From Maritalea myrionectae DSM 19524 (GTDB taxonomy: Bacteria; Pseudomonadota; Alphaproteobacteria; Rhizobiales; Devosiaceae): a DNA stretch of 64,000 bases. The stretch lies in contig NZ_AUHV01000003.1 in assembly GCF_000423365.1 (NCBI RefSeq), forward strand, positions 124,001-188,000, read 5' to 3'. Under the pieces are notes generated by a model that was not told the DNA's origin, made no database searches, and worked only from the letters and a program-made list of their open reading frames with translations. The translations under genes and the position numbers were made by a program. Shown in pieces: positions 1-64,000 of the stretch; the stretch's first letter is position 1; every line of letters begins with the position of its first letter.

Positions 1-1
1 T

Positions 2-163
2 TTGGGCATTTTCGTCATGAATCACACGATCTCGACCTTGGCCAATCCTGAGGCACGCCGCCTGGATGTGCTGATCAACATCAACAAAGAGCTGGCCGCT
101 GGTTTGCGCACGCAGCAAAATCAGGATGAAGAAGCACCGAAAGGCGCTCACCCAGCTCTGTAG
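2..163 (+). CDS. C-terminal fragment of an unidentified protein
   Basis: An open frame enters from the left edge and stops at TAG 161-163, giving about 53 residues that begin LGIFVMNHTISTLANPEARR and end in a polar Lys/Glu/Gln-rich tail. The first residues could be the end of a membrane helix, but I do not recognise the family. It is transcribed toward flgL on the opposite strand and converges with it. The 114 bases between the two stop codons show no strong terminator. Reality of the gene is inferred from the uninterrupted frame and ordinary codon use only; the start lies outside the window. Confidence 0.4.
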   Translation: MGIFVMNHTISTLANPEARRLDVLININKELAAGLRTQQNQDEEAPKGAHPAL

Positions 164-277
164 TCAGACTTGATTATTCATTATTGTTGGTTTGTGCGCC
201 GCCACATCGTCAGATAGGCGGCCCCAAATCCAAATTGATATTGCGGTCACAATGCCGCAACTTTCCAGATTAGCGTG

Positions 278-1777
278 CTAGCTCATATAATTGACCATCG
301 ATAGACGGTTTACGATTGAAGCTGTTTGATAGCTTGCTTCCATTCGCGTTTTAAGCTGCAAGATTTGCATGGCGACCTCTTCCATTGAGATCCCCTCAAT
401 ATCGGCGAGCATCGTCTCAAGTGCCGCTTTTTGCTGGCCGTGGCGTTCAGAAATGCGCGAGGCCGACGTTTTGGCAAGGCCCAATTCCATTTGAACAACC
501 TCAATGGAACCAGCCACACCATTATTGGTTTCTGCCAACCGCTCCCGCACAACACCATTCATCGCCTCATAGCGTTCACTCGCTTTGGGGTCAGATGGCG
601 AATAACCGTCCGCAGCAAACACGGCCAGTGAGCGCATCAACTCGGCAAAACCACTCTCATTGGCTTGCACGCCATAATTCACCCGCGTGCTTTCATCAAC
701 GCGCGCTTGCGACGTTAAGCGAGGGTTGGTGGAGCTTTCGCCCTTATACCAAATTACCGTGTCGGCATCCGTCGCGGCAACCAATGCGGTGGCGCTATCA
801 TAGGGAGGACCATCCACCCGCATGGACGCTTCGCCATTGGAATTGAAAAAACTATCCGCCGCGGCATATGAGGATGCTGCGGTCAGTTTGGTTTGCGCAA
901 AATGTCCCAGGCGCTCATTGAGCGAGGCTTGCATGTTCGCTGCCGTATCCGCAATCGAGCCACCAATCTGAAATTCATCGGGACTTTGCGGTGTACCGGC
1001 CACAGCTTTCAATTCAAGCGTAAAAGTGGTGCCATCCGGCAAATCCAGGCCGATCATAATGCGTTCATTGTCGGCGGGTTGGCTGGTAAACTCTATGGTC
1101 GCACTTGGCGGCGCACCTGCTGGGCCCGTCAAAGTCGTTGAGCTTCCGTCCGAGGAAAGGCTATCTAGCTTAAATCCAAATGGATGGGTGCCATCCTCGG
1201 CGATCGTGACAGTCGTGCCGGCCACGCCATTGGTCAATCGGCCCAGCCCCGACGCGCCCAAGTCCGCTTCATTGCGCTGCGAAACAATGGTGCGAAAACC
1301 ATCCTTGCCGTCGGCGCCATTCATCAATTCGTCAAAACTGGCAACAGGGTCTTCTTCCGTTGCGTTGCCCGCCAAAAGGTGACGCCCATTCAGATCCGAG
1401 TTCAACAAGTCGATGACTTCTTTCATCCGGTTTTCCGCAAGATATTGCGCCGCCGTCATGTTCACGCCGTTGATTTCAAACGATCCCTGTTGGGCCGACG
1501 AGCGTGTTTCATTCTCAATTTGGTCGATGCGGCTGATCACATCATCCAAATAGTTCAAGCGAATATCTACATTGTCCAAATTGTGTTGATAGGTTTCCAA
1601 GGCACTCGTGCGGGCGCGCAAGGTCATATCAACCACTCGATCAGCCCCGAGTTCCGAAAGGGTTTGCGCCCGTTCACCAGTGGCCAATTGTTGGTTCAGC
1701 TTGTCCAGCTCATTGCGCATATCCGAGATCGCGCGATAGCTAAACTTCGCAGGAAACAGTGAGTTATTTACAATCAT
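278..1777 (-). CDS. flgL: Flagellar hook-associated protein 3 (FlgL)
   Basis: A 499-residue flagellin-family protein. Its N-terminal helical region starts MIVNNSLFPAKFSYRAISDM, followed by LDKLNQQLATGERA, and the C-terminal helical region ends SIVNRLSMVNYMS, the two-ended coiled-coil layout of FlgL, which forms the outer ring of the hook-filament junction. A central Gly/Ser/Thr-rich domain of about 250 residues is the variable surface part. It lies 22 bases downstream of flgK in the same direction, so flgK-flgL are probably co-transcribed. The ATG start has a purine-rich GGGAG seven bases upstream. It could be mistaken for flagellin, but position after flgK and the weak flagellin core favour FlgL. 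Confidence 0.85.
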   Translation of the reverse strand: MIVNNSLFPAKFSYRAISDMRNELDKLNQQLATGERAQTLSELGADRVVDMTLRARTSALETYQHNLDNVDIRLNYLDDVISRIDQIENETRSSAQQGSFEINGVNMTAAQYLAENRMKEVIDLLNSDLNGRHLLAGNATEEDPVASFDELMNGADGKDGFRTIVSQRNEADLGASGLGRLTNGVAGTTVTIAEDGTHPFGFKLDSLSSDGSSTTLTGPAGAPPSATIEFTSQPADNERIMIGLDLPDGTTFTLELKAVAGTPQSPDEFQIGGSIADTAANMQASLNERLGHFAQTKLTAASSYAAADSFFNSNGEASMRVDGPPYDSATALVAATDADTVIWYKGESSTNPRLTSQARVDESTRVNYGVQANESGFAELMRSLAVFAADGYSPSDPKASERYEAMNGVVRERLAETNNGVAGSIEVVQMELGLAKTSASRISERHGQQKAALETMLADIEGISMEEVAMQILQLKTRMEASYQTASIVNRLSMVNYMS

Positions 1778-1799
1778 CTATCGTCTCCCTCGCTCACGC

Positions 1800-3653
1800 C
1801 TAAAACGCCTGCATAAGGCGATCAAGCAGTTCTTGCGCGATCGACATCACCCGCGCATTGGCGGCATAGGCGTTTTGAAGTTGCAGCAATTTGCCCATCT
1901 CTTTGTCGATGTCCACGCCATAGGCATCTTCCGCTCGCATTTCCAACGTTTGGATCAGCTTGCCTTGATGCTCATGCGCTTGCTTTGTGGTGGCAATGTC
2001 ATTGCCTTGATAATTGAGCGTTTGCCGCACAATTTCCTCAACGCTACCATTGAGGCGAAATGCCCCCTGCCCTTGCGCGGCACTCTCGGCCCGAAAAGTC
2101 ATCGAATTCAATCGATCGACCAAATAGTTGGGTCGATCTGAATCCCCAATTGGCGTTAATGGTGAGGTTGAATGCTGCACCAAAAGGCTATTGTCGGCCA
2201 CCACCTCCTGGTTCACCATCATGCGCAAAGCAAAGCCGCGCTTTTGCGACACACCATCCAACGAGTTTGTGAACGCGCCTGAGGTATCAACAAACAGCGA
2301 CATGCCAAGGCCGCCATCCTGTGTGCCGGTCGCTGTTGTTTGCACCACCATTGAATGAATGTCGGACGTATCGGCCACGCCATCATCCATGATGCGCAAA
2401 ACATCACCCGCAGGATTAGAAACGGTGACAGCAGCGCCCAAAGCCGCATTCAAGTCAGTCGCAACGGCCCCAATGCCGCCGGAAAAATCCAAGCCAATGG
2501 TGCGCAGCCCATTTTCATCAGTGCTGTCCATCGGCAGTTTGGACGCATCGTCAACGCGCACCACGCGCACGGTTTGTTGCGCGCCGCCAACTTCATATTT
2601 TACCGTAAAGCTGTTGCCGGGCAGCATATTGCCCAAATCAGCTTCAAAACCATCTTCCCCACCCGCCGACACGGCTGTGCCCTCGGTATCAATGGTCGAC
2701 ATGGCTTGCGCCAACCCAGCGGCAATTTCATCCAACTGATCTTGAGCGGTCACCAACCGGTTATCACGCAGATCAAGAAGTGACGAAATCCGCCCTGATG
2801 TCAGCAGGTCATGGGCCACCACATCAATTTCGAGATTGGCTGGCGTCACCACTTTCAATGTGCCAACGCCGCTCGTGGCTGGGTCCACATCATAAAGAGA
2901 TGTCGGCGACAGGCTGCCCGCATTTTCGAACTTGAAGGTGGAGTGTTTTTCACCATCGAGCAATCCGACGCCGGTCTTGGTCATCACATTGATGGTGCCA
3001 TTGTCGTTATATTGCACATTGATGTCGATCAGCTCACTCACCTGTGCCAGCAGGCGGTCACGATCATCCATAATACTCAGGCGAGTGTCATCGACCTTTG
3101 TGGTGTCCATCAACTCTTGGTTGATCTTGGACAACAGCTCCAAATTCTGGTTCAGATCCGACACATGAGTGAAGATCTGGCTTTCCGTCTCTTGCCGCAT
3201 GCCTTGCACCGACCGAGACAAAAAGTTCAGCGATTCCGCCATGCTCTGAGCACGATCCACCACATCGGCACGCGCCACAAAGTCTTCGGGGCTCGTTGCC
3301 ATTTGCTGCAACGCCCCTTTGAAGTTCGCAAGTTGGGTATCCAGCGAATTGATGTCGCCGGGCTTACCCAATAGCAGCTCAAGCCGCCCTAAGAATTCTG
3401 TGCGCACATCCAGCGCACCCATAAGGCTGGTTTCGCGCTGCGTTTGTGATTCCAACGATTGTACATAAGCGCGCTGAATTTGCGCCACCCGCACGCTGGA
3501 GCTGGTGCCGCGATAATTATCAATCAGCGCAACGCTTTGTCGGTGATAGCCAGGCGTTCCCGAATTGGCAACGTTTCGCGAAACGATGTCCAGGCTACGC
3601 TGGTTTACATCCATCCCCGATAAAGCATTACTCAATGTTACAGAAAGGCCCAT
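1800..3653 (-). CDS. flgK: Flagellar hook-associated protein 1 (FlgK)
   Basis: A 617-residue protein with the conserved N-terminus of rod/hook proteins (SVTLSNALSGMDVNQRSLDIVSRNVAN), the FlgK-typical GTPGYHRQ that follows, and the C-terminal QLQNAYAANARVMSIAQELLDRLM that packs into the axial core. FlgK is exported by the flagellar type III apparatus and forms the first junction ring between hook and filament. Length is within the usual 450-650 range. It sits between flgE and flgL on the minus strand; a hairpin terminator separates it from flgE, so it may be expressed partly by read-through from flgE. Confidence 0.92.
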   Translation of the reverse strand: MGLSVTLSNALSGMDVNQRSLDIVSRNVANSGTPGYHRQSVALIDNYRGTSSSVRVAQIQRAYVQSLESQTQRETSLMGALDVRTEFLGRLELLLGKPGDINSLDTQLANFKGALQQMATSPEDFVARADVVDRAQSMAESLNFLSRSVQGMRQETESQIFTHVSDLNQNLELLSKINQELMDTTKVDDTRLSIMDDRDRLLAQVSELIDINVQYNDNGTINVMTKTGVGLLDGEKHSTFKFENAGSLSPTSLYDVDPATSGVGTLKVVTPANLEIDVVAHDLLTSGRISSLLDLRDNRLVTAQDQLDEIAAGLAQAMSTIDTEGTAVSAGGEDGFEADLGNMLPGNSFTVKYEVGGAQQTVRVVRVDDASKLPMDSTDENGLRTIGLDFSGGIGAVATDLNAALGAAVTVSNPAGDVLRIMDDGVADTSDIHSMVVQTTATGTQDGGLGMSLFVDTSGAFTNSLDGVSQKRGFALRMMVNQEVVADNSLLVQHSTSPLTPIGDSDRPNYLVDRLNSMTFRAESAAQGQGAFRLNGSVEEIVRQTLNYQGNDIATTKQAHEHQGKLIQTLEMRAEDAYGVDIDKEMGKLLQLQNAYAANARVMSIAQELLDRLMQAF

Positions 3654-3678
3654 AGGTCACCCTTTAGCGCATCAATTT

Positions 3679-3704
3679 AAAAGGGGCGGCGGTTAAGCCG
3701 CCCC
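3679..3704 (-). terminator. Hairpin terminator between flgE and flgK
   Basis: GGGGCGGC (3683-3690), loop GGTTAA and GCCGCCCC (3697-3704) form an 8-bp GC stem; on the minus strand it is followed by TTTT. It starts only seven bases after the flgE stop codon. It should reduce transcription into flgK-flgL, fitting the much larger number of hook than junction subunits. Stoichiometric role is inferred. Confidence 0.75.
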
Positions 3705-3710
3705 AACTCA

Positions 3711-5084
3711 TTATCTCACCATGTTCAATGCTTCTTGCAGCATCTCGTCCGAGCTGGTCACAATCCGTGTCCCGGCCGAATAGGCTTGCTGCGTCACAAT
3801 CAATTTGGTGAATTCTTCCGAAATATCGGTGTTCGACTGTTCCAGCGCCGCGCCAGTCACGTTCCCATCAATATCCAAGATCGGAGTGCCTGACTCTGAA
3901 GTCGCCGAATAAAGCCCGCCATCATAGCGCTTTAGCTCATTGACCGCGTTGAAGTTGGCGGTCACCACTTGTGCCAATTCCACCTTTTTACCGTTGGAAT
4001 AGTTGGCCACAATCCGGCCTTCCCGGTTCACTTCCACTGATACAAATTCACCAGCCGGATAACCATTCTGCGACAGCTTGGTCACTTCGGTCGTGCCGTT
4101 CGGATCAGCAAATTGAGTGACCCCGTTGCTGCCATGCTGCAACGTCACGTCACCAATGTTGATCCCGTCAATTGTAAGGCCGGTCAAGTTCACCGAGGCG
4201 ATGGTGGGTGACAAAGAGCCATTGGTGCCGAACACATAATCTGTGCCCACATTCTGCCATTGCGGGTCGGTGCCTGTAGCATCCGCGTCCGCTTGATAGA
4301 ACAGGTTCCAAGTGTCCGCGCCGCCATTTGCATAGGAGTCGGTTTTAGCCCAGCGCAACTGTACGTTAGCCGGCGCGCCATTTTCCGCATAAACCGTGAT
4401 CGCCCCGCCTGCAATCGAGTCAGTCAAAAACTTGTCGCTTTCGGTTGCGGTCACAAAGCCGCCACCGCCAGTGGTGGGATCGTCCGTATAGTCTGCCGTA
4501 TCCAATAGCTCAGAGTTTGGGTTTACCGGGTCATAGCCAGAATTTTTCGGCAATTGCGGCAGGTTCAATTGATAATTGAATACTGCAGTCCGCTGCGCAG
4601 GCAAAAAGGCGTTATCGAGCTGGATCACTTCGGGCACAGAACCAGCCACGTTGCCGGTCACGCTATCAATTGGAAGGCCCTTGAGAAAGGCATTCGACCC
4701 ATTGACCAAATAGCCCTCTTTATCCACGTCAAAATCGCCGCGCCGTGTATAAAAATCTGTTCCGCCGAACACTGCATTGCCATCATTGGTGCCGATCTTT
4801 TGTTCCACAACAAAAAAACCATCGCCATTGATCGCCATATATGTATTCCGACCCGCAGTGGTCACATCACCCTGCAAATCATTGGTTGCACGCGACTGAG
4901 CCATCACCGCCCCAGCAACCTGGCGGCTAACCGGTGCATCTGGGATCAAATCAACAAAGTCAGTTTCAATCCGTTTATAGGCCGTTGTTTGCGAGTTGGC
5001 GATATTGCCAGAGATATGCTCCAACGCGAATGACTGAGCTTGAAGCCCTGTGACTGCAGTGGATAGCGCCCCATAGATACCCAT
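3711..5084 (-). CDS. flgE: Flagellar hook protein (FlgE)
   Basis: A 457-residue hook protein. N-terminus MGIYGALSTAVTGLQAQSFA followed by NIANSQTTAYKR is the rod/hook signature, then NGDGFFVV and RRGDFDVDKEGYLVNG typical of the FlgE/F/G fold, and a C-terminus with TQQAYSAGTRIVTSSDEMLQEALNMVR. The start at 5084 is chosen because AAGGAG lies seven bases upstream and because homologues begin MGIYGALS; an upstream alternative would add 13 unrelated residues and place the start at the predicted transcription start. FlgE polymerises into the flexible hook. The gene has its own sigma-54 promoter and terminator. Confidence 0.92.
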   Translation of the reverse strand: MGIYGALSTAVTGLQAQSFALEHISGNIANSQTTAYKRIETDFVDLIPDAPVSRQVAGAVMAQSRATNDLQGDVTTAGRNTYMAINGDGFFVVEQKIGTNDGNAVFGGTDFYTRRGDFDVDKEGYLVNGSNAFLKGLPIDSVTGNVAGSVPEVIQLDNAFLPAQRTAVFNYQLNLPQLPKNSGYDPVNPNSELLDTADYTDDPTTGGGGFVTATESDKFLTDSIAGGAITVYAENGAPANVQLRWAKTDSYANGGADTWNLFYQADADATGTDPQWQNVGTDYVFGTNGSLSPTIASVNLTGLTIDGINIGDVTLQHGSNGVTQFADPNGTTEVTKLSQNGYPAGEFVSVEVNREGRIVANYSNGKKVELAQVVTANFNAVNELKRYDGGLYSATSESGTPILDIDGNVTGAALEQSNTDISEEFTKLIVTQQAYSAGTRIVTSSDEMLQEALNMVR

Positions 5085-5133
5085 TTGTTTCTCCTTACTG
5101 TCGATGCGGACATCGAAATCCACACTAAGTAAT

Positions 5134-5148
5134 GCAAGAGCGGTGCCA
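5134..5148 (-). promoter_or_regulatory. Sigma-54 (RpoN) promoter of flgE
   Basis: Read on the minus strand the sequence is TGGCAC-CGCTC-TTGC, a perfect match to the -24/-12 consensus TGGCAC-N5-TTGC. The predicted transcription start is near 5122, about 38 bases before the flgE ATG at 5084. Sigma-54 control of hook genes is established in Caulobacter; in this organism it is inferred from the match and its position. Confidence 0.8.
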
Positions 5149-5343
5149 GTTTTTAACTCATTGATTTTATTGGCATTAATAATCCGCTAACCATAAATGG
5201 GCGCAAAAAAGGGGAATCTTTTGCCATCTCAGGGGCAATTTTTGCCCAGTTGCGCCAAAATTGCCGAACCACCAATCCCATCAGTGACTTGAGCACCCAT
5301 GCGAAACCCGCTAAGACCGGATAAGCAACAATGGAACCGCAAT

Positions 5344-6213
5344 ATGATTTTCAATTCGCCAGATGAGTTTTTGAACGCGCCCCGCAAATGCATCACCGCA
5401 TTTGGCATGTCTGGCGTGGGCAAAACCCATTTCGCCAACAAATTGCGCGATCAGAACTGGTTCCACTATTCCGTCGACTATCGCATCGGCACCCGCTATA
5501 TGGGCGAGCACATTGTTGATAATTTCAAACAATGCGCCATGAAGGACCCGTTTTTGGCCAATCTGTTGCGTACAGACAGCATCTATATTGGCTCAAACAT
5601 CACTTTCAATAATCTCTCGCCCCTGTCCACCTATCTGGGCAAGCCCGGCAATCCGGAGCTAGGCGGCATCCCGTTTGACGAATATAAACGCCGTCAGGCG
5701 CAACACCGCGTGGCTGAAATTTCCGCCATGCTCGACACGCCCTATTTCATCGACCGCGCCAAACGCATCTATGGCTATGAGCATTTCATCGCCGATAGCT
5801 CAGGCTCATTCTGTGAAGTGATCGATCTCGACGATCCGCAAGACCCCGTGTTGGAAGCCGTCACCAGCTCATCTGCCCTGCTCTATATTCGCGGCACGGA
5901 AGAGGATGAAGAAAAGCTGATCGCCCGCTTTAAAAAGGCGCCCAAGCCGATCTATTATGCGCCGCAATTGCTCGACCAGAAATGGGAACAATTCAAGCGC
6001 GAGAATAACATTGCCCATGATCAGGATGTGGACCCGGACGCCTTTATGGTTTGGGGCTTTGCCTCCGCCCTGCGCCACCGCCTGCCCCTCTATCAGCAAA
6101 TTGCTGATCAGCACGGCTATGTCATTGAAGCCGCTGATTTGGCGACCATGCGAGACCCAGCTGATTTCGACGCCATGATGGCAAAGGCCATCACCCGTCG
6201 CAACAAAGCTTGA
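5344..6213 (+). CDS. P-loop ATPase of unknown substrate
   Basis: A 289-residue protein with a Walker A motif GMSGVGKT at residues 21-28 directly after a beta strand, as in shikimate-kinase-like small-molecule kinases, followed by HYSVDYRIGTRYMG and a hydrophilic remainder; no membrane segments. The ATG at 5344 is preferred over an ATG at 5299 because the extra 15 residues are Arg/Gln-rich and precede the expected P-loop fold; neither start has a strong ribosome site, so this is uncertain. It lies 59 bases upstream of metA in the same direction and may share its transcript. I recognise it only as a conserved alphaproteobacterial ATPase; the substrate is unknown. Confidence 0.8.
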   Translation: MIFNSPDEFLNAPRKCITAFGMSGVGKTHFANKLRDQNWFHYSVDYRIGTRYMGEHIVDNFKQCAMKDPFLANLLRTDSIYIGSNITFNNLSPLSTYLGKPGNPELGGIPFDEYKRRQAQHRVAEISAMLDTPYFIDRAKRIYGYEHFIADSSGSFCEVIDLDDPQDPVLEAVTSSSALLYIRGTEEDEEKLIARFKKAPKPIYYAPQLLDQKWEQFKRENNIAHDQDVDPDAFMVWGFASALRHRLPLYQQIADQHGYVIEAADLATMRDPADFDAMMAKAITRRNKA

Positions 6214-6272
6214 ACAATCTCTCATAACCGCCTAAACCAAAAAACCTCATAATCTCTAATCGGAGTACTCCA

Positions 6273-7187
6273 ATGCCCATCAAGATTCCTAATCATTTGC
6301 CCGCGCGTCAAATATTGGAGAATGAGGGCATTATGGTGATGGACGAGACCCGCGCCGCCACCCAGGACATCCGCCCGCTGCAAATTGGCTTGCTCAATCT
6401 GATGCCTAATAAAGAGCGCACAGAAACCCAGTTCGCCCGCCTGATCGGCGCGACCCCGTTGCAAGTGGATTTGACGCTCGTCCGCATTTCCAACCACCAA
6501 TCAAAAAACGTGGCGCAAGATCATTTGGAAGCGTTTTACCAAACGTGGGACGAAGTGAAGGACCGCAAGTTTGACGGCTTTATCGTCACCGGTGCGCCCA
6601 TCGCCCATCTTGATTTTAAAGATGTCGGCTATTGGGACGAAATGGTCGACATTATGAACTGGACCCGCACCAATGTGCATACCACCATGTTTGTGTGCTG
6701 GGGCGCGCAGGCCGCGCTACACCATTTCCACCATGTGCAGCGCTTCCGTCGCCCCAAAAAGGCATTCGGCATCTATCGGCACCAAGCTGCCACCCACGCC
6801 TCGCCATACCTTTTGGGCTTTTCAGACGATTTCGCCATTCCGGTCTCCCGCATCAACGATATCGACCACGCCTCCGTGCCCAACGATCTCGAAGTGCTGA
6901 TCAATTCGAAAGAGGTAGGTCTTTGCCTCCTCAACGACCCGAAATATCGGCAGCTCTTTATGCTGAACCATCTGGAATATGATCACAAATCACTGGTGGA
7001 GGAATATTTGCGGGACAAGGAAGCCGGCTTAGACACACCGCCCCCGGTCAATACGTTTCCAAACGACGACATCACCCAAGAGCCGCTCAACCGCTGGCGT
7101 TCCCACGCCTATTTGCTGTTCGGCAACTGGATCAACCAGATGTATCAAACCACCGAATATGATTTGAACAAAATCGGCACCAAATAA
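6273..7187 (+). CDS. metA: Homoserine O-acyltransferase (MetA)
   Basis: A 304-residue MetA-family enzyme that acylates L-homoserine in the first committed step of methionine synthesis. The catalytic Cys142 lies in FVCWGAQAAL, and His233 and Glu235 lie in NHLEYD, matching the Cys-His-Glu catalytic set of the family. Residue 111, which selects acetyl-CoA (Glu) or succinyl-CoA (Gly), is Ala here (GAPIAHLDF), so the acyl donor cannot be read directly. metY elsewhere in the window favours O-acetylhomoserine use. The start has GGAG eight bases upstream, and the gene is followed by a strong terminator. No SAM riboswitch is visible in the 59-base leader. Confidence 0.93.
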   Translation: MPIKIPNHLPARQILENEGIMVMDETRAATQDIRPLQIGLLNLMPNKERTETQFARLIGATPLQVDLTLVRISNHQSKNVAQDHLEAFYQTWDEVKDRKFDGFIVTGAPIAHLDFKDVGYWDEMVDIMNWTRTNVHTTMFVCWGAQAALHHFHHVQRFRRPKKAFGIYRHQAATHASPYLLGFSDDFAIPVSRINDIDHASVPNDLEVLINSKEVGLCLLNDPKYRQLFMLNHLEYDHKSLVEEYLRDKEAGLDTPPPVNTFPNDDITQEPLNRWRSHAYLLFGNWINQMYQTTEYDLNKIGTK

Positions 7188-7211
7188 GCTGAATCAACTC
7201 GCGAAACACAT

Positions 7212-7255
7212 GAGCCAAGCATTTGTTTTAAAAGCATTTGCTTGGCTCTTTTTTT
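7212..7255 (+). terminator. Rho-independent terminator of metA
   Basis: GAGCCAAGCA (7212-7221) pairs with TGCTTGGCTC (7239-7248) and is followed by seven T residues (7249-7255). It begins 25 bases after the metA stop. A tandem GC-rich repeat array starts two bases after the T-run. Confidence 0.9.
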
Positions 7256-7256
7256 A

Positions 7257-7402
7257 CCGCCACCGGTCGCTGTCGCTCCCGTCCCCGGCACCCCCGCCAC
7301 TTTTCTTGCCGCCACCGGTCGCTCCGCTCCCGTCCCGGCACCCCCGCCACTTTTCCTGCCGCCACCGGTCGCTATCGCTCCCGTCCCCGGCACCCCCGCC
7401 AT
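7257..7402 (-). repeat. Tandem GC-rich ~50-bp repeat array, locus 1
   Basis: Three units beginning CCGCCACCGGTCGC start at 7257, 7309 and 7359 (periods 52 and 50). Each continues CTCCCGTCC(C)GGCACCCCCGCCA. The reverse complement matches the arrays at 18470-18660 and 19192-19344. Small length differences between units show decay rather than recent expansion. No protein is convincingly encoded. Confidence 0.8.
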
Positions 7403-7444
7403 TGACACCCCAAGTTGACGTCAGGACAATCCGTTCTCTCCCGA

Positions 7445-7550
7445 CGTCATTACCGGGCTTGACCCGGTAATCCATGCAGCACCCGATATGCATGCACCCA
7501 CATCTCCCCACCCACCACGTCATTGCAAGACTTGATCTTGCAATCCATTT
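7445..7550 (+). repeat. Two CGTCAT-hairpin-ATCCA palindromes
   Basis: One copy at 7445-7475 (stem TTACCGGG/CCCGGTAA) and one at 7519-7550 (stem TTGCAAGA/TCTTGCAA), both in the same orientation. Both keep the family flanks CGTCAT on the left and ATCCAT on the right while the stem sequence differs with compensating changes on both arms. Confidence 0.8.
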
Positions 7551-7688
7551 GCGACCAGCCACACGGCACCTAGTTAAATCATTCGCTCACAGCCATCCCC
7601 AGCATCGGTCATCCTCAAACCAGCCTGCGCGGCACGAGCGCAAAATAAAGTTCCGAGGATCAAGACAAAACCCGTTCCCACCTTGCAA

Positions 7689-7707
7689 ATATATCTAATA
7701 GATATAT
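7689..7707. promoter_or_regulatory. Palindromic operator, probably for the PadR regulator
   Basis: ATATATCT-AAT-AGATATAT is a perfect inverted repeat 32 bases upstream of the hydrolase ATG at 7740. PadR-family repressors bind AT-rich palindromes and usually control their own operon, and the padR-like gene is second in this unit. The assignment is inferred from position. Confidence 0.55.
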
Positions 7708-7739
7708 ATAGGCCTAAGTTTTACCTTTGGAGAAGTTCG

Positions 7740-8933
7740 ATGAAACGGCTTTGGTTTATCGCCATCCCCCTCATTTTGATCGTGGGCGGTGCCCTTTTAA
7801 TCCTAAATATGCTGCAACCCGCCCTGCCAGACCCAACCGGCCAACATTTGGTTGGCTACCAGCGCACCCATGTGCAGCAAGGCGACCGCTGGGCGGATGT
7901 GCAAATTTTCTATCCCGCGACGGAAAAGACCGACCAACAACCCAAAGCCATGCCAAAAACCCTTGCCGCCCAAATGGCGAAAAGTTTCGGCATGCCAGAA
8001 GCGGCCATGCAGGATGATCGCCCTTTGCCCGCCTATATCGGCGCGAAAGCCGTCGCAGGCGCACACCCGGTGCTGATGTTCAATCACGGCCACGGCATGT
8101 ACGCCAATCAGAACAGCCATCAGGTGATCGAGTTGGCCAGCCACGGCTATGTGGTGATCGCCATCAGCCATCCGGGACACAGCCTCGTCAGCTACAAAGG
8201 CGACAAAGCGGTGTTCAAAGCTGAAGACATTGCCAATTATGCCCCCGGCGAAGCCGAGATCCTGCTGGCCCGTCAGGCCGAAGGCTATGACCAACTGCGC
8301 GAAGCCGCCACAATGGACGAATGGACCGCCGCCATGGCCGCCCTCGAAACCGACGCTTTTGGTGAAATCAGCGGCCAGTTCCAAGACTGGATCGACAACA
8401 ACACTCTATTGCTGGATCAACTCCCAGCGCTGCAATCCGGCACCGTCCCCACCACTGTCGCAGGCGCCCTCAATCTCGATAAAATCGGCTATTTCGGTCA
8501 TTCCTTCGGTGGCGCTGTGGCAACGCACATGAACATGCAAGACGACCGCGTCAGCGCCTCTTACAGCTTGGACGGCCCCGCCTTCACCTGGTCGATCGCA
8601 GACGCCCCCAACGGCGCGTTCTGCTTCGCCTATGGCAATGCCAACAATCAGGCGGGCATCAAGTCAGATATGTCTTGGGTGAACCAACAAATCGCCAAAT
8701 CCACCAAGGGCTGCGAACTAGTGTTTGATGGCGCAGCCCACATGAATTTCAGCGACCTGAATGAAATCTCATTCCTGAAATTCTTCGGCATGTTGGGTCC
8801 AATTGACCATCAAGTGATGCGTAACGGCCTAAATCAATCCCTTGTTGAGTTCTTCAATTCCACCTTGCGCAACGAAGGAGAAATGACCGAAGTTGAAGGC
8901 ACCACATTCGTTCAGCACGATTTGAAGGGTTAA
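7740..8933 (+). CDS. Membrane-anchored or secreted alpha/beta hydrolase, PAF-acetylhydrolase-like
   Basis: A 397-residue protein. Residues 1-25 (MKRLWFIAIPLILIVGGALL...) are a signal anchor. The nucleophile elbow GHSFGG (Ser) and an upstream FNHGHG oxyanion-hole segment are typical of the platelet-activating-factor acetylhydrolase type II / dienelactone hydrolase-like group; a late His lies in GAAHMNFSD. It probably hydrolyses an ester or short acyl lipid in the periplasm; the substrate is not known. The ATG at 7740 is chosen for GGAG eight bases upstream and because the hydrophobic leader starts there. It is followed six bases later by the padR-like gene, so the two form an operon behind the palindrome at 7689. 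Confidence 0.8.
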   Translation: MKRLWFIAIPLILIVGGALLILNMLQPALPDPTGQHLVGYQRTHVQQGDRWADVQIFYPATEKTDQQPKAMPKTLAAQMAKSFGMPEAAMQDDRPLPAYIGAKAVAGAHPVLMFNHGHGMYANQNSHQVIELASHGYVVIAISHPGHSLVSYKGDKAVFKAEDIANYAPGEAEILLARQAEGYDQLREAATMDEWTAAMAALETDAFGEISGQFQDWIDNNTLLLDQLPALQSGTVPTTVAGALNLDKIGYFGHSFGGAVATHMNMQDDRVSASYSLDGPAFTWSIADAPNGAFCFAYGNANNQAGIKSDMSWVNQQIAKSTKGCELVFDGAAHMNFSDLNEISFLKFFGMLGPIDHQVMRNGLNQSLVEFFNSTLRNEGEMTEVEGTTFVQHDLKG

Positions 8934-8938
8934 ATCCA

Positions 8939-9481
8939 ATTCAAGATAAGATCATTCTTGGCCTGTTGGCCTTCCAAGACGCCACATTATACGATCTGAA
9001 AAAGACGATGGAGCGGTCCACCACGATGTTTTACAACACATCGTTCGGCTCCATCCACCCGGCCTTGCAAAAGCTGGAGCGGGAAAATCTGGTCACGGTG
9101 CGGCAGGAGGCCAACGGCAAGCGCGTGCGCAAAATCTATGCGCGCACGGCAAAAGGCGCAAAGGTCTTTCAGGACTGGATCAGCGAACCTGTGGCCGTCT
9201 TCAAAACCAAAGACGAAAGCATGCTGCGCCTCTTCTATTTCGGCCACATCGAAGGCGACGTCGCCCCGCACATCCAGCTCTATATCGACGAAGCCGATCA
9301 ATGGATCGCCGCGCTGGAAACCATGCTCCACGCCCAAGACCTCTCAAAAGTCCCCGCCGAGTTCCAAAAAATGGCCTTCTTCCAACTCGCCACCATGCGC
9401 TACGGCCTCGATATCATCAAATTCAGCAAAAGCTGGTACCAGCAATTGCTGAAAGACTACAAAGCCCAAGGCTTCAAGTGA
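8939..9481 (+). CDS. PadR-family transcriptional regulator with unusual start
   Basis: The winged-helix pattern KIILGLLAFQDATLYDLKK ... NTSFGSIHPALQKLE, with an all-helical C-terminal dimerisation part, identifies a PadR regulator of about 180 residues. The first canonical start codon in frame is TTG at 8966, which would cut off most of the first DNA-binding helix. Family-like residues (QDKIILGLL) extend upstream to ATT at 8939, which has GAAGGG ten bases before it, so I place the start at this rare ATT; translation may also be coupled to the hydrolase stop at 8931-8933. It probably represses the hydrolase operon. Start uncertain; function class fairly sure. Confidence 0.75.
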   Translation: MQDKIILGLLAFQDATLYDLKKTMERSTTMFYNTSFGSIHPALQKLERENLVTVRQEANGKRVRKIYARTAKGAKVFQDWISEPVAVFKTKDESMLRLFYFGHIEGDVAPHIQLYIDEADQWIAALETMLHAQDLSKVPAEFQKMAFFQLATMRYGLDIIKFSKSWYQQLLKDYKAQGFK

Positions 9482-9512
9482 GAACTGTCGCCGTCAGACC
9501 AACCCCGCCCAC

Positions 9513-9702
9513 CGTCATTGCAAGACTTGATCTTGCAATCCATTTCACGACAAAGCTCGGTACGAAACAAATGCCTTTCCGCTTCGCCGACCCCACACAC
9601 CGTCATCCTCGGGCTTGACCCGGGGATCCAGACAGGAACAACCCAAGGCGCACAAAGCAAATAGAAGGCCACATCTGGATTCCCGCCTTCGCGGGAATGA
9701 CG
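9513..9702 (+). repeat. Three extragenic palindromes, two forming a convergent pair
   Basis: Copy 1 at 9513-9546 (TTGCAAGA/TCTTGCAA), copy 2 at 9601-9630 (CGTCATCCTCGGGCTTGACC... ending ATCCAG), and copy 3 at 9675-9702 in reverse orientation (CTGGATTCCCGCC... ending GAATGACG). Copies 2 and 3 face each other across 44 bases of non-coding sequence, the same outer ends that surround the GIY-YIG gene at 17.5 kb. Confidence 0.8.
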
Positions 9703-9717
9703 ACCGAAATGGCCGCG

Positions 9718-10266
9718 TCAGACATCCGTCACCCGTCGCGCCTTCACCTGCCGGATCAACTCCACCGCCTCCGCAGGTGGCTTCTGCTCCACCCGCAAAT
9801 AGTCCGATCCATCCTGATTGCGGGTCAGCATCCCCAGCCCAACCATCATCCGGCGCAATAACGCCGCATCGCCAAAGCTGTGCACCTGATCCAGCCGCGC
9901 ATTCACCTCACGCTCATGCAAATGTTCCCCTTTGGGCAGGGCCGCCCAAAACAGCCAGATGCAATTCTCCTGCACCCGCTGTCGCGAGGGCCAACGGTGC
10001 ATCACACCCGCAGCATCAATATGCTGCAAACAGCGCGACACCATCGCATGATCAATCTGCGCAGCCTCCGCGCCATCAGCCATTTTCTGGCCCGACTTAT
10101 GCGCCGCCCGCATATGTTGGAAGTTGCGAAACCCCGCCGCACGCGCCAGCATATTCATCAAGCTGAGATGGCTCGGCACCGCCTCATCCTGGCTCAATTG
10201 CTTGGCTAAACTGCGAGAAAATTGAGAAATATCCGCTGCATAAAGCGGAATAGATTGCTTTGTCAT
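9718..10266 (-). CDS. DUF2087-domain protein
   Basis: A 182-residue soluble protein whose C-terminal ~80 residues match the DUF2087 pattern: FWAALPKGEHLHEREVNARL, then FGDAALLRRMMVGLGMLTRN and a YLRVE end. The N-terminal ~65 residues are helical (SQFSRSLAKQLSQDE...) and may be a DNA-binding or adaptor part. DUF2087 occurs fused to HTH domains in regulators, so a regulatory role is possible but unproven. It is a single-gene unit with AGGA upstream of the ATG, flanked by palindromes on its downstream side. Confidence 0.75.
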   Translation of the reverse strand: MTKQSIPLYAADISQFSRSLAKQLSQDEAVPSHLSLMNMLARAAGFRNFQHMRAAHKSGQKMADGAEAAQIDHAMVSRCLQHIDAAGVMHRWPSRQRVQENCIWLFWAALPKGEHLHEREVNARLDQVHSFGDAALLRRMMVGLGMLTRNQDGSDYLRVEQKPPAEAVELIRQVKARRVTDV

Positions 10267-10581
10267 TTTACATTCCTAGCTGCCGCATCGAATGTCGTTG
10301 GTCGCTGACTTAACGACGCGGCATTGAATATAAAACCCAAATGCATTGCGTGAATTAAAGCAGATTTAGCACTCCAAACCCGGAGCAGCGACGCCTTGGT
10401 GTTCTGCCAACCATGATTTCTTCATATTCAATTACCGACGAAAACTCAATAACCAGTAGGATTGAAATTGGAATGTTAATAATTGCCGCATGACGCTCGC
10501 CCATCAGTCAACATTTTATTGACTGAATTTCAACGAGGACATATTTCTTGCAATAATTACAACAATTACTCCGGATATTTG
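10267..10581. other. Intergenic gap, AT-rich, no gene seen
   Basis: The 315 bases between the divergent DUF2087 gene and the small membrane protein become AT-rich from about 10320. No convincing gene or strong hairpin is visible. It presumably holds the two divergent promoters. Confidence 0.5.
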
Positions 10582-11049
10582 ATGACTTTTGATTTTAGTC
10601 TAAAGCGATTTTTATTGGTTTATTTCTTGGTGTTTTCGGCGCTTTGTTTTGCATCATATTTAATGACATTTTCTGCACTAAAAACGATTACCGCAGTAAA
10701 CTACCTTCTCTTAATCGCCGCAGCAGCTGCTGCATTTGACACTGGCTACCGCTGGATTAATTCAAAAAGTTCGCCTATAGATAGTGACAGCTGGACGCAG
10801 GCGAAAAAGATGACTTTAGTCGAGATTTTTGCGTCCCTTCCTGTCATGGCCATACAGTTATTATTGTTTCTAATCCTAACTGGTCCGCACGAAATCAGCG
10901 GCTTTTCACCTATTTACGCCATTGTTGGCATTATACTCGCGGCACTTAGCCTAGCTTTTTTCTATCTGATCAGCATGGCCGCGAAACGTTTTAGCTTTAA
11001 ACAAGGTGCTAAGTTTGCACACTCTCGCCGCACAGGCCAAAACAAGTGA
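10582..11049 (+). CDS. Small four-helix membrane protein, unknown function
   Basis: A 155-residue protein with four predicted membrane helices at about residues 8-28, 33-51, 80-102 and 110-133. The segment AAAAAFDTGYRWINSKSSPIDSDSW between helices two and three resembles the small uncharacterised ABZJ_00895 family, but I am not sure of this. The ATG at 10582 is chosen because the hydrophobic core starts soon after and GGA lies seven bases upstream; the open frame extends further back without support. The gene and its upstream region are clearly AT-richer than the GC-rich ycjX that follows, which suggests acquisition by transfer. Confidence 0.6.
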   Translation: MTFDFSLKRFLLVYFLVFSALCFASYLMTFSALKTITAVNYLLLIAAAAAAFDTGYRWINSKSSPIDSDSWTQAKKMTLVEIFASLPVMAIQLLLFLILTGPHEISGFSPIYAIVGIILAALSLAFFYLISMAAKRFSFKQGAKFAHSRRTGQNK

Positions 11050-11140
11050 ATCAAATCACGAAGCTTTACGCCCAACCCCTTGCCCCATAAAATAAAATCC
11101 CTACCTTAAGGGGAGCATTTGAGTTGAGGAATCCTGCCTG

Positions 11141-12586
11141 ATGGCCAATTGGACCGATGAGACCCGCATCGCCCTGGATAATATGCGCGACAGCGTCACC
11201 GGTCTGTTTGTGCCCACCATTCGGCTGGGCGTTACGGGCCTGTCCCGCGCGGGCAAAACCGTGTTCATCACCTCGATGATTCAAAATCTGATCGAGGGCG
11301 ACAATCTCTCCCTGTTCGGGCCACTGGCTGAGGGGCGGCTGATTGGCGCGCAGCTCAGTCCGCACCCCAATGCCGCCATGCCGCGCTTTGCTTATGAGGA
11401 GCATTTGAAAGCCCTCAAAGGCGAAGATCGCCACTGGCCACAATCCACACGGCAGATTTCGCAAGTGCGGCTGACGCTCAAATTCCAGCCCGATCATTGG
11501 GCCACCGCTTGGGCAGGACCGCGCGAAGTGCATCTGGATATTGTTGATTATCCCGGCGAGTGGCTGCTCGATTTGCCCCTACTCGACAAAAACTATCGCG
11601 AATGGTCGGACGATGCGTTGCAAAAGGCACACGCCCCTGCCCGCGCCAATATCGCTGAATCCTGGCTCAATCTCACCTTGAAGGCAGATGCCTCTGCCCC
11701 GCTGGATGAAGAGCTGGCCACGCGCCTCTCCAACGCCTTTAAAGCCTATTTGCAGGCCTGCCGCGCTGATGAACATGCCTTGAGCGCCCTGCCGCCCGGC
11801 CGCTTCCTGATGCCCGGCGATATGGAAGGCTCCCCCGCCCTCACCTTTGCGCCACTGCCCGCGCCGGACGCCACGCCGAAAAGCGACAGCCTTTATGCGC
11901 AAATGGAGCGCCGCTACGAGGCTTACAAAAACATCGTGGTGCGCCCCTTCTTCCGCGATCATTTCGCGCGGCTCGACCGTCAGATCATTCTGGTCGACGC
12001 CCTCACCGCGCTCAATGCCGGCAGCGACGCGGTGACGGATTTGGAAAAAGCCCTCGGCGAAATTTTGATCTGTTTTAAAACCGGCAACAATCCGCTGTGG
12101 ACCAGCTTTTTCTCCACCCATATCGACAAGATTCTGTTTGCCGCCACCAAGGCAGACCATATGCCCCACACCAATCATGATCGGTTGGGCGAAGTGTTGG
12201 GCCTGCTGGTCAAAGGTGCGCGCCAACGCGCCCATTATCAGGGGGCCGAAACCCAATCCATGGCCCTCGCCGCCATCCGCGCCACCCATGAGGGGGAAGT
12301 GGAACACGAAGGCAAAATGCTCAAAACCATCATCGGCACGCCGCAAAAGGGCGAAAGCCTGGGTGACAAAACCTATGACGGCACCAGCGAAATCGCTCTA
12401 TACCCCGGCAACTTACCGGAAAACCCGGAATCAATTTTTGAGGACGAGCAAAGCTATAAGGGCAAGCTCAAATTCCTCCGCTTCCGCCCGCCCGTGCTCG
12501 ACAATGCCACCCGGCAAAAATCCGGCCTGCCCCACATCCGGCTGGACCGCGCGCTCGATTTCCTCTTGGGAGATAAATTGCAATGA
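11141..12586 (+). CDS. ycjX: YcjX-family P-loop GTPase
   Basis: A 481-residue protein of the YcjX family, conserved stress-associated nucleotide-binding proteins. The P-loop GLSRAGKT is at residues 33-40 and the sequence VDYPGEWLLDLPLL supplies the switch/Walker B region. The family is co-regulated with phage-shock genes in enterobacteria; in alphaproteobacteria it pairs with the YcjF/DUF697 membrane protein, as here, where the stop overlaps the next start as ATGA. No psp genes are visible. The biochemical target is unknown. Confidence 0.88.
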   Translation: MANWTDETRIALDNMRDSVTGLFVPTIRLGVTGLSRAGKTVFITSMIQNLIEGDNLSLFGPLAEGRLIGAQLSPHPNAAMPRFAYEEHLKALKGEDRHWPQSTRQISQVRLTLKFQPDHWATAWAGPREVHLDIVDYPGEWLLDLPLLDKNYREWSDDALQKAHAPARANIAESWLNLTLKADASAPLDEELATRLSNAFKAYLQACRADEHALSALPPGRFLMPGDMEGSPALTFAPLPAPDATPKSDSLYAQMERRYEAYKNIVVRPFFRDHFARLDRQIILVDALTALNAGSDAVTDLEKALGEILICFKTGNNPLWTSFFSTHIDKILFAATKADHMPHTNHDRLGEVLGLLVKGARQRAHYQGAETQSMALAAIRATHEGEVEHEGKMLKTIIGTPQKGESLGDKTYDGTSEIALYPGNLPENPESIFEDEQSYKGKLKFLRFRPPVLDNATRQKSGLPHIRLDRALDFLLGDKLQ

Positions 12587-13605
12587 CCGATCCGTTCGCC
12601 GTCGATCTCTCCCCCAAGGACGAGAAGAAAAAGCCCGAAACAGACGAGATTGGCCCGCTGGCCTTTGAGGTCGATCAGGCCATCAATGTCAGCACCGAGA
12701 TTGAGCCGGAGGCAGATCTCGCCACCGCGCCAAAACGTTCCTTTTGGCCGCGCCTGTTCTGGGGAAGCCTCAGCCTGCTGATCACCCTCGGCATCGGCCT
12801 GGCGCTCGAGCGGCTGGTGCGCGATCTGTTCAGCGCTTATCCGGCCCTCGGCTATGTCGGCCTCGGCCTTGTCGCGCTGATGGTGGTCGCCCTGTTGGGC
12901 CTCATCATCCGCGAATTTCTCGGCCTCCGCCGCCTCAAAACCCTCGCCAAGCTGAAGCACGAGGCCAGCGCCGCCCACAGTGGCAAAAACCTGCCCGAGG
13001 CGCAAAAGGCGGTGGAGCAACTCCGCGCCCTTTATGACGGCAACCCAGCCATGGCCCGGCAATTGGCCGAGTTTGACCGCCACGCCAAAGACATTCTGGA
13101 TGGCGACCAATTGCTTGAATTTGCCGAGCGCACCCTGCTCGTCCCGCTCGATCAAAAGGCCAAAGCCATCATCGCCAATTCCGCCCAGCGCATTTCGCTG
13201 GTCACCGCCGTCAGCCCCCGCGCCTTTTTTGACATTATGTTCGTGCTCTATGAAGCCGCGCGCCTCACCCGCCGCATCGCCCAGCTCTATGGCGCCCGCC
13301 CTTCCTTTTTCGGCTTTATTGAAATGTCGAAATCGGTGATGGCCCATCTGGCGCTCACGGGCGGCGTCGCCCTGGGCGACAGCGTGGTGCAGCAATTGCT
13401 GGGCCACGGCCTCGCCGCCCGCCTGTCCGCCAAGCTCGGGGAAGGGGTGATCAACGGGTTGATGACCGTGCGCGTCGGCATCGCCGCCATCGCCGTGATC
13501 CGCCCGCTGCCCTATATGCTGAAAAAAGGCCCCGCGGTCAGCGATTTCCTCCCCGCCCTCACCAGGCTGGCGAAAGATCAGGATCAAACCGAAAACGCGT
13601 CCTAA
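12583..13605 (+). CDS. ycjF: YcjF/TIGR01620 family membrane protein (DUF697)
   Basis: A 340-residue inner-membrane protein. An acidic N-terminal cytoplasmic stretch (DLSPKDEKKKPETDEIG) precedes two membrane helices at about residues 55-75 and 88-110, then a cytoplasmic region and a C-terminal hydrophobic segment with TVRVGIAAIAVIRPLPYM. This is the usual layout of YcjF/DUF697 proteins. It overlaps ycjX by four bases and is translationally coupled to it, so the products probably work together. Its stop codon overlaps that of the convergent DUF899 gene by four bases. Confidence 0.85.
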   Translation: MTDPFAVDLSPKDEKKKPETDEIGPLAFEVDQAINVSTEIEPEADLATAPKRSFWPRLFWGSLSLLITLGIGLALERLVRDLFSAYPALGYVGLGLVALMVVALLGLIIREFLGLRRLKTLAKLKHEASAAHSGKNLPEAQKAVEQLRALYDGNPAMARQLAEFDRHAKDILDGDQLLEFAERTLLVPLDQKAKAIIANSAQRISLVTAVSPRAFFDIMFVLYEAARLTRRIAQLYGARPSFFGFIEMSKSVMAHLALTGGVALGDSVVQQLLGHGLAARLSAKLGEGVINGLMTVRVGIAAIAVIRPLPYMLKKGPAVSDFLPALTRLAKDQDQTENAS

Positions 13606-14294
13606 GCGCCATATTCATCCCGTCGGCGCACCCACGCCATCGTATAATCCAACTCGGCTTCGTCACGCCCCTTTGGCGCCATATCGAGATAGGCATAAAC
13701 GCTGTTCACGGGCTCAACGCCACGGCCAAATGTTGAATAGGTGTGGTAGATGCCCTCATCGTCTTTGTAAAAAGCGCTAATCCCCGGCCGCTCGCCCACA
13801 AGGTCAGGTGCCGGACGATAATTATACTGCTTATCCGGCTGCGCTTCCTCAAACGACACGCCAAAATCAAAGTTAAACGGGCTGCTGGCCGCAGAGACCC
13901 AATCGAAACGCCATCCCATCCGCTTTCGATAAGCCTGCAACCGATCCAACGGCCCGCGCGACACCACTTTGAACGCCACATTGCGCGCCGCAAAATGCGC
14001 GTCATTGCCATCAAAGCTATCGGCCCAAAAGGAACAACTCGGGCAACCGGCTTCCCAGTCCGGCCCATACATAAAATGATAGATCAACAACTGATCATGC
14101 GGCCCAAACAAATCCTCCAATCGCTCCGGTCCCCGCACCGTTTCAAACGCATAATCCTTATCCAGTTTGACAAAGGGCAGTTTGCGCCGTGCTGCCGCCA
14201 CCTCATCCTGAAGCCGCATCAACTCTTTCTCCCGCGCCAATAATTCTTGTCGCGCCTTCAACCATTCCTGGCGTTCCACAACTCGCTTGTCCAT
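13602..14294 (-). CDS. DUF899 thioredoxin-like protein
   Basis: A 230-residue DUF899 protein: an N-terminal helical hairpin (EWLKARQELLAREKELMRLQDEV), then a thioredoxin-like fold with LIYHFMYGPDWEAGCPSCSFWAD, where the Cys-Pro-Ser-Cys pair occupies the redox-active position, and the conserved end FGRGVEPVNSVYAYLDMAPKGRDE. The family is often annotated as dithiol-disulfide oxidoreductase-like, but the substrate is unknown. It is a stand-alone gene, tail to tail with ycjF, with AGGAC upstream of the start. Confidence 0.85.
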   Translation of the reverse strand: MDKRVVERQEWLKARQELLAREKELMRLQDEVAAARRKLPFVKLDKDYAFETVRGPERLEDLFGPHDQLLIYHFMYGPDWEAGCPSCSFWADSFDGNDAHFAARNVAFKVVSRGPLDRLQAYRKRMGWRFDWVSAASSPFNFDFGVSFEEAQPDKQYNYRPAPDLVGERPGISAFYKDDEGIYHTYSTFGRGVEPVNSVYAYLDMAPKGRDEAELDYTMAWVRRRDEYGA

Positions 14295-14412
14295 AAGAAG
14301 TCCTCCGACCTAAGTGTGCATACCTTATAGGTCGCTTGGCAAATCGCAATTTCGACACAAGGTGACGACTTTTGCGCTTGACTGGTTGGACCAGTCCGCC
14401 TACTCCAAATCA

Positions 14413-15618
14413 ATGAGCATCTTTGTCAAGCATCGCGCCTTTTTGCGCTCGCCCTATTTTATGCTGATCCTCATGGCCATCGCCATGCAGTTCAGCTTTG
14501 CCGCATGGCAAAATTTCCTCAACAATTTCGCCCACGATAAGGCCGCCTTCACCGGCGCCAATATGGGCTTGCTGCAATCTATTCGGGAAATTCCGGGCTT
14601 TCTCGCCTTCACCGCGGTGTTTGTGTTGCTCCTTTTGCGCGAGCAAACCTTTGCCCTGATCTCGCTCGCCCTCCTCGGGCTAGGCGTTGCCGTCACCGGC
14701 TATTTCCCCACGCTGACGGGCCTGTTGATCACCACCTTCATCATGTCCGTGGGCTTTCATTATTATGAGACGATGAACCAGTCTTTGCAGCTGCAATGGC
14801 TGCCCAAGGCAACCGCGCCACGCCAATTGGGCGTTATTCTCGCAGTTGGCTCGTTCGGGCAATTGATGGTGTTCGGCTTGATCATCTGGCTCTATCAATG
14901 GGCCAAACTGCCTTATACAGCCTTGTTCGCCATTTTCGGCGGCCTCACGCTGGCGCTGGTGGCCTTTATGGTCTTTTGGTTCCCGCAATTTAAGGAAGAC
15001 GTGCCGCAGATCAAAAAGATCGTGCTGCGCAAACGCTATTGGCTTTATTACGCACTCACCTTCATGTCCGGCGCCCGCCGCCAAATCTTTGTGGTGTTCG
15101 CCGCCTGGATGATGGTGGAAAAATTCGGCTTTGAGGTGCACGAGGTCTCCATCCTCTTCCTCATCAATGTGGCGTTCAACATGTATTTCGCGCCCAAAAT
15201 CGGCGCCGCCATCATCCGCTTTGGCGAACGCACCGCCCTCACCATTGAATATATCGGCCTGATCTTGGTGTTCACCGCCTATGCGTTCGTGAATGACCCT
15301 ATCCTCGGCGCCAGCCTTTATGTGATCGACCATTTCTTCTTCGCACTGGCCATTGCGCTGAAAACCTATTTCCAAAAAATCGCCGACCCCCGCGACATGG
15401 CCCCCACCGCCTCCGTCGCCTTCACCATCAACCACATCGCCGCCGTGGTCATCCCGGTGGTGTTTGGACTCATCTGGATTACCAACCCTGCGGCGGTGTT
15501 CTTAGCGGGTGCGGGCTTCGCGTTTATCTCGCTGTTGTTGGCAAGATTAATACCGCGCCATCCGATGGAAGGGCACGAGACGGTGTTGGGGAAGAAGGCA
15601 GTTGTTGTTGGGGAGTAG
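14413..15618 (+). CDS. Major facilitator superfamily transporter
   Basis: A 401-residue integral membrane protein with about 12 hydrophobic helices in two halves and a basic loop (FPQFKEDVPQIKKIVLRKR) between helices six and seven, the typical MFS topology. The ATG at 14413 is preferred because the first helix follows at about residue 14; the longer frame adds 33 polar residues. Neither start has a strong ribosome site. No substrate can be assigned. The gene ends seven bases before the stop codon of the convergent reverse transcriptase, so this is one edge of that AT-rich insert. Confidence 0.82.
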   Translation: MSIFVKHRAFLRSPYFMLILMAIAMQFSFAAWQNFLNNFAHDKAAFTGANMGLLQSIREIPGFLAFTAVFVLLLLREQTFALISLALLGLGVAVTGYFPTLTGLLITTFIMSVGFHYYETMNQSLQLQWLPKATAPRQLGVILAVGSFGQLMVFGLIIWLYQWAKLPYTALFAIFGGLTLALVAFMVFWFPQFKEDVPQIKKIVLRKRYWLYYALTFMSGARRQIFVVFAAWMMVEKFGFEVHEVSILFLINVAFNMYFAPKIGAAIIRFGERTALTIEYIGLILVFTAYAFVNDPILGASLYVIDHFFFALAIALKTYFQKIADPRDMAPTASVAFTINHIAAVVIPVVFGLIWITNPAAVFLAGAGFAFISLLLARLIPRHPMEGHETVLGKKAVVVGE

Positions 15619-15624
15619 CTAGCG

Positions 15625-17208
15625 TCAATCGTTTAAGCTACCAACAACTTCGTCAAACTTTTCATGTTTAGATATTACCCAGTCACAATATAGCTTTTTG
15701 ATATCCGAGAGACTACCAGACAATCTCGATTTTGCTGCTCTAATCCAGATTTCAAATTCATCTTTCGGCAAACAAGATGCACCCAGCAACAAAGCATTTA
15801 GCTCAAATTCTGAAAACTGACTAATCTTGGTTTTGTTTTGCCTAAAATAGGCGACATTATTAATAGAAGCTTGCGCAAGAATAATTTGCCGACCATCTAG
15901 CTCTGTGAGACGTTCGACATGACGGAGTTTTCTTGGTGTTGTTGGTATAATCTTCCGGATGTACAACTCGATCAGCCATGCCCTGATGGCGGGAACACTG
16001 TGTCCTGCGCCGCTGGAAAGACATTTCAGAACTTCGTCGCCAAATCGAAACTCTTCAAAGTTCACTTTGTCCTTTAGAGCATCAAACAACAGGACAATAT
16101 CGCGTATAAAAGAAAGAAGATGCTCAAAGTTTTCTACAATGTATTCAACGCAATCCGCGCGCTCAGTTAGTCTTAATGCACGAAATATTGCCCTAATTTT
16201 CCCAAAGTCCCATTGCTCCCTTTCAAGTTGCTCTTCAAGCATACCAACCAAGTTCAATGCTCTAAGTTGTTCCAACTCCTCTTCACTTGGCTCATCTTCA
16301 TCGAAGTAGATCGAACGCACAAGAATATTGAATGCATCCTGCTCGGCCTTTTCAAAAGTATCAGTGGCTTCCTCCTCCAGAAACGTTCGGTACTCTTCGC
16401 GATCAAGAACGCGAGTTTTCTGCGCATTCAAAGTCAAACCTTCTGATGCCAAAGTCTCTGCAACAACTGCTAGTACCGAATAAGGGTCTTCGTCCTCCTC
16501 GATGTAAATTCTCATATCATCGACAAATCTCGTATAGGGATATTCCTCCGATAATATATGATGATCGAAATCGGTTAATACCGCTTCAGCAATGAGCCTT
16601 GATGCGGTGCAACCAACTGGAATACCATAACTTTGCTTGGCTCGAATTGCCTTTATAACTCTTTCTATTAGATTTATCACTTTTTGATTGGGAGAGGCGG
16701 TTCGAAGCACATTCTCAATTCGATGAAAATAAATTCGTTGATAAAAATCCGCTATGTCTGTGAAGATTACTTGGTCAAATGTTGAGTCGGCTTCATAATC
16801 AATTTGCCATTCAATCCAATCTTTGAAGGTATGACCGACCTCAAAAATAGATCCATCCCCTTGGTCTTTAAATCTGTAGGCAAATGGACCGAAGTCACTA
16901 TCTGACACTTTAAGCTGTTCAAGTTCAGCACCGACTTCAATAACCGCCGCAGTAAAAAAAATTGTGTCAAGATATGGCAACTGATGGGCCACCCGAAACC
17001 CATATCGGCTCTTTGGTGCCAATACTTCAACTGAGCCCGTTGGTGAAAAAGAGTTTAAATCTATTTGCTGTATTTTCTCTACTAACTCATCCCGCATATC
17101 AGAAAAAAATCGTAGTTCGATTAGATGCGGAAAGATATCGGTATCTCCAAATCTAACTAGATGATCTATCGCTGACTCAACAGCCTGCTTACTTAAATGT
17201 GCACTCAA
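15625..17208 (-). CDS. Defence-type reverse transcriptase (Abi/UG group)
   Basis: A 527-residue protein. The start is taken as TTG at 17208, which has GGAGAG five bases upstream; the open frame extends 24 residues further without support. Residues 21-27 are GDTDIFP, followed by the reverse-transcriptase core: motif A DIADFYQRIY (151-160), motif B GIPVGCTASR (195-204), motif C FVDD (228-231, the YxDD catalytic site) and motif D LNAQKT (260-265). There is no maturase X domain, HNH nuclease or retron-type VTG motif, so neither a group II intron protein nor a retron fits. The C-terminal ~250 residues are helical. The features match phage-defence RTs; the subtype is not assigned. It is AT-richer than its neighbours. 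Confidence 0.8.
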   Translation of the reverse strand: MSAHLSKQAVESAIDHLVRFGDTDIFPHLIELRFFSDMRDELVEKIQQIDLNSFSPTGSVEVLAPKSRYGFRVAHQLPYLDTIFFTAAVIEVGAELEQLKVSDSDFGPFAYRFKDQGDGSIFEVGHTFKDWIEWQIDYEADSTFDQVIFTDIADFYQRIYFHRIENVLRTASPNQKVINLIERVIKAIRAKQSYGIPVGCTASRLIAEAVLTDFDHHILSEEYPYTRFVDDMRIYIEEDEDPYSVLAVVAETLASEGLTLNAQKTRVLDREEYRTFLEEEATDTFEKAEQDAFNILVRSIYFDEDEPSEEELEQLRALNLVGMLEEQLEREQWDFGKIRAIFRALRLTERADCVEYIVENFEHLLSFIRDIVLLFDALKDKVNFEEFRFGDEVLKCLSSGAGHSVPAIRAWLIELYIRKIIPTTPRKLRHVERLTELDGRQIILAQASINNVAYFRQNKTKISQFSEFELNALLLGASCLPKDEFEIWIRAAKSRLSGSLSDIKKLYCDWVISKHEKFDEVVGSLND

Positions 17209-17295
17209 GAACACTCTCCAAAACTTCTTTATGCCAATAGATTTTTGTTTAAAATCCGAAGTGTAAAACACTATCACCAATAGCGCCAGTCAAGC

Positions 17296-17345
17296 CCGAA
17301 TTGGAATGACTTTTATGATGAGGTGTGCCGAAAGTCCCACCTGGA
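17296..17345 (+). pseudogene. Remnant of the 3' end of a second GIY-YIG nuclease gene
   Basis: Translation in frame from 17296 gives PNWNDFYDEVC, matching the end of the intact GIY-YIG protein (PNWTDLYDVVC). DNA similarity continues past the stop position into TCCCACCTGG and the adjacent palindrome, alongside 17773-17820. Nothing upstream of 17296 resembles the rest of the nuclease, so the copy is cut off about 90 bases before the reverse-transcriptase start on the other strand. Confidence 0.7.
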
Positions 17346-17504
17346 TTCCCGCCTTCGCGGGAATGACGGTAGTGGGTGGCGCGGGGGCTGGGGAAAGCAA
17401 CCAGTGCGCGCGGCCGTTGCGACAATTGTGCCAAATAGGCAGCGTTGGTGGTTGCGGGAACCCTTCCCTCTCCCGTCATCCTCGGGCTTGACCCGGGGAT
17501 CCAG
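17341..17504 (+). repeat. Two extragenic palindromes flanking the space before the GIY-YIG gene
   Basis: Copy at 17341-17368 in reverse orientation (CTGGATTCCCGCCTTCGCGG... GAATGACG), directly after the GIY-YIG remnant, and copy at 17474-17504 in forward orientation (CGTCATCCTCGGGCTTGACC... ATCCAG), ending 18 bases before the intact GIY-YIG ATG. Each is identical or nearly so to its counterpart at 9601-9702. Confidence 0.8.
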
Positions 17505-17867
17505 TTAAGCGCAAATCAAGGCATGAGCGCTTTTGTCTACATCATGGCCAGCCAGAGGAACGGCACATTATATGTGGGCGTGACCAATGATCTGGTGCGG
17601 CGCGTGTGGGAGCATCGCGAAGGCCAGGTGGATGGCTTCACCAAGCAACATGATGTGAAAATGCTCGTCCATTACGAGCAGCACGACAATTTCGAAAGCG
17701 CCATCACGCGCGAAAAGACGCTGAAAAAGTGGAACCGCAAGTGGAAGCTAAACCTTGTTGAAAAGGGTAATCCAAATTGGACTGACCTTTATGATGTGGT
17801 GTGCCAATAGTCCCACCTGGTTTCCCGACATTTTGTCCTCGCGCCAGACGGTCGAGCGAGAATGACG
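17474..17867 (+). mobile_element. Candidate GIY-YIG/palindrome unit
   Basis: The left end is a CGTCAT-hairpin-ATCCAG palindrome (17474-17504); the right end is a reverse-oriented relative (CTGG at 17817 to GAATGACG at 17867). The GIY-YIG gene fills the interior, so both outer ends read inward as CGTCAT. A truncated second unit ends at 17296-17368 and a 102-base unit with the same end types but no gene is at 9601-9702. Mobility is inferred from this comparison; no target duplication was established. Confidence 0.4.
17523..17810 (+). CDS. GIY-YIG family nuclease
   Basis: A 95-residue single-domain GIY-YIG protein. FVYIMASQRNGTLYVGVTND carries the YI...YVG pattern that corresponds to the GIY and YIG strands, followed by the conserved Arg-Arg and the HREG helix, and EKTLKKWNRKWKLNLVE, typical of the COG2827/UPF0213-like group. 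These small proteins resemble the catalytic domain of UvrC and homing nucleases; biological roles of the stand-alone forms are mostly unknown. The ATG has AAGG upstream. It is bracketed by inverted palindromes and has a broken sister copy 440 bases to the left, suggesting a mobile unit. Confidence 0.88.
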   Translation: MSAFVYIMASQRNGTLYVGVTNDLVRRVWEHREGQVDGFTKQHDVKMLVHYEQHDNFESAITREKTLKKWNRKWKLNLVEKGNPNWTDLYDVVCQ

Positions 17868-17902
17868 GCGGTGGATGCGGGCAGCCCGTTCCCCTTCCCC
17901 GA

Positions 17903-18094
17903 CGTCACCCTCGGGCTTGACCCGAGGGTCCATGATGAGCTGGCCACGCAGGAAATGGGCATGTTCCCCAAATTGTTGAATACTGCTTGTGTAGAGATGC
18001 GGAACTGAAAGCGAAGCGGACGTTAGCGCATCTCGCGCACCTTGCGGCAAGTGGAACGGCGTCATGGATACTCGGGTCAAGCCCGAGCATGACG
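17903..18094. repeat. Convergent palindrome pair around 130 non-coding bases
   Basis: Forward copy 17903-17933 (CGTCAC, stem CCTCGGG/CCCGAGG, GTCCAT) and reverse copy 18064-18094 (ATGGAT, stem CTCGGG/CCCGAG, ATGACG). The interior 17934-18063 holds no open frame of note. Confidence 0.75.
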
Positions 18095-18469
18095 ACTGGT
18101 ATGTGGTCGCAAAATGCGCAATAAAAGCAACTTTAGGTTGAAACATGATATCACACACAAATATTCAGTTCCGCAACCAATTGCAATCAACCCACTGAAA
18201 AACCGAAATAACTTCACCCACCAAAAATCCAGCCACGCGTTGCACCACCATACCTCCCCCAAAAACTTATCCCCGCCCCCAAAACCCGTGGTAAAATGGC
18301 GCCATCTTCTGCCCCACGCGGTTGTTGACGGACAACGGGGTATATCTGTTTCCCTGTCGCGCAGTCGGCAGGATGCCGAGAACCGACGCAAACAAAGCGA
18401 TCGCATTCCCCTTCTGCCGGGCCAGCCTGTCCGGCGAGAGGACAGAAAATGCGATCGTAGCGACCGCTA

Positions 18470-18660
18470 TCGGCCCTCCAATTGGCGGGGGTGCCGGGGT
18501 AGTGAGCGTAGCGAACGACGGCGGCGCGTAATAATGCCGGGGGTGCTCGGCAGCCACGCGGCGTGAGCGCGTAAACTGCGAGCGTAGCGACCGCTGTCGG
18601 CCCTCCCATTATGGCGGGGGTGCCGGGGACGGGAGCGAAGCGACCGGTGGCGGCAATAAA
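18470..18660 (+). repeat. GC-rich ~50-bp repeats, locus 2
   Basis: Irregular copies of GGCGGGGGTGCCGGGG followed by GAGCGnAGCGA-type sequence and GGCGGC, seen at about 18484, 18535 and 18613. They are the reverse complement of the array after metA and match the array at 19192. More decayed than the other two loci. Confidence 0.65.
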
Positions 18661-19009
18661 CAGACGAATGAAGAAGCGGTTGGTGGGTCGGACGCGACGC
18701 ACCGCGCCTTTGATTTGATTGCGCCCGACACCGAGGGCGGGCCATCCGGTGCAACGCATCGGGGCGGCCGGGACTATTGGGTCAGCACCCCGCATAATCA
18801 GACCAAAACGCGAAAAACGCCGCTGGCGCGAGACGTGAACGGTCTCAATTCTCTGCGCAGCCACGAGCCCCGAAACGTCTCGTGCCCCGCAAACCTTGTC
18901 CCCTGAATGCATGTCGCATGTCAGGCGCTTTGGTGTGTCTGCGCGAATGTGCGCGGAAGCGGCAATGAAAATCCATCAACGTGCTGGCAAGGCACATCCG
19001 CCCCCACTA

Positions 19010-19138
19010 CGTCATTGCAAGACTTGATCTTGCAATCCATTTGAGTTGTCGGCTTGTAGGAGTTGCAGAGGTAAATATGCCACAGCTTCAGCAAGTCGAC
19101 AGGTGAAATGGACCCCAAGATCAAGTCTTGGGGTGACG
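19010..19138. repeat. Convergent palindrome pair around 66 non-coding bases
   Basis: Forward copy 19010-19042 (CGTCAT, stem TTGCAAGA/TCTTGCAA, ATCCAT) and reverse copy 19109-19138 (TGGAC, stem CCCCAAGA/TCTTGGGG, TGACG). Same convergent geometry as 9601-9702 and 17903-18094. Confidence 0.75.
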
Positions 19139-19191
19139 GCGGAGGGTGTGGCTTGTGGCGCGGAAAGCATTGGCGCGTGGCACGAGTCGGC

Positions 19192-19344
19192 GGGGATGCC
19201 GAGGTAGCGAACGCAGTGAGCGACGGCGGCACGTAAAATGCCGGGGATGCCGGGGACGAGAACGAAGTGACCGGTGGCGGCGCGTAATAATGCCGGGGAT
19301 GCCGGGGTAGCGAACGCAGTGAGCGACGGCGGCGCGTAAAAAAA
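19192..19344 (+). repeat. Tandem GC-rich ~51-bp repeat array, locus 3
   Basis: Three units beginning GGGGATGCC start at 19192, 19243 and 19295 (periods 51 and 52), each ending GGCGGC(A/G)CGTAAAA or GCGTAATAA. The last unit runs directly into the A7 tract that is the T-run of the ferredoxin terminator on the minus strand, mirroring the arrangement after metA. Confidence 0.8.
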
Positions 19345-19371
19345 GCCCCCATAAGCGCATACGCCGGGGGC
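19338..19371 (-). terminator. Terminator downstream of the fpr-ferredoxin genes
   Basis: On the minus strand GCCCCC (19371-19366), a 15-base loop and GGGGGC (19350-19345) are followed by seven T residues (19344-19338). It lies 107 bases after the ferredoxin stop, behind two further hairpins: a 12-bp perfect stem at 19433-19459 and GGCGCA/TGCGCC at 19401-19416. Confidence 0.8.
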
Positions 19372-19478
19372 ACCTAAACAAGGCTTGGGCGGCCCAGCCC
19401 GGCGCACTTTTGCGCCGCGCCCGCGCAGGTTAGCTGATCGGTGCAAAGCACCGATCAGCGCTCAACCGTGAGCGAGAA

Positions 19479-19810
19479 TCATGCAACCTCGGCGTCGGGC
19501 TTTGCGCTCGGCGCCAGAGACACTTTTAATCCATCGAGCTCTTCGCTCATCAGAATTTGGCAGGAAAGACGAGAATTGTCCTTCACATCCGGCACCATGT
19601 CGAGCATGTCCTCCTCCTCGTCCGAGGCGGCGTGGAGTTTGTCCTGCCAGTCGGGATCAACAAACACATGGCACGTTGCACAGGCACATGCGCCACCGCA
19701 TTCGGCTTTGATGGGCAAGCCCCAATCGCGGATCACTTCCATGACGCGCCAGCCTTCCAGCGCTTCCAGCTCATGTTCCTTGCCATTATGGTCGGTGACG
19801 TAAATATGCA

Positions 19811-19811
<1 letters not shown>
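19479..19811 (-). CDS. 2Fe-2S ferredoxin, adrenodoxin type
   Basis: A 110-residue plant/adrenodoxin-type ferredoxin. Ligand cysteines lie in ECGGACACATCHVFVDPDW and in RLSCQILMSEELDGL, the usual C-x5-C-x2-C and distant C pattern. Its start overlaps the stop of the ferredoxin reductase gene (TAATG), so the two proteins are made together. Position at the end of the sulfate-reduction gene cluster suggests that it carries electrons from the reductase to sulfite reductase, though a general role in Fe-S assembly or other redox chains is possible. Confidence 0.88.
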
Positions 19812-20839
<1,028 letters not shown>

Positions 20840-20916
20840 TTATTCACTCACTTCGTGTCTTATTCCAGGCGCTGGACCGCCTGCGGTTTAAAGGGTGCTG
20901 GACCACCCCAAAAAGA

Positions 20917-22197
20917 TTATTTCACCCGCCGCAAGAAAGGGCGTGTGCCCGCGGGCACCTCAATGTCGCGGCCTGTGGGCTGCATAAACACCGAAACACC
21001 TGCAATGGCATCGTTTTCTAGTGCGTTTCGCGTTGGTCCGTCAACAACCACCAGGCTGTCAAAGCCGCACCGGCGCAAAAACTGCACCTGGTCGGTCAAT
21101 ATGTCGCCCCGGGCGCGCAGTTCGCCGTCAAAGCCATATCGCTCGCGCAACAGGCGGGCAGAGGAATATCCCCGACCATCAGCGAATTTGGGAAACTCAA
21201 CCGCAATCGCCGCAAAGCGATGCACATCGTCCCCAATTTCATGCACATCATCGCCGGGCTGCACAATCAGGCCAAGCGCCCCATTATTGCCCACCAAACG
21301 ATCTTTGTGCTCAATATATAAGGAAAACGGCATAAAGACATGATCAAGATCAATCAATGCGTCATCGTCTGCAAGATCACGCCATTGATCTTCAACAAAT
21401 TGACCGTCCTTAAAAAGCGTCTTCATGCTCTGTCCCTTGGCCTGCGGCTTTGCGATCTTGCCGCTCACATCAAAATGAATTCCACATTCGGTTTTGTCGC
21501 GCCCACGCCAGCGACCGGAACGAGGGTCCTCCCCCTCCTTCACCATCGAGGTACACGGCGCACAACCGATAGACAAATAGCCCACATTAAACAAGGGATG
21601 TGGCGGTAAATCATGCTCGGCGCGATAGGCTTTCACATCCTCAAAATCCCAATAGGCCAACGGGTTGACCTTGATGCGCTCATCGCTGGTCAATTCAAAA
21701 TGCGGCAGCACCCCGCGATCATTGGTTTGGAAGCGTTTGCGCCCAGTCACCCAGCCGCCATAGGCCTTCAATGCCGCATCCAATGGCTCGGTTTTGCGAA
21801 TGTGGCAGCAGCTATCAGGATCGGTTTGCCAAAGGTCGCCCTTGGGATCAAACCGCGCCAAGTCGCTGGTATCTGGCTCCAAAAAGCGCACATTGGTCAG
21901 GCCCAAGCGCTGCTTCATGGTCTCGACATATTCAAGCGTTTCGGGGAAATGCTTTCCCGTCTCTAAAAACAGCACTTCTTGATGCGGATTGATCTGCGCC
22001 ACCATATGCAGCAACACAGAAGAATCTGCGCCGAAAGAAGAGACCATCGCGATGGGGTGCGACGTCAATTCTTCCAGCGCAAAGCGCAACACGCTCAGCG
22101 CGTCACGCTCATCGAACATGCCATTCAAGGCAACCAATTGAAGATCGCTCAGGCGTTCCTTGGGTACAAAGGCTTGCGCGGCGTTGGCATTAGCCAT
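20917..22197 (-). CDS. cysH: APS reductase fused to DUF934 (CysH-DUF934)
   Basis: A 426-residue fusion. Residues 1-250 are an assimilatory adenylylsulfate reductase: PP-loop SSFGADSSVLLH, the Cys130-Cys131 pair (SCCHIRKTEPLD) and Cys212/Cys215 (GCAPC) that bind a 4Fe-4S cluster, and the catalytic Cys238 in ECGIH. Residues from about 258 (MKTLFKDGQFVEDQWR) to the end are a complete DUF934 domain, with FADGRGYSSARLLRERYGF. These are normally separate neighbouring genes. The start at 22197 is set by GGAGG six bases upstream; it overlaps the end of cysI by eight bases. The 4Fe-4S cysteines indicate APS rather than PAPS as substrate. Confidence 0.92.
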   Translation of the reverse strand: MANANAAQAFVPKERLSDLQLVALNGMFDERDALSVLRFALEELTSHPIAMVSSFGADSSVLLHMVAQINPHQEVLFLETGKHFPETLEYVETMKQRLGLTNVRFLEPDTSDLARFDPKGDLWQTDPDSCCHIRKTEPLDAALKAYGGWVTGRKRFQTNDRGVLPHFELTSDERIKVNPLAYWDFEDVKAYRAEHDLPPHPLFNVGYLSIGCAPCTSMVKEGEDPRSGRWRGRDKTECGIHFDVSGKIAKPQAKGQSMKTLFKDGQFVEDQWRDLADDDALIDLDHVFMPFSLYIEHKDRLVGNNGALGLIVQPGDDVHEIGDDVHRFAAIAVEFPKFADGRGYSSARLLRERYGFDGELRARGDILTDQVQFLRRCGFDSLVVVDGPTRNALENDAIAGVSVFMQPTGRDIEVPAGTRPFLRRVK

Positions 22198-23833
22198 AAA
22201 GCGCCTCCTTGAATGGGGCTTCGCCCAAACGGCGGAACGCATCGAGGAAGGGCTCGTCGGCGTTTTCGCGCTGATCCATATATACGTTCAACAGCTTTTC
22301 AAGCGCGTCAGGCACTTCATCACCGGTCACACCACGGCCCAGAATATTGCCAACAGCGGCCTGCTCGGTAGCATCGCCACCCACTGTGATCTGATAAAGC
22401 TCAGTGCCTTTTTTCTCCACGCCAAGAATACCGATATGGCCCACATGGTGGTGACCACAAGCGTTGATGCAGCCGGAAATTTTGACTTTCAGCTCACCAA
22501 ATTCGTTTTCACGATCCGCGAAACGCTTGGCAATATCCTGCGCAATCGGAATAGAACGGGCATTGGCCAAGGCACAATAATCAAGACCCGGGCAAGCGAT
22601 GATGTCAGAGATCAAGCCCGCATTGCCCTCAGCCAAGCCGATTTCAACCAAACGCTCATAAATGGCGCGCACGTCAGACTTTTTCACATGCGGCAGCACC
22701 AAGTTCTGCTCATGGCTGACGCGCAGCTCATCAAAGCTAAACTCGCGGGCCAATTCGGCAATGGCATCCATTTGCGCGTCGCTGGCGTCACCCGGCACCT
22801 CGCCCACCGATTTCAAAGAAATGGTGATGGAAGTGTAGCCCGGCTGGCGGTGCTTAAACAGGTTGCGCTTCAAGAACTTCGCATATTGCGCATTCTCCAA
22901 CGCATGCTGCTCCGCATCCAACACATCATCAGCATCAGCGGCGAATGGCGGGGCGGCGAAATAGGTTGAAATCCGGTCCAGCTCGTCCTGCGGCAGGGTC
23001 AACACCCCGTCCTTGAGTTGCGCAAACTCGGCTTCAACTTCTTCGCGGATTTGCTCGATGCCAGTTTCGTGCACCAAAATCTTGATCCGCGCTTTATATT
23101 TGTTGTCGCGACGACCATGCAGATTGTAAACACGCAAAATCGCTTCCAGATAGGCCAGCAAATCTTCGTGCGGCACAAAATCATTGATTTCCTTGGCGAC
23201 CATCGGTGTGCGGCCCAAACCGCCGCCCACAAAGACGCGCCAGCCAACCTGACCGTCCTTCTCATTGGCCATCAAGCCAATATCATGGAACTTCACTGCG
23301 GCGCGGTCTTGCTGTGCGCCGGTGATGGCGATTTTGAACTTGCGCGGCAAGAAAGAGAATTCCGGGTGCAAGCTCGACCATTGGCGAATGATCTCAGCCA
23401 CAGGGCGCGGATCGATAATCTCGTCATGGGCTGCCCCAGCAAACTGGTCAGTCGTCACATTACGAATGCAGTTGCCCGAAGTTTGAATGGCGTGCATTTC
23501 GACTTCTGCCAATTCCTCGAGAATTTTCGGCACATCCTGCAGTTTCGGCCAGTTATATTGGATATTCTGCCGCGTGGTGAAGTGGCCATAGCCACGGTCA
23601 TAGGTGCGGGCAATATGCGCCAATTTGTGCATCTGGCGCGAGTTCAGCGTGCCATAAGGCACTGCAACCCGCAACATATAGGCGTGCAATTGCAGATAAA
23701 GACCATTCATCAAACGCAATGGGCGGAACTGATCTTCTGTCAATTCCCCAGCCACACGACGCTTTACTTGGTCCGAAAACTGTTCTGTACGCTCGCGCAC
23801 AAAGGCGGCGTCAAATTCATCATAGCGATACAT
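22190..23833 (-). CDS. cysI: Sulfite reductase, ferredoxin-type siroheme protein (CysI)
   Basis: A 547-residue nitrite/sulfite reductase family protein. It has two ferredoxin-like repeats, TRQNIQYNW, and the siroheme/4Fe-4S ligands in CPGLDYC and SGCINACGHHHVGHIG. It reduces sulfite to sulfide in the cytoplasm. No CysJ flavoprotein is present; the downstream FNR and ferredoxin are the likely electron donors. The ATG at 23833 (GAGG six bases upstream) is preferred to an upstream GTG. It overlaps the preceding DUF2849 gene by 14 bases. A nitrite reductase role is less likely in this cys context. Confidence 0.9.
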   Translation of the reverse strand: MYRYDEFDAAFVRERTEQFSDQVKRRVAGELTEDQFRPLRLMNGLYLQLHAYMLRVAVPYGTLNSRQMHKLAHIARTYDRGYGHFTTRQNIQYNWPKLQDVPKILEELAEVEMHAIQTSGNCIRNVTTDQFAGAAHDEIIDPRPVAEIIRQWSSLHPEFSFLPRKFKIAITGAQQDRAAVKFHDIGLMANEKDGQVGWRVFVGGGLGRTPMVAKEINDFVPHEDLLAYLEAILRVYNLHGRRDNKYKARIKILVHETGIEQIREEVEAEFAQLKDGVLTLPQDELDRISTYFAAPPFAADADDVLDAEQHALENAQYAKFLKRNLFKHRQPGYTSITISLKSVGEVPGDASDAQMDAIAELAREFSFDELRVSHEQNLVLPHVKKSDVRAIYERLVEIGLAEGNAGLISDIIACPGLDYCALANARSIPIAQDIAKRFADRENEFGELKVKISGCINACGHHHVGHIGILGVEKKGTELYQITVGGDATEQAAVGNILGRGVTGDEVPDALEKLLNVYMDQRENADEPFLDAFRRLGEAPFKEALYG

Positions 23834-24125
23834 AGTCAGCCTCACTCAAATGCTGGCGGCCATAGGTGCCGACGGTTGGGCCATTGGCGCGAATTTGTTC
23901 GCGCAAACGGTTGGTTTGCACCAATTGATTGTCGTGCTTTTCAACCGGAATGGCTTCAAGGCTAACCACCTTGTCCTTTTTGGCTGCAGCCGCCAAAAGC
24001 TCATCAACTTCCGGCGCTTTATCTTCAAAAATTTGCGCTTGCTGCAAATCCATGCCCCAGCGATCTTTGCCGTAAAAATATACGACGGCGCCGGACAAAA
24101 GCTCATTGCCTGTAATTACTTTCAT
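23820..24125 (-). CDS. DUF2849 protein of the sulfite reductase operon
   Basis: A 101-residue soluble protein starting MKVITGNELLSGAVVYF and containing WGMDLQQAQIFED, the pattern of DUF2849. The family is found almost only between cysG and cysI in alphaproteobacteria, as here, so it probably helps sulfite reductase assembly, siroheme insertion or electron delivery; its biochemical role is unknown. It starts eight bases after cysG and overlaps cysI. Confidence 0.88.
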   Translation of the reverse strand: MKVITGNELLSGAVVYFYGKDRWGMDLQQAQIFEDKAPEVDELLAAAAKKDKVVSLEAIPVEKHDNQLVQTNRLREQIRANGPTVGTYGRQHLSEADYVSL

Positions 24126-24133
24126 TGCCCCAC

Positions 24134-25531
24134 CTATGCCACTTGCAATGTTTGAGGCAGTTGCGCCTCAAATTGTTGCCAATTGCCGCTAGCAATCGCT
24201 TCACCGATGAAAACGATCGCCGGCCCTTCGGCCAATTGTTCTTTTAATTGTTCCGCGCCCGCCAAAGTGCCCAAATGACGGGTGCTGTTTTCACGGCCCG
24301 CATTGACCACAACACCCACCGGGGTTGAGCCTGCCAAACCGTGGGAAATCAAATCATTGGCCACATCTGCCAAGATCGACTTGCCCATATAAATGCCCAA
24401 TGAAATGCCGGACTTTGCCAGGCTCGCCCAATGAGTCACCACTTGACTGTCAGCGCCATGGGCTGTTGCAAATACGATGCCTGAAGAAACATTGCGCAAT
24501 GTAACAGCGGTTTCGCTGTCAGCCGCCGCGGCCAGGGCCGAGGTAATGCCTGGCACAATGTCGAAATCCACATTGTTGGCCCGCAAATGCGCAATTTCCT
24601 CGCCTGCCCGACCAAAGATCATCGGATCGCCAGACTTCAACCGCACCACGCGCTTGCCCTGCTTGGCCAAGTCGACCAGCATCTGATTGATGCGCTTTTG
24701 GGTGAAGGAGTGACGGCCTTTGGCTTTACCAACAGCAATGCGCTCCGCATCACGACGGCCCATCTCCACAATGGCGTCTGGCACCAATTGATCATGCACG
24801 ATGACATCCGCGCTTTGCAGCACACGCTGAGCACGAAGGGTCAGCAAATCTTCTGCCCCCGGGCCTGCGCCCACTAAATGAACAAAGCCATCGCCCTCGG
24901 CACGCGCTTGCATCAGCCAATCCGCAAACATGTGCGCATCTTGGTCCTCATCATCAGCGACCAAACGTTCAAACTTCGGCGATGCCAAGAGATCCTGATA
25001 GAATTTCCGTCGTTGGTCGCCTGAATGAATGGTGCGCTCAACCTTATGGCGCAACCCACCTGTAAATTTCACGATTTTCCCCAAAGACAGTGGCAACAAG
25101 GCTTCGATTTTGGCCCGCACCATCCGCGCCATAACCGGTGCTTCACCTTCAGATGAAATCGCAACGGACAATGGCGCCCGGTCCACTATGGCAGGGGTAT
25201 AAAAATCGCATTCTTCAGGTTTATCGACCACATTGAGTGGAATGCGATGCGCTTTGGCAGCGGCCTTGGCCAAATCCGCGTCTGGCCCTTCATCACCTGA
25301 AAAAACCATCGCCGCACCGTCAAGAATCGCATCCGTGAAAGGCTGTTCCAGCACGGTGACGTCCAAACCGCTAAAATCAGCAAAGATTTTGCGTGCAACC
25401 ACAATGGTGTGGGCATCGGTTTTCGCCGCCAAGCGGGCCTTTGCCAACGCTTCGGGGCCACCACCGGCAATCACTATTTTTTTGCCCCGCACCTTCATCG
25501 ATACTGGGAAAATGCCAAGTTTGGTCATCAT
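24134..25531 (-). CDS. cysG: Siroheme synthase (CysG)
   Basis: A 465-residue two-domain enzyme. Residues 1 to about 210 are the NAD-dependent precorrin-2 dehydrogenase/ferrochelatase (KIVIAGGGPEALAKARLA, Rossmann glycines; FYTPAIVDRAPLSVAISSEG). Residues 215 to 460 are the SAM uroporphyrinogen-III methyltransferase (VHLVGAGPGAEDLLTLRA, VRLKSGDPMIFGRAGEE, VVPGITSALAAA). Together they make siroheme for CysI. It is the first gene of the operon cysG-DUF2849-cysI-cysH/DUF934, probably with fpr and ferredoxin at the end. GAGG precedes the ATG, and an AT-rich inverted repeat lies upstream. Confidence 0.93.
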   Translation of the reverse strand: MMTKLGIFPVSMKVRGKKIVIAGGGPEALAKARLAAKTDAHTIVVARKIFADFSGLDVTVLEQPFTDAILDGAAMVFSGDEGPDADLAKAAAKAHRIPLNVVDKPEECDFYTPAIVDRAPLSVAISSEGEAPVMARMVRAKIEALLPLSLGKIVKFTGGLRHKVERTIHSGDQRRKFYQDLLASPKFERLVADDEDQDAHMFADWLMQARAEGDGFVHLVGAGPGAEDLLTLRAQRVLQSADVIVHDQLVPDAIVEMGRRDAERIAVGKAKGRHSFTQKRINQMLVDLAKQGKRVVRLKSGDPMIFGRAGEEIAHLRANNVDFDIVPGITSALAAAADSETAVTLRNVSSGIVFATAHGADSQVVTHWASLAKSGISLGIYMGKSILADVANDLISHGLAGSTPVGVVVNAGRENSTRHLGTLAGAEQLKEQLAEGPAIVFIGEAIASGNWQQFEAQLPQTLQVA

Positions 25532-25591
25532 CGTGCCTCGCTTATTTCTTCCCTTAAAATAAATGAGGCATGATCTATTGCCAAGCTACTG

Positions 25592-25613
25592 AAATAAAAT
25601 AGCTTTTTTATTT
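25592..25613. promoter_or_regulatory. Inverted repeat upstream of the cys operon
   Basis: AAATAAAA (25592-25599) and TTTTATTT (25606-25613) form a perfect 8-bp inverted repeat with a six-base centre, about 60-80 bases upstream of the cysG ATG. It could be an operator for a sulfur regulator; AT-rich palindromes can arise by chance, so this is tentative. Confidence 0.35.
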
Positions 25614-25656
25614 CCCCTTTCGCAGGCAAAAGGAGAAAAGACAACCCAAAAAGAAA

Positions 25657-25691
25657 GGGGCGGTGAGCATTTAAAACTCACAATCCGCCCC
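25657..25691 (-). terminator. Terminator of the second ferredoxin gene
   Basis: GGGGCGG (25657-25663) and CCGCCCC (25685-25691) form the outer stem with an inner GTGAG/CTCAC pair; on the minus strand it is followed by TTTCTTTTT. It separates the ferredoxin gene from the cys operon. Confidence 0.75.
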
Positions 25692-25747
25692 ATTTATAGA
25701 ATTTTTGCGCCAAATGACGATTTTAGGAATGAAATTCCAAACCAGAC

Positions 25748-26080
<333 letters not shown>

Positions 26081-26152
26081 TTATCTCTGATCAGCCGCCA
26101 TATAGCGCTCTCACGCGTTCATGACAACCTCAATGGGGCGAGATAAGTGCGG

Positions 26153-26533
26153 CTATTCGCCTAAGATATCGTCGATAAACTGGAGTGTGTAGGCCACAGA
26201 CTGGGCAAGCTGATCATAAATCTTGTCAATTTGCCCCCACTCTTCGCGCAAATCAATCTCAGCCGCACCGCTTAACTCGGCAATTGCCCCGGCACCAACA
26301 CCCAACGAGGCAGACCGCATAGAATGCAAGGCAATCGTAAGGTTTGGCAACAGGCGGGCTTTGGCCCAATCTGGCTCGAATTTGCGCAATTGCGTCCGAT
26401 AGAGCTGTAAGATTTCGCTCTCGAGGTTTTTGTTGCCCATGGTCTGCCGTGCTAAAAACGCCAGATCGATTGCACGTCGCGGCGACTTCGCCATTGGGTC
26501 CACTAATGTGCCATGATCAAATGCTAACTCAGC
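26153..26533 (-). CDS. Hpt-domain-like protein (histidine phosphotransfer)
   Basis: An approximately 126-residue helical protein. RAIDLAFLARQTMGNKNLESEIL is the helix-A region seen in Hyphomicrobiales Hpt proteins, and ALHSMRSASLGVGAGAIAEL resembles the Hpt phosphorylation motif HxxKGxSxxxGA, with the candidate phospho-His in LHSM and Arg in place of Lys. The GTG at 26533 is preferred because GAGGAG lies nine bases upstream; a GTG at 26569 would add 12 residues. It is divergent from the GPR-like gene, with a CtrA box between them, so a role in a cell-cycle phosphorelay is plausible but unproven. Confidence 0.7.
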   Translation of the reverse strand, partial: AELAFDHGTLVDPMAKSPRRAIDLAFLARQTMGNKNLESEILQLYRTQLRKFEPDWAKARLLPNLTIALHSMRSASLGVGAGAIAELSGAAEIDLREEWGQIDKIYDQLAQSVAYTLQFIDDILGE

Positions 26534-26656
26534 CACGGACTTTAACTCCTCGCAAACTAAACTATCCACAACATATCAAACAAGGTTGAATCAAGCTTTA
26601 AAGCCTGTAAGTTGCCGATTGGCATAAACATTTTAAATTGTTGGCACTCTTGCGCG

Positions 26657-26671
26657 TTAACTAATTTTTAA
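26657..26671. promoter_or_regulatory. CtrA binding site (TTAA-N7-TTAA)
   Basis: TTAA-CTAATTT-TTAA is a perfect match to the CtrA consensus, placed between the divergent Hpt-like gene and the GPR-like gene. CtrA is the cell-cycle master regulator of alphaproteobacteria. The distance to the GPR-like ATG is about 210 bases and to the hpt start about 120 bases, so it could act on either. Confidence 0.6.
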
Positions 26672-26880
26672 TAAAAATGTCTCGATCACCTTCATTTGGT
26701 GTATAAAGGCATGATACCAACGTTCGGCGGCGTTGGGTACTGTGGCCCAAAATGCATTATTGTTTTAATGCTTTACCAAGTTCCGGAGGACGCTCCGGCT
26801 GTGTTATTTTGCACAAAACTTGCCTCAGCTCACCCTAAAGTTCGCCGGGCATTGTGCGGACGCAAAAGGTAGTATTGAGT

Positions 26881-29800
26881 ATGGCAAAGAACAAAAACTC
26901 TTCAAATGATCCAGCCACACTGGCTTTTTCAGCGGTGGAAAGCGCACTGGAGTCCCAATCAGATTCTGATGTAAAATCCAGCAAGGCACCTAAGCTGGAT
27001 AAACCCAAGGCAGATGAAAAGAACAGCCGGGGCAGACGCACCAGCGAAAGTCGTTCGCGTTCAGCTGAGCGCATCGCCAGTCGTGCCGCCTCTGTTGCCA
27101 ATGATGATCGGTCGTCCGCCGCCGGCATCCTTTATTCCATGCAGTCCAAGCCCTCTTCCGTGCCATACTGGTTGGCGGCTTTGGCATCAGTATGCTGGAT
27201 CGCGATTATCGGCACGCTTGGCTATATGCGTTTTGGCGCAGATTTGGCCAACACCCAATTCGCAACACTCGCTCAATCGCCGGACTTTGCCGGTTTTTCC
27301 GCACTTTTGTTGATCCCGGTTCTCGCGTTTTTTGCCATCGCGATGATTGTGCGACGCGCCCAGGATTTGCGCCTGGCCGCATCGTCCATGACCCAAGCGG
27401 CCCTGCGCCTCACCGAGCCTGAATCAACAGCCACGGCACAGATCACAACTGTGGGCCAAGCCGTGCGCCGCGAAGTCAACGCCATTGGCGACGGGCTGGA
27501 ACGCGCTCTGTCGCGCGCTGGCGAACTTGAGGTGATGGTGCACAATGAAGTGAACTCACTTGAACGCACCTATGCCGACAATGAATTGCGCATGCGCTCC
27601 CTCATCGAAGAACTGGCCAATCAGCGCAATGCGGTGGTGACCAATTCTGAACGCGTCCGCGAAGCAATTTCAGACGTACACTCCGGCTTTTCCCAGCAAT
27701 TGGACGAAGTTGGCAGCGCCGTTGTTGACAAATTGCGTACAACGGGCGGCGACATCACCCAGTCCATAGCAGGGCAAGGCGATCAGCTGACCAATGCGCT
27801 TAAGGAACAAAGCGACCGTTTCGAAAACACAATCGAGAACCGCCGCACCGATTTGGTGACGTCGCTCGATGACAGCACCGAAAAGCTGAATATTGTCGTG
27901 GATGAGCGCACAGCCGCCATGGCGTCAGCATTGGCTGAGCAAAGCGCCCAGTTTGACCAGACATTGGCCAATCGCGCCGATCAACTGGCCGACAAGGTGG
28001 CGGCACGCACCGAACAGCTCGACAGCACGCTATCGGCGCACAGTGACAATTTTGATCAAACGCTTGCCATGCGCGCGGACGAATTGTCCGAAAAAGTGTC
28101 CATGCGCACGCAAGAGCTTGGCGCCACGCTTTCAGAGCAAAACGAGCGCTTCGACAAAACCTTGGTGGAACGCACCGAGCAGCTCTCAAGCGAAGTGGCA
28201 GACCGCACTGCCCGCCTCAACCAGGTTTTGAGCGCCCGCGCCACCAACTTTAGCGAAACTTTGGATTCCAAGCGCGACGAGCTGGACAATCTGCTGAACG
28301 AACGCACCACTTATATGATGGACGCGTTTGGCGAGCGTCACACCAATTTGGCCCAAACCATTGAGGATCGCACCAACGCCCTCAACGACGTGTTGGCACG
28401 CGGCGCAAGCGGCTTTACAGAAAATGTCGACGACCGCATTGCGCGCCTCACCCAATCATTGGAAGATGGCACATCAGAGTTCTCCAGCATCATTGAAGAA
28501 CGCACCAACCAGCTTTCAGGCGTGTTGCGCGCATCAAGTGAATCTGTGCTGGTCGATCTTAATCTGCGCGGCGAAGAAATCGCCACCAACATGGAAAATG
28601 TCGGCTCCAACCTGGCGTCCAAGATTTTGCAAAATGCAGAATACGCCCAGCGCACCTTGGCTGACTTCGGTTCCGGCGTGGATGAGAGCATCTCAATCCA
28701 GACCAACAATTTGGAAAGCGCAGTTCAGTCTGCACTGCTGCAATTGGGTGGCACATTGGACGAACGCGCCAATGATGCCCGCGAATTGTTGGCCAACGCA
28801 GGTCAGGACACCATTTCACAATTGACCAGCCGCGTGGATGAAGTTGCTGTTATTCTGGACAGCCGCCTCCACTCCATGGACGAGATCATGAGTGAAAAGG
28901 GCGAACGCTTGATCACCACGCTCAATGAAAATGAGCAAGGGTTCAAACAGCACGCGCAATCGCTTGAAAGCACAATCAATCAGCGTACATCTGAGTTCAA
29001 CACTGTGCTGCAAACCAGCGCTGCTGACCTTGATGCGACCATGAAAAACCGCACCAAAGAGTTGGGCTCAACCTTTGAGAAATCCGGTCAACTGTTCCGT
29101 GAAAGCATCGACGAGAGCTTGCGCGATGTGAATGACACAATGGAATCACGTTCCAACCACGTGTCACAAATGATCGAAGAGCAAGTGGCCCGTGTAAACG
29201 ACAATTTGGGCAACCAAATTGATGCGGCCATCGCGCGCTTGTCTGATGCAGAAACTGGTGTCGCGGGTAAAGTGACCGACGCGGTTTCCAACATCGAAGC
29301 CAGCACCGAAACACTGGCGGGTCGTGTGGAGAATGCAGTCAGCAGCTCTACTGGCTTGTTCGAAAAAGCAACAAGCGATCTGGACCAAACCATCGGCAGC
29401 CGCCTCTCCGCGACAGAGCAACGCCTGGCCGCTGCAGCCAACAATATTTCCACATCCATGCAGGATCGTGCCCAGGAAGCGGAAGAGCGCATCACAGCGG
29501 CGACGCAAAGCCTGTCAGATGCCATGGAAGCCCGTGCACGCGGCGCAGAAGAGCGCATCACTGGCGCGACCGAAAGCCTTTCAAGCTCAATCGAATCCCG
29601 TGTGGCCGAGAGCGAAGAGCGCATGTCCATGTCAACCGAGCATCTGTCGCGCACCATTGATGACAAATTGGGCACCCTGCCCGATGCCATCGCACAGCGG
29701 GCAAATGAGACAGCAACACGCTTGAGTGAAATGAACACCGCGTTCACAAGCAGCTTCGATCAAGCGCTTGAGAATGTGGATGCCGGCGCCAACAAGATTG

Positions 29801-31743
29801 TGGCGGCCCTGGACGAGAAACTCTCTGGTCTCACCACAGACATTTCGTCCGATGTGGAACGCACCGCATCGCGCATGGATCTGGTGATCCGTGGCGCTAT
29901 GGAGCAATTGCGTACCGCATCCAGCACAATGGAAGAGCTTGTGTCTGTTCGGGCGGTGAACACCGCAGAAGAACTCAGCGACAAGGCCCGCGCCATGAAC
30001 CAAGTGGTGGCCGTGCAGTCCGATACCTTGTCAAAACTGATCGACAAGAAAACCACGGACATCGAAGAGCGCCTGGCCAACCAGCAAAACCTTTTGCGCA
30101 GTGCATTGGAGCAAAATGCCCGCGGCGCCGAAGAAATCATGGCTTACTCAACATCACGTATCGAAGAAGATGTTACCCAAGCCCTGTCCAAGCTCAACGA
30201 TTCAAACATGCTGCTGCAACAAGTGTTGGAAACATCAACCAACAATTTGGCCTCTCTCGAAGATGGCGTGGCCAAGCACACAGCTCGCTACTCAGACGCG
30301 GTGCGCGAAGCATTGGCCGGCACAGACGATGCAGGCCGCTTGATGGGCGAACATGTGAACGCGCTTCAAAGCACTATTCACGGATTGCTCGAAGAAGTTG
30401 GCGAAATCAAGCACGTGCTTGAAGGGCAAACCTCTGGCTTCACCTCTGCAGCCAAAGAGCTTACAGACGCCTCTATTGTTACAGTGGACACCATCGAAGG
30501 TGGCCGCACTGCAATGGATGCCCTGGTGGCCGGGTTCACCAGACGCGCTGAAGAGATCGACGCCCGCTTGCGCACCTTTGCAAAATCGCTGTCAGATACT
30601 GTTGCTGAAACCGAAAACCGCATTTCAGAAACGCAAGACACGCTTACGCAAACGGTCAGCAATGCGTCCCAAGCTGTCTCCACAAATCTTCGCGATATGA
30701 CAGAGACTGCTGGCGTAGAGAGCCAACGGGCCACAACAGCCCTGCAACAGGCACAAAAATCTTTGATCGACGAAATGCAGCAATCTATCCAGGCTGCGGT
30801 AGAACGGTTCAACGATACATCATCAGCCATGCGCGTAACCGCCAAAGAGCTGAGCGAAGAGTTGAGTTCAACACGCTCAGAGTTGCAACGTGGCGTGATG
30901 GAATTGCCAGAAGAAACCAAAGCCAGCGCGGCCAAGATGCGCCAGGTTGTGGCCGAGCAAATCGAAGCGCTTGAAGAGCTCAATAAAATTGTCAACGCAC
31001 AGCCCGCCGCGCCACGCCAAACGGCGTCTATGGCACCAGCTGCGCCAACAATCGAGCAACGCCCCGCCCCACGGGCCGAGGCACCTTCACAACCGCGCCC
31101 TGCGGCACAGGCTGCGCCAAAACGCGAAGAACAGCCAGCGGCCCCTGCATCAAGAGCTCCGCTTGCCCCGCAACCGCAAGCACCAAAGGCGGAACAAAGC
31201 TATGAGGATGATATTTCCTCTGAGCAATTGGCTGCCTTGCTTGAAAAGCAGATTGAGGAGCAGGATGCACGTGCCGCAGAAGCGGAACGCAAGCGCGCCG
31301 CACAGCCAGCGCCAAGCGCATCGCAAGATGATGAGCAAGGCAGCTGGGTACGTAGCCTTTTGCGCAACGCGTCTGCCAATCAGCAGGCCAGCAGCGCACG
31401 TCGCGGCGGCAACCTGAAAAACCTGACCGCTGAGATGGTTGAAGCTGTTGACCACAAAACGCTGGTCGATGCATGGCGTCGCTACCAGAATGGCGAGAGC
31501 GGAGTGTTCTCCCGTCGCCTTTATACCCTGCCCGGACAAAGCATTTTTGATGATGTGCGCAAAGCATTGAAGCAAGATCAAGAGTTTGCAGGCACGGCAA
31601 AAGACTTTATGGGCGAGTTCGAGCAACTGCTCCGTGATGCCGCCAGCGGCGCTGACCCTGTGCGCGACACACAAGCCTTGCTCACCTCAGACCGCGGCAA
31701 GATTTATACGATGCTGGCTCATGCCCAAGGGCGTTTGAACTAA
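26881..31743 (+). CDS. Giant coiled-coil membrane protein, GROWTH POLE RING (GPR)-like
   Basis: A 1620-residue protein. An N-terminal cytoplasmic basic region is followed by two membrane helices (about 94-116 and 139-158). A coiled coil runs from about 160 to 1390, built from hendecad repeats; between residues 350 and 450 a 33-residue period (three hendecads) is clear from recurring FDQTL/FDKTL. A Pro/Ala/Gln-rich linker follows (about 1390-1480), then a conserved C-terminal domain (about 1510-1620) with WRRYQNGESGVFSRRLYTLPGQ. This is the layout of Agrobacterium GPR, an apolipoprotein-like protein that forms a ring at the growing pole and is needed for polar growth. It is shorter than GPR (about 2100). 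Start ATG chosen over an upstream GTG. A CtrA box lies upstream. Confidence 0.75.
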   Translation: MAKNKNSSNDPATLAFSAVESALESQSDSDVKSSKAPKLDKPKADEKNSRGRRTSESRSRSAERIASRAASVANDDRSSAAGILYSMQSKPSSVPYWLAALASVCWIAIIGTLGYMRFGADLANTQFATLAQSPDFAGFSALLLIPVLAFFAIAMIVRRAQDLRLAASSMTQAALRLTEPESTATAQITTVGQAVRREVNAIGDGLERALSRAGELEVMVHNEVNSLERTYADNELRMRSLIEELANQRNAVVTNSERVREAISDVHSGFSQQLDEVGSAVVDKLRTTGGDITQSIAGQGDQLTNALKEQSDRFENTIENRRTDLVTSLDDSTEKLNIVVDERTAAMASALAEQSAQFDQTLANRADQLADKVAARTEQLDSTLSAHSDNFDQTLAMRADELSEKVSMRTQELGATLSEQNERFDKTLVERTEQLSSEVADRTARLNQVLSARATNFSETLDSKRDELDNLLNERTTYMMDAFGERHTNLAQTIEDRTNALNDVLARGASGFTENVDDRIARLTQSLEDGTSEFSSIIEERTNQLSGVLRASSESVLVDLNLRGEEIATNMENVGSNLASKILQNAEYAQRTLADFGSGVDESISIQTNNLESAVQSALLQLGGTLDERANDARELLANAGQDTISQLTSRVDEVAVILDSRLHSMDEIMSEKGERLITTLNENEQGFKQHAQSLESTINQRTSEFNTVLQTSAADLDATMKNRTKELGSTFEKSGQLFRESIDESLRDVNDTMESRSNHVSQMIEEQVARVNDNLGNQIDAAIARLSDAETGVAGKVTDAVSNIEASTETLAGRVENAVSSSTGLFEKATSDLDQTIGSRLSATEQRLAAAANNISTSMQDRAQEAEERITAATQSLSDAMEARARGAEERITGATESLSSSIESRVAESEERMSMSTEHLSRTIDDKLGTLPDAIAQRANETATRLSEMNTAFTSSFDQALENVDAGANKIVAALDEKLSGLTTDISSDVERTASRMDLVIRGAMEQLRTASSTMEELVSVRAVNTAEELSDKARAMNQVVAVQSDTLSKLIDKKTTDIEERLANQQNLLRSALEQNARGAEEIMAYSTSRIEEDVTQALSKLNDSNMLLQQVLETSTNNLASLEDGVAKHTARYSDAVREALAGTDDAGRLMGEHVNALQSTIHGLLEEVGEIKHVLEGQTSGFTSAAKELTDASIVTVDTIEGGRTAMDALVAGFTRRAEEIDARLRTFAKSLSDTVAETENRISETQDTLTQTVSNASQAVSTNLRDMTETAGVESQRATTALQQAQKSLIDEMQQSIQAAVERFNDTSSAMRVTAKELSEELSSTRSELQRGVMELPEETKASAAKMRQVVAEQIEALEELNKIVNAQPAAPRQTASMAPAAPTIEQRPAPRAEAPSQPRPAAQAAPKREEQPAAPASRAPLAPQPQAPKAEQSYEDDISSEQLAALLEKQIEEQDARAAEAERKRAAQPAPSASQDDEQGSWVRSLLRNASANQQASSARRGGNLKNLTAEMVEAVDHKTLVDAWRRYQNGESGVFSRRLYTLPGQSIFDDVRKALKQDQEFAGTAKDFMGEFEQLLRDAASGADPVRDTQALLTSDRGKIYTMLAHAQGRLN

Positions 31744-31768
31744 GCAAAGAATAACGATCTAAAACAAA

Positions 31769-31794
31769 ACGGCGCCCCTTTGGGCGCCGTTTTT
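31769..31794. terminator. Bidirectional terminator between GPR-like gene and MFS gene
   Basis: ACGGCGCCC (31769-31777), loop CTTT and GGGCGCCGT (31782-31790) followed by TTTT on the plus strand and TTTTGTTTT on the minus strand. It serves both convergent genes. Confidence 0.9.
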
Positions 31795-31829
31795 CATTGC
31801 GGTGATCAAATATCTGTAACGCCTTATCG

Positions 31830-33041
31830 CTAGGCTTCGCTGCGTGGATTGACCAATATGAGCGAGGTGAAAATCAAACCGCCGCCAATCGCCGCAAGCA
31901 ATGCAGACATCATAAAAGTGGGCGCACCAAATGCCGAGAACACAAAGCCAAAAATCACGATGAAGGTGGCCAAACTCGCCTGCGCTGTTACCTGCACCAA
32001 GCTCTGCGCTTCCGCCGCAAAACTCTCTGCTGTCCAGTTTGCCACGAAATTGAGCGTCCCCAAATAGGTGATGCCAAAGGTGATGGCGTGCAGCATTTGC
32101 AGCAAGAAGAACCCCCACACCGGTAGATCAAAGCTCATGCCGAACCAGCGTAAAGCTGTGACGCCAGCGGCGAATATCAACAAATGGCGGGCGGAGAAGC
32201 GTTTTGCCACACGGGCAAACACAAAGAATGTCAGGATTTCCGCACCCGAACCGATTGCCCAGAGTGGGCCAATAATGGTGGAGGGCAACCCGGAGCGATC
32301 CCACAAGATCGAGCCATAAGCATAGAGCGGACCATGGGACGCGACGATAAACGCTGACCCCAAAATGGCCAGCGCAAACCAAGGTCGAAACACATGTTTG
32401 ATTTCTTGCGCCTGCAGCCGATGCGGCGGCGCCACCACCACTTCAGGCCCAATTGTCTCATCTTCTGGCGCTTTGCTGCGAAACTTGGGCAGCTGCAAGG
32501 ACATAAGACCGCGGATAAGGCAGAAACTGACAAATAGCGGCAGGAATATGCCGACACCTGAAAGATTGAGCATCCACCCCGAAAAGAGATTGGCGGCCAC
32601 ATAGCCAACGGTGCCCCAAACACGGATCATCGCAAAATCCAGATTGCGCCGACGCGCCATCCGCACCGCAGCGGCATCGGTCACCGGTGCCCCCACCATG
32701 AAGGGCAAAACAGTAAGCGTCCAACAAAACAGGATGGCCCAAAAGCCTTGGGCAAAAAACAAGGTGACTGACGCCAAGCCCGAAAGAACGCTTGCCGCAA
32801 TGATCACCTGTCGCCAGTCGCTCGCCTTATCAGCAATTCGACCAACAAAAATATTGATCAGCACCATCATCCAGATGGGTGCCGAATTGACAAAGCCCAC
32901 ATCGGAATCGCTCAGGCCCTCCGACTTCAGCCAAAGCGGCAAAAACGGTACGGCAATGCCGACGGCCAAGAATTTGAAGGCATAGAAACTTGAGGTGCGT
33001 CCTTGATGGGACAAGAACGCTTCGCGCACTGAAAACAGCAT
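31830..33041 (-). CDS. MFS transporter, HcaT/LacY-like (MFS_1_like)
   Basis: A 403-residue protein with 12 hydrophobic helices. The early helix FLAVGIAVPFLPLWLKSEGLSDSDVG and the loop between helices two and three (VGRIADKASDWRQ) match the MFS_1_like group that includes 3-phenylpropionate permease HcaT and nucleoside/H+ symporters. The substrate cannot be assigned. The start ATG has AGG upstream. It is transcribed toward the GPR-like gene and lies about 100 bases downstream of the glycosyltransferase, so it might be a third gene of the plcP-agt unit, but nothing shows this directly. Confidence 0.85.
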   Translation of the reverse strand: MLFSVREAFLSHQGRTSSFYAFKFLAVGIAVPFLPLWLKSEGLSDSDVGFVNSAPIWMMVLINIFVGRIADKASDWRQVIIAASVLSGLASVTLFFAQGFWAILFCWTLTVLPFMVGAPVTDAAAVRMARRRNLDFAMIRVWGTVGYVAANLFSGWMLNLSGVGIFLPLFVSFCLIRGLMSLQLPKFRSKAPEDETIGPEVVVAPPHRLQAQEIKHVFRPWFALAILGSAFIVASHGPLYAYGSILWDRSGLPSTIIGPLWAIGSGAEILTFFVFARVAKRFSARHLLIFAAGVTALRWFGMSFDLPVWGFFLLQMLHAITFGITYLGTLNFVANWTAESFAAEAQSLVQVTAQASLATFIVIFGFVFSAFGAPTFMMSALLAAIGGGLIFTSLILVNPRSEA

Positions 33042-33146
33042 AAATTGCCTATCCTAATGGAGTTAAGACCATAAGGTTGCGCTGATTTGCCAAAGCTGAC
33101 AAGCCCGAAGGTATGTTTTTGGTGTTAAAACGATCTCAGCGGCGCT

Positions 33147-34172
33147 CTACGCTGCGCGTTCGCGTCCGCTGGCCACAGGCACCAGATATTGCCGGAAAAG
33201 CACTGCACAGGCCGCCCAGCTGTAATTTAAGGCAAAGCTGCGGGCATCAGCCCGCTTCAACTTAAGCGCTTTTTCGGTCGCAACGGCCAAATCATCATCC
33301 ATGACACCCGCCCGCGGATCTGTGAGCACATCAATCGGCCCCATCACAGGATAAGCCGCCACAGGCACACCGCACGCCATCGCTTCAAGCATAACATTGC
33401 CAAACGTGTCGGTTTTAGATGGGAAAACAAAAACATCGGCGCTTTGATAATGCGCCGTCAATTCTTCCCCTTGTTTGCGCCCTACAAAAACTGCGTCGGG
33501 ATAGTTGGATTCCAACTCCGCCCGTTGCGGCCCATCACCCACCACGATTTTCGTGCCAGGTACATTTAGCCGCAAAAAGGCCTCAACATTTTTTTCAACC
33601 GACACCCGCCCCACGCAAAGAAGGTGCGGCCCCGGCAAATCTTGGAATAGCGTTTTTTCACCCGGCGCAAATCGCGTTGAATCAACACCTCGGGTCCATT
33701 CAACAACATGTTGAAAGTCCTTATCTTTCAAGTCTTCAACAACCGAACGTGTCGGCGCCAGCGTGTGGGTTGCCGCCTCATGAAACCAACGCAAATAGGC
33801 GTATGACCATTCGCAGGGTACAGGGATGCGCGCCGCGACATATTCTGGAAATCGTGTGTGATAACTGGTGGTGAATGCCCAATGCTGAGCGGTGCAAATA
33901 TAACGAGCCATCAGCCCCAACGGGCCCTCGGTGGCAATATGAATATGGTCCGGATCATATTGTTCTATGATGTGACCAATTTCGCCCAACCATGCCAATG
34001 AAAGTCTGATTTCAGGATAGGTAGGCAGCGGCATGGTCCAAAACCGCTCAGGTGTCAGATAGTCCACCTGATAACCGATTGCCCGAAGCTCCTGCCCCAC
34101 CTTGTCCAAACAGCGTACAACGCCATTCACTTGTGGGTGCCAAGCATCGGTGACAATCAGCAGCCTTGTCAT
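33147..34172 (-). CDS. agt: GT4 glycosyltransferase, Agt-like (glycolipid synthesis)
   Basis: A 341-residue GT-B fold glycosyltransferase of family 4. It has the N-terminal TDAWHPQVNGVVRCLDKVG donor/acceptor loop, LLCVGRVSVEKNVEAFL, and the EX7E-type region SKTDTFGNVMLEAMACGVPVAA. In marine alphaproteobacteria a GT4 enzyme (Agt) encoded next to PlcP glycosylates diacylglycerol, replacing phospholipids by glycolipids when phosphate is scarce. Here it overlaps the metallophosphoesterase gene by ATGA, the same pairing. The product (glucosyl- or glucuronosyl-diacylglycerol) cannot be told from sequence. Assignment rests on family plus neighbour. Confidence 0.75.
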   Translation of the reverse strand: MTRLLIVTDAWHPQVNGVVRCLDKVGQELRAIGYQVDYLTPERFWTMPLPTYPEIRLSLAWLGEIGHIIEQYDPDHIHIATEGPLGLMARYICTAQHWAFTTSYHTRFPEYVAARIPVPCEWSYAYLRWFHEAATHTLAPTRSVVEDLKDKDFQHVVEWTRGVDSTRFAPGEKTLFQDLPGPHLLCVGRVSVEKNVEAFLRLNVPGTKIVVGDGPQRAELESNYPDAVFVGRKQGEELTAHYQSADVFVFPSKTDTFGNVMLEAMACGVPVAAYPVMGPIDVLTDPRAGVMDDDLAVATEKALKLKRADARSFALNYSWAACAVLFRQYLVPVASGRERAA

Positions 34173-34972
34173 GCAACTTCACGCGCCTTTTTACGGCGCG
34201 CCTCTTGTTGGGGTTTGGTGGCCATGTCGGTCCAATGGATCAACTCAAACTGACCATCGTGATTTTCGACAATCGCGGTGCAACTCTCCACCCAGTCACC
34301 CGTATTGATATAACGCGTGCCATAAGTATCGTGCATGTCCGCATGATGAATATGGCCGCAAATAACGCCATCAACGCCGGTTTCTTTCGCTTCATGCGCC
34401 AGCGCTTCTTCATAACGCCCGATAAAGCTCACCGCATTTTTGACCTTATGTTTGGCCCAAGCGGACAAAGACCAATAATTCAGGCCCAATTTGCGCCGCA
34501 CCCAGTTGACCAGAATATTGATGCGCAAGGCCGCGTTGTAAGCCCAGTCACCCACATGTGCCAGCCATTTGGCATGGCGCACCACCACGTCAAACTGGTC
34601 GCCATGGATCACCAGATATTGCTTGCCATCGGCAGCATGGTGGATCACGCGATCAATGATTTCGATATCGCCGAAATGGGTGCCGATATAGTCACGCAAA
34701 AATTCATCATGATTGCCCGGCAAATAAATAAGACGCGCGCCTTTGCGGGCTTTCTCCAGCAGTCGTTGCACCAAGAGATTATAGCTTGAAGGCCAATGCC
34801 AGGATTTCTGCAAGCGCCATCCATCAAGGATGTCGCCAACCAAATAGATCGTTTCAGCGTCATGAACCTGCAAAAAGTCGATCAGTTGGTCCACCCGGAT
34901 GGTCCGCATGCCCAAATGGACATCGGATATAAACAAGGCTTTTACATGCCGGGTTTCGTGTTCTTGCATCAT
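34169..34972 (-). CDS. plcP: PlcP-like metallophosphoesterase (phospholipase C)
   Basis: A 267-residue calcineurin-like phosphoesterase with all five metal motifs in order: SDVHLG (Asp17, His19), GDILDG, GNHDEF, VIHGDQFD and GHIHHAD. It resembles LpxH and is often annotated as UDP-2,3-diacylglucosamine hydrolase, but the pairing with an agt-like glycosyltransferase in one operon is that of PlcP, which removes phospholipid head groups to give diacylglycerol during phosphate starvation in Sinorhizobium and marine relatives. A weak Pho-box-like sequence lies upstream (35023-35040). If it were LpxH, lipid A genes would be expected nearby and none are seen. Confidence 0.75.
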   Translation of the reverse strand: MMQEHETRHVKALFISDVHLGMRTIRVDQLIDFLQVHDAETIYLVGDILDGWRLQKSWHWPSSYNLLVQRLLEKARKGARLIYLPGNHDEFLRDYIGTHFGDIEIIDRVIHHAADGKQYLVIHGDQFDVVVRHAKWLAHVGDWAYNAALRINILVNWVRRKLGLNYWSLSAWAKHKVKNAVSFIGRYEEALAHEAKETGVDGVICGHIHHADMHDTYGTRYINTGDWVESCTAIVENHDGQFELIHWTDMATKPQQEARRKKAREVA

Positions 34973-35072
34973 TCTTTTACGCTCGCATTTCTACTGCGCC
35001 CCAAATACTCAACCCGATTCAGGCGTCATTTTTGTGACACCTTACCTTGTTGCATTGCCTGGGGCAAAGGAC

Positions 35073-36164
35073 CTATCGGGCCAACGTACCTTTCATGCCC
35101 ACAATGCGTGCATAACTTCGCTCAATCATCTGAGCAAAAGCCGGGTCGCGTTCCGCTTCACTGATCAATAGATTGAGTATTTTGTCTGGCAATTCAAGGC
35201 TTGGTTCGCGCGTATTTGAAAAAAGCAAGATGTCATTGCCCGCGCGCACCGCCGCCAACACCGCTTCTTTAAAGCCATAATGCTTTGTGATCGCGCCCAT
35301 TTCCAAATCGTCGGACACCACAACACCATTAAAGCCAAGCCCTTGGCGCAACACGCCATTAATCGCGACAGGCGATAGGCTGGCGGGATAATCATTGCTC
35401 GCCGCCTCAGCAAAGCTCTTGTGATAAAGGTGGCCCACCATCACCATTTGCGCCAAATTTTGGCTGATGAGTTTTTGAAACGGCACATATTCCGTGTCGC
35501 GCCAGCTGTCCGTGATGTCAGCAAAGCCCAAATGGCTATCGGCCTGACTGGACCCGTGGCCCGGGAAATGTTTCAGCGCTGTCAAAACACCTGCCGCCTT
35601 GTGACCCTTCACAAACGCAGCGCCATAATCAGTCACAACATCAGGGTTTGCTGAAAACGACCGGCCATATTTGGCGATAATCGGGTTGTTGCGGTTTACA
35701 TTTACATCTACCACCGGCCCGAAATTCACATTAAAGCCCAACGCGGCCAAACGGCGCCCCAGATTCTCATAAAGCGTTTGTGCCGATCTGGCGTTCATAG
35801 AATTGGCCACATCGGCGGCGCTGGCGATTTCAGCGAACCCAACCGAGTTGGTCAGCCGCTCAACTTTGCCGCCTTCCTGGTCAATACTGATCAGCAAGGG
35901 CAAAGCTGATGGCACCACGGATTGCCAATCCGCATTTTTGCGTTTGACCATATCCACCGAGGCGACATTGTATTTCAAATACAACACACCGCCAATTTTC
36001 CCCTCTTTAGCCAAGGTTTTGACGCCATTGTGCCATTGGCCGGACGCTTGATCGCCCTGAAAGCCGATCATGATCATCTGACCGGCTTTTTCGCGCAGGG
36101 ATTGCGCCATCGTTGGGAGAGAAAGTTGGGCGAAAACAACCGCCGCGAGGATAAAAAGACGCAT
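35073..36164 (-). CDS. Secreted glycoside hydrolase family 3 protein, NagZ-like
   Basis: A 363-residue GH3 enzyme. An N-terminal signal peptide (MRLFILAAVVFAQLSLPTMAQS) precedes the beta/alpha barrel. The conserved KHFPGHGSSQADSH loop carries the NagZ-type His general acid, and VVSDDLEMGAI carries the catalytic nucleophile Asp. NagZ cleaves GlcNAc-anhydromuropeptides in the cytoplasm; a signal peptide implies periplasmic action on peptidoglycan fragments or other beta-N-acetylglucosaminides. The ATG at 36164 is used because the signal peptide starts there; an upstream TTG is possible. It is a separate unit upstream of plcP on the same strand. Confidence 0.85.
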   Translation of the reverse strand: MRLFILAAVVFAQLSLPTMAQSLREKAGQMIMIGFQGDQASGQWHNGVKTLAKEGKIGGVLYLKYNVASVDMVKRKNADWQSVVPSALPLLISIDQEGGKVERLTNSVGFAEIASAADVANSMNARSAQTLYENLGRRLAALGFNVNFGPVVDVNVNRNNPIIAKYGRSFSANPDVVTDYGAAFVKGHKAAGVLTALKHFPGHGSSQADSHLGFADITDSWRDTEYVPFQKLISQNLAQMVMVGHLYHKSFAEAASNDYPASLSPVAINGVLRQGLGFNGVVVSDDLEMGAITKHYGFKEAVLAAVRAGNDILLFSNTREPSLELPDKILNLLISEAERDPAFAQMIERSYARIVGMKGTLAR

Positions 36165-36226
36165 AAGCACCGCTCTGTGAATCAAAAAACTATCAATGCG
36201 TGAGGAATATGCCTGAATTTGGGCTG

Positions 36227-39019
36227 CTAAACTGCATTTTTTTGCAGTGGTGCATTATAGCTTTCCAACAGATTGCAGAATTCTTCGCGGCCCAATGGTT
36301 TGCCGAACAGATAGCCCTGCCCGATATGGCAGCCAGCGCGCCGCAAAATATCCGCCTGCTCCTGCGTTTCGATGCCCTCAGCCACCACTTTTTTGTTCAT
36401 ATGTTTTGACAGCGAAACAACCGCATCAATGATCGCCATTGAATGCTGGTCTTGCGGCAAATTGCGCACAAAGGCCTGATCAATTTTGATCTTATTCACC
36501 GGCAGCTTGCTCAAATAGCTCAAGGATGAATAGCCCGTACCAAAATCATCGAGGGCAATACCCACACCGCGCTCAATAATAGAGTCGAGAATGCCAATGG
36601 TCCGGTCCTGTTTGGACACAAACACGCTTTCAGTGATTTCAATATCCAGTCGCGAAGGATCAAGCTGAGATTCCTTCAACGCATATTCGATATCGCCAAG
36701 AACATCGCCATATTCGAACTGAACCGCAGAAACATTCACCGCAATGCGTCCGCCGCGATTGGATTTCGCAGCATCCATGCAAGATTGTAAAAGCACCCAT
36801 CGGCCAATTTCAATGATCATACCACTATCTTCCGCGACCGATATAAACCGGTCAGGACGAACGAAACCCAGTTCCGGGTGCTGCCATCTCACCAATGATT
36901 CCGCGCCTATAATGCGATTGGTGGCCAAATCCACCTGCGGCTGATATTGCAAAAACAATTGCCCATTCTGAACCGCATCCAACAAGGCCACCTCAATAGA
37001 TTGCCGATCTTTAACCCGTGCGCTGAGCTCACTACGATAGGGGAAAAAGCTGTTCCCCGGCATCGATTTGGCCTCCGAATGCGCCATATCGACGTGGGTG
37101 AGCAAATCTTCAGCAAAATAGCCGGAATTATTGGTGTCCGTCATGCCCAAGCTGGCGCCGATCAACGCCCGGTGCGCACCGATGGTATAAGGCGACACGA
37201 TGGCGCTGAGCACCTTATTGGCCAAGATTGGCACCTCATGCTCTTCCATCAAATGCGGGTAGACTGCTGCAAACCGATCCCCGCCCAACCGGGTGACGCT
37301 ATAAAGACCCAGCTTACCCAAGCGTTTCACCACTTGTCGGAGCAACTCATCCCCGATGCTGATGCCCAAACTGTCATTGATGTTTTTAAAGCGATCCAGA
37401 TCAAGCAACAATAGAGTCATATCGCGCGGTGTTGCGGAACGCGGTCGACAATAATTCTCCAACTCGACAACAAGTTTTTGTCGCGAAAATGCCCCCGTCA
37501 ACGTATCGTAATTGGCCAAATAGGACAGGCGTTGCTCATGATTGAGACGCTCGGTCACATCACGAAACGTCAAGCACGCCACCTGCTCATTCACCCCATG
37601 GCCAAGATCAATGCGCGAAACGGTAATCGAATATTCGAGCGCGACCGGCCGCCCCGGATATCCCTTGTCGGCATAAATGCCCTGCTCAAAATGATGCAGG
37701 CTGGATACCTTGCTTGGAATCCCCGCCATCACCTTATGCCGCAATAGGCGCACCGCCTCTTTGAAGAACAGCCCCGGCAAAACCTGCGCTTTCTTGCCCG
37801 CAAGCCCAGCGCGCGCCTGCAATATTTCTTCGGCGGGGCGGCTCGCCGATACAATTCTCTCTTGGCCATCAATAATGATCACGCCATCAAAATTGTCCTC
37901 AACCACACGATCGAGAATGGCCTGCATGCGCACGTTTTCGATGCTGATTTGCTCAATGGCGGCACGTCGGACGGTCAGCTCGTAGAAGAAAAACACCACG
38001 ATCACGCCAAAAGCCACAGTGTGCGCCGCCGCCGAGTTTATCAAATAGCCAAATTGCGACAGGGCGTAGAAGGCAAGCAACTCAACCAGGACAAAGGCGA
38101 CAACATAAGTCGCAACCAACGACCAGATTGAAAAGGGCTTTCCGCGCAGAACAAGCGCCAACAACATGACAAACACCAGCAGCACACCTGGCCAGCTGCC
38201 GACCGATGTCAGTCGATTGCCCTCTAACCGGCTTTCGGCGGCCAGTGCCAGCAAAGCAACGCCGGGTATGTGACCATATTTGGGCACCAAAACAATGTCC
38301 CCAAGCTCAACAGCGGTGGCGCCCACCAAAACCGTTTTATTGGCCAGACGCTCGGGCTCAACCCGACGCTCGATCACATCAATGGCGGAGATAACGTCAA
38401 TCTGAGCGATATCTAACCCATAATTGACGAGAACCGATGGTTGCGCCTCAGGCGCCTGATATTGGCTGATGGCAAAAGGCAAACTCTTAATGTTTTCACC
38501 CGCAATGCGTGCCCCGTTATCCAATTCCCGGATCTTGCCATCATCATCTGGACGCACATTAACAACAACCGGCTCGCCATAAGCACGAAACTGAGCCAAT
38601 GGCAGCGAATTTGCGATGGCCACAGTGCCATCACGCTGGCGCACCAATTGATTGAAGCTCGCAAGATAGGTAAAGCCCCCAGCGCGTCCAAGCGCTTCAG
38701 TAAGCCTCAGATCATCAAGCGCATTCGAGGGCTGAGATAGATCAATATCCAAAGCGATCTCGTCGACTTGATATTCGATCAACCCATCAATGATTTGCGC
38801 GTGAACGCGCCGCGGCCATGGCCACTGTCCCACCTCTTCCAAACTGGCGGGATCAATTGCAACAATCACGATTTTTTCTGAGACGGGCTCATTGATCATC
38901 GAATAATGATATTCGTTGAAATATCGATCAAAAGGCACCAAGCCGCCAACCATTTCGACCAATAGCGCAAAGGCTGTCACCGCAACCAAAGTCAATATCT
39001 TTTTAAGCGTTAGCGCCAT
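36227..39019 (-). CDS. CHASE2-PAS-GGDEF-EAL protein, probable c-di-GMP phosphodiesterase
   Basis: A 930-residue membrane protein. A first helix (about 8-25) is followed by a periplasmic CHASE2 sensor domain (about 30-280), three helices (about 280-350), a PAS domain (about 375-500), a GGDEF domain (505-675) and an EAL domain (685-930). The GGDEF signature is GGDRF (579-583), so cyclase activity is probably lost. The EAL domain keeps its metal and catalytic residues: ESL at 707, DDFGTGYSSLSYL, and VVAEGIETQE, so c-di-GMP hydrolysis is expected. The ATG at 39019 (GGGA upstream) replaces an earlier TTG. It lies downstream of two secreted FecR-domain genes, likely functional partners. Confidence 0.88.
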   Translation of the reverse strand: MALTLKKILTLVAVTAFALLVEMVGGLVPFDRYFNEYHYSMINEPVSEKIVIVAIDPASLEEVGQWPWPRRVHAQIIDGLIEYQVDEIALDIDLSQPSNALDDLRLTEALGRAGGFTYLASFNQLVRQRDGTVAIANSLPLAQFRAYGEPVVVNVRPDDDGKIRELDNGARIAGENIKSLPFAISQYQAPEAQPSVLVNYGLDIAQIDVISAIDVIERRVEPERLANKTVLVGATAVELGDIVLVPKYGHIPGVALLALAAESRLEGNRLTSVGSWPGVLLVFVMLLALVLRGKPFSIWSLVATYVVAFVLVELLAFYALSQFGYLINSAAAHTVAFGVIVVFFFYELTVRRAAIEQISIENVRMQAILDRVVEDNFDGVIIIDGQERIVSASRPAEEILQARAGLAGKKAQVLPGLFFKEAVRLLRHKVMAGIPSKVSSLHHFEQGIYADKGYPGRPVALEYSITVSRIDLGHGVNEQVACLTFRDVTERLNHEQRLSYLANYDTLTGAFSRQKLVVELENYCRPRSATPRDMTLLLLDLDRFKNINDSLGISIGDELLRQVVKRLGKLGLYSVTRLGGDRFAAVYPHLMEEHEVPILANKVLSAIVSPYTIGAHRALIGASLGMTDTNNSGYFAEDLLTHVDMAHSEAKSMPGNSFFPYRSELSARVKDRQSIEVALLDAVQNGQLFLQYQPQVDLATNRIIGAESLVRWQHPELGFVRPDRFISVAEDSGMIIEIGRWVLLQSCMDAAKSNRGGRIAVNVSAVQFEYGDVLGDIEYALKESQLDPSRLDIEITESVFVSKQDRTIGILDSIIERGVGIALDDFGTGYSSLSYLSKLPVNKIKIDQAFVRNLPQDQHSMAIIDAVVSLSKHMNKKVVAEGIETQEQADILRRAGCHIGQGYLFGKPLGREEFCNLLESYNAPLQKNAV

Positions 39020-39137
39020 TTCGTCCCAAACTCGTAAGCCAATTACGATGATTGGCGGCTCCAACCCGGGTGAGTGCGCCGACAATTCAAGGCCATAAGA
39101 CCATGAATTGGTTGCTATTCACTTTACGCTAAAATAA

Positions 39138-39164
39138 AACGGGCCCCTTTTACAAAGGGCCCGT
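39138..39164 (-). terminator. Terminator after the first FecR-domain gene
   Basis: ACGGGCCC and GGGCCCGT arms (39139-39146 and 39157-39164) with T-rich sequence (TTTTATTTT) following on the minus strand. It lies between fecR-1 and the CHASE2 gene, so the latter may be transcribed by read-through or its own promoter. Confidence 0.75.
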
Positions 39165-39198
39165 TCACGTAATCAATCTTTTACTTCAAGAGCTGGAA

Positions 39199-40083
39199 CT
39201 ATCGTTCCTTGCCTTTTCCATTGTCGCCCGCATTGCCTTTGTTGTTGCTTCCAGCGTTGCCTTTGTTGTTGCTCCCGGCATCGTCTTTCACGTTACTCCC
39301 GGCATCGCCCTTGTCATTTCCGTTGCTGCTGCCACTGCCACCAGCGTTGCTATTGCCGCCCACATTGGGGTTGTTGGCATTTTCGTTTTTGGCTTTGGAC
39401 TGGCTTGGCTGCTTGCTGGCGTTTAACGCCGCATTCCCAAGCCCTAACTTGGCTTTAAGTTCCGCAACATCGTTGGCGATGGGTTTATTGGACGCCATGC
39501 CAAAGAATGGCTCTATCGAACCGCGCCCGCTAACTTCGACAATTGCATTGGCGCCACCTTGTCGTCCCGCGCGTTGACCTGCCTTGACGTCAACTTTGAC
39601 TTTTCGCTCATTATCTTGCACTTCAACACGACCTCGGCGCACTTGCACTTCGGCCGCATTGCCGTTCTTATCGGCTTTAACGGTGAATTTTGTTCCCTTA
39701 ACAACAGCCGTAAGCAGCGGCGCCCGAACAGCAAAATGCTGAACATTCTGCTTTTCAACATCGACGGTGATTTCGCCAAAATCCTGCTCGACTACAGTTG
39801 AAAGTGCACCCACACGATCCTTGATACGAATGCGAGTGTCGCCCCGCACATCAATTGACTCCTTGCCACGCATGAAGACAACACGTGCATTTGGTGCTGT
39901 TTGAATGGCTGCTGAACTGTCCACGACATGGCCCCGGAAAATCTGCTGCCAATCACCATCATCAAATACAAAAACGCCACCACGCAACTTGTTGGCCACC
40001 CACTCCTCTGCAAATCCATGGGACACCGCCAACGGCACCACAAACGCAAAGAAAACAAGGATCAATTTCGTAATTCTGATCAT
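39199..40083 (-). CDS. Secreted FecR-domain protein 1
   Basis: A 294-residue exported protein. A signal peptide (MIRITKLILVFFAFVVPLAVSHGFAE, about 26 residues) is followed by a FecR beta-helix domain (about 30-165) with RIRIKDRVGALSTVVEQDFG and VKGTKFTV, then a linker and a C-terminal low-complexity Asn/Gly/Ser/Lys tail of about 75 residues with an imperfect NNKGNAGS repeat. It lacks the N-terminal anti-sigma part and membrane helix of true FecR, and no TonB receptor or ECF sigma gene is nearby. It is a tandem paralogue of the next gene; both precede the CHASE2 signalling gene. Confidence 0.82.
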   Translation of the reverse strand: MIRITKLILVFFAFVVPLAVSHGFAEEWVANKLRGGVFVFDDGDWQQIFRGHVVDSSAAIQTAPNARVVFMRGKESIDVRGDTRIRIKDRVGALSTVVEQDFGEITVDVEKQNVQHFAVRAPLLTAVVKGTKFTVKADKNGNAAEVQVRRGRVEVQDNERKVKVDVKAGQRAGRQGGANAIVEVSGRGSIEPFFGMASNKPIANDVAELKAKLGLGNAALNASKQPSQSKAKNENANNPNVGGNSNAGGSGSSNGNDKGDAGSNVKDDAGSNNKGNAGSNNKGNAGDNGKGKER

Positions 40084-40204
40084 GCTTCACCTCTCCAAAT
40101 CTCGTCTGAAAACATTACGTCAGCCGGGCAAAACAAGTTCTTAAGTGCTCAAGTTGATTAGAGAGATAGTTAAACAATACTAAACATACCGCTCATCAAA
40201 AAAA

Positions 40205-40226
40205 TGCCGCGGCAAACGCCGCGGCA
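40205..40226 (-). terminator. Terminator after the second FecR-domain gene
   Basis: TGCCGCGGC (40205-40213), loop AAAC and GCCGCGGCA (40218-40226); on the minus strand it is followed by seven T residues. Confidence 0.85.
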
Positions 40227-40264
40227 CCAACTGATCTCAATGCGTTTTAGCGCTGGTAAATGTC

Positions 40265-41158
40265 CTATCTTGAACCTGCACCGCTCGGCTTACCCGCGTC
40301 ACTCGGCTTACCCGCGTCACTCGGCTTACCCGCATCACTTGGCTTACTCGCATCACTTGGCTTACTCGCGTCACTAGGTTTGCCCGCATCGCTAGGTTGC
40401 CCAGCATCACTCGCGCTGCTGGCGCCACTGCCGGCATTTTCGGGTGCGCCAGCCACTTGCGCCGCACTGCCAGCATTGTCACCTTGCGCATTCGCTGCGC
40501 CTGCCCCGGCCTCAATGCCTAATTTCTCTCGCAGTTCGCTGCCACTGCTCGCCAATGGTATATTGCTCGCCATGGAGATAAATGGCTCCACTTTACCGCG
40601 ACCGCTAACTTCAACAATTGCGTTAATGCCGGCGCTGCGCTGCGCTTTTTGGCCCGCTTTGACATCAATCTTGACCTTGAGTTCGGTGTCTTGCACTTCA
40701 ACCCGCCCGCGACGCACCAGCACTTGTGCAGCGGCGCCCTCTCTGCTGGCGATAACGGTGAATTTTGTGCCCTTCACAACCGCAGTCAATAACGGTGCCT
40801 GCACGGCGAAATGCTGCACATTTTTGCGCTCAACATCCACGGTGATTTCACCGAAATCCTGTTCAACAATTGTGGAAAGTGCGCCCACGCGATCCTTAAT
40901 ACGAATACGTGTATCGCCCCGCACATCAATTGACTCCTTGCCACGTGTAAAAACAGCGCGTGCATTAGGTGCCGTTTGAATCGCGGAAGAGCTGTCCACC
41001 ACATATCCGCGAAAGATTTGTTGCCACTCCGCACCACTATAAACGAATACGGCTCCGCGCAACTTGCTGGCTGTCCACTGTTCCGCCATTGCTGCGTGCG
41101 CCGAAACGCTTGTTAAGATGATTGCGAAAAACAATATTATTTTGGCAAATCTGCCCAT
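40265..41158 (-). CDS. Secreted FecR-domain protein 2
   Basis: A 297-residue paralogue of the downstream gene. A signal peptide (MGRFAKIILFFAIILTSVSAHAAMAE) precedes a FecR domain nearly identical in its core (RIRIKDRVGALSTIVEQDFG, AVVKGTKFTV) to protein 1. The C-terminus is a hexapeptide tandem repeat, KPSDAG/KPSDAS, about seven units. The divergent tails on conserved domains suggest that the tail length and charge are free to change or bind cell-wall or matrix material. Regulation unknown; the upstream 180 bases are AT-rich and hold the acs terminator. Confidence 0.82.
   Translation of the reverse strand: MGRFAKIILFFAIILTSVSAHAAMAEQWTASKLRGAVFVYSGAEWQQIFRGYVVDSSSAIQTAPNARAVFTRGKESIDVRGDTRIRIKDRVGALSTIVEQDFGEITVDVERKNVQHFAVQAPLLTAVVKGTKFTVIASREGAAAQVLVRRGRVEVQDTELKVKIDVKAGQKAQRSAGINAIVEVSGRGKVEPFISMASNIPLASSGSELREKLGIEAGAGAANAQGDNAGSAAQVAGAPENAGSGASSASDAGQPSDAGKPSDASKPSDASKPSDAGKPSDAGKPSDAGKPSGAGSR
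40280..40405 (-). repeat. 18-bp tandem repeat in the FecR-2 tail
   Basis: About seven copies of an 18-base unit encoding K/S-P-S-D-A-G/S. Several adjacent units differ by only one or two bases, so slippage could change the copy number. Confidence 0.8.
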
Positions 41159-41284
41159 GATCCTGCCTCAGTTTTTGAACCTACCTCATACTAAGAATGG
41201 TAGTGCAAACAGGACGTTAACAATTAATTTTGAAACCAAACGAGGTTAATAAAGGTAAATTATTTAACCAAAAGAATAAAAAAA

Positions 41285-41310
41285 CGCTGCGTGAAAAAAT
41301 CCGCGCAGCG
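41285..41310 (-). terminator. Terminator of acs
   Basis: CGCTGCG (41285-41291) pairs with CGCAGCG (41304-41310); on the minus strand TTTTTTT follows. It lies 26 bases after the acs stop. Confidence 0.85.
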
Positions 41311-41336
41311 CCTAAAATACGATCAACTACAATGAG

Positions 41337-43277
41337 TTATCGGTTTGCCCGGTTTTCGATCAAATCGTCCACCACCGATGGATCGGCCAAAGTTGAGGTA
41401 TCACCCAACGAGCCAAAATCGTTTTCCGCAACCTTACGTAGAATACGACGCATGATTTTGCCGGAACGTGTCTTGGGCAATCCTGGTGCAAACTGGATCA
41501 AATCTGGCGACGCGATCGGGCCAATTTCTTTGCGTACCCAATTGCGCAATTCCTTTTTCAGCTCTTCACTTGGTTCTTCGCCTGACATCAAGGTCACATA
41601 GCAATAAACGCCCTGCCCCTTCACATCGTGCGGATAGCCAACAACAGCCGCTTCTGAAACCTTATCATGTGCAACCAGCGAGCTTTCAATCTCAGCCGTG
41701 CCCATGCGGTGGCCAGAAACGTTCAGCACATCGTCGACCCGACCCGTGATCCAGTAATAGCCATCTTCATCTCGACGACAGCCGTCACCCGAGAAATAGT
41801 AGCCCTTATAGGTCTCAAAATAGGTCGATACAAACCGCTTATGGTCGCCATAAACAGTGCGCATTTGGGCTGGCCAACTGTCCTTGATGCACAACACGCC
41901 TTCAGCTTTGGTGTCCGTTTGCACATTGCCTTCTTGGTCCAAAATCTCAGGCTGTACGCCGTAAAATGGCATTGTGGCTGAACCGGGTTTTGTTGGTGTC
42001 GCACCTGGCAACGGCGTGATCATAAACCCGCCCGTCTCGGTCTGCCACCACGTGTCCACAATCGCACATTTGCCGCGGCCAACATGCTTATTGTACCACT
42101 CCCAAGCCTCTGGGTTGATTGGCTCACCCACAGAACCCAAAATGCGCAGGGAAGAAAGATCCGCCCCGTCAACATATTCATCACCAGCGCCCATCAAAGC
42201 CCGAATGGCAGTTGGTGCAGTGTAGAAAATATTGACTTTGTGCTTGTCACAAACCTGCCAGAACCGCGAAGCATCCGGGTAGTTTGGCACGCCTTCAAAC
42301 ATCAGCGTGGTCGCCCCATTCGCCAATGGGCCATAAAGAATATAGGAGTGGCCTGTTACCCAACCCACATCGGCAGTGCACCAATAAATGTCGCCCTGCT
42401 TGTAATCAAACGTCACTTCATGGGTCAGTGAGGTATAAACAAGGTAGCCGCCCGTTGTGTGCAGCACACCTTTGGGCGTGCCTGTGGAGCCAGAAGTGTA
42501 AAGGATAAATAGTGGATCTTCCGCATTCATCCGCTCTGGCTTACAAAACTCGTCAACGCCAGTTGCAGCCTCGTGCCACCAAACGTCGCGGCCACCCTTC
42601 ATTTTGATGTCGTTGCCGGTGTTTTCCACCACCAGCACTTTTTCAACACCATGGGCATGTTTCAGTGCCTCGTCCACATTGGCCTTCAACGGCACGGTTT
42701 TGCCACCGCGACGACCTTCGTCAGCGGTCACAACGACAGCGCTGTCACAGTCGTTAATCCGGCCCGCCAAAGCTTCAGGGGAAAAGCCACCAAACACAAC
42801 GGAGTGAACGGCGCCGATGCGCGTACACGCCAACATTGCGTAGGCCGCTTCTGGGATCATGGGCAAATAAATGGTGACGCGGTCACCCTTTTTCACACCC
42901 AATTCCTTCAACACATTGGCAAAGCGACACACGCGACGGTGCAACTGGGCATAAGTGATATGCTCATCTGTATCAGGCTCGTCGCCTTCCCAAATGATCG
43001 CGGTTTCGTCAGCGCGGTCTTTCAAATGACGGTCAATGCAGTTGACTGAAACGTTCAACTCGCCGTCTTCAAACCATTTGATTGACACATCTGGGTATTC
43101 GAAAGTCGTGTTTTTGATTTTGGTCGGCTCTTTCATCCAATCGATGCGCTTGGCCTGCTCTTTCCAAAATCCCTCAGGATCATTGACCGACTGCGCATAA
43201 AGCGCGTCGTACTGATCCTTTGTGGTCAATGTGCGTGAGACAATATCTTTAGGTGGTTGGTAAATGTCCGAACTCAT
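41337..43277 (-). CDS. acs: Acetyl-CoA synthetase (Acs)
   Basis: A 646-residue AMP-forming acetate-CoA ligase. It has the adenylation motif [15 protein letters not shown], the WWQTETGG signature, [24 protein letters not shown] hinge, and near the C-terminus [11 protein letters not shown], whose Lys is the acetylation-regulated catalytic residue. It activates acetate for the TCA cycle and lipid synthesis. Length and motifs are full. GGAGG lies before the ATG. The neighbouring divergent gene is a GNAT-fold protein, so regulatory acetylation of Acs is conceivable but that protein does not look like a classic Pat. Confidence 0.96.
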
Positions 43278-43545
43278 TGGACGGTTCCTCCTCGATCAAT
43301 CCAATCATAAAGAGACCGTTGCCGACCTCCAGTTGAATACGGTCAACACACATCCAAATTGAATATGTGAGTTGTCCCCACAACACCGTGCTAAAAGGGC
43401 TAATGGTTGCGGGGCCATCGGTCAATATCACCAGCCCCGATTTAGACCGGTTTTCGCTGAATTATTGTGCAACCGACCACGTATATTCAACACTTTTAAA
43501 GAAGATTACCCCAAACTGGCGCAACACCAAATGGGGAATTGGGAC

Positions 43546-44121
43546 ATGTCCGACGCAAAAACACCAAATTTTCAACCTGCACGTGAGGATGAAATCGATT
43601 GGGTTTTATACATGGTGCACCGCGCCATCGACGAATCTGAGTTCTATTGTGACGCGTTCAAAGAGGCCGAACGTGAACGCATGAACATTCACTTCATCAC
43701 CGCGCTTTGGGAATATGACCCACAACATCTGTTCGTTCTGCGCAAAGGCGATGAAAAAGTGGGCATCATGATCTCCGGCCCCGACAATGGCGTCGTGTTT
43801 CTGTACTGGTCCTACATTTTGCCCGAACACCGCGCCTCAACCATCGCGATCAAGGCCAACAAGAGTTTTCTACAAATGTTCGACAATGGGCATTGGCATA
43901 AATTGGTGACCTTTACCCGCACAACCAACGAAAAAGCCAACATCATTCTGGCGCGCTATGGCTGGACCGAGGTGGCCCAACTGAACAATCATATTTTCGG
44001 CGAAGATTACAAAATTTTTGAGATCCAGATGGAGAAAACGGTGCCCGGCTATCGCCCCTTCCGGGTGCCTGGGCGCCTCGAGCGTCTCAAACGCAAAGTC
44101 CTCAAAATTTTCGGCAAATAG
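43546..44121 (+). CDS. GNAT-fold acyltransferase-like protein
   Basis: A 191-residue protein with a GNAT-like pattern: VLYMVHRAIDES, LFVLRKGDEKVGIMISGPDNGVVFLYWSYILPEHR and ATIAIKANKSFLQMF resembling the acetyl-CoA loop and following helix, then ILARYGWTEVAQLNNHIF. Substrate unknown. The start at 43546 follows a GGGGA-rich stretch; an ATG five codons earlier and longer TTG-initiated frames are possible but less likely. It is divergent from acs and followed eight bases later by nrtS. Confidence 0.65.
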   Translation: MSDAKTPNFQPAREDEIDWVLYMVHRAIDESEFYCDAFKEAERERMNIHFITALWEYDPQHLFVLRKGDEKVGIMISGPDNGVVFLYWSYILPEHRASTIAIKANKSFLQMFDNGHWHKLVTFTRTTNEKANIILARYGWTEVAQLNNHIFGEDYKIFEIQMEKTVPGYRPFRVPGRLERLKRKVLKIFGK

Positions 44122-44129
44122 GGGGCAAT

Positions 44130-44381
44130 ATGAAAGTGTGGCTGCAAACAGCAATGCTGCCGGGCATTCGCAAACGGTGCCTAAAAACGGCGCTGATTGT
44201 GGGCACCCTGCTAATGTTGATCAATTATTATGACCGCTTGATGATCGGGCAATTGCTCATGACAGACCTGATCAAAATTGCGCTCACCTATTGCGTGCCC
44301 TTTGTGGTTTGCACCACAGCGTCGGTCAGCGCCGTGCTTGAAAAGCGTGAACAGAGATCAAACCCCGTCCATAAGACGTAA
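44130..44381 (+). CDS. nrtS: NrtS-family small nitrate/nitrite transporter
   Basis: An 83-residue protein with two membrane helices (about 19-37 and 46-68). The pattern LKTALIVGTLLMLINYYDRL then LIKIALTYCVPFVVCTTASVSAVLE matches the NrtS family, described in cyanobacteria as a small nitrate/nitrite transporter. The ATG follows a G-rich ribosome site. It is adjacent to the GNAT gene in the same direction. No nitrate reductase is visible, so transport of nitrite or another small anion is only inferred from the family. Confidence 0.75.
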   Translation: MKVWLQTAMLPGIRKRCLKTALIVGTLLMLINYYDRLMIGQLLMTDLIKIALTYCVPFVVCTTASVSAVLEKREQRSNPVHKT

Positions 44382-44471
44382 TTCTTGCCCCCTCTCCTTT
44401 AACATGCCAGATTTGCAGCGCATTTAGCGTACAACGCAATTTGTAAAAGCGCATCAAAGGATCGAGCATAA

Positions 44472-45917
44472 GTGCTGAACATCATCACATTTGGGACAGC
44501 GGTCTATATTGCAATTGTGTCGGGCATCACCTTGCGCATCCTCGCCCGCAAGCATATTTCCAGCTCCGCACGGCTGGCCTGGTTCATTGTGGTCATCACA
44601 CTCCCGGTGGCGGGCACGGTGCTGTACGCCCTGCTGGGTGAAGTGCACATCTCGCAAAAGCTACGCTCCAGCAAAGCCCGTTTGCTAACCCAGATGAAAG
44701 AACTGGAGCATGAAAAGCTATGCGGCGACCCGGCACCCTATAAAAAGGTGCCCCAACGCTATCATGCCATCTTCGAATATGCCCAAACCATCAATGACTT
44801 TCCCCTTTCCGATGGCAACAGCGCCGAACTGATGGCCGACGCCGACGAAACGCGGCGACGGATCATTGAAGACATTGATCAAGCCAAAGACCATGTGCAT
44901 CTGCTCTATTATATTTGGCTAACGGATACGACAGGCACCGAAATCGCCGAAGCGGTGATCCGGGCCGCTCAGCGCGGCGTCGCCTGCCGCGTCATGGCCG
45001 ATGCGATCGGCTCACGCGCGCTGCTCAAATCTGATTTGTGGGTCAAAATGCAACGCGCGGGCGTGCAAACAGAAACCGCCATGCCGTTTGAAAGCATGAT
45101 CGCAACGCACCTGTTGAACCGGTTTGACCTGCGCAATCACCGCAAAATCACGCTTATTGATGGCAAAATTGTTTATTGCGGCAGCCAGAATTGCGCAGAT
45201 CCAGAATTTCGCCCAAAGGCAAAATATGCCCCATGGATTGATATTATGGCGCGAATGGAAGGCCCCGTGGTCAACCAAACCCAGCTGCTATTTGCGAGCG
45301 ATTGGATGAGCCGCCGCGCCGACGCGCATCTAGATTCATTTCCGCTCAATGGCACACCTGTTGAAAATGGCTTTGTGGCACAAGTGAACGGCAACGGCCC
45401 AACAGAACGGCGCGGTGCCGCAGCGCATTTGTTCGCAACGCTGATCCAATCGGCCGATGAAGAGATCAACATCACCACCCCCTATTTTGTGCCCGACATT
45501 ATCGTGCTCAACGCCTTGTGTGCCGCGGCCATCCGTGGTGTGAAAATCAATATGATTGTGCCGCGGAAAAATGACAGCTGGGTGGTCGCCACCGCCGCCA
45601 AATCATTCTACCCAGAAGTGTTGACCGCAGGCATCCGGGTGCATGAATATGTCGGTGGGTTGCTGCACGCAAAATGCCTCACCATTGATGGCCGCGTAAC
45701 CATGATTGGCTCGTCAAACCTGGATTTGCGCAGCTTCGATCTAAACTATGAAAACAACACCATCATCTATGACAAAATATTCACAAACGAAGTGAACGAG
45801 CGGCAACAGCAATATTTGAAAAATTCTATTGAAGTTCACCTGGAAGAAGTGAGCAGCTGGCGACTGCCCGTAAGGATTTGGCATAATGTGATTGGCACGT
45901 TGGGGCCGGTGCTCTAG
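44472..45917 (+). CDS. cls: Cardiolipin synthase (ClsA type)
   Basis: A 481-residue phospholipase D family enzyme. Two N-terminal membrane helices (about 3-22 and 35-55, with SARLAWFIVVITLPVAGTVLYALLGE) precede two HKD motifs, HRKITLIDGKIVYCGSQN and HAKCLTIDGRVTMIGSSNLD. It condenses two phosphatidylglycerol molecules to cardiolipin at the inner membrane. The start is GTG with AAAGGA ten bases upstream. The gene runs tail to tail into the FemAB-like gene, overlapping by four bases. Confidence 0.93.
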   Translation: MLNIITFGTAVYIAIVSGITLRILARKHISSSARLAWFIVVITLPVAGTVLYALLGEVHISQKLRSSKARLLTQMKELEHEKLCGDPAPYKKVPQRYHAIFEYAQTINDFPLSDGNSAELMADADETRRRIIEDIDQAKDHVHLLYYIWLTDTTGTEIAEAVIRAAQRGVACRVMADAIGSRALLKSDLWVKMQRAGVQTETAMPFESMIATHLLNRFDLRNHRKITLIDGKIVYCGSQNCADPEFRPKAKYAPWIDIMARMEGPVVNQTQLLFASDWMSRRADAHLDSFPLNGTPVENGFVAQVNGNGPTERRGAAAHLFATLIQSADEEINITTPYFVPDIIVLNALCAAAIRGVKINMIVPRKNDSWVVATAAKSFYPEVLTAGIRVHEYVGGLLHAKCLTIDGRVTMIGSSNLDLRSFDLNYENNTIIYDKIFTNEVNERQQQYLKNSIEVHLEEVSSWRLPVRIWHNVIGTLGPVL

Positions 45918-47032
45918 TCGTTCGGCCCTTTTTTGCGGAATGAGTTGACCCACCGCATCGCGTTCGCCTTCACATCGCGGATCAAAAACAGGGTTTCACC
46001 AACCAACCGCGGCACAAACCAATGGGCATAATTCATCACCGGGGGCACTGTCGTGATCGCACCCGCCTTGCCCGCCATGCCCTTTTTGAACTGGTGTAGC
46101 CCCAAAAAGCCATCCGTACCACCCAAATCATACCATTTGACCCGGGGCTGAGTGCCCAACCAACGCATGATTTCCCAATGCATGAAATAGCCCGCTTGCA
46201 TCGGCAACGCTTTATCATTGGTCGCGCCATAAAGATAAACGGCCGTGTCGCCGCCCACAAAAACAATCGCCCCAGCCACCGCTTCTTGTTCATGATAGAC
46301 CATGAAAATCTCAGGACGGATCGAGGGATCAATATTGTCCATCAAATGGTTGAGCGAGTCATAGGCGGAATAATCGGGAAACTGCTTGCGCGCCGTCATC
46401 TCTTCATAAAGCGCGTTAAATTCTGACATTTTGTCTGGGCCAACATGCTCAAACCGCATTTCATTTTTTTCTGAATTGCGCAAATGCTTGCGCCACTTTT
46501 GATTAAAGCTGGCGCGCATCTCATCATCAGAGAGATCGACATTGACGAAATAGCGATTGGGAAAGGGCAATCCGGCCCCTTTTTTGAAGCCACTTTCGCG
46601 CAGATATTCGAATGCCGGATTTGGTTCAACGGGCACCGCGCGCGGCAAGATGGACAGCATCAAACGCCGCTTCACCGCATATTCATGCTTAAGCCAATCA
46701 ACAACGGCCTGATAATCGGCACGTGCGCTGGGCAAACTATTGTCGAGAAGTATCGGCCCCCATTTACAAACGGCCAAACCACCAAGCCCCATTGGCGCGG
46801 TGCGGTGCATCACCAAACAGCCCGCAATGAGGCGGTCACCAGCATAAAAATTCAAGCGATCAAGCTGCATGGCCGGCCAACGCTCAGAGGCGAAGACATC
46901 CAATTGTTCCTGACAAACATCATCAAACAGATGCGCTTGCGCATCCCAACTGGCGGCGTCCATCTCTTCCACGCGCAAGGATTGATCAACGGTCACCTGA
47001 TCTAATTCTACAGCCAATGCCATTCCACCCAT
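45914..47032 (-). CDS. FemAB-like / GNAT (BioF2-like) acyl- or aminoacyltransferase
   Basis: A 372-residue protein with two GNAT folds in tandem. KWGPILLDNSLPSARADYQAVVDWL and RKHLRNSEKNEMRFEHV are typical of the lipid II:glycine glycyltransferase/FemAB superfamily, as is the C-terminal LYGATNDKALPMQAGYFMHWEIMRW with YDLGGTDG ... FKKGMAG. In Gram-negatives these proteins modify peptidoglycan-linked or polysaccharide substrates; the actual substrate is unknown. The ATG at 47032 is preferred over an upstream TTG. It is monocistronic. Confidence 0.82.
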   Translation of the reverse strand: MGGMALAVELDQVTVDQSLRVEEMDAASWDAQAHLFDDVCQEQLDVFASERWPAMQLDRLNFYAGDRLIAGCLVMHRTAPMGLGGLAVCKWGPILLDNSLPSARADYQAVVDWLKHEYAVKRRLMLSILPRAVPVEPNPAFEYLRESGFKKGAGLPFPNRYFVNVDLSDDEMRASFNQKWRKHLRNSEKNEMRFEHVGPDKMSEFNALYEEMTARKQFPDYSAYDSLNHLMDNIDPSIRPEIFMVYHEQEAVAGAIVFVGGDTAVYLYGATNDKALPMQAGYFMHWEIMRWLGTQPRVKWYDLGGTDGFLGLHQFKKGMAGKAGAITTVPPVMNYAHWFVPRLVGETLFLIRDVKANAMRWVNSFRKKGPND

Positions 47033-47158
47033 CAAACGATCCAACTCGGGCCAACCCCGTCGTTTCTATACTGAAGTCTCGGTATATTGACGACGATTTT
47101 ACCCAAACTTAGTTAAAACACGACAAGTGATAAGATTTGGTAAGGGTGGTGGAAACCG

Positions 47159-47941
47159 CTAGGCTTGCTCAAGCTCGATATGACGCTGCTCGGCCCACTG
47201 CGCATATTCTTTCATGCTCAAAAGTGAGGCTGCCTCTTCATCGACAACCACAACAGCATGCTGATGCATTTGTAACGCAGAAGCTGGACACGCCGCAGAT
47301 ACCGGGCCTTCCACGCACCCGCGCACCGCTTCGGCCTTTGTTGCGCCTGTTGCCAAGAGCAGCACTTCCTTCGCATCCAAAATGGTGCCAATCCCGGTGG
47401 TGATCGCATCGGTTGGCTGGAACTCATCCGCATCAAAATATCGTGAATTGGCTTTAATCGTTGATTTAGTGAGTGTTTTGACCCGTGTGCGGGACGCAAG
47501 GCTCGACAAAGGCTCGTTAAAGCCGATATGCCCGTTCACGCCGATACCCAACAATTGCAGATCAATGCCGCCTGCCGCTTGGATCTCTTTTTCATAGCGC
47601 ACGCACTCCGCATTCGGATCAGCGGCGGCCCCGTCAGGCACGTGGGTGCGCGCCTTGTCGATATCGATGTGATCGAACAATTTTTCATTCATAAAGTGGC
47701 GGTAACTCTGCGCATGATCGCCCGCCAACCCGATATACTCATCCAAATTGAAGCTGGTGACATCTTTAAAGCTCACCTCACCGCGCTGATTGGCCCCAAT
47801 CAAACGCTGATAAAGCGCAACAGGTGATGACCCGGTCGCCAAGCCCAAAATTGAATTCGGCTGCGCTTTAAGCTGATCAACAAAATAATCACACGCAAAA
47901 TCGGCTACGGCCTCGGCATTTTCTAGAATGACCAATCGCAC
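47159..47941 (-). CDS. nagB: Glucosamine-6-phosphate deaminase (NagB)
   Basis: A 260-residue isomerase/deaminase converting glucosamine-6-phosphate to fructose-6-phosphate and ammonia. It shows [38 protein letters not shown] with the catalytic Asp, and [15 protein letters not shown]. The GTG start has GGAG six bases upstream. It follows the GntR regulator by 32 bases in the same direction. Together they form an amino-sugar catabolic unit; nagA and a transporter are not in this window. Confidence 0.95.
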
Positions 47942-47973
47942 CTTAATCTCCAGTCGTTCGGTATTATGCGGCG

Positions 47974-48756
47974 CTACTCCGCCCGCATTTCGGTTGCAAA
48001 TACGTAGCGATCCCCACGATAATAGGATCGCGTAAACTCCATTGCAGCACCTGATTGGTCAAACGAGCGACGCTCGATATCCAAAACCGCGTCACCTTCT
48101 TTCACGCCCAAAAACCCAGCCAACTCCGCCGTGCAATTCACCGCACGAAGACTTTGCTGGGCTTTGACCGGACGATAGCCCCCGGCCTGAAGCAACTCAT
48201 AAAGCGAGTCCCCTTCGGCAACATGATCGGCATTGATGATCGAGGTGGGGAAATAGGCAAGCTCGTACGCCATGATGGCATTATCCGCATAACGAATACG
48301 CCGAAAACATGAAACCAACGTGTCAAATGACACGCCCAAAGCCATGGCCACATCAGGTTGTGGCAACACCACCCCTTTAAAGACCAGCTTAGAACTCGGC
48401 TCCATACCACGATTGCGAATGTCTTCGGAAAACCCGTTCAAAAACGCCAAGGATTTTTCGATCGACCGCGGCCGATTGCGCGGCACATAGGTGCCTAATC
48501 CTCGTTTTTGCACCAATTGCCCGTCGGTCAATAACGGCTTGAATGCACTCCGAATGGTCACACGAGACAAACCCAGCTTTTCAGACAACTCGCGCTCCGC
48601 AGGCAAAAAGTCGCCAGGGCCAAGCACACCACGCTCAATGGCGTCGCGCAACCCTTCGGTCAACACACCATAACGTGCGCCTGGACGGGTCAACGCGGAT
48701 TTCAAATGATCAATAAGCTGCGCTGGATCATGTTCTGGTGCTGCCAAGTCGTCCAC
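47974..48756 (-). CDS. GntR-family regulator with UTRA domain (NagR-like)
   Basis: A 260-residue GntR/HutC regulator. The N-terminal winged helix ([37 protein letters not shown]) is followed by a UTRA ligand-binding domain ending with [15 protein letters not shown]. The start is the GTG at 48756, because GGAGGA lies five bases upstream; a longer frame has no ribosome site. It probably represses nagB in response to an amino-sugar phosphate, by analogy with NagR. Repeated GGTAT half-sites lie about 120 bases upstream on this strand (near 48870-48892) and may be its operators. Confidence 0.87.
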
Positions 48757-49004
48757 TCTATTCCTCCAAGATACACCAATTGGAAACTGATTGCTTTTGA
48801 TCACAACGGTGCATTTTCATATCGCCTACAAATAAAGAAGACTCGGCAGCACAGGCTGCTGCCCGCCAAAGATACCAATAAAATACCTATACCGTCAATT
48901 TGAAACTGCACAACTGTCGGCAAACAGTGTCGATAACTGAGTTTAGCCAAGAATCCTTTGATTAAAAGCCCATATTCGCGTTTTCAGCAAACAGATGCGG
49001 CAGA

Positions 49005-49610
49005 TCAGGATTTGGCAGAACCGCCAGACCAAAAGATGGGCACAGTACCCGTCCACAAAATACGCGCATCCCGATCCGTCACATTGCGCCAGCTATGTTG
49101 CCGTGTGGACCGAAAATGCAGGCTATCGCCCGCTGCCAGCGCCACAGATTCACCCTCAACATCGGTGGTCACTTCACCTTCAAGAATGAAAATAATCTCT
49201 TCGCCTTCATGACTGACCGTCTCCGACTGATAGCCGGCAGGCACAGTGATGATAAAGGACGAAAGCACGTTTCCGGCAAAATCTGCGCCCAAGCGCTCAT
49301 ATTTCAGTGACGAATCATCAACAGAAAAGCTCTCTCTTTCACCCGATTTGGTGGTCCCCCGGATCACAGCCGGCGAAGAAATGAAATATTCCATCTCTAC
49401 ATCCAAACTGCGCGAAATAAGCGACAATGCCCCTAAAGAGGGCGTGGCTTGATCCCGCTCCACCTGACTGAGAAAGCCAACAGATAGGTTTGCCGCTTCA
49501 CCCAACGCCTTCAACGTCATGTTCAATTTGCGCCGCCGTTCACGAATAAGCGCGCCAATCAATGGCTGACCTGTGTGCGCATTGAGGGTTTTGGAAGAGC
49601 CTTTTGTCAT
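49005..49610 (-). CDS. XRE-family regulator with C-terminal cupin
   Basis: A 201-residue protein. The helix-turn-helix is RRKLNMTLKALGEAANLSVGFLSQVERDQATPSLGALSLISRSLD (about residues 26-70), and a cupin lies at about 110-190 (ETVSHEGEEIIFILEGEVTTDVEG ... GDSLHFRSTRQHSWRN). Such XRE-cupin proteins (PuuR-like) control amine or amino-acid catabolic genes in response to a small ligand. AACAA-AAA-TTGTT, a perfect inverted repeat at 49644-49656, lies 34 bases upstream of the start and could be its own operator. No obvious target gene is adjacent. Confidence 0.88.
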   Translation of the reverse strand: MTKGSSKTLNAHTGQPLIGALIRERRRKLNMTLKALGEAANLSVGFLSQVERDQATPSLGALSLISRSLDVEMEYFISSPAVIRGTTKSGERESFSVDDSSLKYERLGADFAGNVLSSFIITVPAGYQSETVSHEGEEIIFILEGEVTTDVEGESVALAAGDSLHFRSTRQHSWRNVTDRDARILWTGTVPIFWSGGSAKS

Positions 49611-49807
49611 ATTTTCGGTTACCTATCGAAAAATTTTTGATATAACAAAAATTGTTTTACTGTTCTGCTGGAATAGTCCGTGACACGACGATTCTCAGTT
49701 TTCAACGGCTTTAGATAAAGCCTCGCTTAAAAATCACATTGTGTCGCCAAATACTAGGGAAAAAACCCAATATTCACGCGGCAATTTCTAAAGAGTACAA
49801 TATAACA

Positions 49808-50290
49808 ATGCAAGAATTGGCCAGAATCATTTCGCAACCCGACGCCGAAACCAACTTGTACGCGCGTTTAGAACAAGAAGTACAACAACAGGTCGGCGCT
49901 AAACTTGTCACCTTGATGTGGCTTGATTTTGAAGCGGGTCGCGCACGTCGAATCTATACCAATCGCCCAGATTTATACCCCACCGATGACAGCAAACCGA
50001 TCACGAAAAATCCTTGGCACGAGCATGTGATTGTCAATCAAAACACCTTTGTCGCCAACAGCTTGGACGAAATGGACGAGCAATTCGCCGACAAAGAGTT
50101 TTTCTCAGCCCACGGCTGCACTTCCGTTTTGAATATGCCCATCATTATTGATGGCAAAACTGTCGGTTCACTAAATCTATTGCATGAAGATAATCATTTT
50201 ACCCCGGCGCGGATAAAGCAAACACAAGAGCTTGTTCTCACCGCCATGCTTTGTATTATGCTGCAACAATCCAAGCTAACCAAAGCATAG
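49808..50290 (+). CDS. GAF-domain protein
   Basis: A 160-residue protein that is essentially one GAF domain: LYARLEQEVQQQVGAKLVTLMWLDFEAGRARRIYTN, then GCTSVLNMPIIIDGKTVGSLNLLHEDNHFT. Small-molecule or redox sensing is possible but no ligand residues can be named. The ATG at 49808 is chosen over an upstream TTG because the domain starts there. It is 15 bases upstream of mscS in the same direction, so they are probably co-transcribed. Confidence 0.8.
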   Translation: MQELARIISQPDAETNLYARLEQEVQQQVGAKLVTLMWLDFEAGRARRIYTNRPDLYPTDDSKPITKNPWHEHVIVNQNTFVANSLDEMDEQFADKEFFSAHGCTSVLNMPIIIDGKTVGSLNLLHEDNHFTPARIKQTQELVLTAMLCIMLQQSKLTKA

Positions 50291-50305
50291 GTCAATCAGC
50301 GCATT

Positions 50306-51127
50306 ATGCAGTTCGAATCCATCGTCACATCAACGGTTGAATGGGGCTCCACCTATGGCATGGCCGCCATCGTCGCCATAATTGTTATTATTGTAGGCTG
50401 GTTTGCCTCAGGTTGGCTCTCCTCCGCCATCATAAGGGTATTGCCCCACAACAAGGCCTTTGATGAGACAATTGCGCCGATGATCTCGCAAATCGTGCGC
50501 TATTTGGTGCTCATCATTGCGATTGTCATCGCGCTGAGTGAGTTGGGCGTGCAAACGGCATCAATCCTCGCGGTGCTCGGTGCCGCAGGTTTGGCCATTG
50601 CCCTCGCGCTGCAAGGCACCCTGTCAAACATCGCAGCGGGTGTGATGCTGCTTTGGCTGCGCCCCTTCAATGTTGGCGATTATGTGGAAGCCGACGGCAT
50701 CAATGGCATCGTCAAGCAGGTTGGCCTGTTCGCCACCCGCATGCGCACCCTGGACGGCAAATTTCTTTTTGCGCCAAATTCAAAGATTTGGGACGCAACC
50801 ATCGTCAATTACAACCGCGAAATGACCCGTCGCGTCGACTTCAGTGTCGGCATCGATTACAGCGCGGACATATCAAAAGCCCGTGCGGCCCTGCTGGCCG
50901 CAGCCGCGCAAGATGAGCGTGTGCTCAAAGCACCCGAACCTGTGGTCTATGTCATGGGCCTTGGCGACAGCTCAATTGATCTGCAACTGCGCTGCTGGAC
51001 CAAAACAGAAGACTATTGGGAAACCGCCATGTCCATGAACGAAAAAGGCAAATTGGCATTGGATGCGGCCGGCGTGGCTATTCCGTTCCCGCATGTTCAA
51101 TTGGTGCGCCCGACCACCGATGAATAA
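50306..51127 (+). CDS. mscS: MscS-family mechanosensitive channel
   Basis: A 273-residue small-conductance mechanosensitive channel. Three membrane helices lie at about 18-40, 60-80 and 85-108; the third has the pore-lining Gly/Ala pattern GAAGLAIALALQGTLSNIAAG followed by LRPFNVGDYVE at the start of the cytoplasmic beta domain, and a C-terminal alpha/beta domain. Length is near that of E. coli MscS (286). It releases osmolytes on hypo-osmotic shock. It lies between a GAF gene and an aldo/keto reductase. Confidence 0.93.
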   Translation: MQFESIVTSTVEWGSTYGMAAIVAIIVIIVGWFASGWLSSAIIRVLPHNKAFDETIAPMISQIVRYLVLIIAIVIALSELGVQTASILAVLGAAGLAIALALQGTLSNIAAGVMLLWLRPFNVGDYVEADGINGIVKQVGLFATRMRTLDGKFLFAPNSKIWDATIVNYNREMTRRVDFSVGIDYSADISKARAALLAAAAQDERVLKAPEPVVYVMGLGDSSIDLQLRCWTKTEDYWETAMSMNEKGKLALDAAGVAIPFPHVQLVRPTTDE

Positions 51128-51196
51128 TTAGGCCTTGACCTAAGGGCCCGCGAGGCCCCCTACTTGCCATTAGACCAACTCGAAAAGTAGGATCGA

Positions 51197-52183
51197 ATGA
51201 GTATGGAAAACATCACACTTTGGGATGGTCAAACAATCCCACGCCTTGGATTTGGCTGCTGGGCCATTGGCGGCCCGTTTTGGGCCGATGCTATCCCGGT
51301 CGGCTGGGGCGTGGTCGACGACAATGAATCAAAACGCGCCATTCAAGTCGCATTGGATGCTGGCATCCGCTTTTTCGATACGGCCGACGTTTATGGCGCT
51401 GGCCATTCGGAAAAAGTGTTGGGCGAAGCCCTTAAAGGACACGATGATATCATTGTGGCCACCAAGTTTGGCAATCAGTTCGACGAGGACACAAAGCAGG
51501 TCACTGGCCGGGGCGCCGACCGCGCTTATATCCGCAAGGCCGTGCAAGCATCGCTCCGCCGCCTAAATCGCGATTATATCGACCTCTATCAATTACACAT
51601 TGATGATCTGGATGGCGATGACGCGCAGGAAACACAAAGCGCGTTGGAAGAGCTCGTCTCCGAAGGGCTGATCCGCGCCTATGGCTGGTCGAGCGACTAT
51701 CCAGACCATTCCAAGCAATGGCTTGGCGGCAAGAACTATCGTTCAATCCAGCATGATCTAAACCTCTTCACGCCAGCCACAGAAACATTGGCTCTGGTGG
51801 AAGAGAACGACATGGTCTCCATCAACCGCGCGCCCCTCGCCATGGGCATGTTGAGCGGCAACTACAAACTCAACCACAGTTTTGGTGAGGATGACGTGCG
51901 CTCAAGCGGCACACCTTGGATGAAAAAGATGGGCAGTGTGCAATCTGAGGAAGAAGCCCAGACGCGCCTCGAGGGCATACGTGAGTTACTCACAACTGGT
52001 GGCCGCACCACGGCTCAAGGCGCATTAGGGTGGATTTGGGCTCAAAGTGATCGCGCCCTGCCCATCCCCGGCTTTAGAACCGAAGCGCAAGCCCATGAAA
52101 ATGCAGGTGCGCTTGAATTTGGTCCGCTGGACGTGGATGTTCTGCACGAAATAGACGAGCTGGTAAAAGGCAATTTCAGCTAA
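51197..52183 (+). CDS. Aldo/keto reductase
   Basis: A 328-residue TIM-barrel NADPH-dependent oxidoreductase. It has FDTADVYGAGHSEKVLGEAL with the catalytic Asp/Tyr, IIVATKFGNQF with the Lys, YIDLYQLHIDDLD with the His, and the C-terminal LPIPGFRTEAQAHENAGAL cofactor-binding part. The substrate is unknown. AGGA precedes the ATG. It is probably monocistronic, ending at a convergent hairpin. Confidence 0.9.
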   Translation: MSMENITLWDGQTIPRLGFGCWAIGGPFWADAIPVGWGVVDDNESKRAIQVALDAGIRFFDTADVYGAGHSEKVLGEALKGHDDIIVATKFGNQFDEDTKQVTGRGADRAYIRKAVQASLRRLNRDYIDLYQLHIDDLDGDDAQETQSALEELVSEGLIRAYGWSSDYPDHSKQWLGGKNYRSIQHDLNLFTPATETLALVEENDMVSINRAPLAMGMLSGNYKLNHSFGEDDVRSSGTPWMKKMGSVQSEEEAQTRLEGIRELLTTGGRTTAQGALGWIWAQSDRALPIPGFRTEAQAHENAGALEFGPLDVDVLHEIDELVKGNFS

Positions 52184-52195
52184 TCAAAACACCAC

Positions 52196-52226
52196 GGGCG
52201 AGGCGATGAACCACACCGCCTCGCCC
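52196..52226. terminator. Convergent hairpin between aldo/keto reductase and msrA
   Basis: GGGCGAGGCG (52196-52205) and CGCCTCGCCC (52217-52226) form a perfect 10-bp stem with an 11-base loop. T-rich sequence follows only on the minus strand (GTGGTGTTTTG), so it acts mainly as the msrA terminator. Confidence 0.65.
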
Positions 52227-52240
52227 TGATGTCTTATTGC

Positions 52241-52843
52241 TTATTTCGCGTCAATGCCCTGATAGGCTTGGTCGCCCCAAAGCTCTTTCACGCGTTTGTC
52301 GCGACCGCAGGTCAAGCGATAGAAATTATAGCGTATTGGATTTTTGGTGTAGTAATCCTGGTGGTATTCTTCAGCTTTGTAAAAGCGATCATCTTCAATG
52401 ATTGGCGTCAGAATACGCTGACCAAGCGCCGCTTCAGCCTGTTCTTTTGAGGCCAGCGCCGCAGCTTCCTGATCCGCTGTTCGGGTGAACACGGCCGTGC
52501 GATAGCTGTTGCCCCGGTCACAGAATTGACCGCCCACATCAACAGGATCCACCGTGCGCCAGAAAATATCGACCAGTTCACGATAGCTCACCACGTCATT
52601 GTCAAAAACAACCTCAACCACTTCATAGTGGCCTGTGCCACCAGCGGTCACTTGCTCATAGGTAGGGTCTTCCACGGTACCACCCGTATAGCCGGAGATG
52701 GCTTCCGTGACGCCCTCGACTTTTTCGTAATCAGCTTCCACGCACCAAAAACATCCGCCTGCGAATGTGGCGCGCTCTTCCACGGCCTGCGCCGCACCGA
52801 CGCTCATCAGACTTGCTAGAGCGATATAAATAAATGCTCGCAT
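52241..52843 (-). CDS. msrA: Periplasmic peptide-methionine (S)-S-oxide reductase (MsrA)
   Basis: A 200-residue protein with a signal peptide (MRAFIYIALASLMSVGAAQA) followed at once by the MsrA domain: FAGGCFWCVEADYEK with the catalytic Cys, GYTGGTVEDPTYEQV, GHYEVVEVVFD and YHQDYY. It reduces methionine sulfoxide in exported proteins. The ATG at 52843 is fixed by AGGAG seven bases upstream; an ATG two codons earlier overlaps this site. Most MsrA proteins are cytoplasmic; the secreted form is a common variant. No msrB is adjacent. Confidence 0.92.
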   Translation of the reverse strand: MRAFIYIALASLMSVGAAQAVEERATFAGGCFWCVEADYEKVEGVTEAISGYTGGTVEDPTYEQVTAGGTGHYEVVEVVFDNDVVSYRELVDIFWRTVDPVDVGGQFCDRGNSYRTAVFTRTADQEAAALASKEQAEAALGQRILTPIIEDDRFYKAEEYHQDYYTKNPIRYNFYRLTCGRDKRVKELWGDQAYQGIDAK

Positions 52844-52917
52844 GTTCATTCTCCTTTGTATGGAAACGAACATGACGCCGACAAAGTTCACTTACAAATC
52901 ACCATAACGTCAAAAAA

Positions 52918-52940
52918 GGTGCCGAAACAATTCCGGCACC
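52918..52940 (-). terminator. Terminator of leuA
   Basis: GGTGCCG (52918-52924) pairs with CGGCACC (52934-52940), and on the minus strand TTTTTTG follows. It lies about 90 bases after the leuA stop, beyond three copies of a TATGAGTCAA motif. Confidence 0.85.
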
Positions 52941-52946
52941 TTTCCG

Positions 52947-53026
52947 TATGAGTCAAATCAGCAGCAAGCTGCAAGCTGACCTATGAGTCAATTTGAAGGG
53001 CTTGAATCTCTTGCCCTATGAGTCAA
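52947..53026. repeat. Three TATGAGTCAA motifs at exact 35-base spacing
   Basis: TATGAGTCAA occurs at 52947, 52982 and 53017, between the leuA stop and its terminator. The sequence between the copies is not conserved. Confidence 0.7.
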
Positions 53027-53031
53027 GTGGA

Positions 53032-54594
53032 CTATCCAGCCATCGCCCCTTGAGCAGATGCCCCACGCTCCACCAACAAACGGTTATAAGCGTTCAGATA
53101 GGCCCGTGCAGACGCCACCAACGTGTCCGGCTCTGCGGTACGCCCTGATGCAATCTTGCCGTCCATTTCCAAACGCACATGGGCGTTGGCCTGGGCATCG
53201 GTCCCGCCGGTCACCGCATCAACACCATAGAGCACCAAGTGCGGATCAGCACCCACAGCCGCTTTAATGGCATTGAAAATCGCATCAACTGAGCCCGTGC
53301 CCGTGACGCTAACAGATTTCTGCTCGCCTTCAATCGACAACACCAAGTCGCACCGATGCTCGCCACCTGTGGAGGTGCTGACGCTCATGGAGACCAGCTT
53401 GATCTTATCTTCAACTGAGCCCATTTCATCATCAACCAAGGCCACCAAATCTTCGTCATAGACGTGCTTCTTACGGTCAGCCAATTCCTTGAAACGTTGG
53501 AACGCCTCTTGGAAGGCGTTGTCGCCTAACTCATAGCCCAATTCTTTCAGCTTTTCCTTGAACGCATGGCGGCCCGAATGCTTACCCATCACCAAGGAGG
53601 TGGCTTTGATGCCCACACTTTCCGGCGTCATGATTTCGTAGGTCTCAGCGTTTTTCAACATGCCATCCTGGTGGATGCCGCTTTCGTGCGCAAAGGCGTT
53701 TTTACCCACAATTGCTTTGTTGAACTGCACATTGAAGTTTGACGCAGCCGCCACAATCTTCGACGCGCGTGCCAAATGGGTTGAATCGATTTCCGTGTGA
53801 TAGGGCATGGTATCGCCGCGGGTTTTAATCGCCATCACGATCTCTTCAAGCGCGGCATTACCTGCCCGTTCGCCCAAACCATTGATCGTACATTCCACCT
53901 GCCGTGCACCCGCGCGCACCCCGGCCAATGAGTTGGCGACGGCCAAGCCCAAATCGTTGTGGCAATGTGTAGAGAAAATTGCCTTATCGGCATTAGGCAC
54001 AGTTTCGATCAAGGTTTTGATCATGTTGTAATATTCTTCCGGCACCGCATAGCCGACTGTGTCCGGAATATTGATGGTGGTTGCGCCAGCATTAATCGCC
54101 GCTTCCACACATTTGGCCAAAAAGTCCATCGGCGTGCGGGTGGCGTCCATGCCGGACCATTCCACATCATCAATCAAGTTGCGGGCCTGAGTCACGGTTT
54201 TGGTGACAATCTCCAACACTTCATCCTGAGTCTTGCGCATTTGGTGCGCCAAGTGAATTGGCGATGTGGACACGAATGTATGGATACGACCGCGATTGGC
54301 GTTGCGCACCGCTTCAGCCGCCCGATCAATATCGGCGGGGATGGCGCGCGCCAAGCCAGCAATGACGGAGTTTTTCGACCGACGGGCAATCTCAGCCACC
54401 GCCTCAAAGTCACCATTAGACGCGATGGGGAAACCAGCCTCGATAATATCGACGCCCATATCGTCCAACAATTCGGCAACTTGCAGCTTTTCTTCAAACG
54501 TCATGGTCGCGCCCGGCGACTGTTCGCCATCGCGCAAGGTGGTATCAAAGATAAAGACCTGATCGGTATTGGTATTTTGTGTTTGTTCGCTCAT
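53032..54594 (-). CDS. leuA: 2-isopropylmalate synthase (LeuA)
   Basis: A 520-residue enzyme for the first step of leucine synthesis, condensing acetyl-CoA with 2-oxoisovalerate. It has [16 protein letters not shown], the metal ligands in [16 protein letters not shown], and [15 protein letters not shown], followed by a C-terminal LeuA dimer domain (about 390-515) that binds leucine for feedback inhibition. It starts at ATG 54594. A leucine-rich leader peptide and hairpins lie between the promoter and leuA, implying transcription attenuation. Confidence 0.96.
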
Positions 54595-54662
54595 TTTCAA
54601 AACTTTTCTCTAGACAGGGCGCATCGCCCAAAATTGACCTTTGGTGTGCAAATTCCCCTAAA

Positions 54663-54694
54663 TACCCGTTCTCCCTGATGAGAACCGTCGGTAC
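54663..54694 (-). terminator. Candidate attenuator hairpin in the leuA leader
   Basis: GTTCTC (54668-54673) and GAGAAC (54680-54685) form a 6-bp stem, extended below an internal loop by TACC (54663-54666) with GGTA (54691-54694). It begins just after the leader-peptide stop. A CGACGG segment overlapping it (minus strand, near 54686-54691) repeats one arm of a hairpin inside the leader ORF (54750-54755/54765-54770), so alternative pairing is possible. T-richness after the stem is weak. Confidence 0.5.
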
Positions 54695-54805
54695 TCAGGG
54701 GCTAATAAGGAGTAGGTCTAGAGATAGGTTTTGCGCGCGCAGCAACAGGCCGTCGGCCAAGAGGCGACGGTCAGAATAATCAGTGCTGTGCAACATACGG
54801 GTCAT
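54695..54805 (-). CDS. Leucine-rich leader peptide of leuA (attenuation)
   Basis: A 36-codon open frame 101 bases upstream of leuA on the same strand, starting at ATG 54805 (or at ATG 54796, 33 codons). It contains 11 leucines, including a cluster RRLLADGLLLRA and a final LDLLLISP just before the stop. Leucine-codon density this high immediately upstream of leuA is the hallmark of a leucine attenuator leader. When leucyl-tRNA is scarce, ribosome stalling would favour an antiterminator; the alternative hairpins described nearby support this. Function inferred. Confidence 0.75.
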   Translation of the reverse strand: MTRMLHSTDYSDRRLLADGLLLRAQNLSLDLLLISP

Positions 54806-54917
54806 AGCCTACCCAAAACTGTTTAACGCAAACTAGGTTCAAATCACCTGCAAGTCTAATCGAGACGCGTTAAGATTTCTAGACATTTTTGTCCAAATCC
54901 GACCAGTGCCAGCCAAC

Positions 54918-55811
54918 TTAACTCAACAAATCCAGCTCGCCGTGCCCTGTGATGACCACATGGCCACCCAAACCCGCATGCACCAACGCGCCCTGCTCGA
55001 CCTTGGCTTGGGCTTCAATAAAGCCCGGACGCCCCATTTCCACCCCTTGGCGCACCACAAAATCCGTCTGCCCTTCTTTAAACCGACCGTGATCCATCAA
55101 TTGCCCAATCATGGCAGAGACCGCTGAGCCCGTGGCCGGGTCTTCCTTAAAGCCGTTCAAGTCAACAAAGGTGCGGGCGGCATAATCAACATCATCTTCC
55201 AGTGGCGTGGGGCTATAAACAAATACGCCGGTAGACTGGTCGCCAAATATATCAACCCAACCCCGCCGCTGAAACTTGATTTCTTTAAGCACTGACGCGT
55301 CTTTCACCGGCACCATTGTAAACGCAACCCCCGCCGAATAGACCGCAGGCACCAGATCTCCACATCCGATTTGATGCGGCAAAAGCCCTAAACATTCGGC
55401 CACATCATCAACGTTGGAAACCTCTCCAACCCGCTCCGGCAGTTTTGGCAAACCAAACCGCGCGTGGCCCGACATTTTGCCCGAAGGCGTCATGACAGCG
55501 ACGACGGTGCCGATTTGCTCTTCCAATCGCACCGCGCTGGTGCTGTGGCGCAGGCCAAGGGCTACTGAAACGCCAACCGTTGGGTGCCCCGCAAAGGGAA
55601 GTTCACGCGTTGGGGTGAATATCCGCACCTTTGCCAAATGGCGCAAAGTGCGCGGCTTATGCACGAATATCGTCTCAGATAGATTGAACTCTTGCGCAAT
55701 CTTCAACATGGTCTCGTCGGGCAAGCCATCCGCCTCGAACACAATGGCCAGCGGATTGCCGGCAAAGCGTTCTTTCGTGAACACGTCCGCGATCATAAAT
55801 GGATATTTCAT
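54918..55811 (-). CDS. PhzF-family isomerase-like protein
   Basis: A 297-residue PhzF/diaminopimelate-epimerase-fold protein. The N-terminus KYPFMIADVFTKERFAGNPLAIV, LSETIFV with the conserved Glu, RIFTPTRELPFAGHPTVG and the C-terminal EDPATGSAVSAMIGQL are the family motifs. PhzF isomerises a phenazine precursor, but most stand-alone homologues have unknown substrates, and no other phenazine genes are here. The ATG at 55811 has GGAG five bases upstream. It is monocistronic, in the same direction as leuA and ilvC. Confidence 0.88.
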   Translation of the reverse strand: MKYPFMIADVFTKERFAGNPLAIVFEADGLPDETMLKIAQEFNLSETIFVHKPRTLRHLAKVRIFTPTRELPFAGHPTVGVSVALGLRHSTSAVRLEEQIGTVVAVMTPSGKMSGHARFGLPKLPERVGEVSNVDDVAECLGLLPHQIGCGDLVPAVYSAGVAFTMVPVKDASVLKEIKFQRRGWVDIFGDQSTGVFVYSPTPLEDDVDYAARTFVDLNGFKEDPATGSAVSAMIGQLMDHGRFKEGQTDFVVRQGVEMGRPGFIEAQAKVEQGALVHAGLGGHVVITGHGELDLLS

Positions 55812-55890
55812 GCACACTCCGAAACTGAATCGTTCGATCTATTGAAACAGTTTCAGTTTACACGACCACGACTAACGAAGTTTGAATAAA

Positions 55891-55912
55891 AAAAGGGGCG
55901 CCGAAGCGCCCC
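55891..55912 (-). terminator. Terminator of ilvC
   Basis: GGGGCGC (55895-55901), loop CGAA, GCGCCCC (55906-55912); on the minus strand it is followed by a T tract (seven T after the stem). An almost identical hairpin terminates metY at 57857-57874. Confidence 0.85.
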
Positions 55913-55954
55913 TATAGTTAGCTCTGGGAGAGCTAGGGTTTACCCCTTCAAAAG

Positions 55955-57034
<1,080 letters not shown>

Positions 57035-57040
57035 TTATTT

Positions 57041-57703
57041 TTAAGCGCCGTACAATTTCAAAAACTGCTCAGTCGCCCGTTTTGCATCGCGGATAACGTC
57101 TTGATCTGAAAGCTCAAACTCGTCACCCAATAAAAGCCGCACTTGAACATCTCTCAGCACCAGGCCGAAAAAGGTCCGAAACGCCTCCTCCTCGTCGTCA
57201 AAGCGAAGCAACCCTGCGCCCCGCCCTGCCTTCAACAAAGGCTTCAACCGTTTACCAACCGCAAAGCGGCCATTGGTTAAAACCGTGTGTCCCAAATTGC
57301 TCAACGGTCCCGCATGGGTGATGGCCAAACGATTCAGCGCCACCGAAATGTCGCCTGCAATCACTTTGAGCCAGTCATAGGCAAACCGTTCAAGATTGGC
57401 TTGCAATGCTTCAATGCTCATGCGCTGTGGTCCCAACGGCACCGGACGCACCTTCGCCGCCTGCCACTGCACAATCGCCGTCAACAATCCATCACGATCG
57501 CCAAACCACTTATAGAGCGACTCTTTTGAACAGCGTGCGCGCCGCGCAACACCAGTCATCGTCAATTTGTCACCCACTTCAACCAGCAAGGACAAAGCAA
57601 TATCCAACACGTCCTGTTGGCGTTGCGTCAGTTCTTCATCACCCAGTTTAATGGCAGCCGACAATTTTACCTCCATCGATCGGTCGCGAATTGCCGCGCC
57701 CAT
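57041..57703 (-). CDS. TetR-family transcriptional regulator
   Basis: A 220-residue protein. The HTH region ALSLLVEVGDKLTMTGVARRARCSKESLYKWFGDRDGLLTAIVQW is at about residues 38-85, followed by a helical ligand domain with RFAYDWLKVIAGDISVALNRLAI. It lies directly upstream of ilvC on the same strand. A perfect 9-bp inverted repeat 60-80 bases upstream of its start is the likely operator, so autoregulation, perhaps with ilvC, is expected. The ATG at 57703 is preferred over an upstream TTG; an ATG nine codons further in is also possible. Ligand unknown. Confidence 0.88.
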   Translation of the reverse strand: MGAAIRDRSMEVKLSAAIKLGDEELTQRQQDVLDIALSLLVEVGDKLTMTGVARRARCSKESLYKWFGDRDGLLTAIVQWQAAKVRPVPLGPQRMSIEALQANLERFAYDWLKVIAGDISVALNRLAITHAGPLSNLGHTVLTNGRFAVGKRLKPLLKAGRGAGLLRFDDEEEAFRTFFGLVLRDVQVRLLLGDEFELSDQDVIRDAKRATEQFLKLYGA

Positions 57704-57763
57704 CTGCAACCCAACTCAACGGCCCTACGGCCAAATTGAAACCGAGTCGCTCAATTTGATATG

Positions 57764-57782
57764 GAACCGTACCGTACGGTTC
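57764..57782. promoter_or_regulatory. Palindromic operator upstream of the TetR gene
   Basis: GAACCGTAC-C-GTACGGTTC, arms of nine bases perfectly complementary with a one-base centre. Size and symmetry fit a TetR-family operator; it lies about 60 bases upstream of the tetR start codon. Confidence 0.75.
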
Positions 57783-57856
57783 GGTAAATGTCAACAAAAA
57801 GTTACACCTTCGAATGCAAGCAGGAATTGCCCCACACAATCAGCATGTTAACAAAA

Positions 57857-57874
57857 GGGGCGCCGAAGCGCCCC
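57857..57874 (-). terminator. Terminator of metY
   Basis: GGGGCGC (57857-57863), loop CGAA, GCGCCCC (57868-57874), followed on the minus strand by TTTTGTT. It lies 24 bases after the metY stop. Confidence 0.85.
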
Positions 57875-57897
57875 GATCAATTCATTCGCTTTATGAA

Positions 57898-59166
57898 CTA
57901 CGCTTTGTCCAGCGCTTGTTCGATGTCAGCGATAATGTCATCTATATGTTCAATACCCACGGAGATCCGTACCAAATCGCGCGGCACGCCAGCGGCTTTC
58001 AGTTCATCATCATTGAGCTGACGGTGGGTTGTGGAGGCCGGGTGACATGCAAGTGACTTGGCGTCGCCAATATTCACCAACCGCAAAATCATCTCCAGCG
58101 CATCAATAAAGCGAGCACCTGCTTCCTGACCGCCCTTAATGCCAAAGCTCAAAATGCCCGAGGCCTTGCCGCCGGAGATTTTGTTGGCCAACGCATTGTA
58201 TGGCGAAGATTTAAGGCCGGCATAATTCACCCAGCTCACCTTGTCGTGCGCCTCAAGATATTCAGCAACTTTTTGGGCATTCTCGCAGTGACGCTCCATG
58301 CGCAGACCAAGTGTTTCAAGACCTTGCAAAATCTGGAATGCGTTCATGGGAGAAAGAGCGGCACCCGTGTTGCGCAACGGCACGACACGCGCGCGGCCAA
58401 TAAAGGCTGCAGGCCCAAGCGCCTCAGTGTAAACAACACCATGATAAGATGGATCTGGCTCATTCAAAACCGCAAAGCGCTTCTTATCCGCCGCCCAGTC
58501 AAACTTGCCGCTATCAACGATAATGCCGCCGACACTTGTGCCGTGGCCGCCAATATATTTGGTCAATGAATGCACAACAATGTCGGCACCATGATCAATG
58601 GGGCGACAAAGGAACGGCGATGCTACCGTGTTGTCAACGATCAGCGGCACGCCATGCTTGTGGGCAATCTCAGCCAATTTTTCGATGTCGACCACATTGC
58701 CAGCCGGGTTGCCAATGCTTTCGCAGAACACCGCTTTGGTATTTTCATCAAACAGCTTTTCAATGCCGTCAAAGCTGGCATCAACCATGCGCACATCAAT
58801 GCCCTGACGCGGGAAGCTGTGCTCAAACAAATTGTAGGTGCCGCCATAAAGCTGGCTGACAGAAACAATATTGTCGCCCACACCAGCGATGGTTTGGATG
58901 GCATAGGTGATCGCAGCCATGCCAGAGGCCAACGCCAACCCGGCAATGCCGCCTTCCATCTCGGCAACACGCTGCTCCAGCACCGCGTTGGTCGGGTTCA
59001 TGATCCGGGTGTAGATATTGCCTTCCACCTTAAGATCAAAAAGATCGGCGCCATGCTGCGTATTATCAAACGTATAGCTTGTCGTTTGATAAATCGGCAC
59101 AGCCGCTGCCTTGGTGGTGGCTTCTGATTCATAGCCATGATGCAGGGCGAGTGATTCAAGCTTCAT
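57898..59166 (-). CDS. metY: O-acetylhomoserine sulfhydrylase (MetY)
   Basis: A 422-residue PLP enzyme of the Cys/Met metabolism family. The PLP Lys203 lies in HSLTKYIGGHG, with YTRIMNPTNAVLEQRVAEMEGG and the substrate-binding QLYGGTYNLFEHSF near the N-terminal half and SVGIEHIDDIIADI at the end. The length and KYIGGHG context are those of O-acetylhomoserine aminocarboxypropyltransferase rather than the shorter MetB/MetC (about 390). It makes homocysteine directly from O-acetylhomoserine and sulfide. No SAM riboswitch is evident in the upstream 100 bases. Monocistronic with its own terminator. Confidence 0.9.
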   Translation of the reverse strand: MKLESLALHHGYESEATTKAAAVPIYQTTSYTFDNTQHGADLFDLKVEGNIYTRIMNPTNAVLEQRVAEMEGGIAGLALASGMAAITYAIQTIAGVGDNIVSVSQLYGGTYNLFEHSFPRQGIDVRMVDASFDGIEKLFDENTKAVFCESIGNPAGNVVDIEKLAEIAHKHGVPLIVDNTVASPFLCRPIDHGADIVVHSLTKYIGGHGTSVGGIIVDSGKFDWAADKKRFAVLNEPDPSYHGVVYTEALGPAAFIGRARVVPLRNTGAALSPMNAFQILQGLETLGLRMERHCENAQKVAEYLEAHDKVSWVNYAGLKSSPYNALANKISGGKASGILSFGIKGGQEAGARFIDALEMILRLVNIGDAKSLACHPASTTHRQLNDDELKAAGVPRDLVRISVGIEHIDDIIADIEQALDKA

Positions 59167-59276
59167 AATATTTTCCCGAAATTTGACAGAGTTCGGCGCA
59201 TCTTAGCAGTTGTGCAGAAACCGCAAAGGTGCAAAAGGGAAAATACAGTCTATTAAAGCCCGCTTTTGTAAAAAAT

Positions 59277-61250
59277 CTATGCCACGCCCTGCTTGCCAAG
59301 CTGCCCATCTTGAGTGTGCAGCAAATTGACCAGTGTTTGATGCGACATGGGACGGGCGAAATGGAACCCTTGATAATATTGGCAACCCAAGCCTTCCAGC
59401 ACATGCAAATGATCGCTGGAACTGATGCCTTGCGCCACCACCCGCAAACCCAACCCCTGGGCAAGTTCGACAATTTTTTGCACCAAAATCCGGCTTTGGG
59501 TGGAGAACCGCAAATCACATATGAGCTCCGAATCCAGCTTCACCACATCAATCGGCAATTGATGCAGATGATTAAAATTCGAAATCCGCCCGCCAAAATC
59601 ATCCAGCGCAATCGTGAAGCCAAAATCGCTCAATTGATTGAGCATCTTTTCAGCCTGCTCCAAATGGTCATGCAGCACGTTCTCAGAAATCTCAAAAATA
59701 ATGCGGTTGGGTGAAATGCCTTTTTGCCGCGTGGTCTCAATCAACGCTTTAACCACATGCGGCTCAATCACATCAGCAGGAGATAGATTAAAGCTTAGGC
59801 GCAAATATTTGGGCAGCTTCAACATTGAATCCGTGGCTTTTTCAAACAGCGCCAATGTCAGCTTATTCATCAACCCCATCGCCTCAGCCACTGGGATGAA
59901 CCGATTGGGCAAAATCTCCAACCCATCAGGGCGGTGCCAACGGGCCAGCGCTTCAACAGCCGTTATATTATTATTGGCGGCGCTCACCACGGGCTGGAAC
60001 ACCATTTCCATTTCGTCAATGAACTGGCTATCCCTTAGCCCCTGAGCAATCTCGGCTGAATCTCGCGTGATCCGTTCATGCTTTTGCTCAAACAACAGGG
60101 CATGGCCGATATTGTAGGTCTTGGCGTAATATAGGGCGTGGTCGGCCCGTTCAAACAATTTCTCCGCATCCGCAGCGTCAATTCCCGCCCGAGCAAACCC
60201 AATTGAGGCGGAGAGTTTAACCTGAACGCCCGTTTTCAACACAAAGGGCACCTTAAGCGCCGCGCAAACCGCCCGCCCCAGTGCAACCACTTCATGGTCA
60301 GACATTTTGTGGCGGGTAATCAGGGCGAACTCGTCTCCCCCTACCCGCGCAACGAAAACTTCTTCGCCGAGAAACTCGACCAGACGGCGCGACACTTTGC
60401 ACAACAAATCATCCCCCGCCGGGTGACCATAAATGTCATTGATCGGCTTAAAACCGTCTAGGTCGATCAATCCAAGAGTGAGAACTTGATCTGATCGCGT
60501 CGGAAAGTGCTTTTCCAAATAATTAAAAAAGCCACGTCGGTTGGCTAGATCTGTCAACATGTCCTTAAAGGCCAAATCACGCATTTCTTTGGCCTGGGCG
60601 CGCGCGTCTGCTTTTGCAGCATAAAGGCGCGTTCGGTGATCAATAAACCGTTCGAAATCAAAACCAAAACTGCGTGTGACCAGCGTGATGATCGTAACAA
60701 CAAACAAAAAATGGAAGGTCAGGGCAGAAAACAGGTCAAGCTGCGCTATCCAACTCCAAACATAAAGCGGCACACCGACACTGACCACGAGCGCCACAGC
60801 CGCCTGACGCAAATAGGCGAGGCAAAACAAGGCCCCGAGCAACGACAACAGAACGAAAAACCCAACTTCTTTGTGCGCTGTTGTGCTGGATTGTGACATG
60901 GCAAATATCGCCCAGGAGGTGAATACAATGCCCAAGCCGGCCGCAGCGTAGACGATATTTTGAAGTTGTTTTTGAAGCTGTTGGGCGTCGAGTTCTTTGC
61001 CCTTAAATCGGACCCAATGAACGATACGCCACAATGATACCGCCACCAAAATGGCCGTACCAATAACAATGACCGGGTCAAACCCGTCCACCAAGCGCCG
61101 CTGTGCGACCACCAAAAGTGCAGAAAAGGTCAATAAATAAACGAAAGGGAGTCGAAAACGAAGCATTCGCAACTGCGCGCGCATCAATGGTTCGTTTGAA
61201 CCATCAATCAACACCGCAGCCTTGAACCAGCTCGCCACGCGACTAATCAA
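59277..61250 (-). CDS. Membrane GGDEF-EAL protein, probable diguanylate cyclase
   Basis: A 657-residue protein with six or seven hydrophobic helices between residues 33 and 195 and a short coiled coil, then a GGDEF domain (about 225-390) with an intact GGDEF at 304-308, and an EAL domain (about 400-650). The EAL motif is present (433-435), as are Asp550-Asp551 and Lys571, but the usual GTGYSS loop reads GGRISN and the usual EGVE is QGIS (607-610), so the general-base Glu and a second metal-linked Glu are missing. It should make but not degrade c-di-GMP. The start is TTG with GGTGAAGA before it. Confidence 0.87.
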   Translation of the reverse strand: MISRVASWFKAAVLIDGSNEPLMRAQLRMLRFRLPFVYLLTFSALLVVAQRRLVDGFDPVIVIGTAILVAVSLWRIVHWVRFKGKELDAQQLQKQLQNIVYAAAGLGIVFTSWAIFAMSQSSTTAHKEVGFFVLLSLLGALFCLAYLRQAAVALVVSVGVPLYVWSWIAQLDLFSALTFHFLFVVTIITLVTRSFGFDFERFIDHRTRLYAAKADARAQAKEMRDLAFKDMLTDLANRRGFFNYLEKHFPTRSDQVLTLGLIDLDGFKPINDIYGHPAGDDLLCKVSRRLVEFLGEEVFVARVGGDEFALITRHKMSDHEVVALGRAVCAALKVPFVLKTGVQVKLSASIGFARAGIDAADAEKLFERADHALYYAKTYNIGHALLFEQKHERITRDSAEIAQGLRDSQFIDEMEMVFQPVVSAANNNITAVEALARWHRPDGLEILPNRFIPVAEAMGLMNKLTLALFEKATDSMLKLPKYLRLSFNLSPADVIEPHVVKALIETTRQKGISPNRIIFEISENVLHDHLEQAEKMLNQLSDFGFTIALDDFGGRISNFNHLHQLPIDVVKLDSELICDLRFSTQSRILVQKIVELAQGLGLRVVAQGISSSDHLHVLEGLGCQYYQGFHFARPMSHQTLVNLLHTQDGQLGKQGVA

Positions 61251-61447
61251 TCTTCACCCCACCCTAATTCTTTGCCTGAGACACCTTTTGAGATTCGACC
61301 AAAGAAAAAATTTAATTGTTCTGCACAAATTGAGCTAAAAACACTCCATTCCAAAAAACGAAAAACAATTAAATTAATTAAAGATGTAATCATATAAGTG
61401 TAACAATTTAACTAACTGAATTATCAGACAAAATTGAATACAAAAAA

Positions 61448-61467
61448 GCCGGCATGAAAATGCCGGC
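61448..61467 (-). terminator. Terminator of the M32 carboxypeptidase gene
   Basis: GCCGGCA (61448-61454), loop TGAAAA, TGCCGGC (61461-61467), with TTTTTTG on the minus strand and CTTTTC on the plus strand. Confidence 0.85.
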
Positions 61468-61492
61468 CTTTTCTTCGCATCGAATTATCAAT

Positions 61493-62980
61493 TTAGGCAG
61501 TCAAATATCTCTCATGCAGATGCTGCTTGAAAACCTCAACATCCAGAACCGAACCTGTCGCATCAGACACCATTTCATCCATAGAAACAGAGGATGCACG
61601 GTGGTGCACATTGGTGCGCAGCCACTCAAAGATCGACGTGAAATCGCCACGACGCACACTGTCGTCCCAGCCGGTAACCTGACTTTGCAACGCCTTGAAC
61701 AATTGCGATGCGGTCATCGCGCCGATTGTATATGTGGGGAAATAACCCAATGCGCCGCCTGACCAGTGAATATCCTGCATACAGCCATTGCCAACGCAAT
61801 CGGGGCGCACGCCAATATTCTTTTCCATCTCATCGTCCCAATAGCCGGGCAAGTCAGCCACTTGCAGATCGCCGCTGAGCAGTGATTTCTCAATGCGATA
61901 GCGCAACATCACATGCAGCGGATAAGTCACCTCGTCCGCGTCCACACGAATAAGTCCCCGCTTAACCCGCAAGATTGAGCGTTTGAAGTTTTCCATTTCC
62001 CAAGCAGATCCACTGACACCGAAAGCCTCCCGCACTTTTGGCAATGCGTAGGCCAAAAATGCATCGGACCGACAAAGCTGCATATCCAAAAACAGCGACT
62101 GGCTTTCATGCATACTCATCCCGCAGGCATTGCCCACAGGTTGACCGCGCCACTCCGCCGGCAGGCCAATCTCGTACATGGCATGACCAGTTTCGTGCAG
62201 CACCCCGTAAAGGCTGGTGGAGAACGCATTGGCATTGTAGCGCGTGGTCAAGCGCACATCACCCGGCACACCGCCACAAAAAGGGTGGGCCGACACGTCA
62301 ATGCGCCCATGACTAAAATCAAAGCCCAGCGCCTCCATAAAGCGGCGACCAAGTGCTTCTTGCGCGCCAACAGGCGTTTCACCATCCAACGGCTTCACGG
62401 GGCGATGGGTTTCTTGAAACTCGATGACCTCATTCAAAAAGTCCGGCAGAAATGCACCCAACTCATCAAAATATTGATCGACTTTGGTGGTGCGCATCCC
62501 CGGATCAAAAGTGTCCAATTGCGCATCATACGCACTCAGGCCCAACGCATCGGCTTTGGCGTCGGCTGCCTGGCGTATTAGTCCTAGCAAGGGCTCAAGC
62601 TTGGCAGCAAAACTATCAAAATCATTCTCAGGCCGCGCATGTTGCCACACATGCGTGGTTTCAGACTGGGCCTTGCTTAGCGCATGCACCAAATCATTTG
62701 GCACCGCATTCGCGTGTAAATAAACACGCTCCATCTCTTTGATGTTGGCAGCGTCCCAACCCTCAAGCTTTTCTTCCTTGGCTTTTGCAATCAGATCGCC
62801 CAAATCCGGCGCGGTGTATTTTTCGTGTGCCACGCCCGCCAATGCGGCCAATTGCTCGCCCCGCACCTCGGCCGACCCTTTGGGCATCATGGTTTCTGCA
62901 TCCCAACTCAGCATAGAGGCTGCCCCCTCAATTGCTGAAATTTGTGCAAATCGTTTCTTCAACTCAGAATAGGCGCCCAT
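61493..62980 (-). CDS. M32-family carboxypeptidase (Taq carboxypeptidase)
   Basis: A 495-residue metallocarboxypeptidase. The zinc motif HETGH lies in LYGVLHETGHAMYEIGLP, followed by GMSMHESQSLF (the family HES motif) and the third ligand Glu further on; DVRLTTRYN and GALGYFPTYTIGAM are also typical. It trims C-terminal residues from peptides in the cytoplasm. The ATG at 62980 has GGAG seven bases upstream and gives the family length; an upstream GTG is less likely. Monocistronic. Confidence 0.92.
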   Translation of the reverse strand: MGAYSELKKRFAQISAIEGAASMLSWDAETMMPKGSAEVRGEQLAALAGVAHEKYTAPDLGDLIAKAKEEKLEGWDAANIKEMERVYLHANAVPNDLVHALSKAQSETTHVWQHARPENDFDSFAAKLEPLLGLIRQAADAKADALGLSAYDAQLDTFDPGMRTTKVDQYFDELGAFLPDFLNEVIEFQETHRPVKPLDGETPVGAQEALGRRFMEALGFDFSHGRIDVSAHPFCGGVPGDVRLTTRYNANAFSTSLYGVLHETGHAMYEIGLPAEWRGQPVGNACGMSMHESQSLFLDMQLCRSDAFLAYALPKVREAFGVSGSAWEMENFKRSILRVKRGLIRVDADEVTYPLHVMLRYRIEKSLLSGDLQVADLPGYWDDEMEKNIGVRPDCVGNGCMQDIHWSGGALGYFPTYTIGAMTASQLFKALQSQVTGWDDSVRRGDFTSIFEWLRTNVHHRASSVSMDEMVSDATGSVLDVEVFKQHLHERYLTA

Positions 62981-63095
62981 GCCCGTCTCCCCAGATTTAG
63001 TGCGAAAGGCCACATTGATAGGAAATCATGTGGTTTTGAGCCCAGAGAGTAACGCCATGTTTTGCGCCAACGCAAGCGCCTTTATCGCAAAACAA

Positions 63096-63119
63096 AAGGG
63101 TCGCAAAAATGCGACCCTT
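63096..63119 (-). terminator. Terminator of the UspA-family gene
   Basis: AAGGGTCGCA (63096-63105), loop AAAA, TGCGACCCTT (63110-63119), followed by TTGTTTT on the minus strand; 27 bases after the stop codon. Confidence 0.8.
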
Positions 63120-63145
63120 CTGCCCCGATGCTGAATTGAATTCAG

Positions 63146-63982
63146 CTAGTGTGCCATCAAAACCGGCACTTCTGCTTTGCTCAAAATCTCGCGGGTTGCG
63201 CCGCCAAGAACCCATTCACGGAACCGAGAATGGCCATAGCCGCCCATGACAATCATGTCGGCGTCTATGCGGCCAACTTCGTTCAACAATGCAGCAGCCG
63301 CATCTGACCACCCATTGATGTTGCGCACCTCTACATTGACCCCATGGCGATCCAAATGCCGCGCAATATCGGCACCAGGCTCGATGCCACGCTCTTCAGG
63401 CGCTTCATCATCGCTCACAATGGCAACGGTTACTTGGTCCGCACGCTGCATAAATGGGATCGCATCCGCAACGGCACGCGCTGTTTCTTTTGAATTGCGC
63501 CAACCCAATACGATGTTTTTGTAAGGTCCATCACTCGCAGGAATTGCAGGCGGGACAAACAGGCAGGAGCGTCCTGAATTAAACAAGACATTTTCAAAAA
63601 TCTCAGGCTTTTCCGAATAGTGCTTGTAAGGCCGTGTCGCAACGATCAAGTCGGCCAGCCGTGCTTCATTGGCAATCGTTTGCCCCATAAAGGACGGTGT
63701 GGCACTCACGCGGCGCAAATCAGAGCTAAACTCATGTTTGGCGAACCGCATGTCGAGTTCTTTTTCATATTTGTCGCCCTGCTCTTCGGCTTCCTGCTGC
63801 AACTCTGCAGCCACTTGCCCAACAGAGAACACCCCATCACCGGCGCTCACCACATCTGGAATTTCAACACACAAAAGGCCTGTCAAAAACGCATCATGAC
63901 GGCGGGCAATCGGCTCGGCATATGACAAGCGCACCTCATCTTCTTTTGACCCATCTAAATATACCAATACATCCTTGATCAT
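63146..63982 (-). CDS. Tandem-domain universal stress protein (UspA family)
   Basis: A 278-residue protein with two Usp folds. The N-terminal half starts MIKDVLVYLDGSKEDEVRLSYA and lacks a clear nucleotide loop. The C-terminal half (from about residue 150, NIVLGWRNSKETARAVADA) ends GGYGHSRFREWVLGGATREI, the G-2x-G-9x-G ATP-binding pattern. Such two-domain proteins respond to starvation or membrane stress. AGGAGGT lies upstream of the ATG. It is the last complete gene of the window. Confidence 0.9.
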   Translation of the reverse strand: MIKDVLVYLDGSKEDEVRLSYAEPIARRHDAFLTGLLCVEIPDVVSAGDGVFSVGQVAAELQQEAEEQGDKYEKELDMRFAKHEFSSDLRRVSATPSFMGQTIANEARLADLIVATRPYKHYSEKPEIFENVLFNSGRSCLFVPPAIPASDGPYKNIVLGWRNSKETARAVADAIPFMQRADQVTVAIVSDDEAPEERGIEPGADIARHLDRHGVNVEVRNINGWSDAAAALLNEVGRIDADMIVMGGYGHSRFREWVLGGATREILSKAEVPVLMAH

Positions 63983-64000
63983 CTCGACCTCCTGTGTCTG

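Follow-up and report, generated by a model that had tools for sequence, protein, structure and literature searches.

The 64,000-nucleotide stretch of Maritalea myrionectae DNA analysed here (the window, along which all positions below are counted) holds a compact unit made of a CGTC hairpin, a small GIY-YIG gene, and an inverted CGTC hairpin, together with gene-less relatives of it. Such hairpins are dispersed in many bacterial genomes and time and again flank a GIY-YIG gene on both sides, which makes its product a strong candidate for the enzyme, so far missing, by which the repeats spread. From sequence comparisons we infer cutting and movement, and consider it probable that the nuclease of this unit of about 340–540 bp drives the spread of its REP ends in a manner resembling REP/RAYT systems, with an unrelated enzyme.

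A pattern-plus-fold scan of the window recovered 11 clean CGTC hairpins, seven forward and four reverse, where eleven CGTCAT/ATCCA copies had been predicted, and two further pattern matches, at 2844 and 34858, have no proper stem. The forward copies at 7445–7475 and 7518–7548 stand in tandem, as do those at 9513–9543 and 9601–9631, the last of which also opens a gene-less convergent pair closed by a reverse copy at 9675–9702. Another gene-less pair is formed by 17903–17933 (forward) and 18064–18094 (reverse), and a heterotypic pair joins a TTGCAAG-type copy at 19010–19040 (forward) to a CCCCAAG-type copy at 19108–19138 (reverse), a combination present at four places in the genome. The remaining copies, 17474–17504 (forward) and 17341–17368 (reverse), belong to GIY-YIG units. 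Most window copies combine a 9 bp stem with a 5-base loop; in the two at 9675 and 17341, the stem is 8 bp and the loop 4 bases long. The predicted covariation of the stems is borne out by standard pairing in 81 of 81 stem pair cells (nine distinct sequence types with a 9 bp stem), by changes on both sides in seven of the nine stem pairs, and by a covariation score of 0.80, where shuffling gives a mean of 0.31. The first stem pair is A-T in all nine types, and the second is T-A in six and C-G in three. The CGTC tag occurs in all 11 copies, a frequency that is not independent of the search, whose patterns require the tag and partly impose loop and tail; with C in column 4 opposite another C in column 28, the tag does not pair. 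Across the genome, the exact pattern has 33 copies, against 0 for a reversed-pattern control, and neighbours no more than 400 bp apart comprise eight convergent, two divergent, and three tandem arrangements. Such close neighbours lie far above the expectation from copy density, since random placement gave a mean of 0.12 and a maximum of 2 in 2000 draws.

The window hairpins are CGTC-tagged REPs. This superfamily, to which the Neisseria dRS3 and the Rickettsia RPE-4 and RPE-6 repeats also belong, was described by Di Nocera, De Gregorio and Rocco (2013; PMC3733652) and is characterized in their account by a terminal tag, CGTC (or TGTC/CCTC), that stays unpaired, a stem of 8–9 bp, a loop of 4–5 bases, a CCA tail, first and second stem pairs that are almost always A-T, and a predominance of HH dimers; the window hairpins share the tag, stem, loop, and tail.

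The GIY-YIG gene (17523–17810, forward strand) encodes a single-domain protein of 95 aa, in which Pfam recognizes the GIY-YIG domain alone (PF01541, E 1.6e-16, residues 4–77). The GIY-YIG motif positions of this predicted nuclease are conserved in 175–177 relatives. The left end of the unit is the hairpin at 17474–17504, which is identical to that at 9601–9631, and the right end (17817–17867, reverse) is a degenerate hairpin with a long loop. Three of the four convergent pairs claimed originally, 9601/9702, 17903/18094, and 19010/19138, were found by the scan, and the fourth, around the GIY-YIG gene, was missed at its degenerate right end, which was recognized by eye. Maritalea mediterranea (L035) has a hairpin at the same place, CGTCATTCCCG...CGGGAATCCA, also with a long loop and 10 bp past the matched stretch. 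The predicted truncated second unit at 17296–17368 was confirmed: its 3'-end relic (17296–17351, forward) agrees with the corresponding part of the intact unit at 49 of 56 bases (E 5e-17), and its right end, 17341–17368, is identical to 9675–9702. The empty pair at 9601–9702 had been said to carry the end types of the GIY-YIG unit, and it does, with the left end of the intact unit and the right end of the truncated one; the match is limited to the ends, and its interior holds no clear gene relic by eye.

Each of the three small GIY-YIG genes in the genome is enclosed by convergent hairpins, one of which is degenerate in the window unit and in the C3 unit. By inspection, the unit ends are of the same type as dispersed solo copies in this genome and agree with them in the first bases inside. 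An empty site was sought at C3 in the closest genomes of Maritalea, where the intergenic DNA does not align, and the site therefore gives evidence neither for nor against; there, a GIY-YIG gene is absent from G001 and G003 and present in the same orientation in G005, and G002 carries one of a different type on the other strand.

Bracketing was counted among the best 80 of 519 relatives, of which 76 had full flanks. With an NCCA tail, a convergent CGTC pair lies within 250 bp of 43 of the 76 genes and a hairpin on one side of 21, compared with pairs at four of 3136 control positions on the same contigs. A strict finder gave 43/77 genes against 1/2739 controls, and an NCCN tail gave 45/76 against 26/3136. 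In a larger set, hairpins stand on both sides of 69 of 145 genes and on one side of 36 (control pairs, 2/2339), and an inverted-repeat score that makes no use of the tag reached at least 14 for 105 of the 145 genes and four of 435 controls; divergent flanking hairpins occur too, around 23 of the 145. Before counting, genes with incomplete flanks or N runs were set aside (80 to 77 for the strict finder, 80 to 76 for NCCA and NCCN, 158 to 145 for the larger set, and 205 to 193 for the clade table), and among 20 control loci, one had no hit, 18 had full flanks, and 19 were scored for inverted repeats. Units in relatives have a median length of 407 bp (about 340–540 bp).

The type of repeat follows the clade of the enzyme (NCCN-tail finder, 193 genes). 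Homologues in clade A, the clade of the window protein, do not generally lack these ends: by this lax finder, 89 of 172 are flanked on both sides by a CGTC-type hairpin and a further 46 on one side, and type-2 pairs occur in 0/172 (2 on one side). Bracketing is not universal, as 37 of the 172 have no hairpin recognized by the finder; S. meliloti has a variant tag, and others of the 37 may truly be without a hairpin. Clade B, one side of a branch with support 87 in a protein tree of just 95 columns for which the program warned of long branches meeting, has CGTC pairs in 0/13 (2 on one side) and type-2 palindromes on both sides of eight genes and on one side of five. Other inverted repeats flank 3/3 genes of clade C, and the UPF0213-like groups D and E have bracketing pairs in 0/5 (2 on one side). 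Enzyme clade and repeat family therefore go together, and this coupling and the excess of bracketing over controls support the original comparison with REP/RAYT systems, with a GIY-YIG enzyme replacing the transposase. Loop type also changes only 8 times on the protein tree (shuffled mean 21, lowest 16), a test that does not serve as main evidence because host ancestry is uncontrolled.

Co-occurrence across 290 genomes, surveyed for CTTGA-loop hairpins only and with one protein query at E 1e-12, gives mixed evidence for the link between gene and hairpin. The gene is patchy, being found in 98 of the genomes, and is associated with the presence of at least one hairpin (odds ratio 5.4, p 2e-9); the association weakens with copy number and is not significant at 20 or more copies (p 0.16). 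Among 35 alphaproteobacterial genomes with at least five CTTGA-loop hairpins, 12 have no clade A gene at that E value, one of them holding 122 copies.

Copies of the unit are dispersed and vary in presence between genomes. Two units of a Caulobacter genome are 85% identical over 458/462 bp; the match covers the stretch from one outer tag to the other, and the flanks are unrelated, which is what hairpins travelling with the gene would produce. A unit pair in G009 is 94% identical, and its match extends about 14 bp beyond the right tag. Inspection by eye of the outermost 15 bases in these two unit pairs showed no target duplication. The 15 dnaN-recF gaps of 16 Rhodopseudomonas genomes comprise two full units, four gene-less sites with both hairpins, and nine others. 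All four gene-less sites retain a relic of the gene's 3' end, and that of G062 also a relic of its start; internal deletion is the best reading of these sites, which illustrate the proposed relation between autonomous and non-autonomous units. Presence/absence polymorphism is also seen in Sphingobium, Azospirillum, and Shinella, where short segments differ at the polymorphic sites and no base-exact empty site was found. The sites examined in these four genera are intergenic, and up to 10 clade A copies occur in one genome.

Other explanations must be weighed against the reading of a unit moved by its own nuclease. Free-standing GIY-YIG homing endonucleases may spread their own gene through DNA cutting, and the gene could likewise encode an enzyme that cuts within convergent CGTC pairs already present, with the gene then copied into the gap between them; the hairpins would be a target that spreads by other means. 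A homing insertion would be expected to split the enzyme's own recognition site. The Azospirillum lipoferum sufB-sufC gap, with a REP pair, the gene, and another REP pair in order, would suit this account, as would the reuse of the Rhodopseudomonas dnaN-recF gap by different repeats and the 12 palindrome-rich genomes without the gene. The units are compact, however, the start codon lying a median of 23 bp from its nearest hairpin and the stop codon a median of 13 bp from the other one (85 units), and the Caulobacter homology runs to both outer tags and ends there, so that homing appears rather unlikely, though the most serious of the alternatives.

A domesticated housekeeping enzyme that processes hairpins, for example by resolving extruded ones, within an immobile unit whose hairpins regulate or terminate the transcript, would be consistent with purifying selection in four comparisons (dN 0.03–0.05, dS 0.22–0.79) and with a dnaN-recF unit common to two Rhodopseudomonas genomes and a window unit common to three genomes of the genus. 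Its patchy presence, the several copies per genome, the unrelated flanks of dispersed copies, and the site polymorphism make such a role improbable. Coincidence, with gene and repeats both accumulating in the same intergenic hot spots, finds some footing in the unrelated repeats that do collect in certain gaps, but it is hardly credible in view of the frequency of pairs relative to control positions on the same contigs and of a repeat type that follows the enzyme clade.

Under the preferred reading of a nuclease-driven unit, the ends would be hairpins with outward CGTC tags, on which the GIY-YIG protein may act in cis and in trans. A hairpin would extrude as a single strand or cruciform during replication, and the cognate nuclease would recognize tag and hairpin and nick or cut near the outer tag. 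Enzymes of the GIY-YIG superfamily hydrolyse DNA with no covalent intermediate, for which reason host repair or replication would copy or join the unit elsewhere between genes, in many cases next to a REP already there. Internal deletion would then leave a gene-less pair of both hairpins, presumably still mobilisable in trans. GIY-YIG enzymes are not known to transpose DNA by themselves, which counts against this reading, as do the 37 clade A genes with no recognized hairpin, the 12 palindrome-rich genomes without the gene, the divergent hairpins around some genes, and the failure to find a base-exact empty site or a target duplication.

We lean slightly toward a wider view, in which small stand-alone GIY-YIG nucleases would be general motors of RAYT-less REP families across bacterial phyla, each clade driving a separate family of hairpins (among them CGTC, with dRS3 included, and the CCTCATCCTGAGG family), and in which the bracketed 340–540 bp unit, with one 95-aa gene and no transposase, would be a mobile element in its own right, perhaps smaller than any other known. 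Nucleases of the DUF559 type with CCCTCTCC palindromes offer a possible parallel. CGTC REPs occur widely; according to the 2013 description they are not associated with transposase genes, and its authors found no enzyme for them and left that question open (PMC3733652). With a clade-matched nuclease, an experiment on a single purified protein and a handful of oligonucleotides could address it. If the unit proves mobile, host repair and a hydrolytic nuclease of some 95 residues would suffice for spreading DNA, and the many repeats that contain no gene would gain an origin.

Among the matches listed from a literature collection of journal papers with few subscription titles and no preprints, no title or abstract opening ties GIY-YIG genes to REP hairpins, and 'GIY-YIG' and 'repetitive extragenic palindrom' occur jointly only in unrelated passages of one paper; an earlier report is possible. 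Compared with the known CGTC superfamily, the difference here is a GIY-YIG gene between two repeats, and the word GIY-YIG is absent from PMC3733652. The UPF0213 proteins (structures 1ZG2 and 1YWL) are likewise single-domain GIY-YIG proteins, to which the window protein shows weak matches (E 5e-4 and 8e-4) ranked under five spurious-looking repetitive WD-40 chains; the closer UPF0213 relatives sampled, in groups D and E (E 6e-16 and 7e-11, one of each), differ in lacking a bracketing pair. The likeness to free-standing GIY-YIG homing endonucleases would lie in a GIY-YIG nuclease possibly spreading its own gene, whereas a protein of 95 aa has no space for a separate DNA-binding domain, and REP hairpins and several copies per chromosome set the present units apart. 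Insertion sequences and MITEs differ by the target site duplication, which is not visible in two unit pairs. A parallel in organization is the REP/RAYT system, with its REPtrons and REPINs, which shares short inverted hairpin pairs, a bracketed enzyme gene, gene-less pairs, and an enzyme type tied to the repeat type. RAYTs, as presented in PMC3733652, are HUH tyrosine enzymes with GTAG-tagged repeats, while the enzyme here is a GIY-YIG protein and the tag is CGTC.

Clean copies were found at all eleven CGTCAT-hairpin-ATCCA palindromes of the original prediction, and the exact pattern occurs 33 times in the 3.54 Mb genome of Maritalea myrionectae DSM 19524, versus none for the reversed control. 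Copies are likewise present at the four proposed convergent pairs (9601–9702, 17474–17867, 17903–18094, and 19010–19138), except that the pair around the GIY-YIG gene (17474–17867) has a degenerate right end. The proposed truncated second unit (17296–17368) matches the intact unit at 49 of 56 bases. Copy density does not account for the pairing, as 13 neighbours lie within 400 bp (eight convergent, three tandem, and two divergent), versus a random mean of 0.12 and a maximum of 2 in 2000 draws. Across nine distinct stem types, 81 of 81 cells are paired, and the covariation score is 0.80, versus 0.31 for shuffled and at most 0.19 for slid controls. The stretches 18478–18546 and 19103–19347 belong to a further dispersed repeat family, which is present many times in the genus.

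Dispersed solo copies share, by inspection, their stems and first inner bases with the unit ends, the latter including, for example, TGTAGCGG in the TTACCGG type and AGCAGC in the CTCGGG types. Among 30 copies compared over the first ten bases, same-type pairs agree at 0.57 inside and 0.44 outside, and different-type pairs at 0.30 inside and 0.39 outside. Further from the tag, the agreement of different-type pairs drops to about 0.28, so the outer ten bases next to the tag (L005–L034, hairpin copies with flanks) are also somewhat alike. These bases look pyrimidine-rich; judged from sequence likeness, this perhaps reflects a target preference.

Four genes of the genome, in which the window spans C2:124001–188000, match PF01541, including three small genes and one within a 630-codon frame, whose size suggests UvrC. 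All three small genes lie between convergent hairpins: the window gene (17523–17810, forward strand), a unit on contig C1 (hairpins at C1:376630 and C1:377000), and one on contig C3 with a degenerate left end. The window protein is a single domain of 95 aa, in which Y6, Y17, G19, R27, H31, and E64, presumably catalytic positions, are 98–100% conserved among 175–177 relatives. Within clade A, the close relatives of the window gene, up to 10 copies occur per genome and 4 of 183 genes carry an internal stop; dN was 0.03–0.05 versus a dS of 0.22–0.79 in four comparisons.

A scan of an 84,980-species collection gave at least 519 relatives among at least 589 stretches, and the best 80 of these were kept, with record titles spanning many phyla. 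Using a GTCR-stem-NCCA finder and counting convergent pairs within 250 bp, 43 of the 76 genes with full flanks were bracketed by a pair and 21 had a hairpin on a single side, while control positions on the same contigs gave 4 pairs in 3136. In a larger set of 145 genes, hairpins occurred on both sides of 69, on one side of 36, and on neither side of 40 (control pairs 2/2339), and a divergent pair was additionally found at 23 (controls 1/2339). A tag-free inverted-repeat score of at least 14 was reached at 105/145 genes versus 4/435 controls; the direct-repeat score is also high (81/145 at the same threshold) because the repeats are palindromes. Units for which the NCCA finder identified both ends (n = 85) are at least 341 bp long, with a median of 407 bp and a 10–90% range of 360–540 bp.

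Bracketing by hairpins is not universal among GIY-YIG genes. In a Neisseria gonorrhoeae record, a clade A gene lies amid many dRS3-kind CGTC hairpins, and its nearest copies on either side do not form a convergent pair. Palindromes near Sinorhizobium and Rhizobium GIY-YIG genes bear a CTCAT tag instead of GTCAT, and none was seen by eye within 260 bp upstream of the Rhizobium tumorigenes gene. As a side observation, a GIY-YIG gene on a Planktothrix agardhii plasmid sits between an MmeI-type restriction gene and the DISARM gene drmA.

The repeat type follows the enzyme clade. When 193 genes were sorted by best query and hairpins were located with a laxer finder, clade A (n = 172) had a CGTC pair at 89 genes, one side at 46, and none at 37, with the type-2 palindrome of clade B never paired and on a single side at 2. 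Clade B (n = 13) had no CGTC pair and one side at 2; its CCTCATCCTGAGG-type palindrome lay on both sides at 8 and on one side at 5. These bracket palindromes read CCTCATCCTGAGG...CTCGAAGGATGAGG (L316, L317, L319, L320, L327, L328, and other loci). All three clade C genes had other kinds of inverted repeats, and groups D and E, whose proteins match UPF0213 structures, had a pair at 0/5 and one side at 2/5. As a control, GIY-YIG genes less closely related were taken from these genomes; they showed a CGTC pair at 0/18 and one side at 1/18, with other inverted repeats at 6 of 19 scored. In a tree of 205 proteins, clade B forms one side of a branch with a support of 87, and clade A needs two changes.

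Copies of the whole unit are dispersed within genomes. Two Caulobacter loci, L230 and L235, share 85% identity over 458 and 462 bp, from the left CGTC tag to the right tag, whereas their flanks show background similarity. In genome G009, L128 and L299 share 94% over 416 and 428 bp; this match extends about 14 bp beyond the right tag, and an internal stop is present in one of the two copies. No target duplication was visible in either pair.

Site comparisons revealed full and gene-less states. The Rhodopseudomonas dnaN-recF gap was searched in 16 genomes and read in 15, one being at a contig break. A full unit is present in two gaps; four keep both unit hairpins and a relic of the gene 3′ end (one of them, in G062, also of the gene start), and in four others the paired hairpins are of a different type. 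In three (G066, G067, G070), a DUF559 gene lies between long CCCTCTCC palindromes, which occur without the gene in two (G059, G061). The gene at L255:2065–2442 matches PF04480 (E 6e-36) between inverted palindromes of this type, and one of four plasmid DUF559 loci has a matching inverted repeat; a parallel system is possible. At the fnrL-response regulator site of Sphingobium plasmids, both sides were found in 11 records, with the unit in seven by coverage (three read, one with a frameshifted gene). Two of the other four hold a single fused palindrome, CGTCACCCCGGGTCAAGCCCGGGGTGACG, one exact and one close, and two hold other sequence. Azospirillum lipoferum carries a REP pair-gene-REP pair block at sufB-sufC, where 11 other Azospirillum records have both sides and a shorter gap (four read, all without the block). 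In Shinella, three records have the unit and two others read do not. No base-exact empty site was found among the Sphingobium, Azospirillum, and Shinella sites.

Across 290 alphaproteobacterial genomes, the clade A gene (E 1e-12) was detected in 98 and CTTGA-loop hairpins in 75. The gene was found in 47/75 genomes with at least one hairpin versus 51/215 without (odds ratio 5.4). The excess was not significant among genomes with at least 20 hairpins (8/15, p 0.16), and the gene was absent from 12/35 with at least five, one of which has 122 copies. In such genomes, the gene may have been lost while the REPs persisted, or the REPs may depend on a different enzyme.

The bracketing of the gene and the correspondence between clade and repeat type agree with the REP/RAYT-like system with a GIY-YIG nuclease that had been proposed. 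As read from these sequence patterns, the unit functions in the manner of a REP/RAYT pair, with putative cleavage and movement. A literature search on GIY-YIG genes and CGTC REPs found no publication linking the two. The unit is not a member of the REP/RAYT family, from which it differs in both enzyme and tag. The palindromes are consistent with membership in the CGTC REP superfamily, which, according to its describers, apparently lacks a dedicated transposase (PMC3733652).
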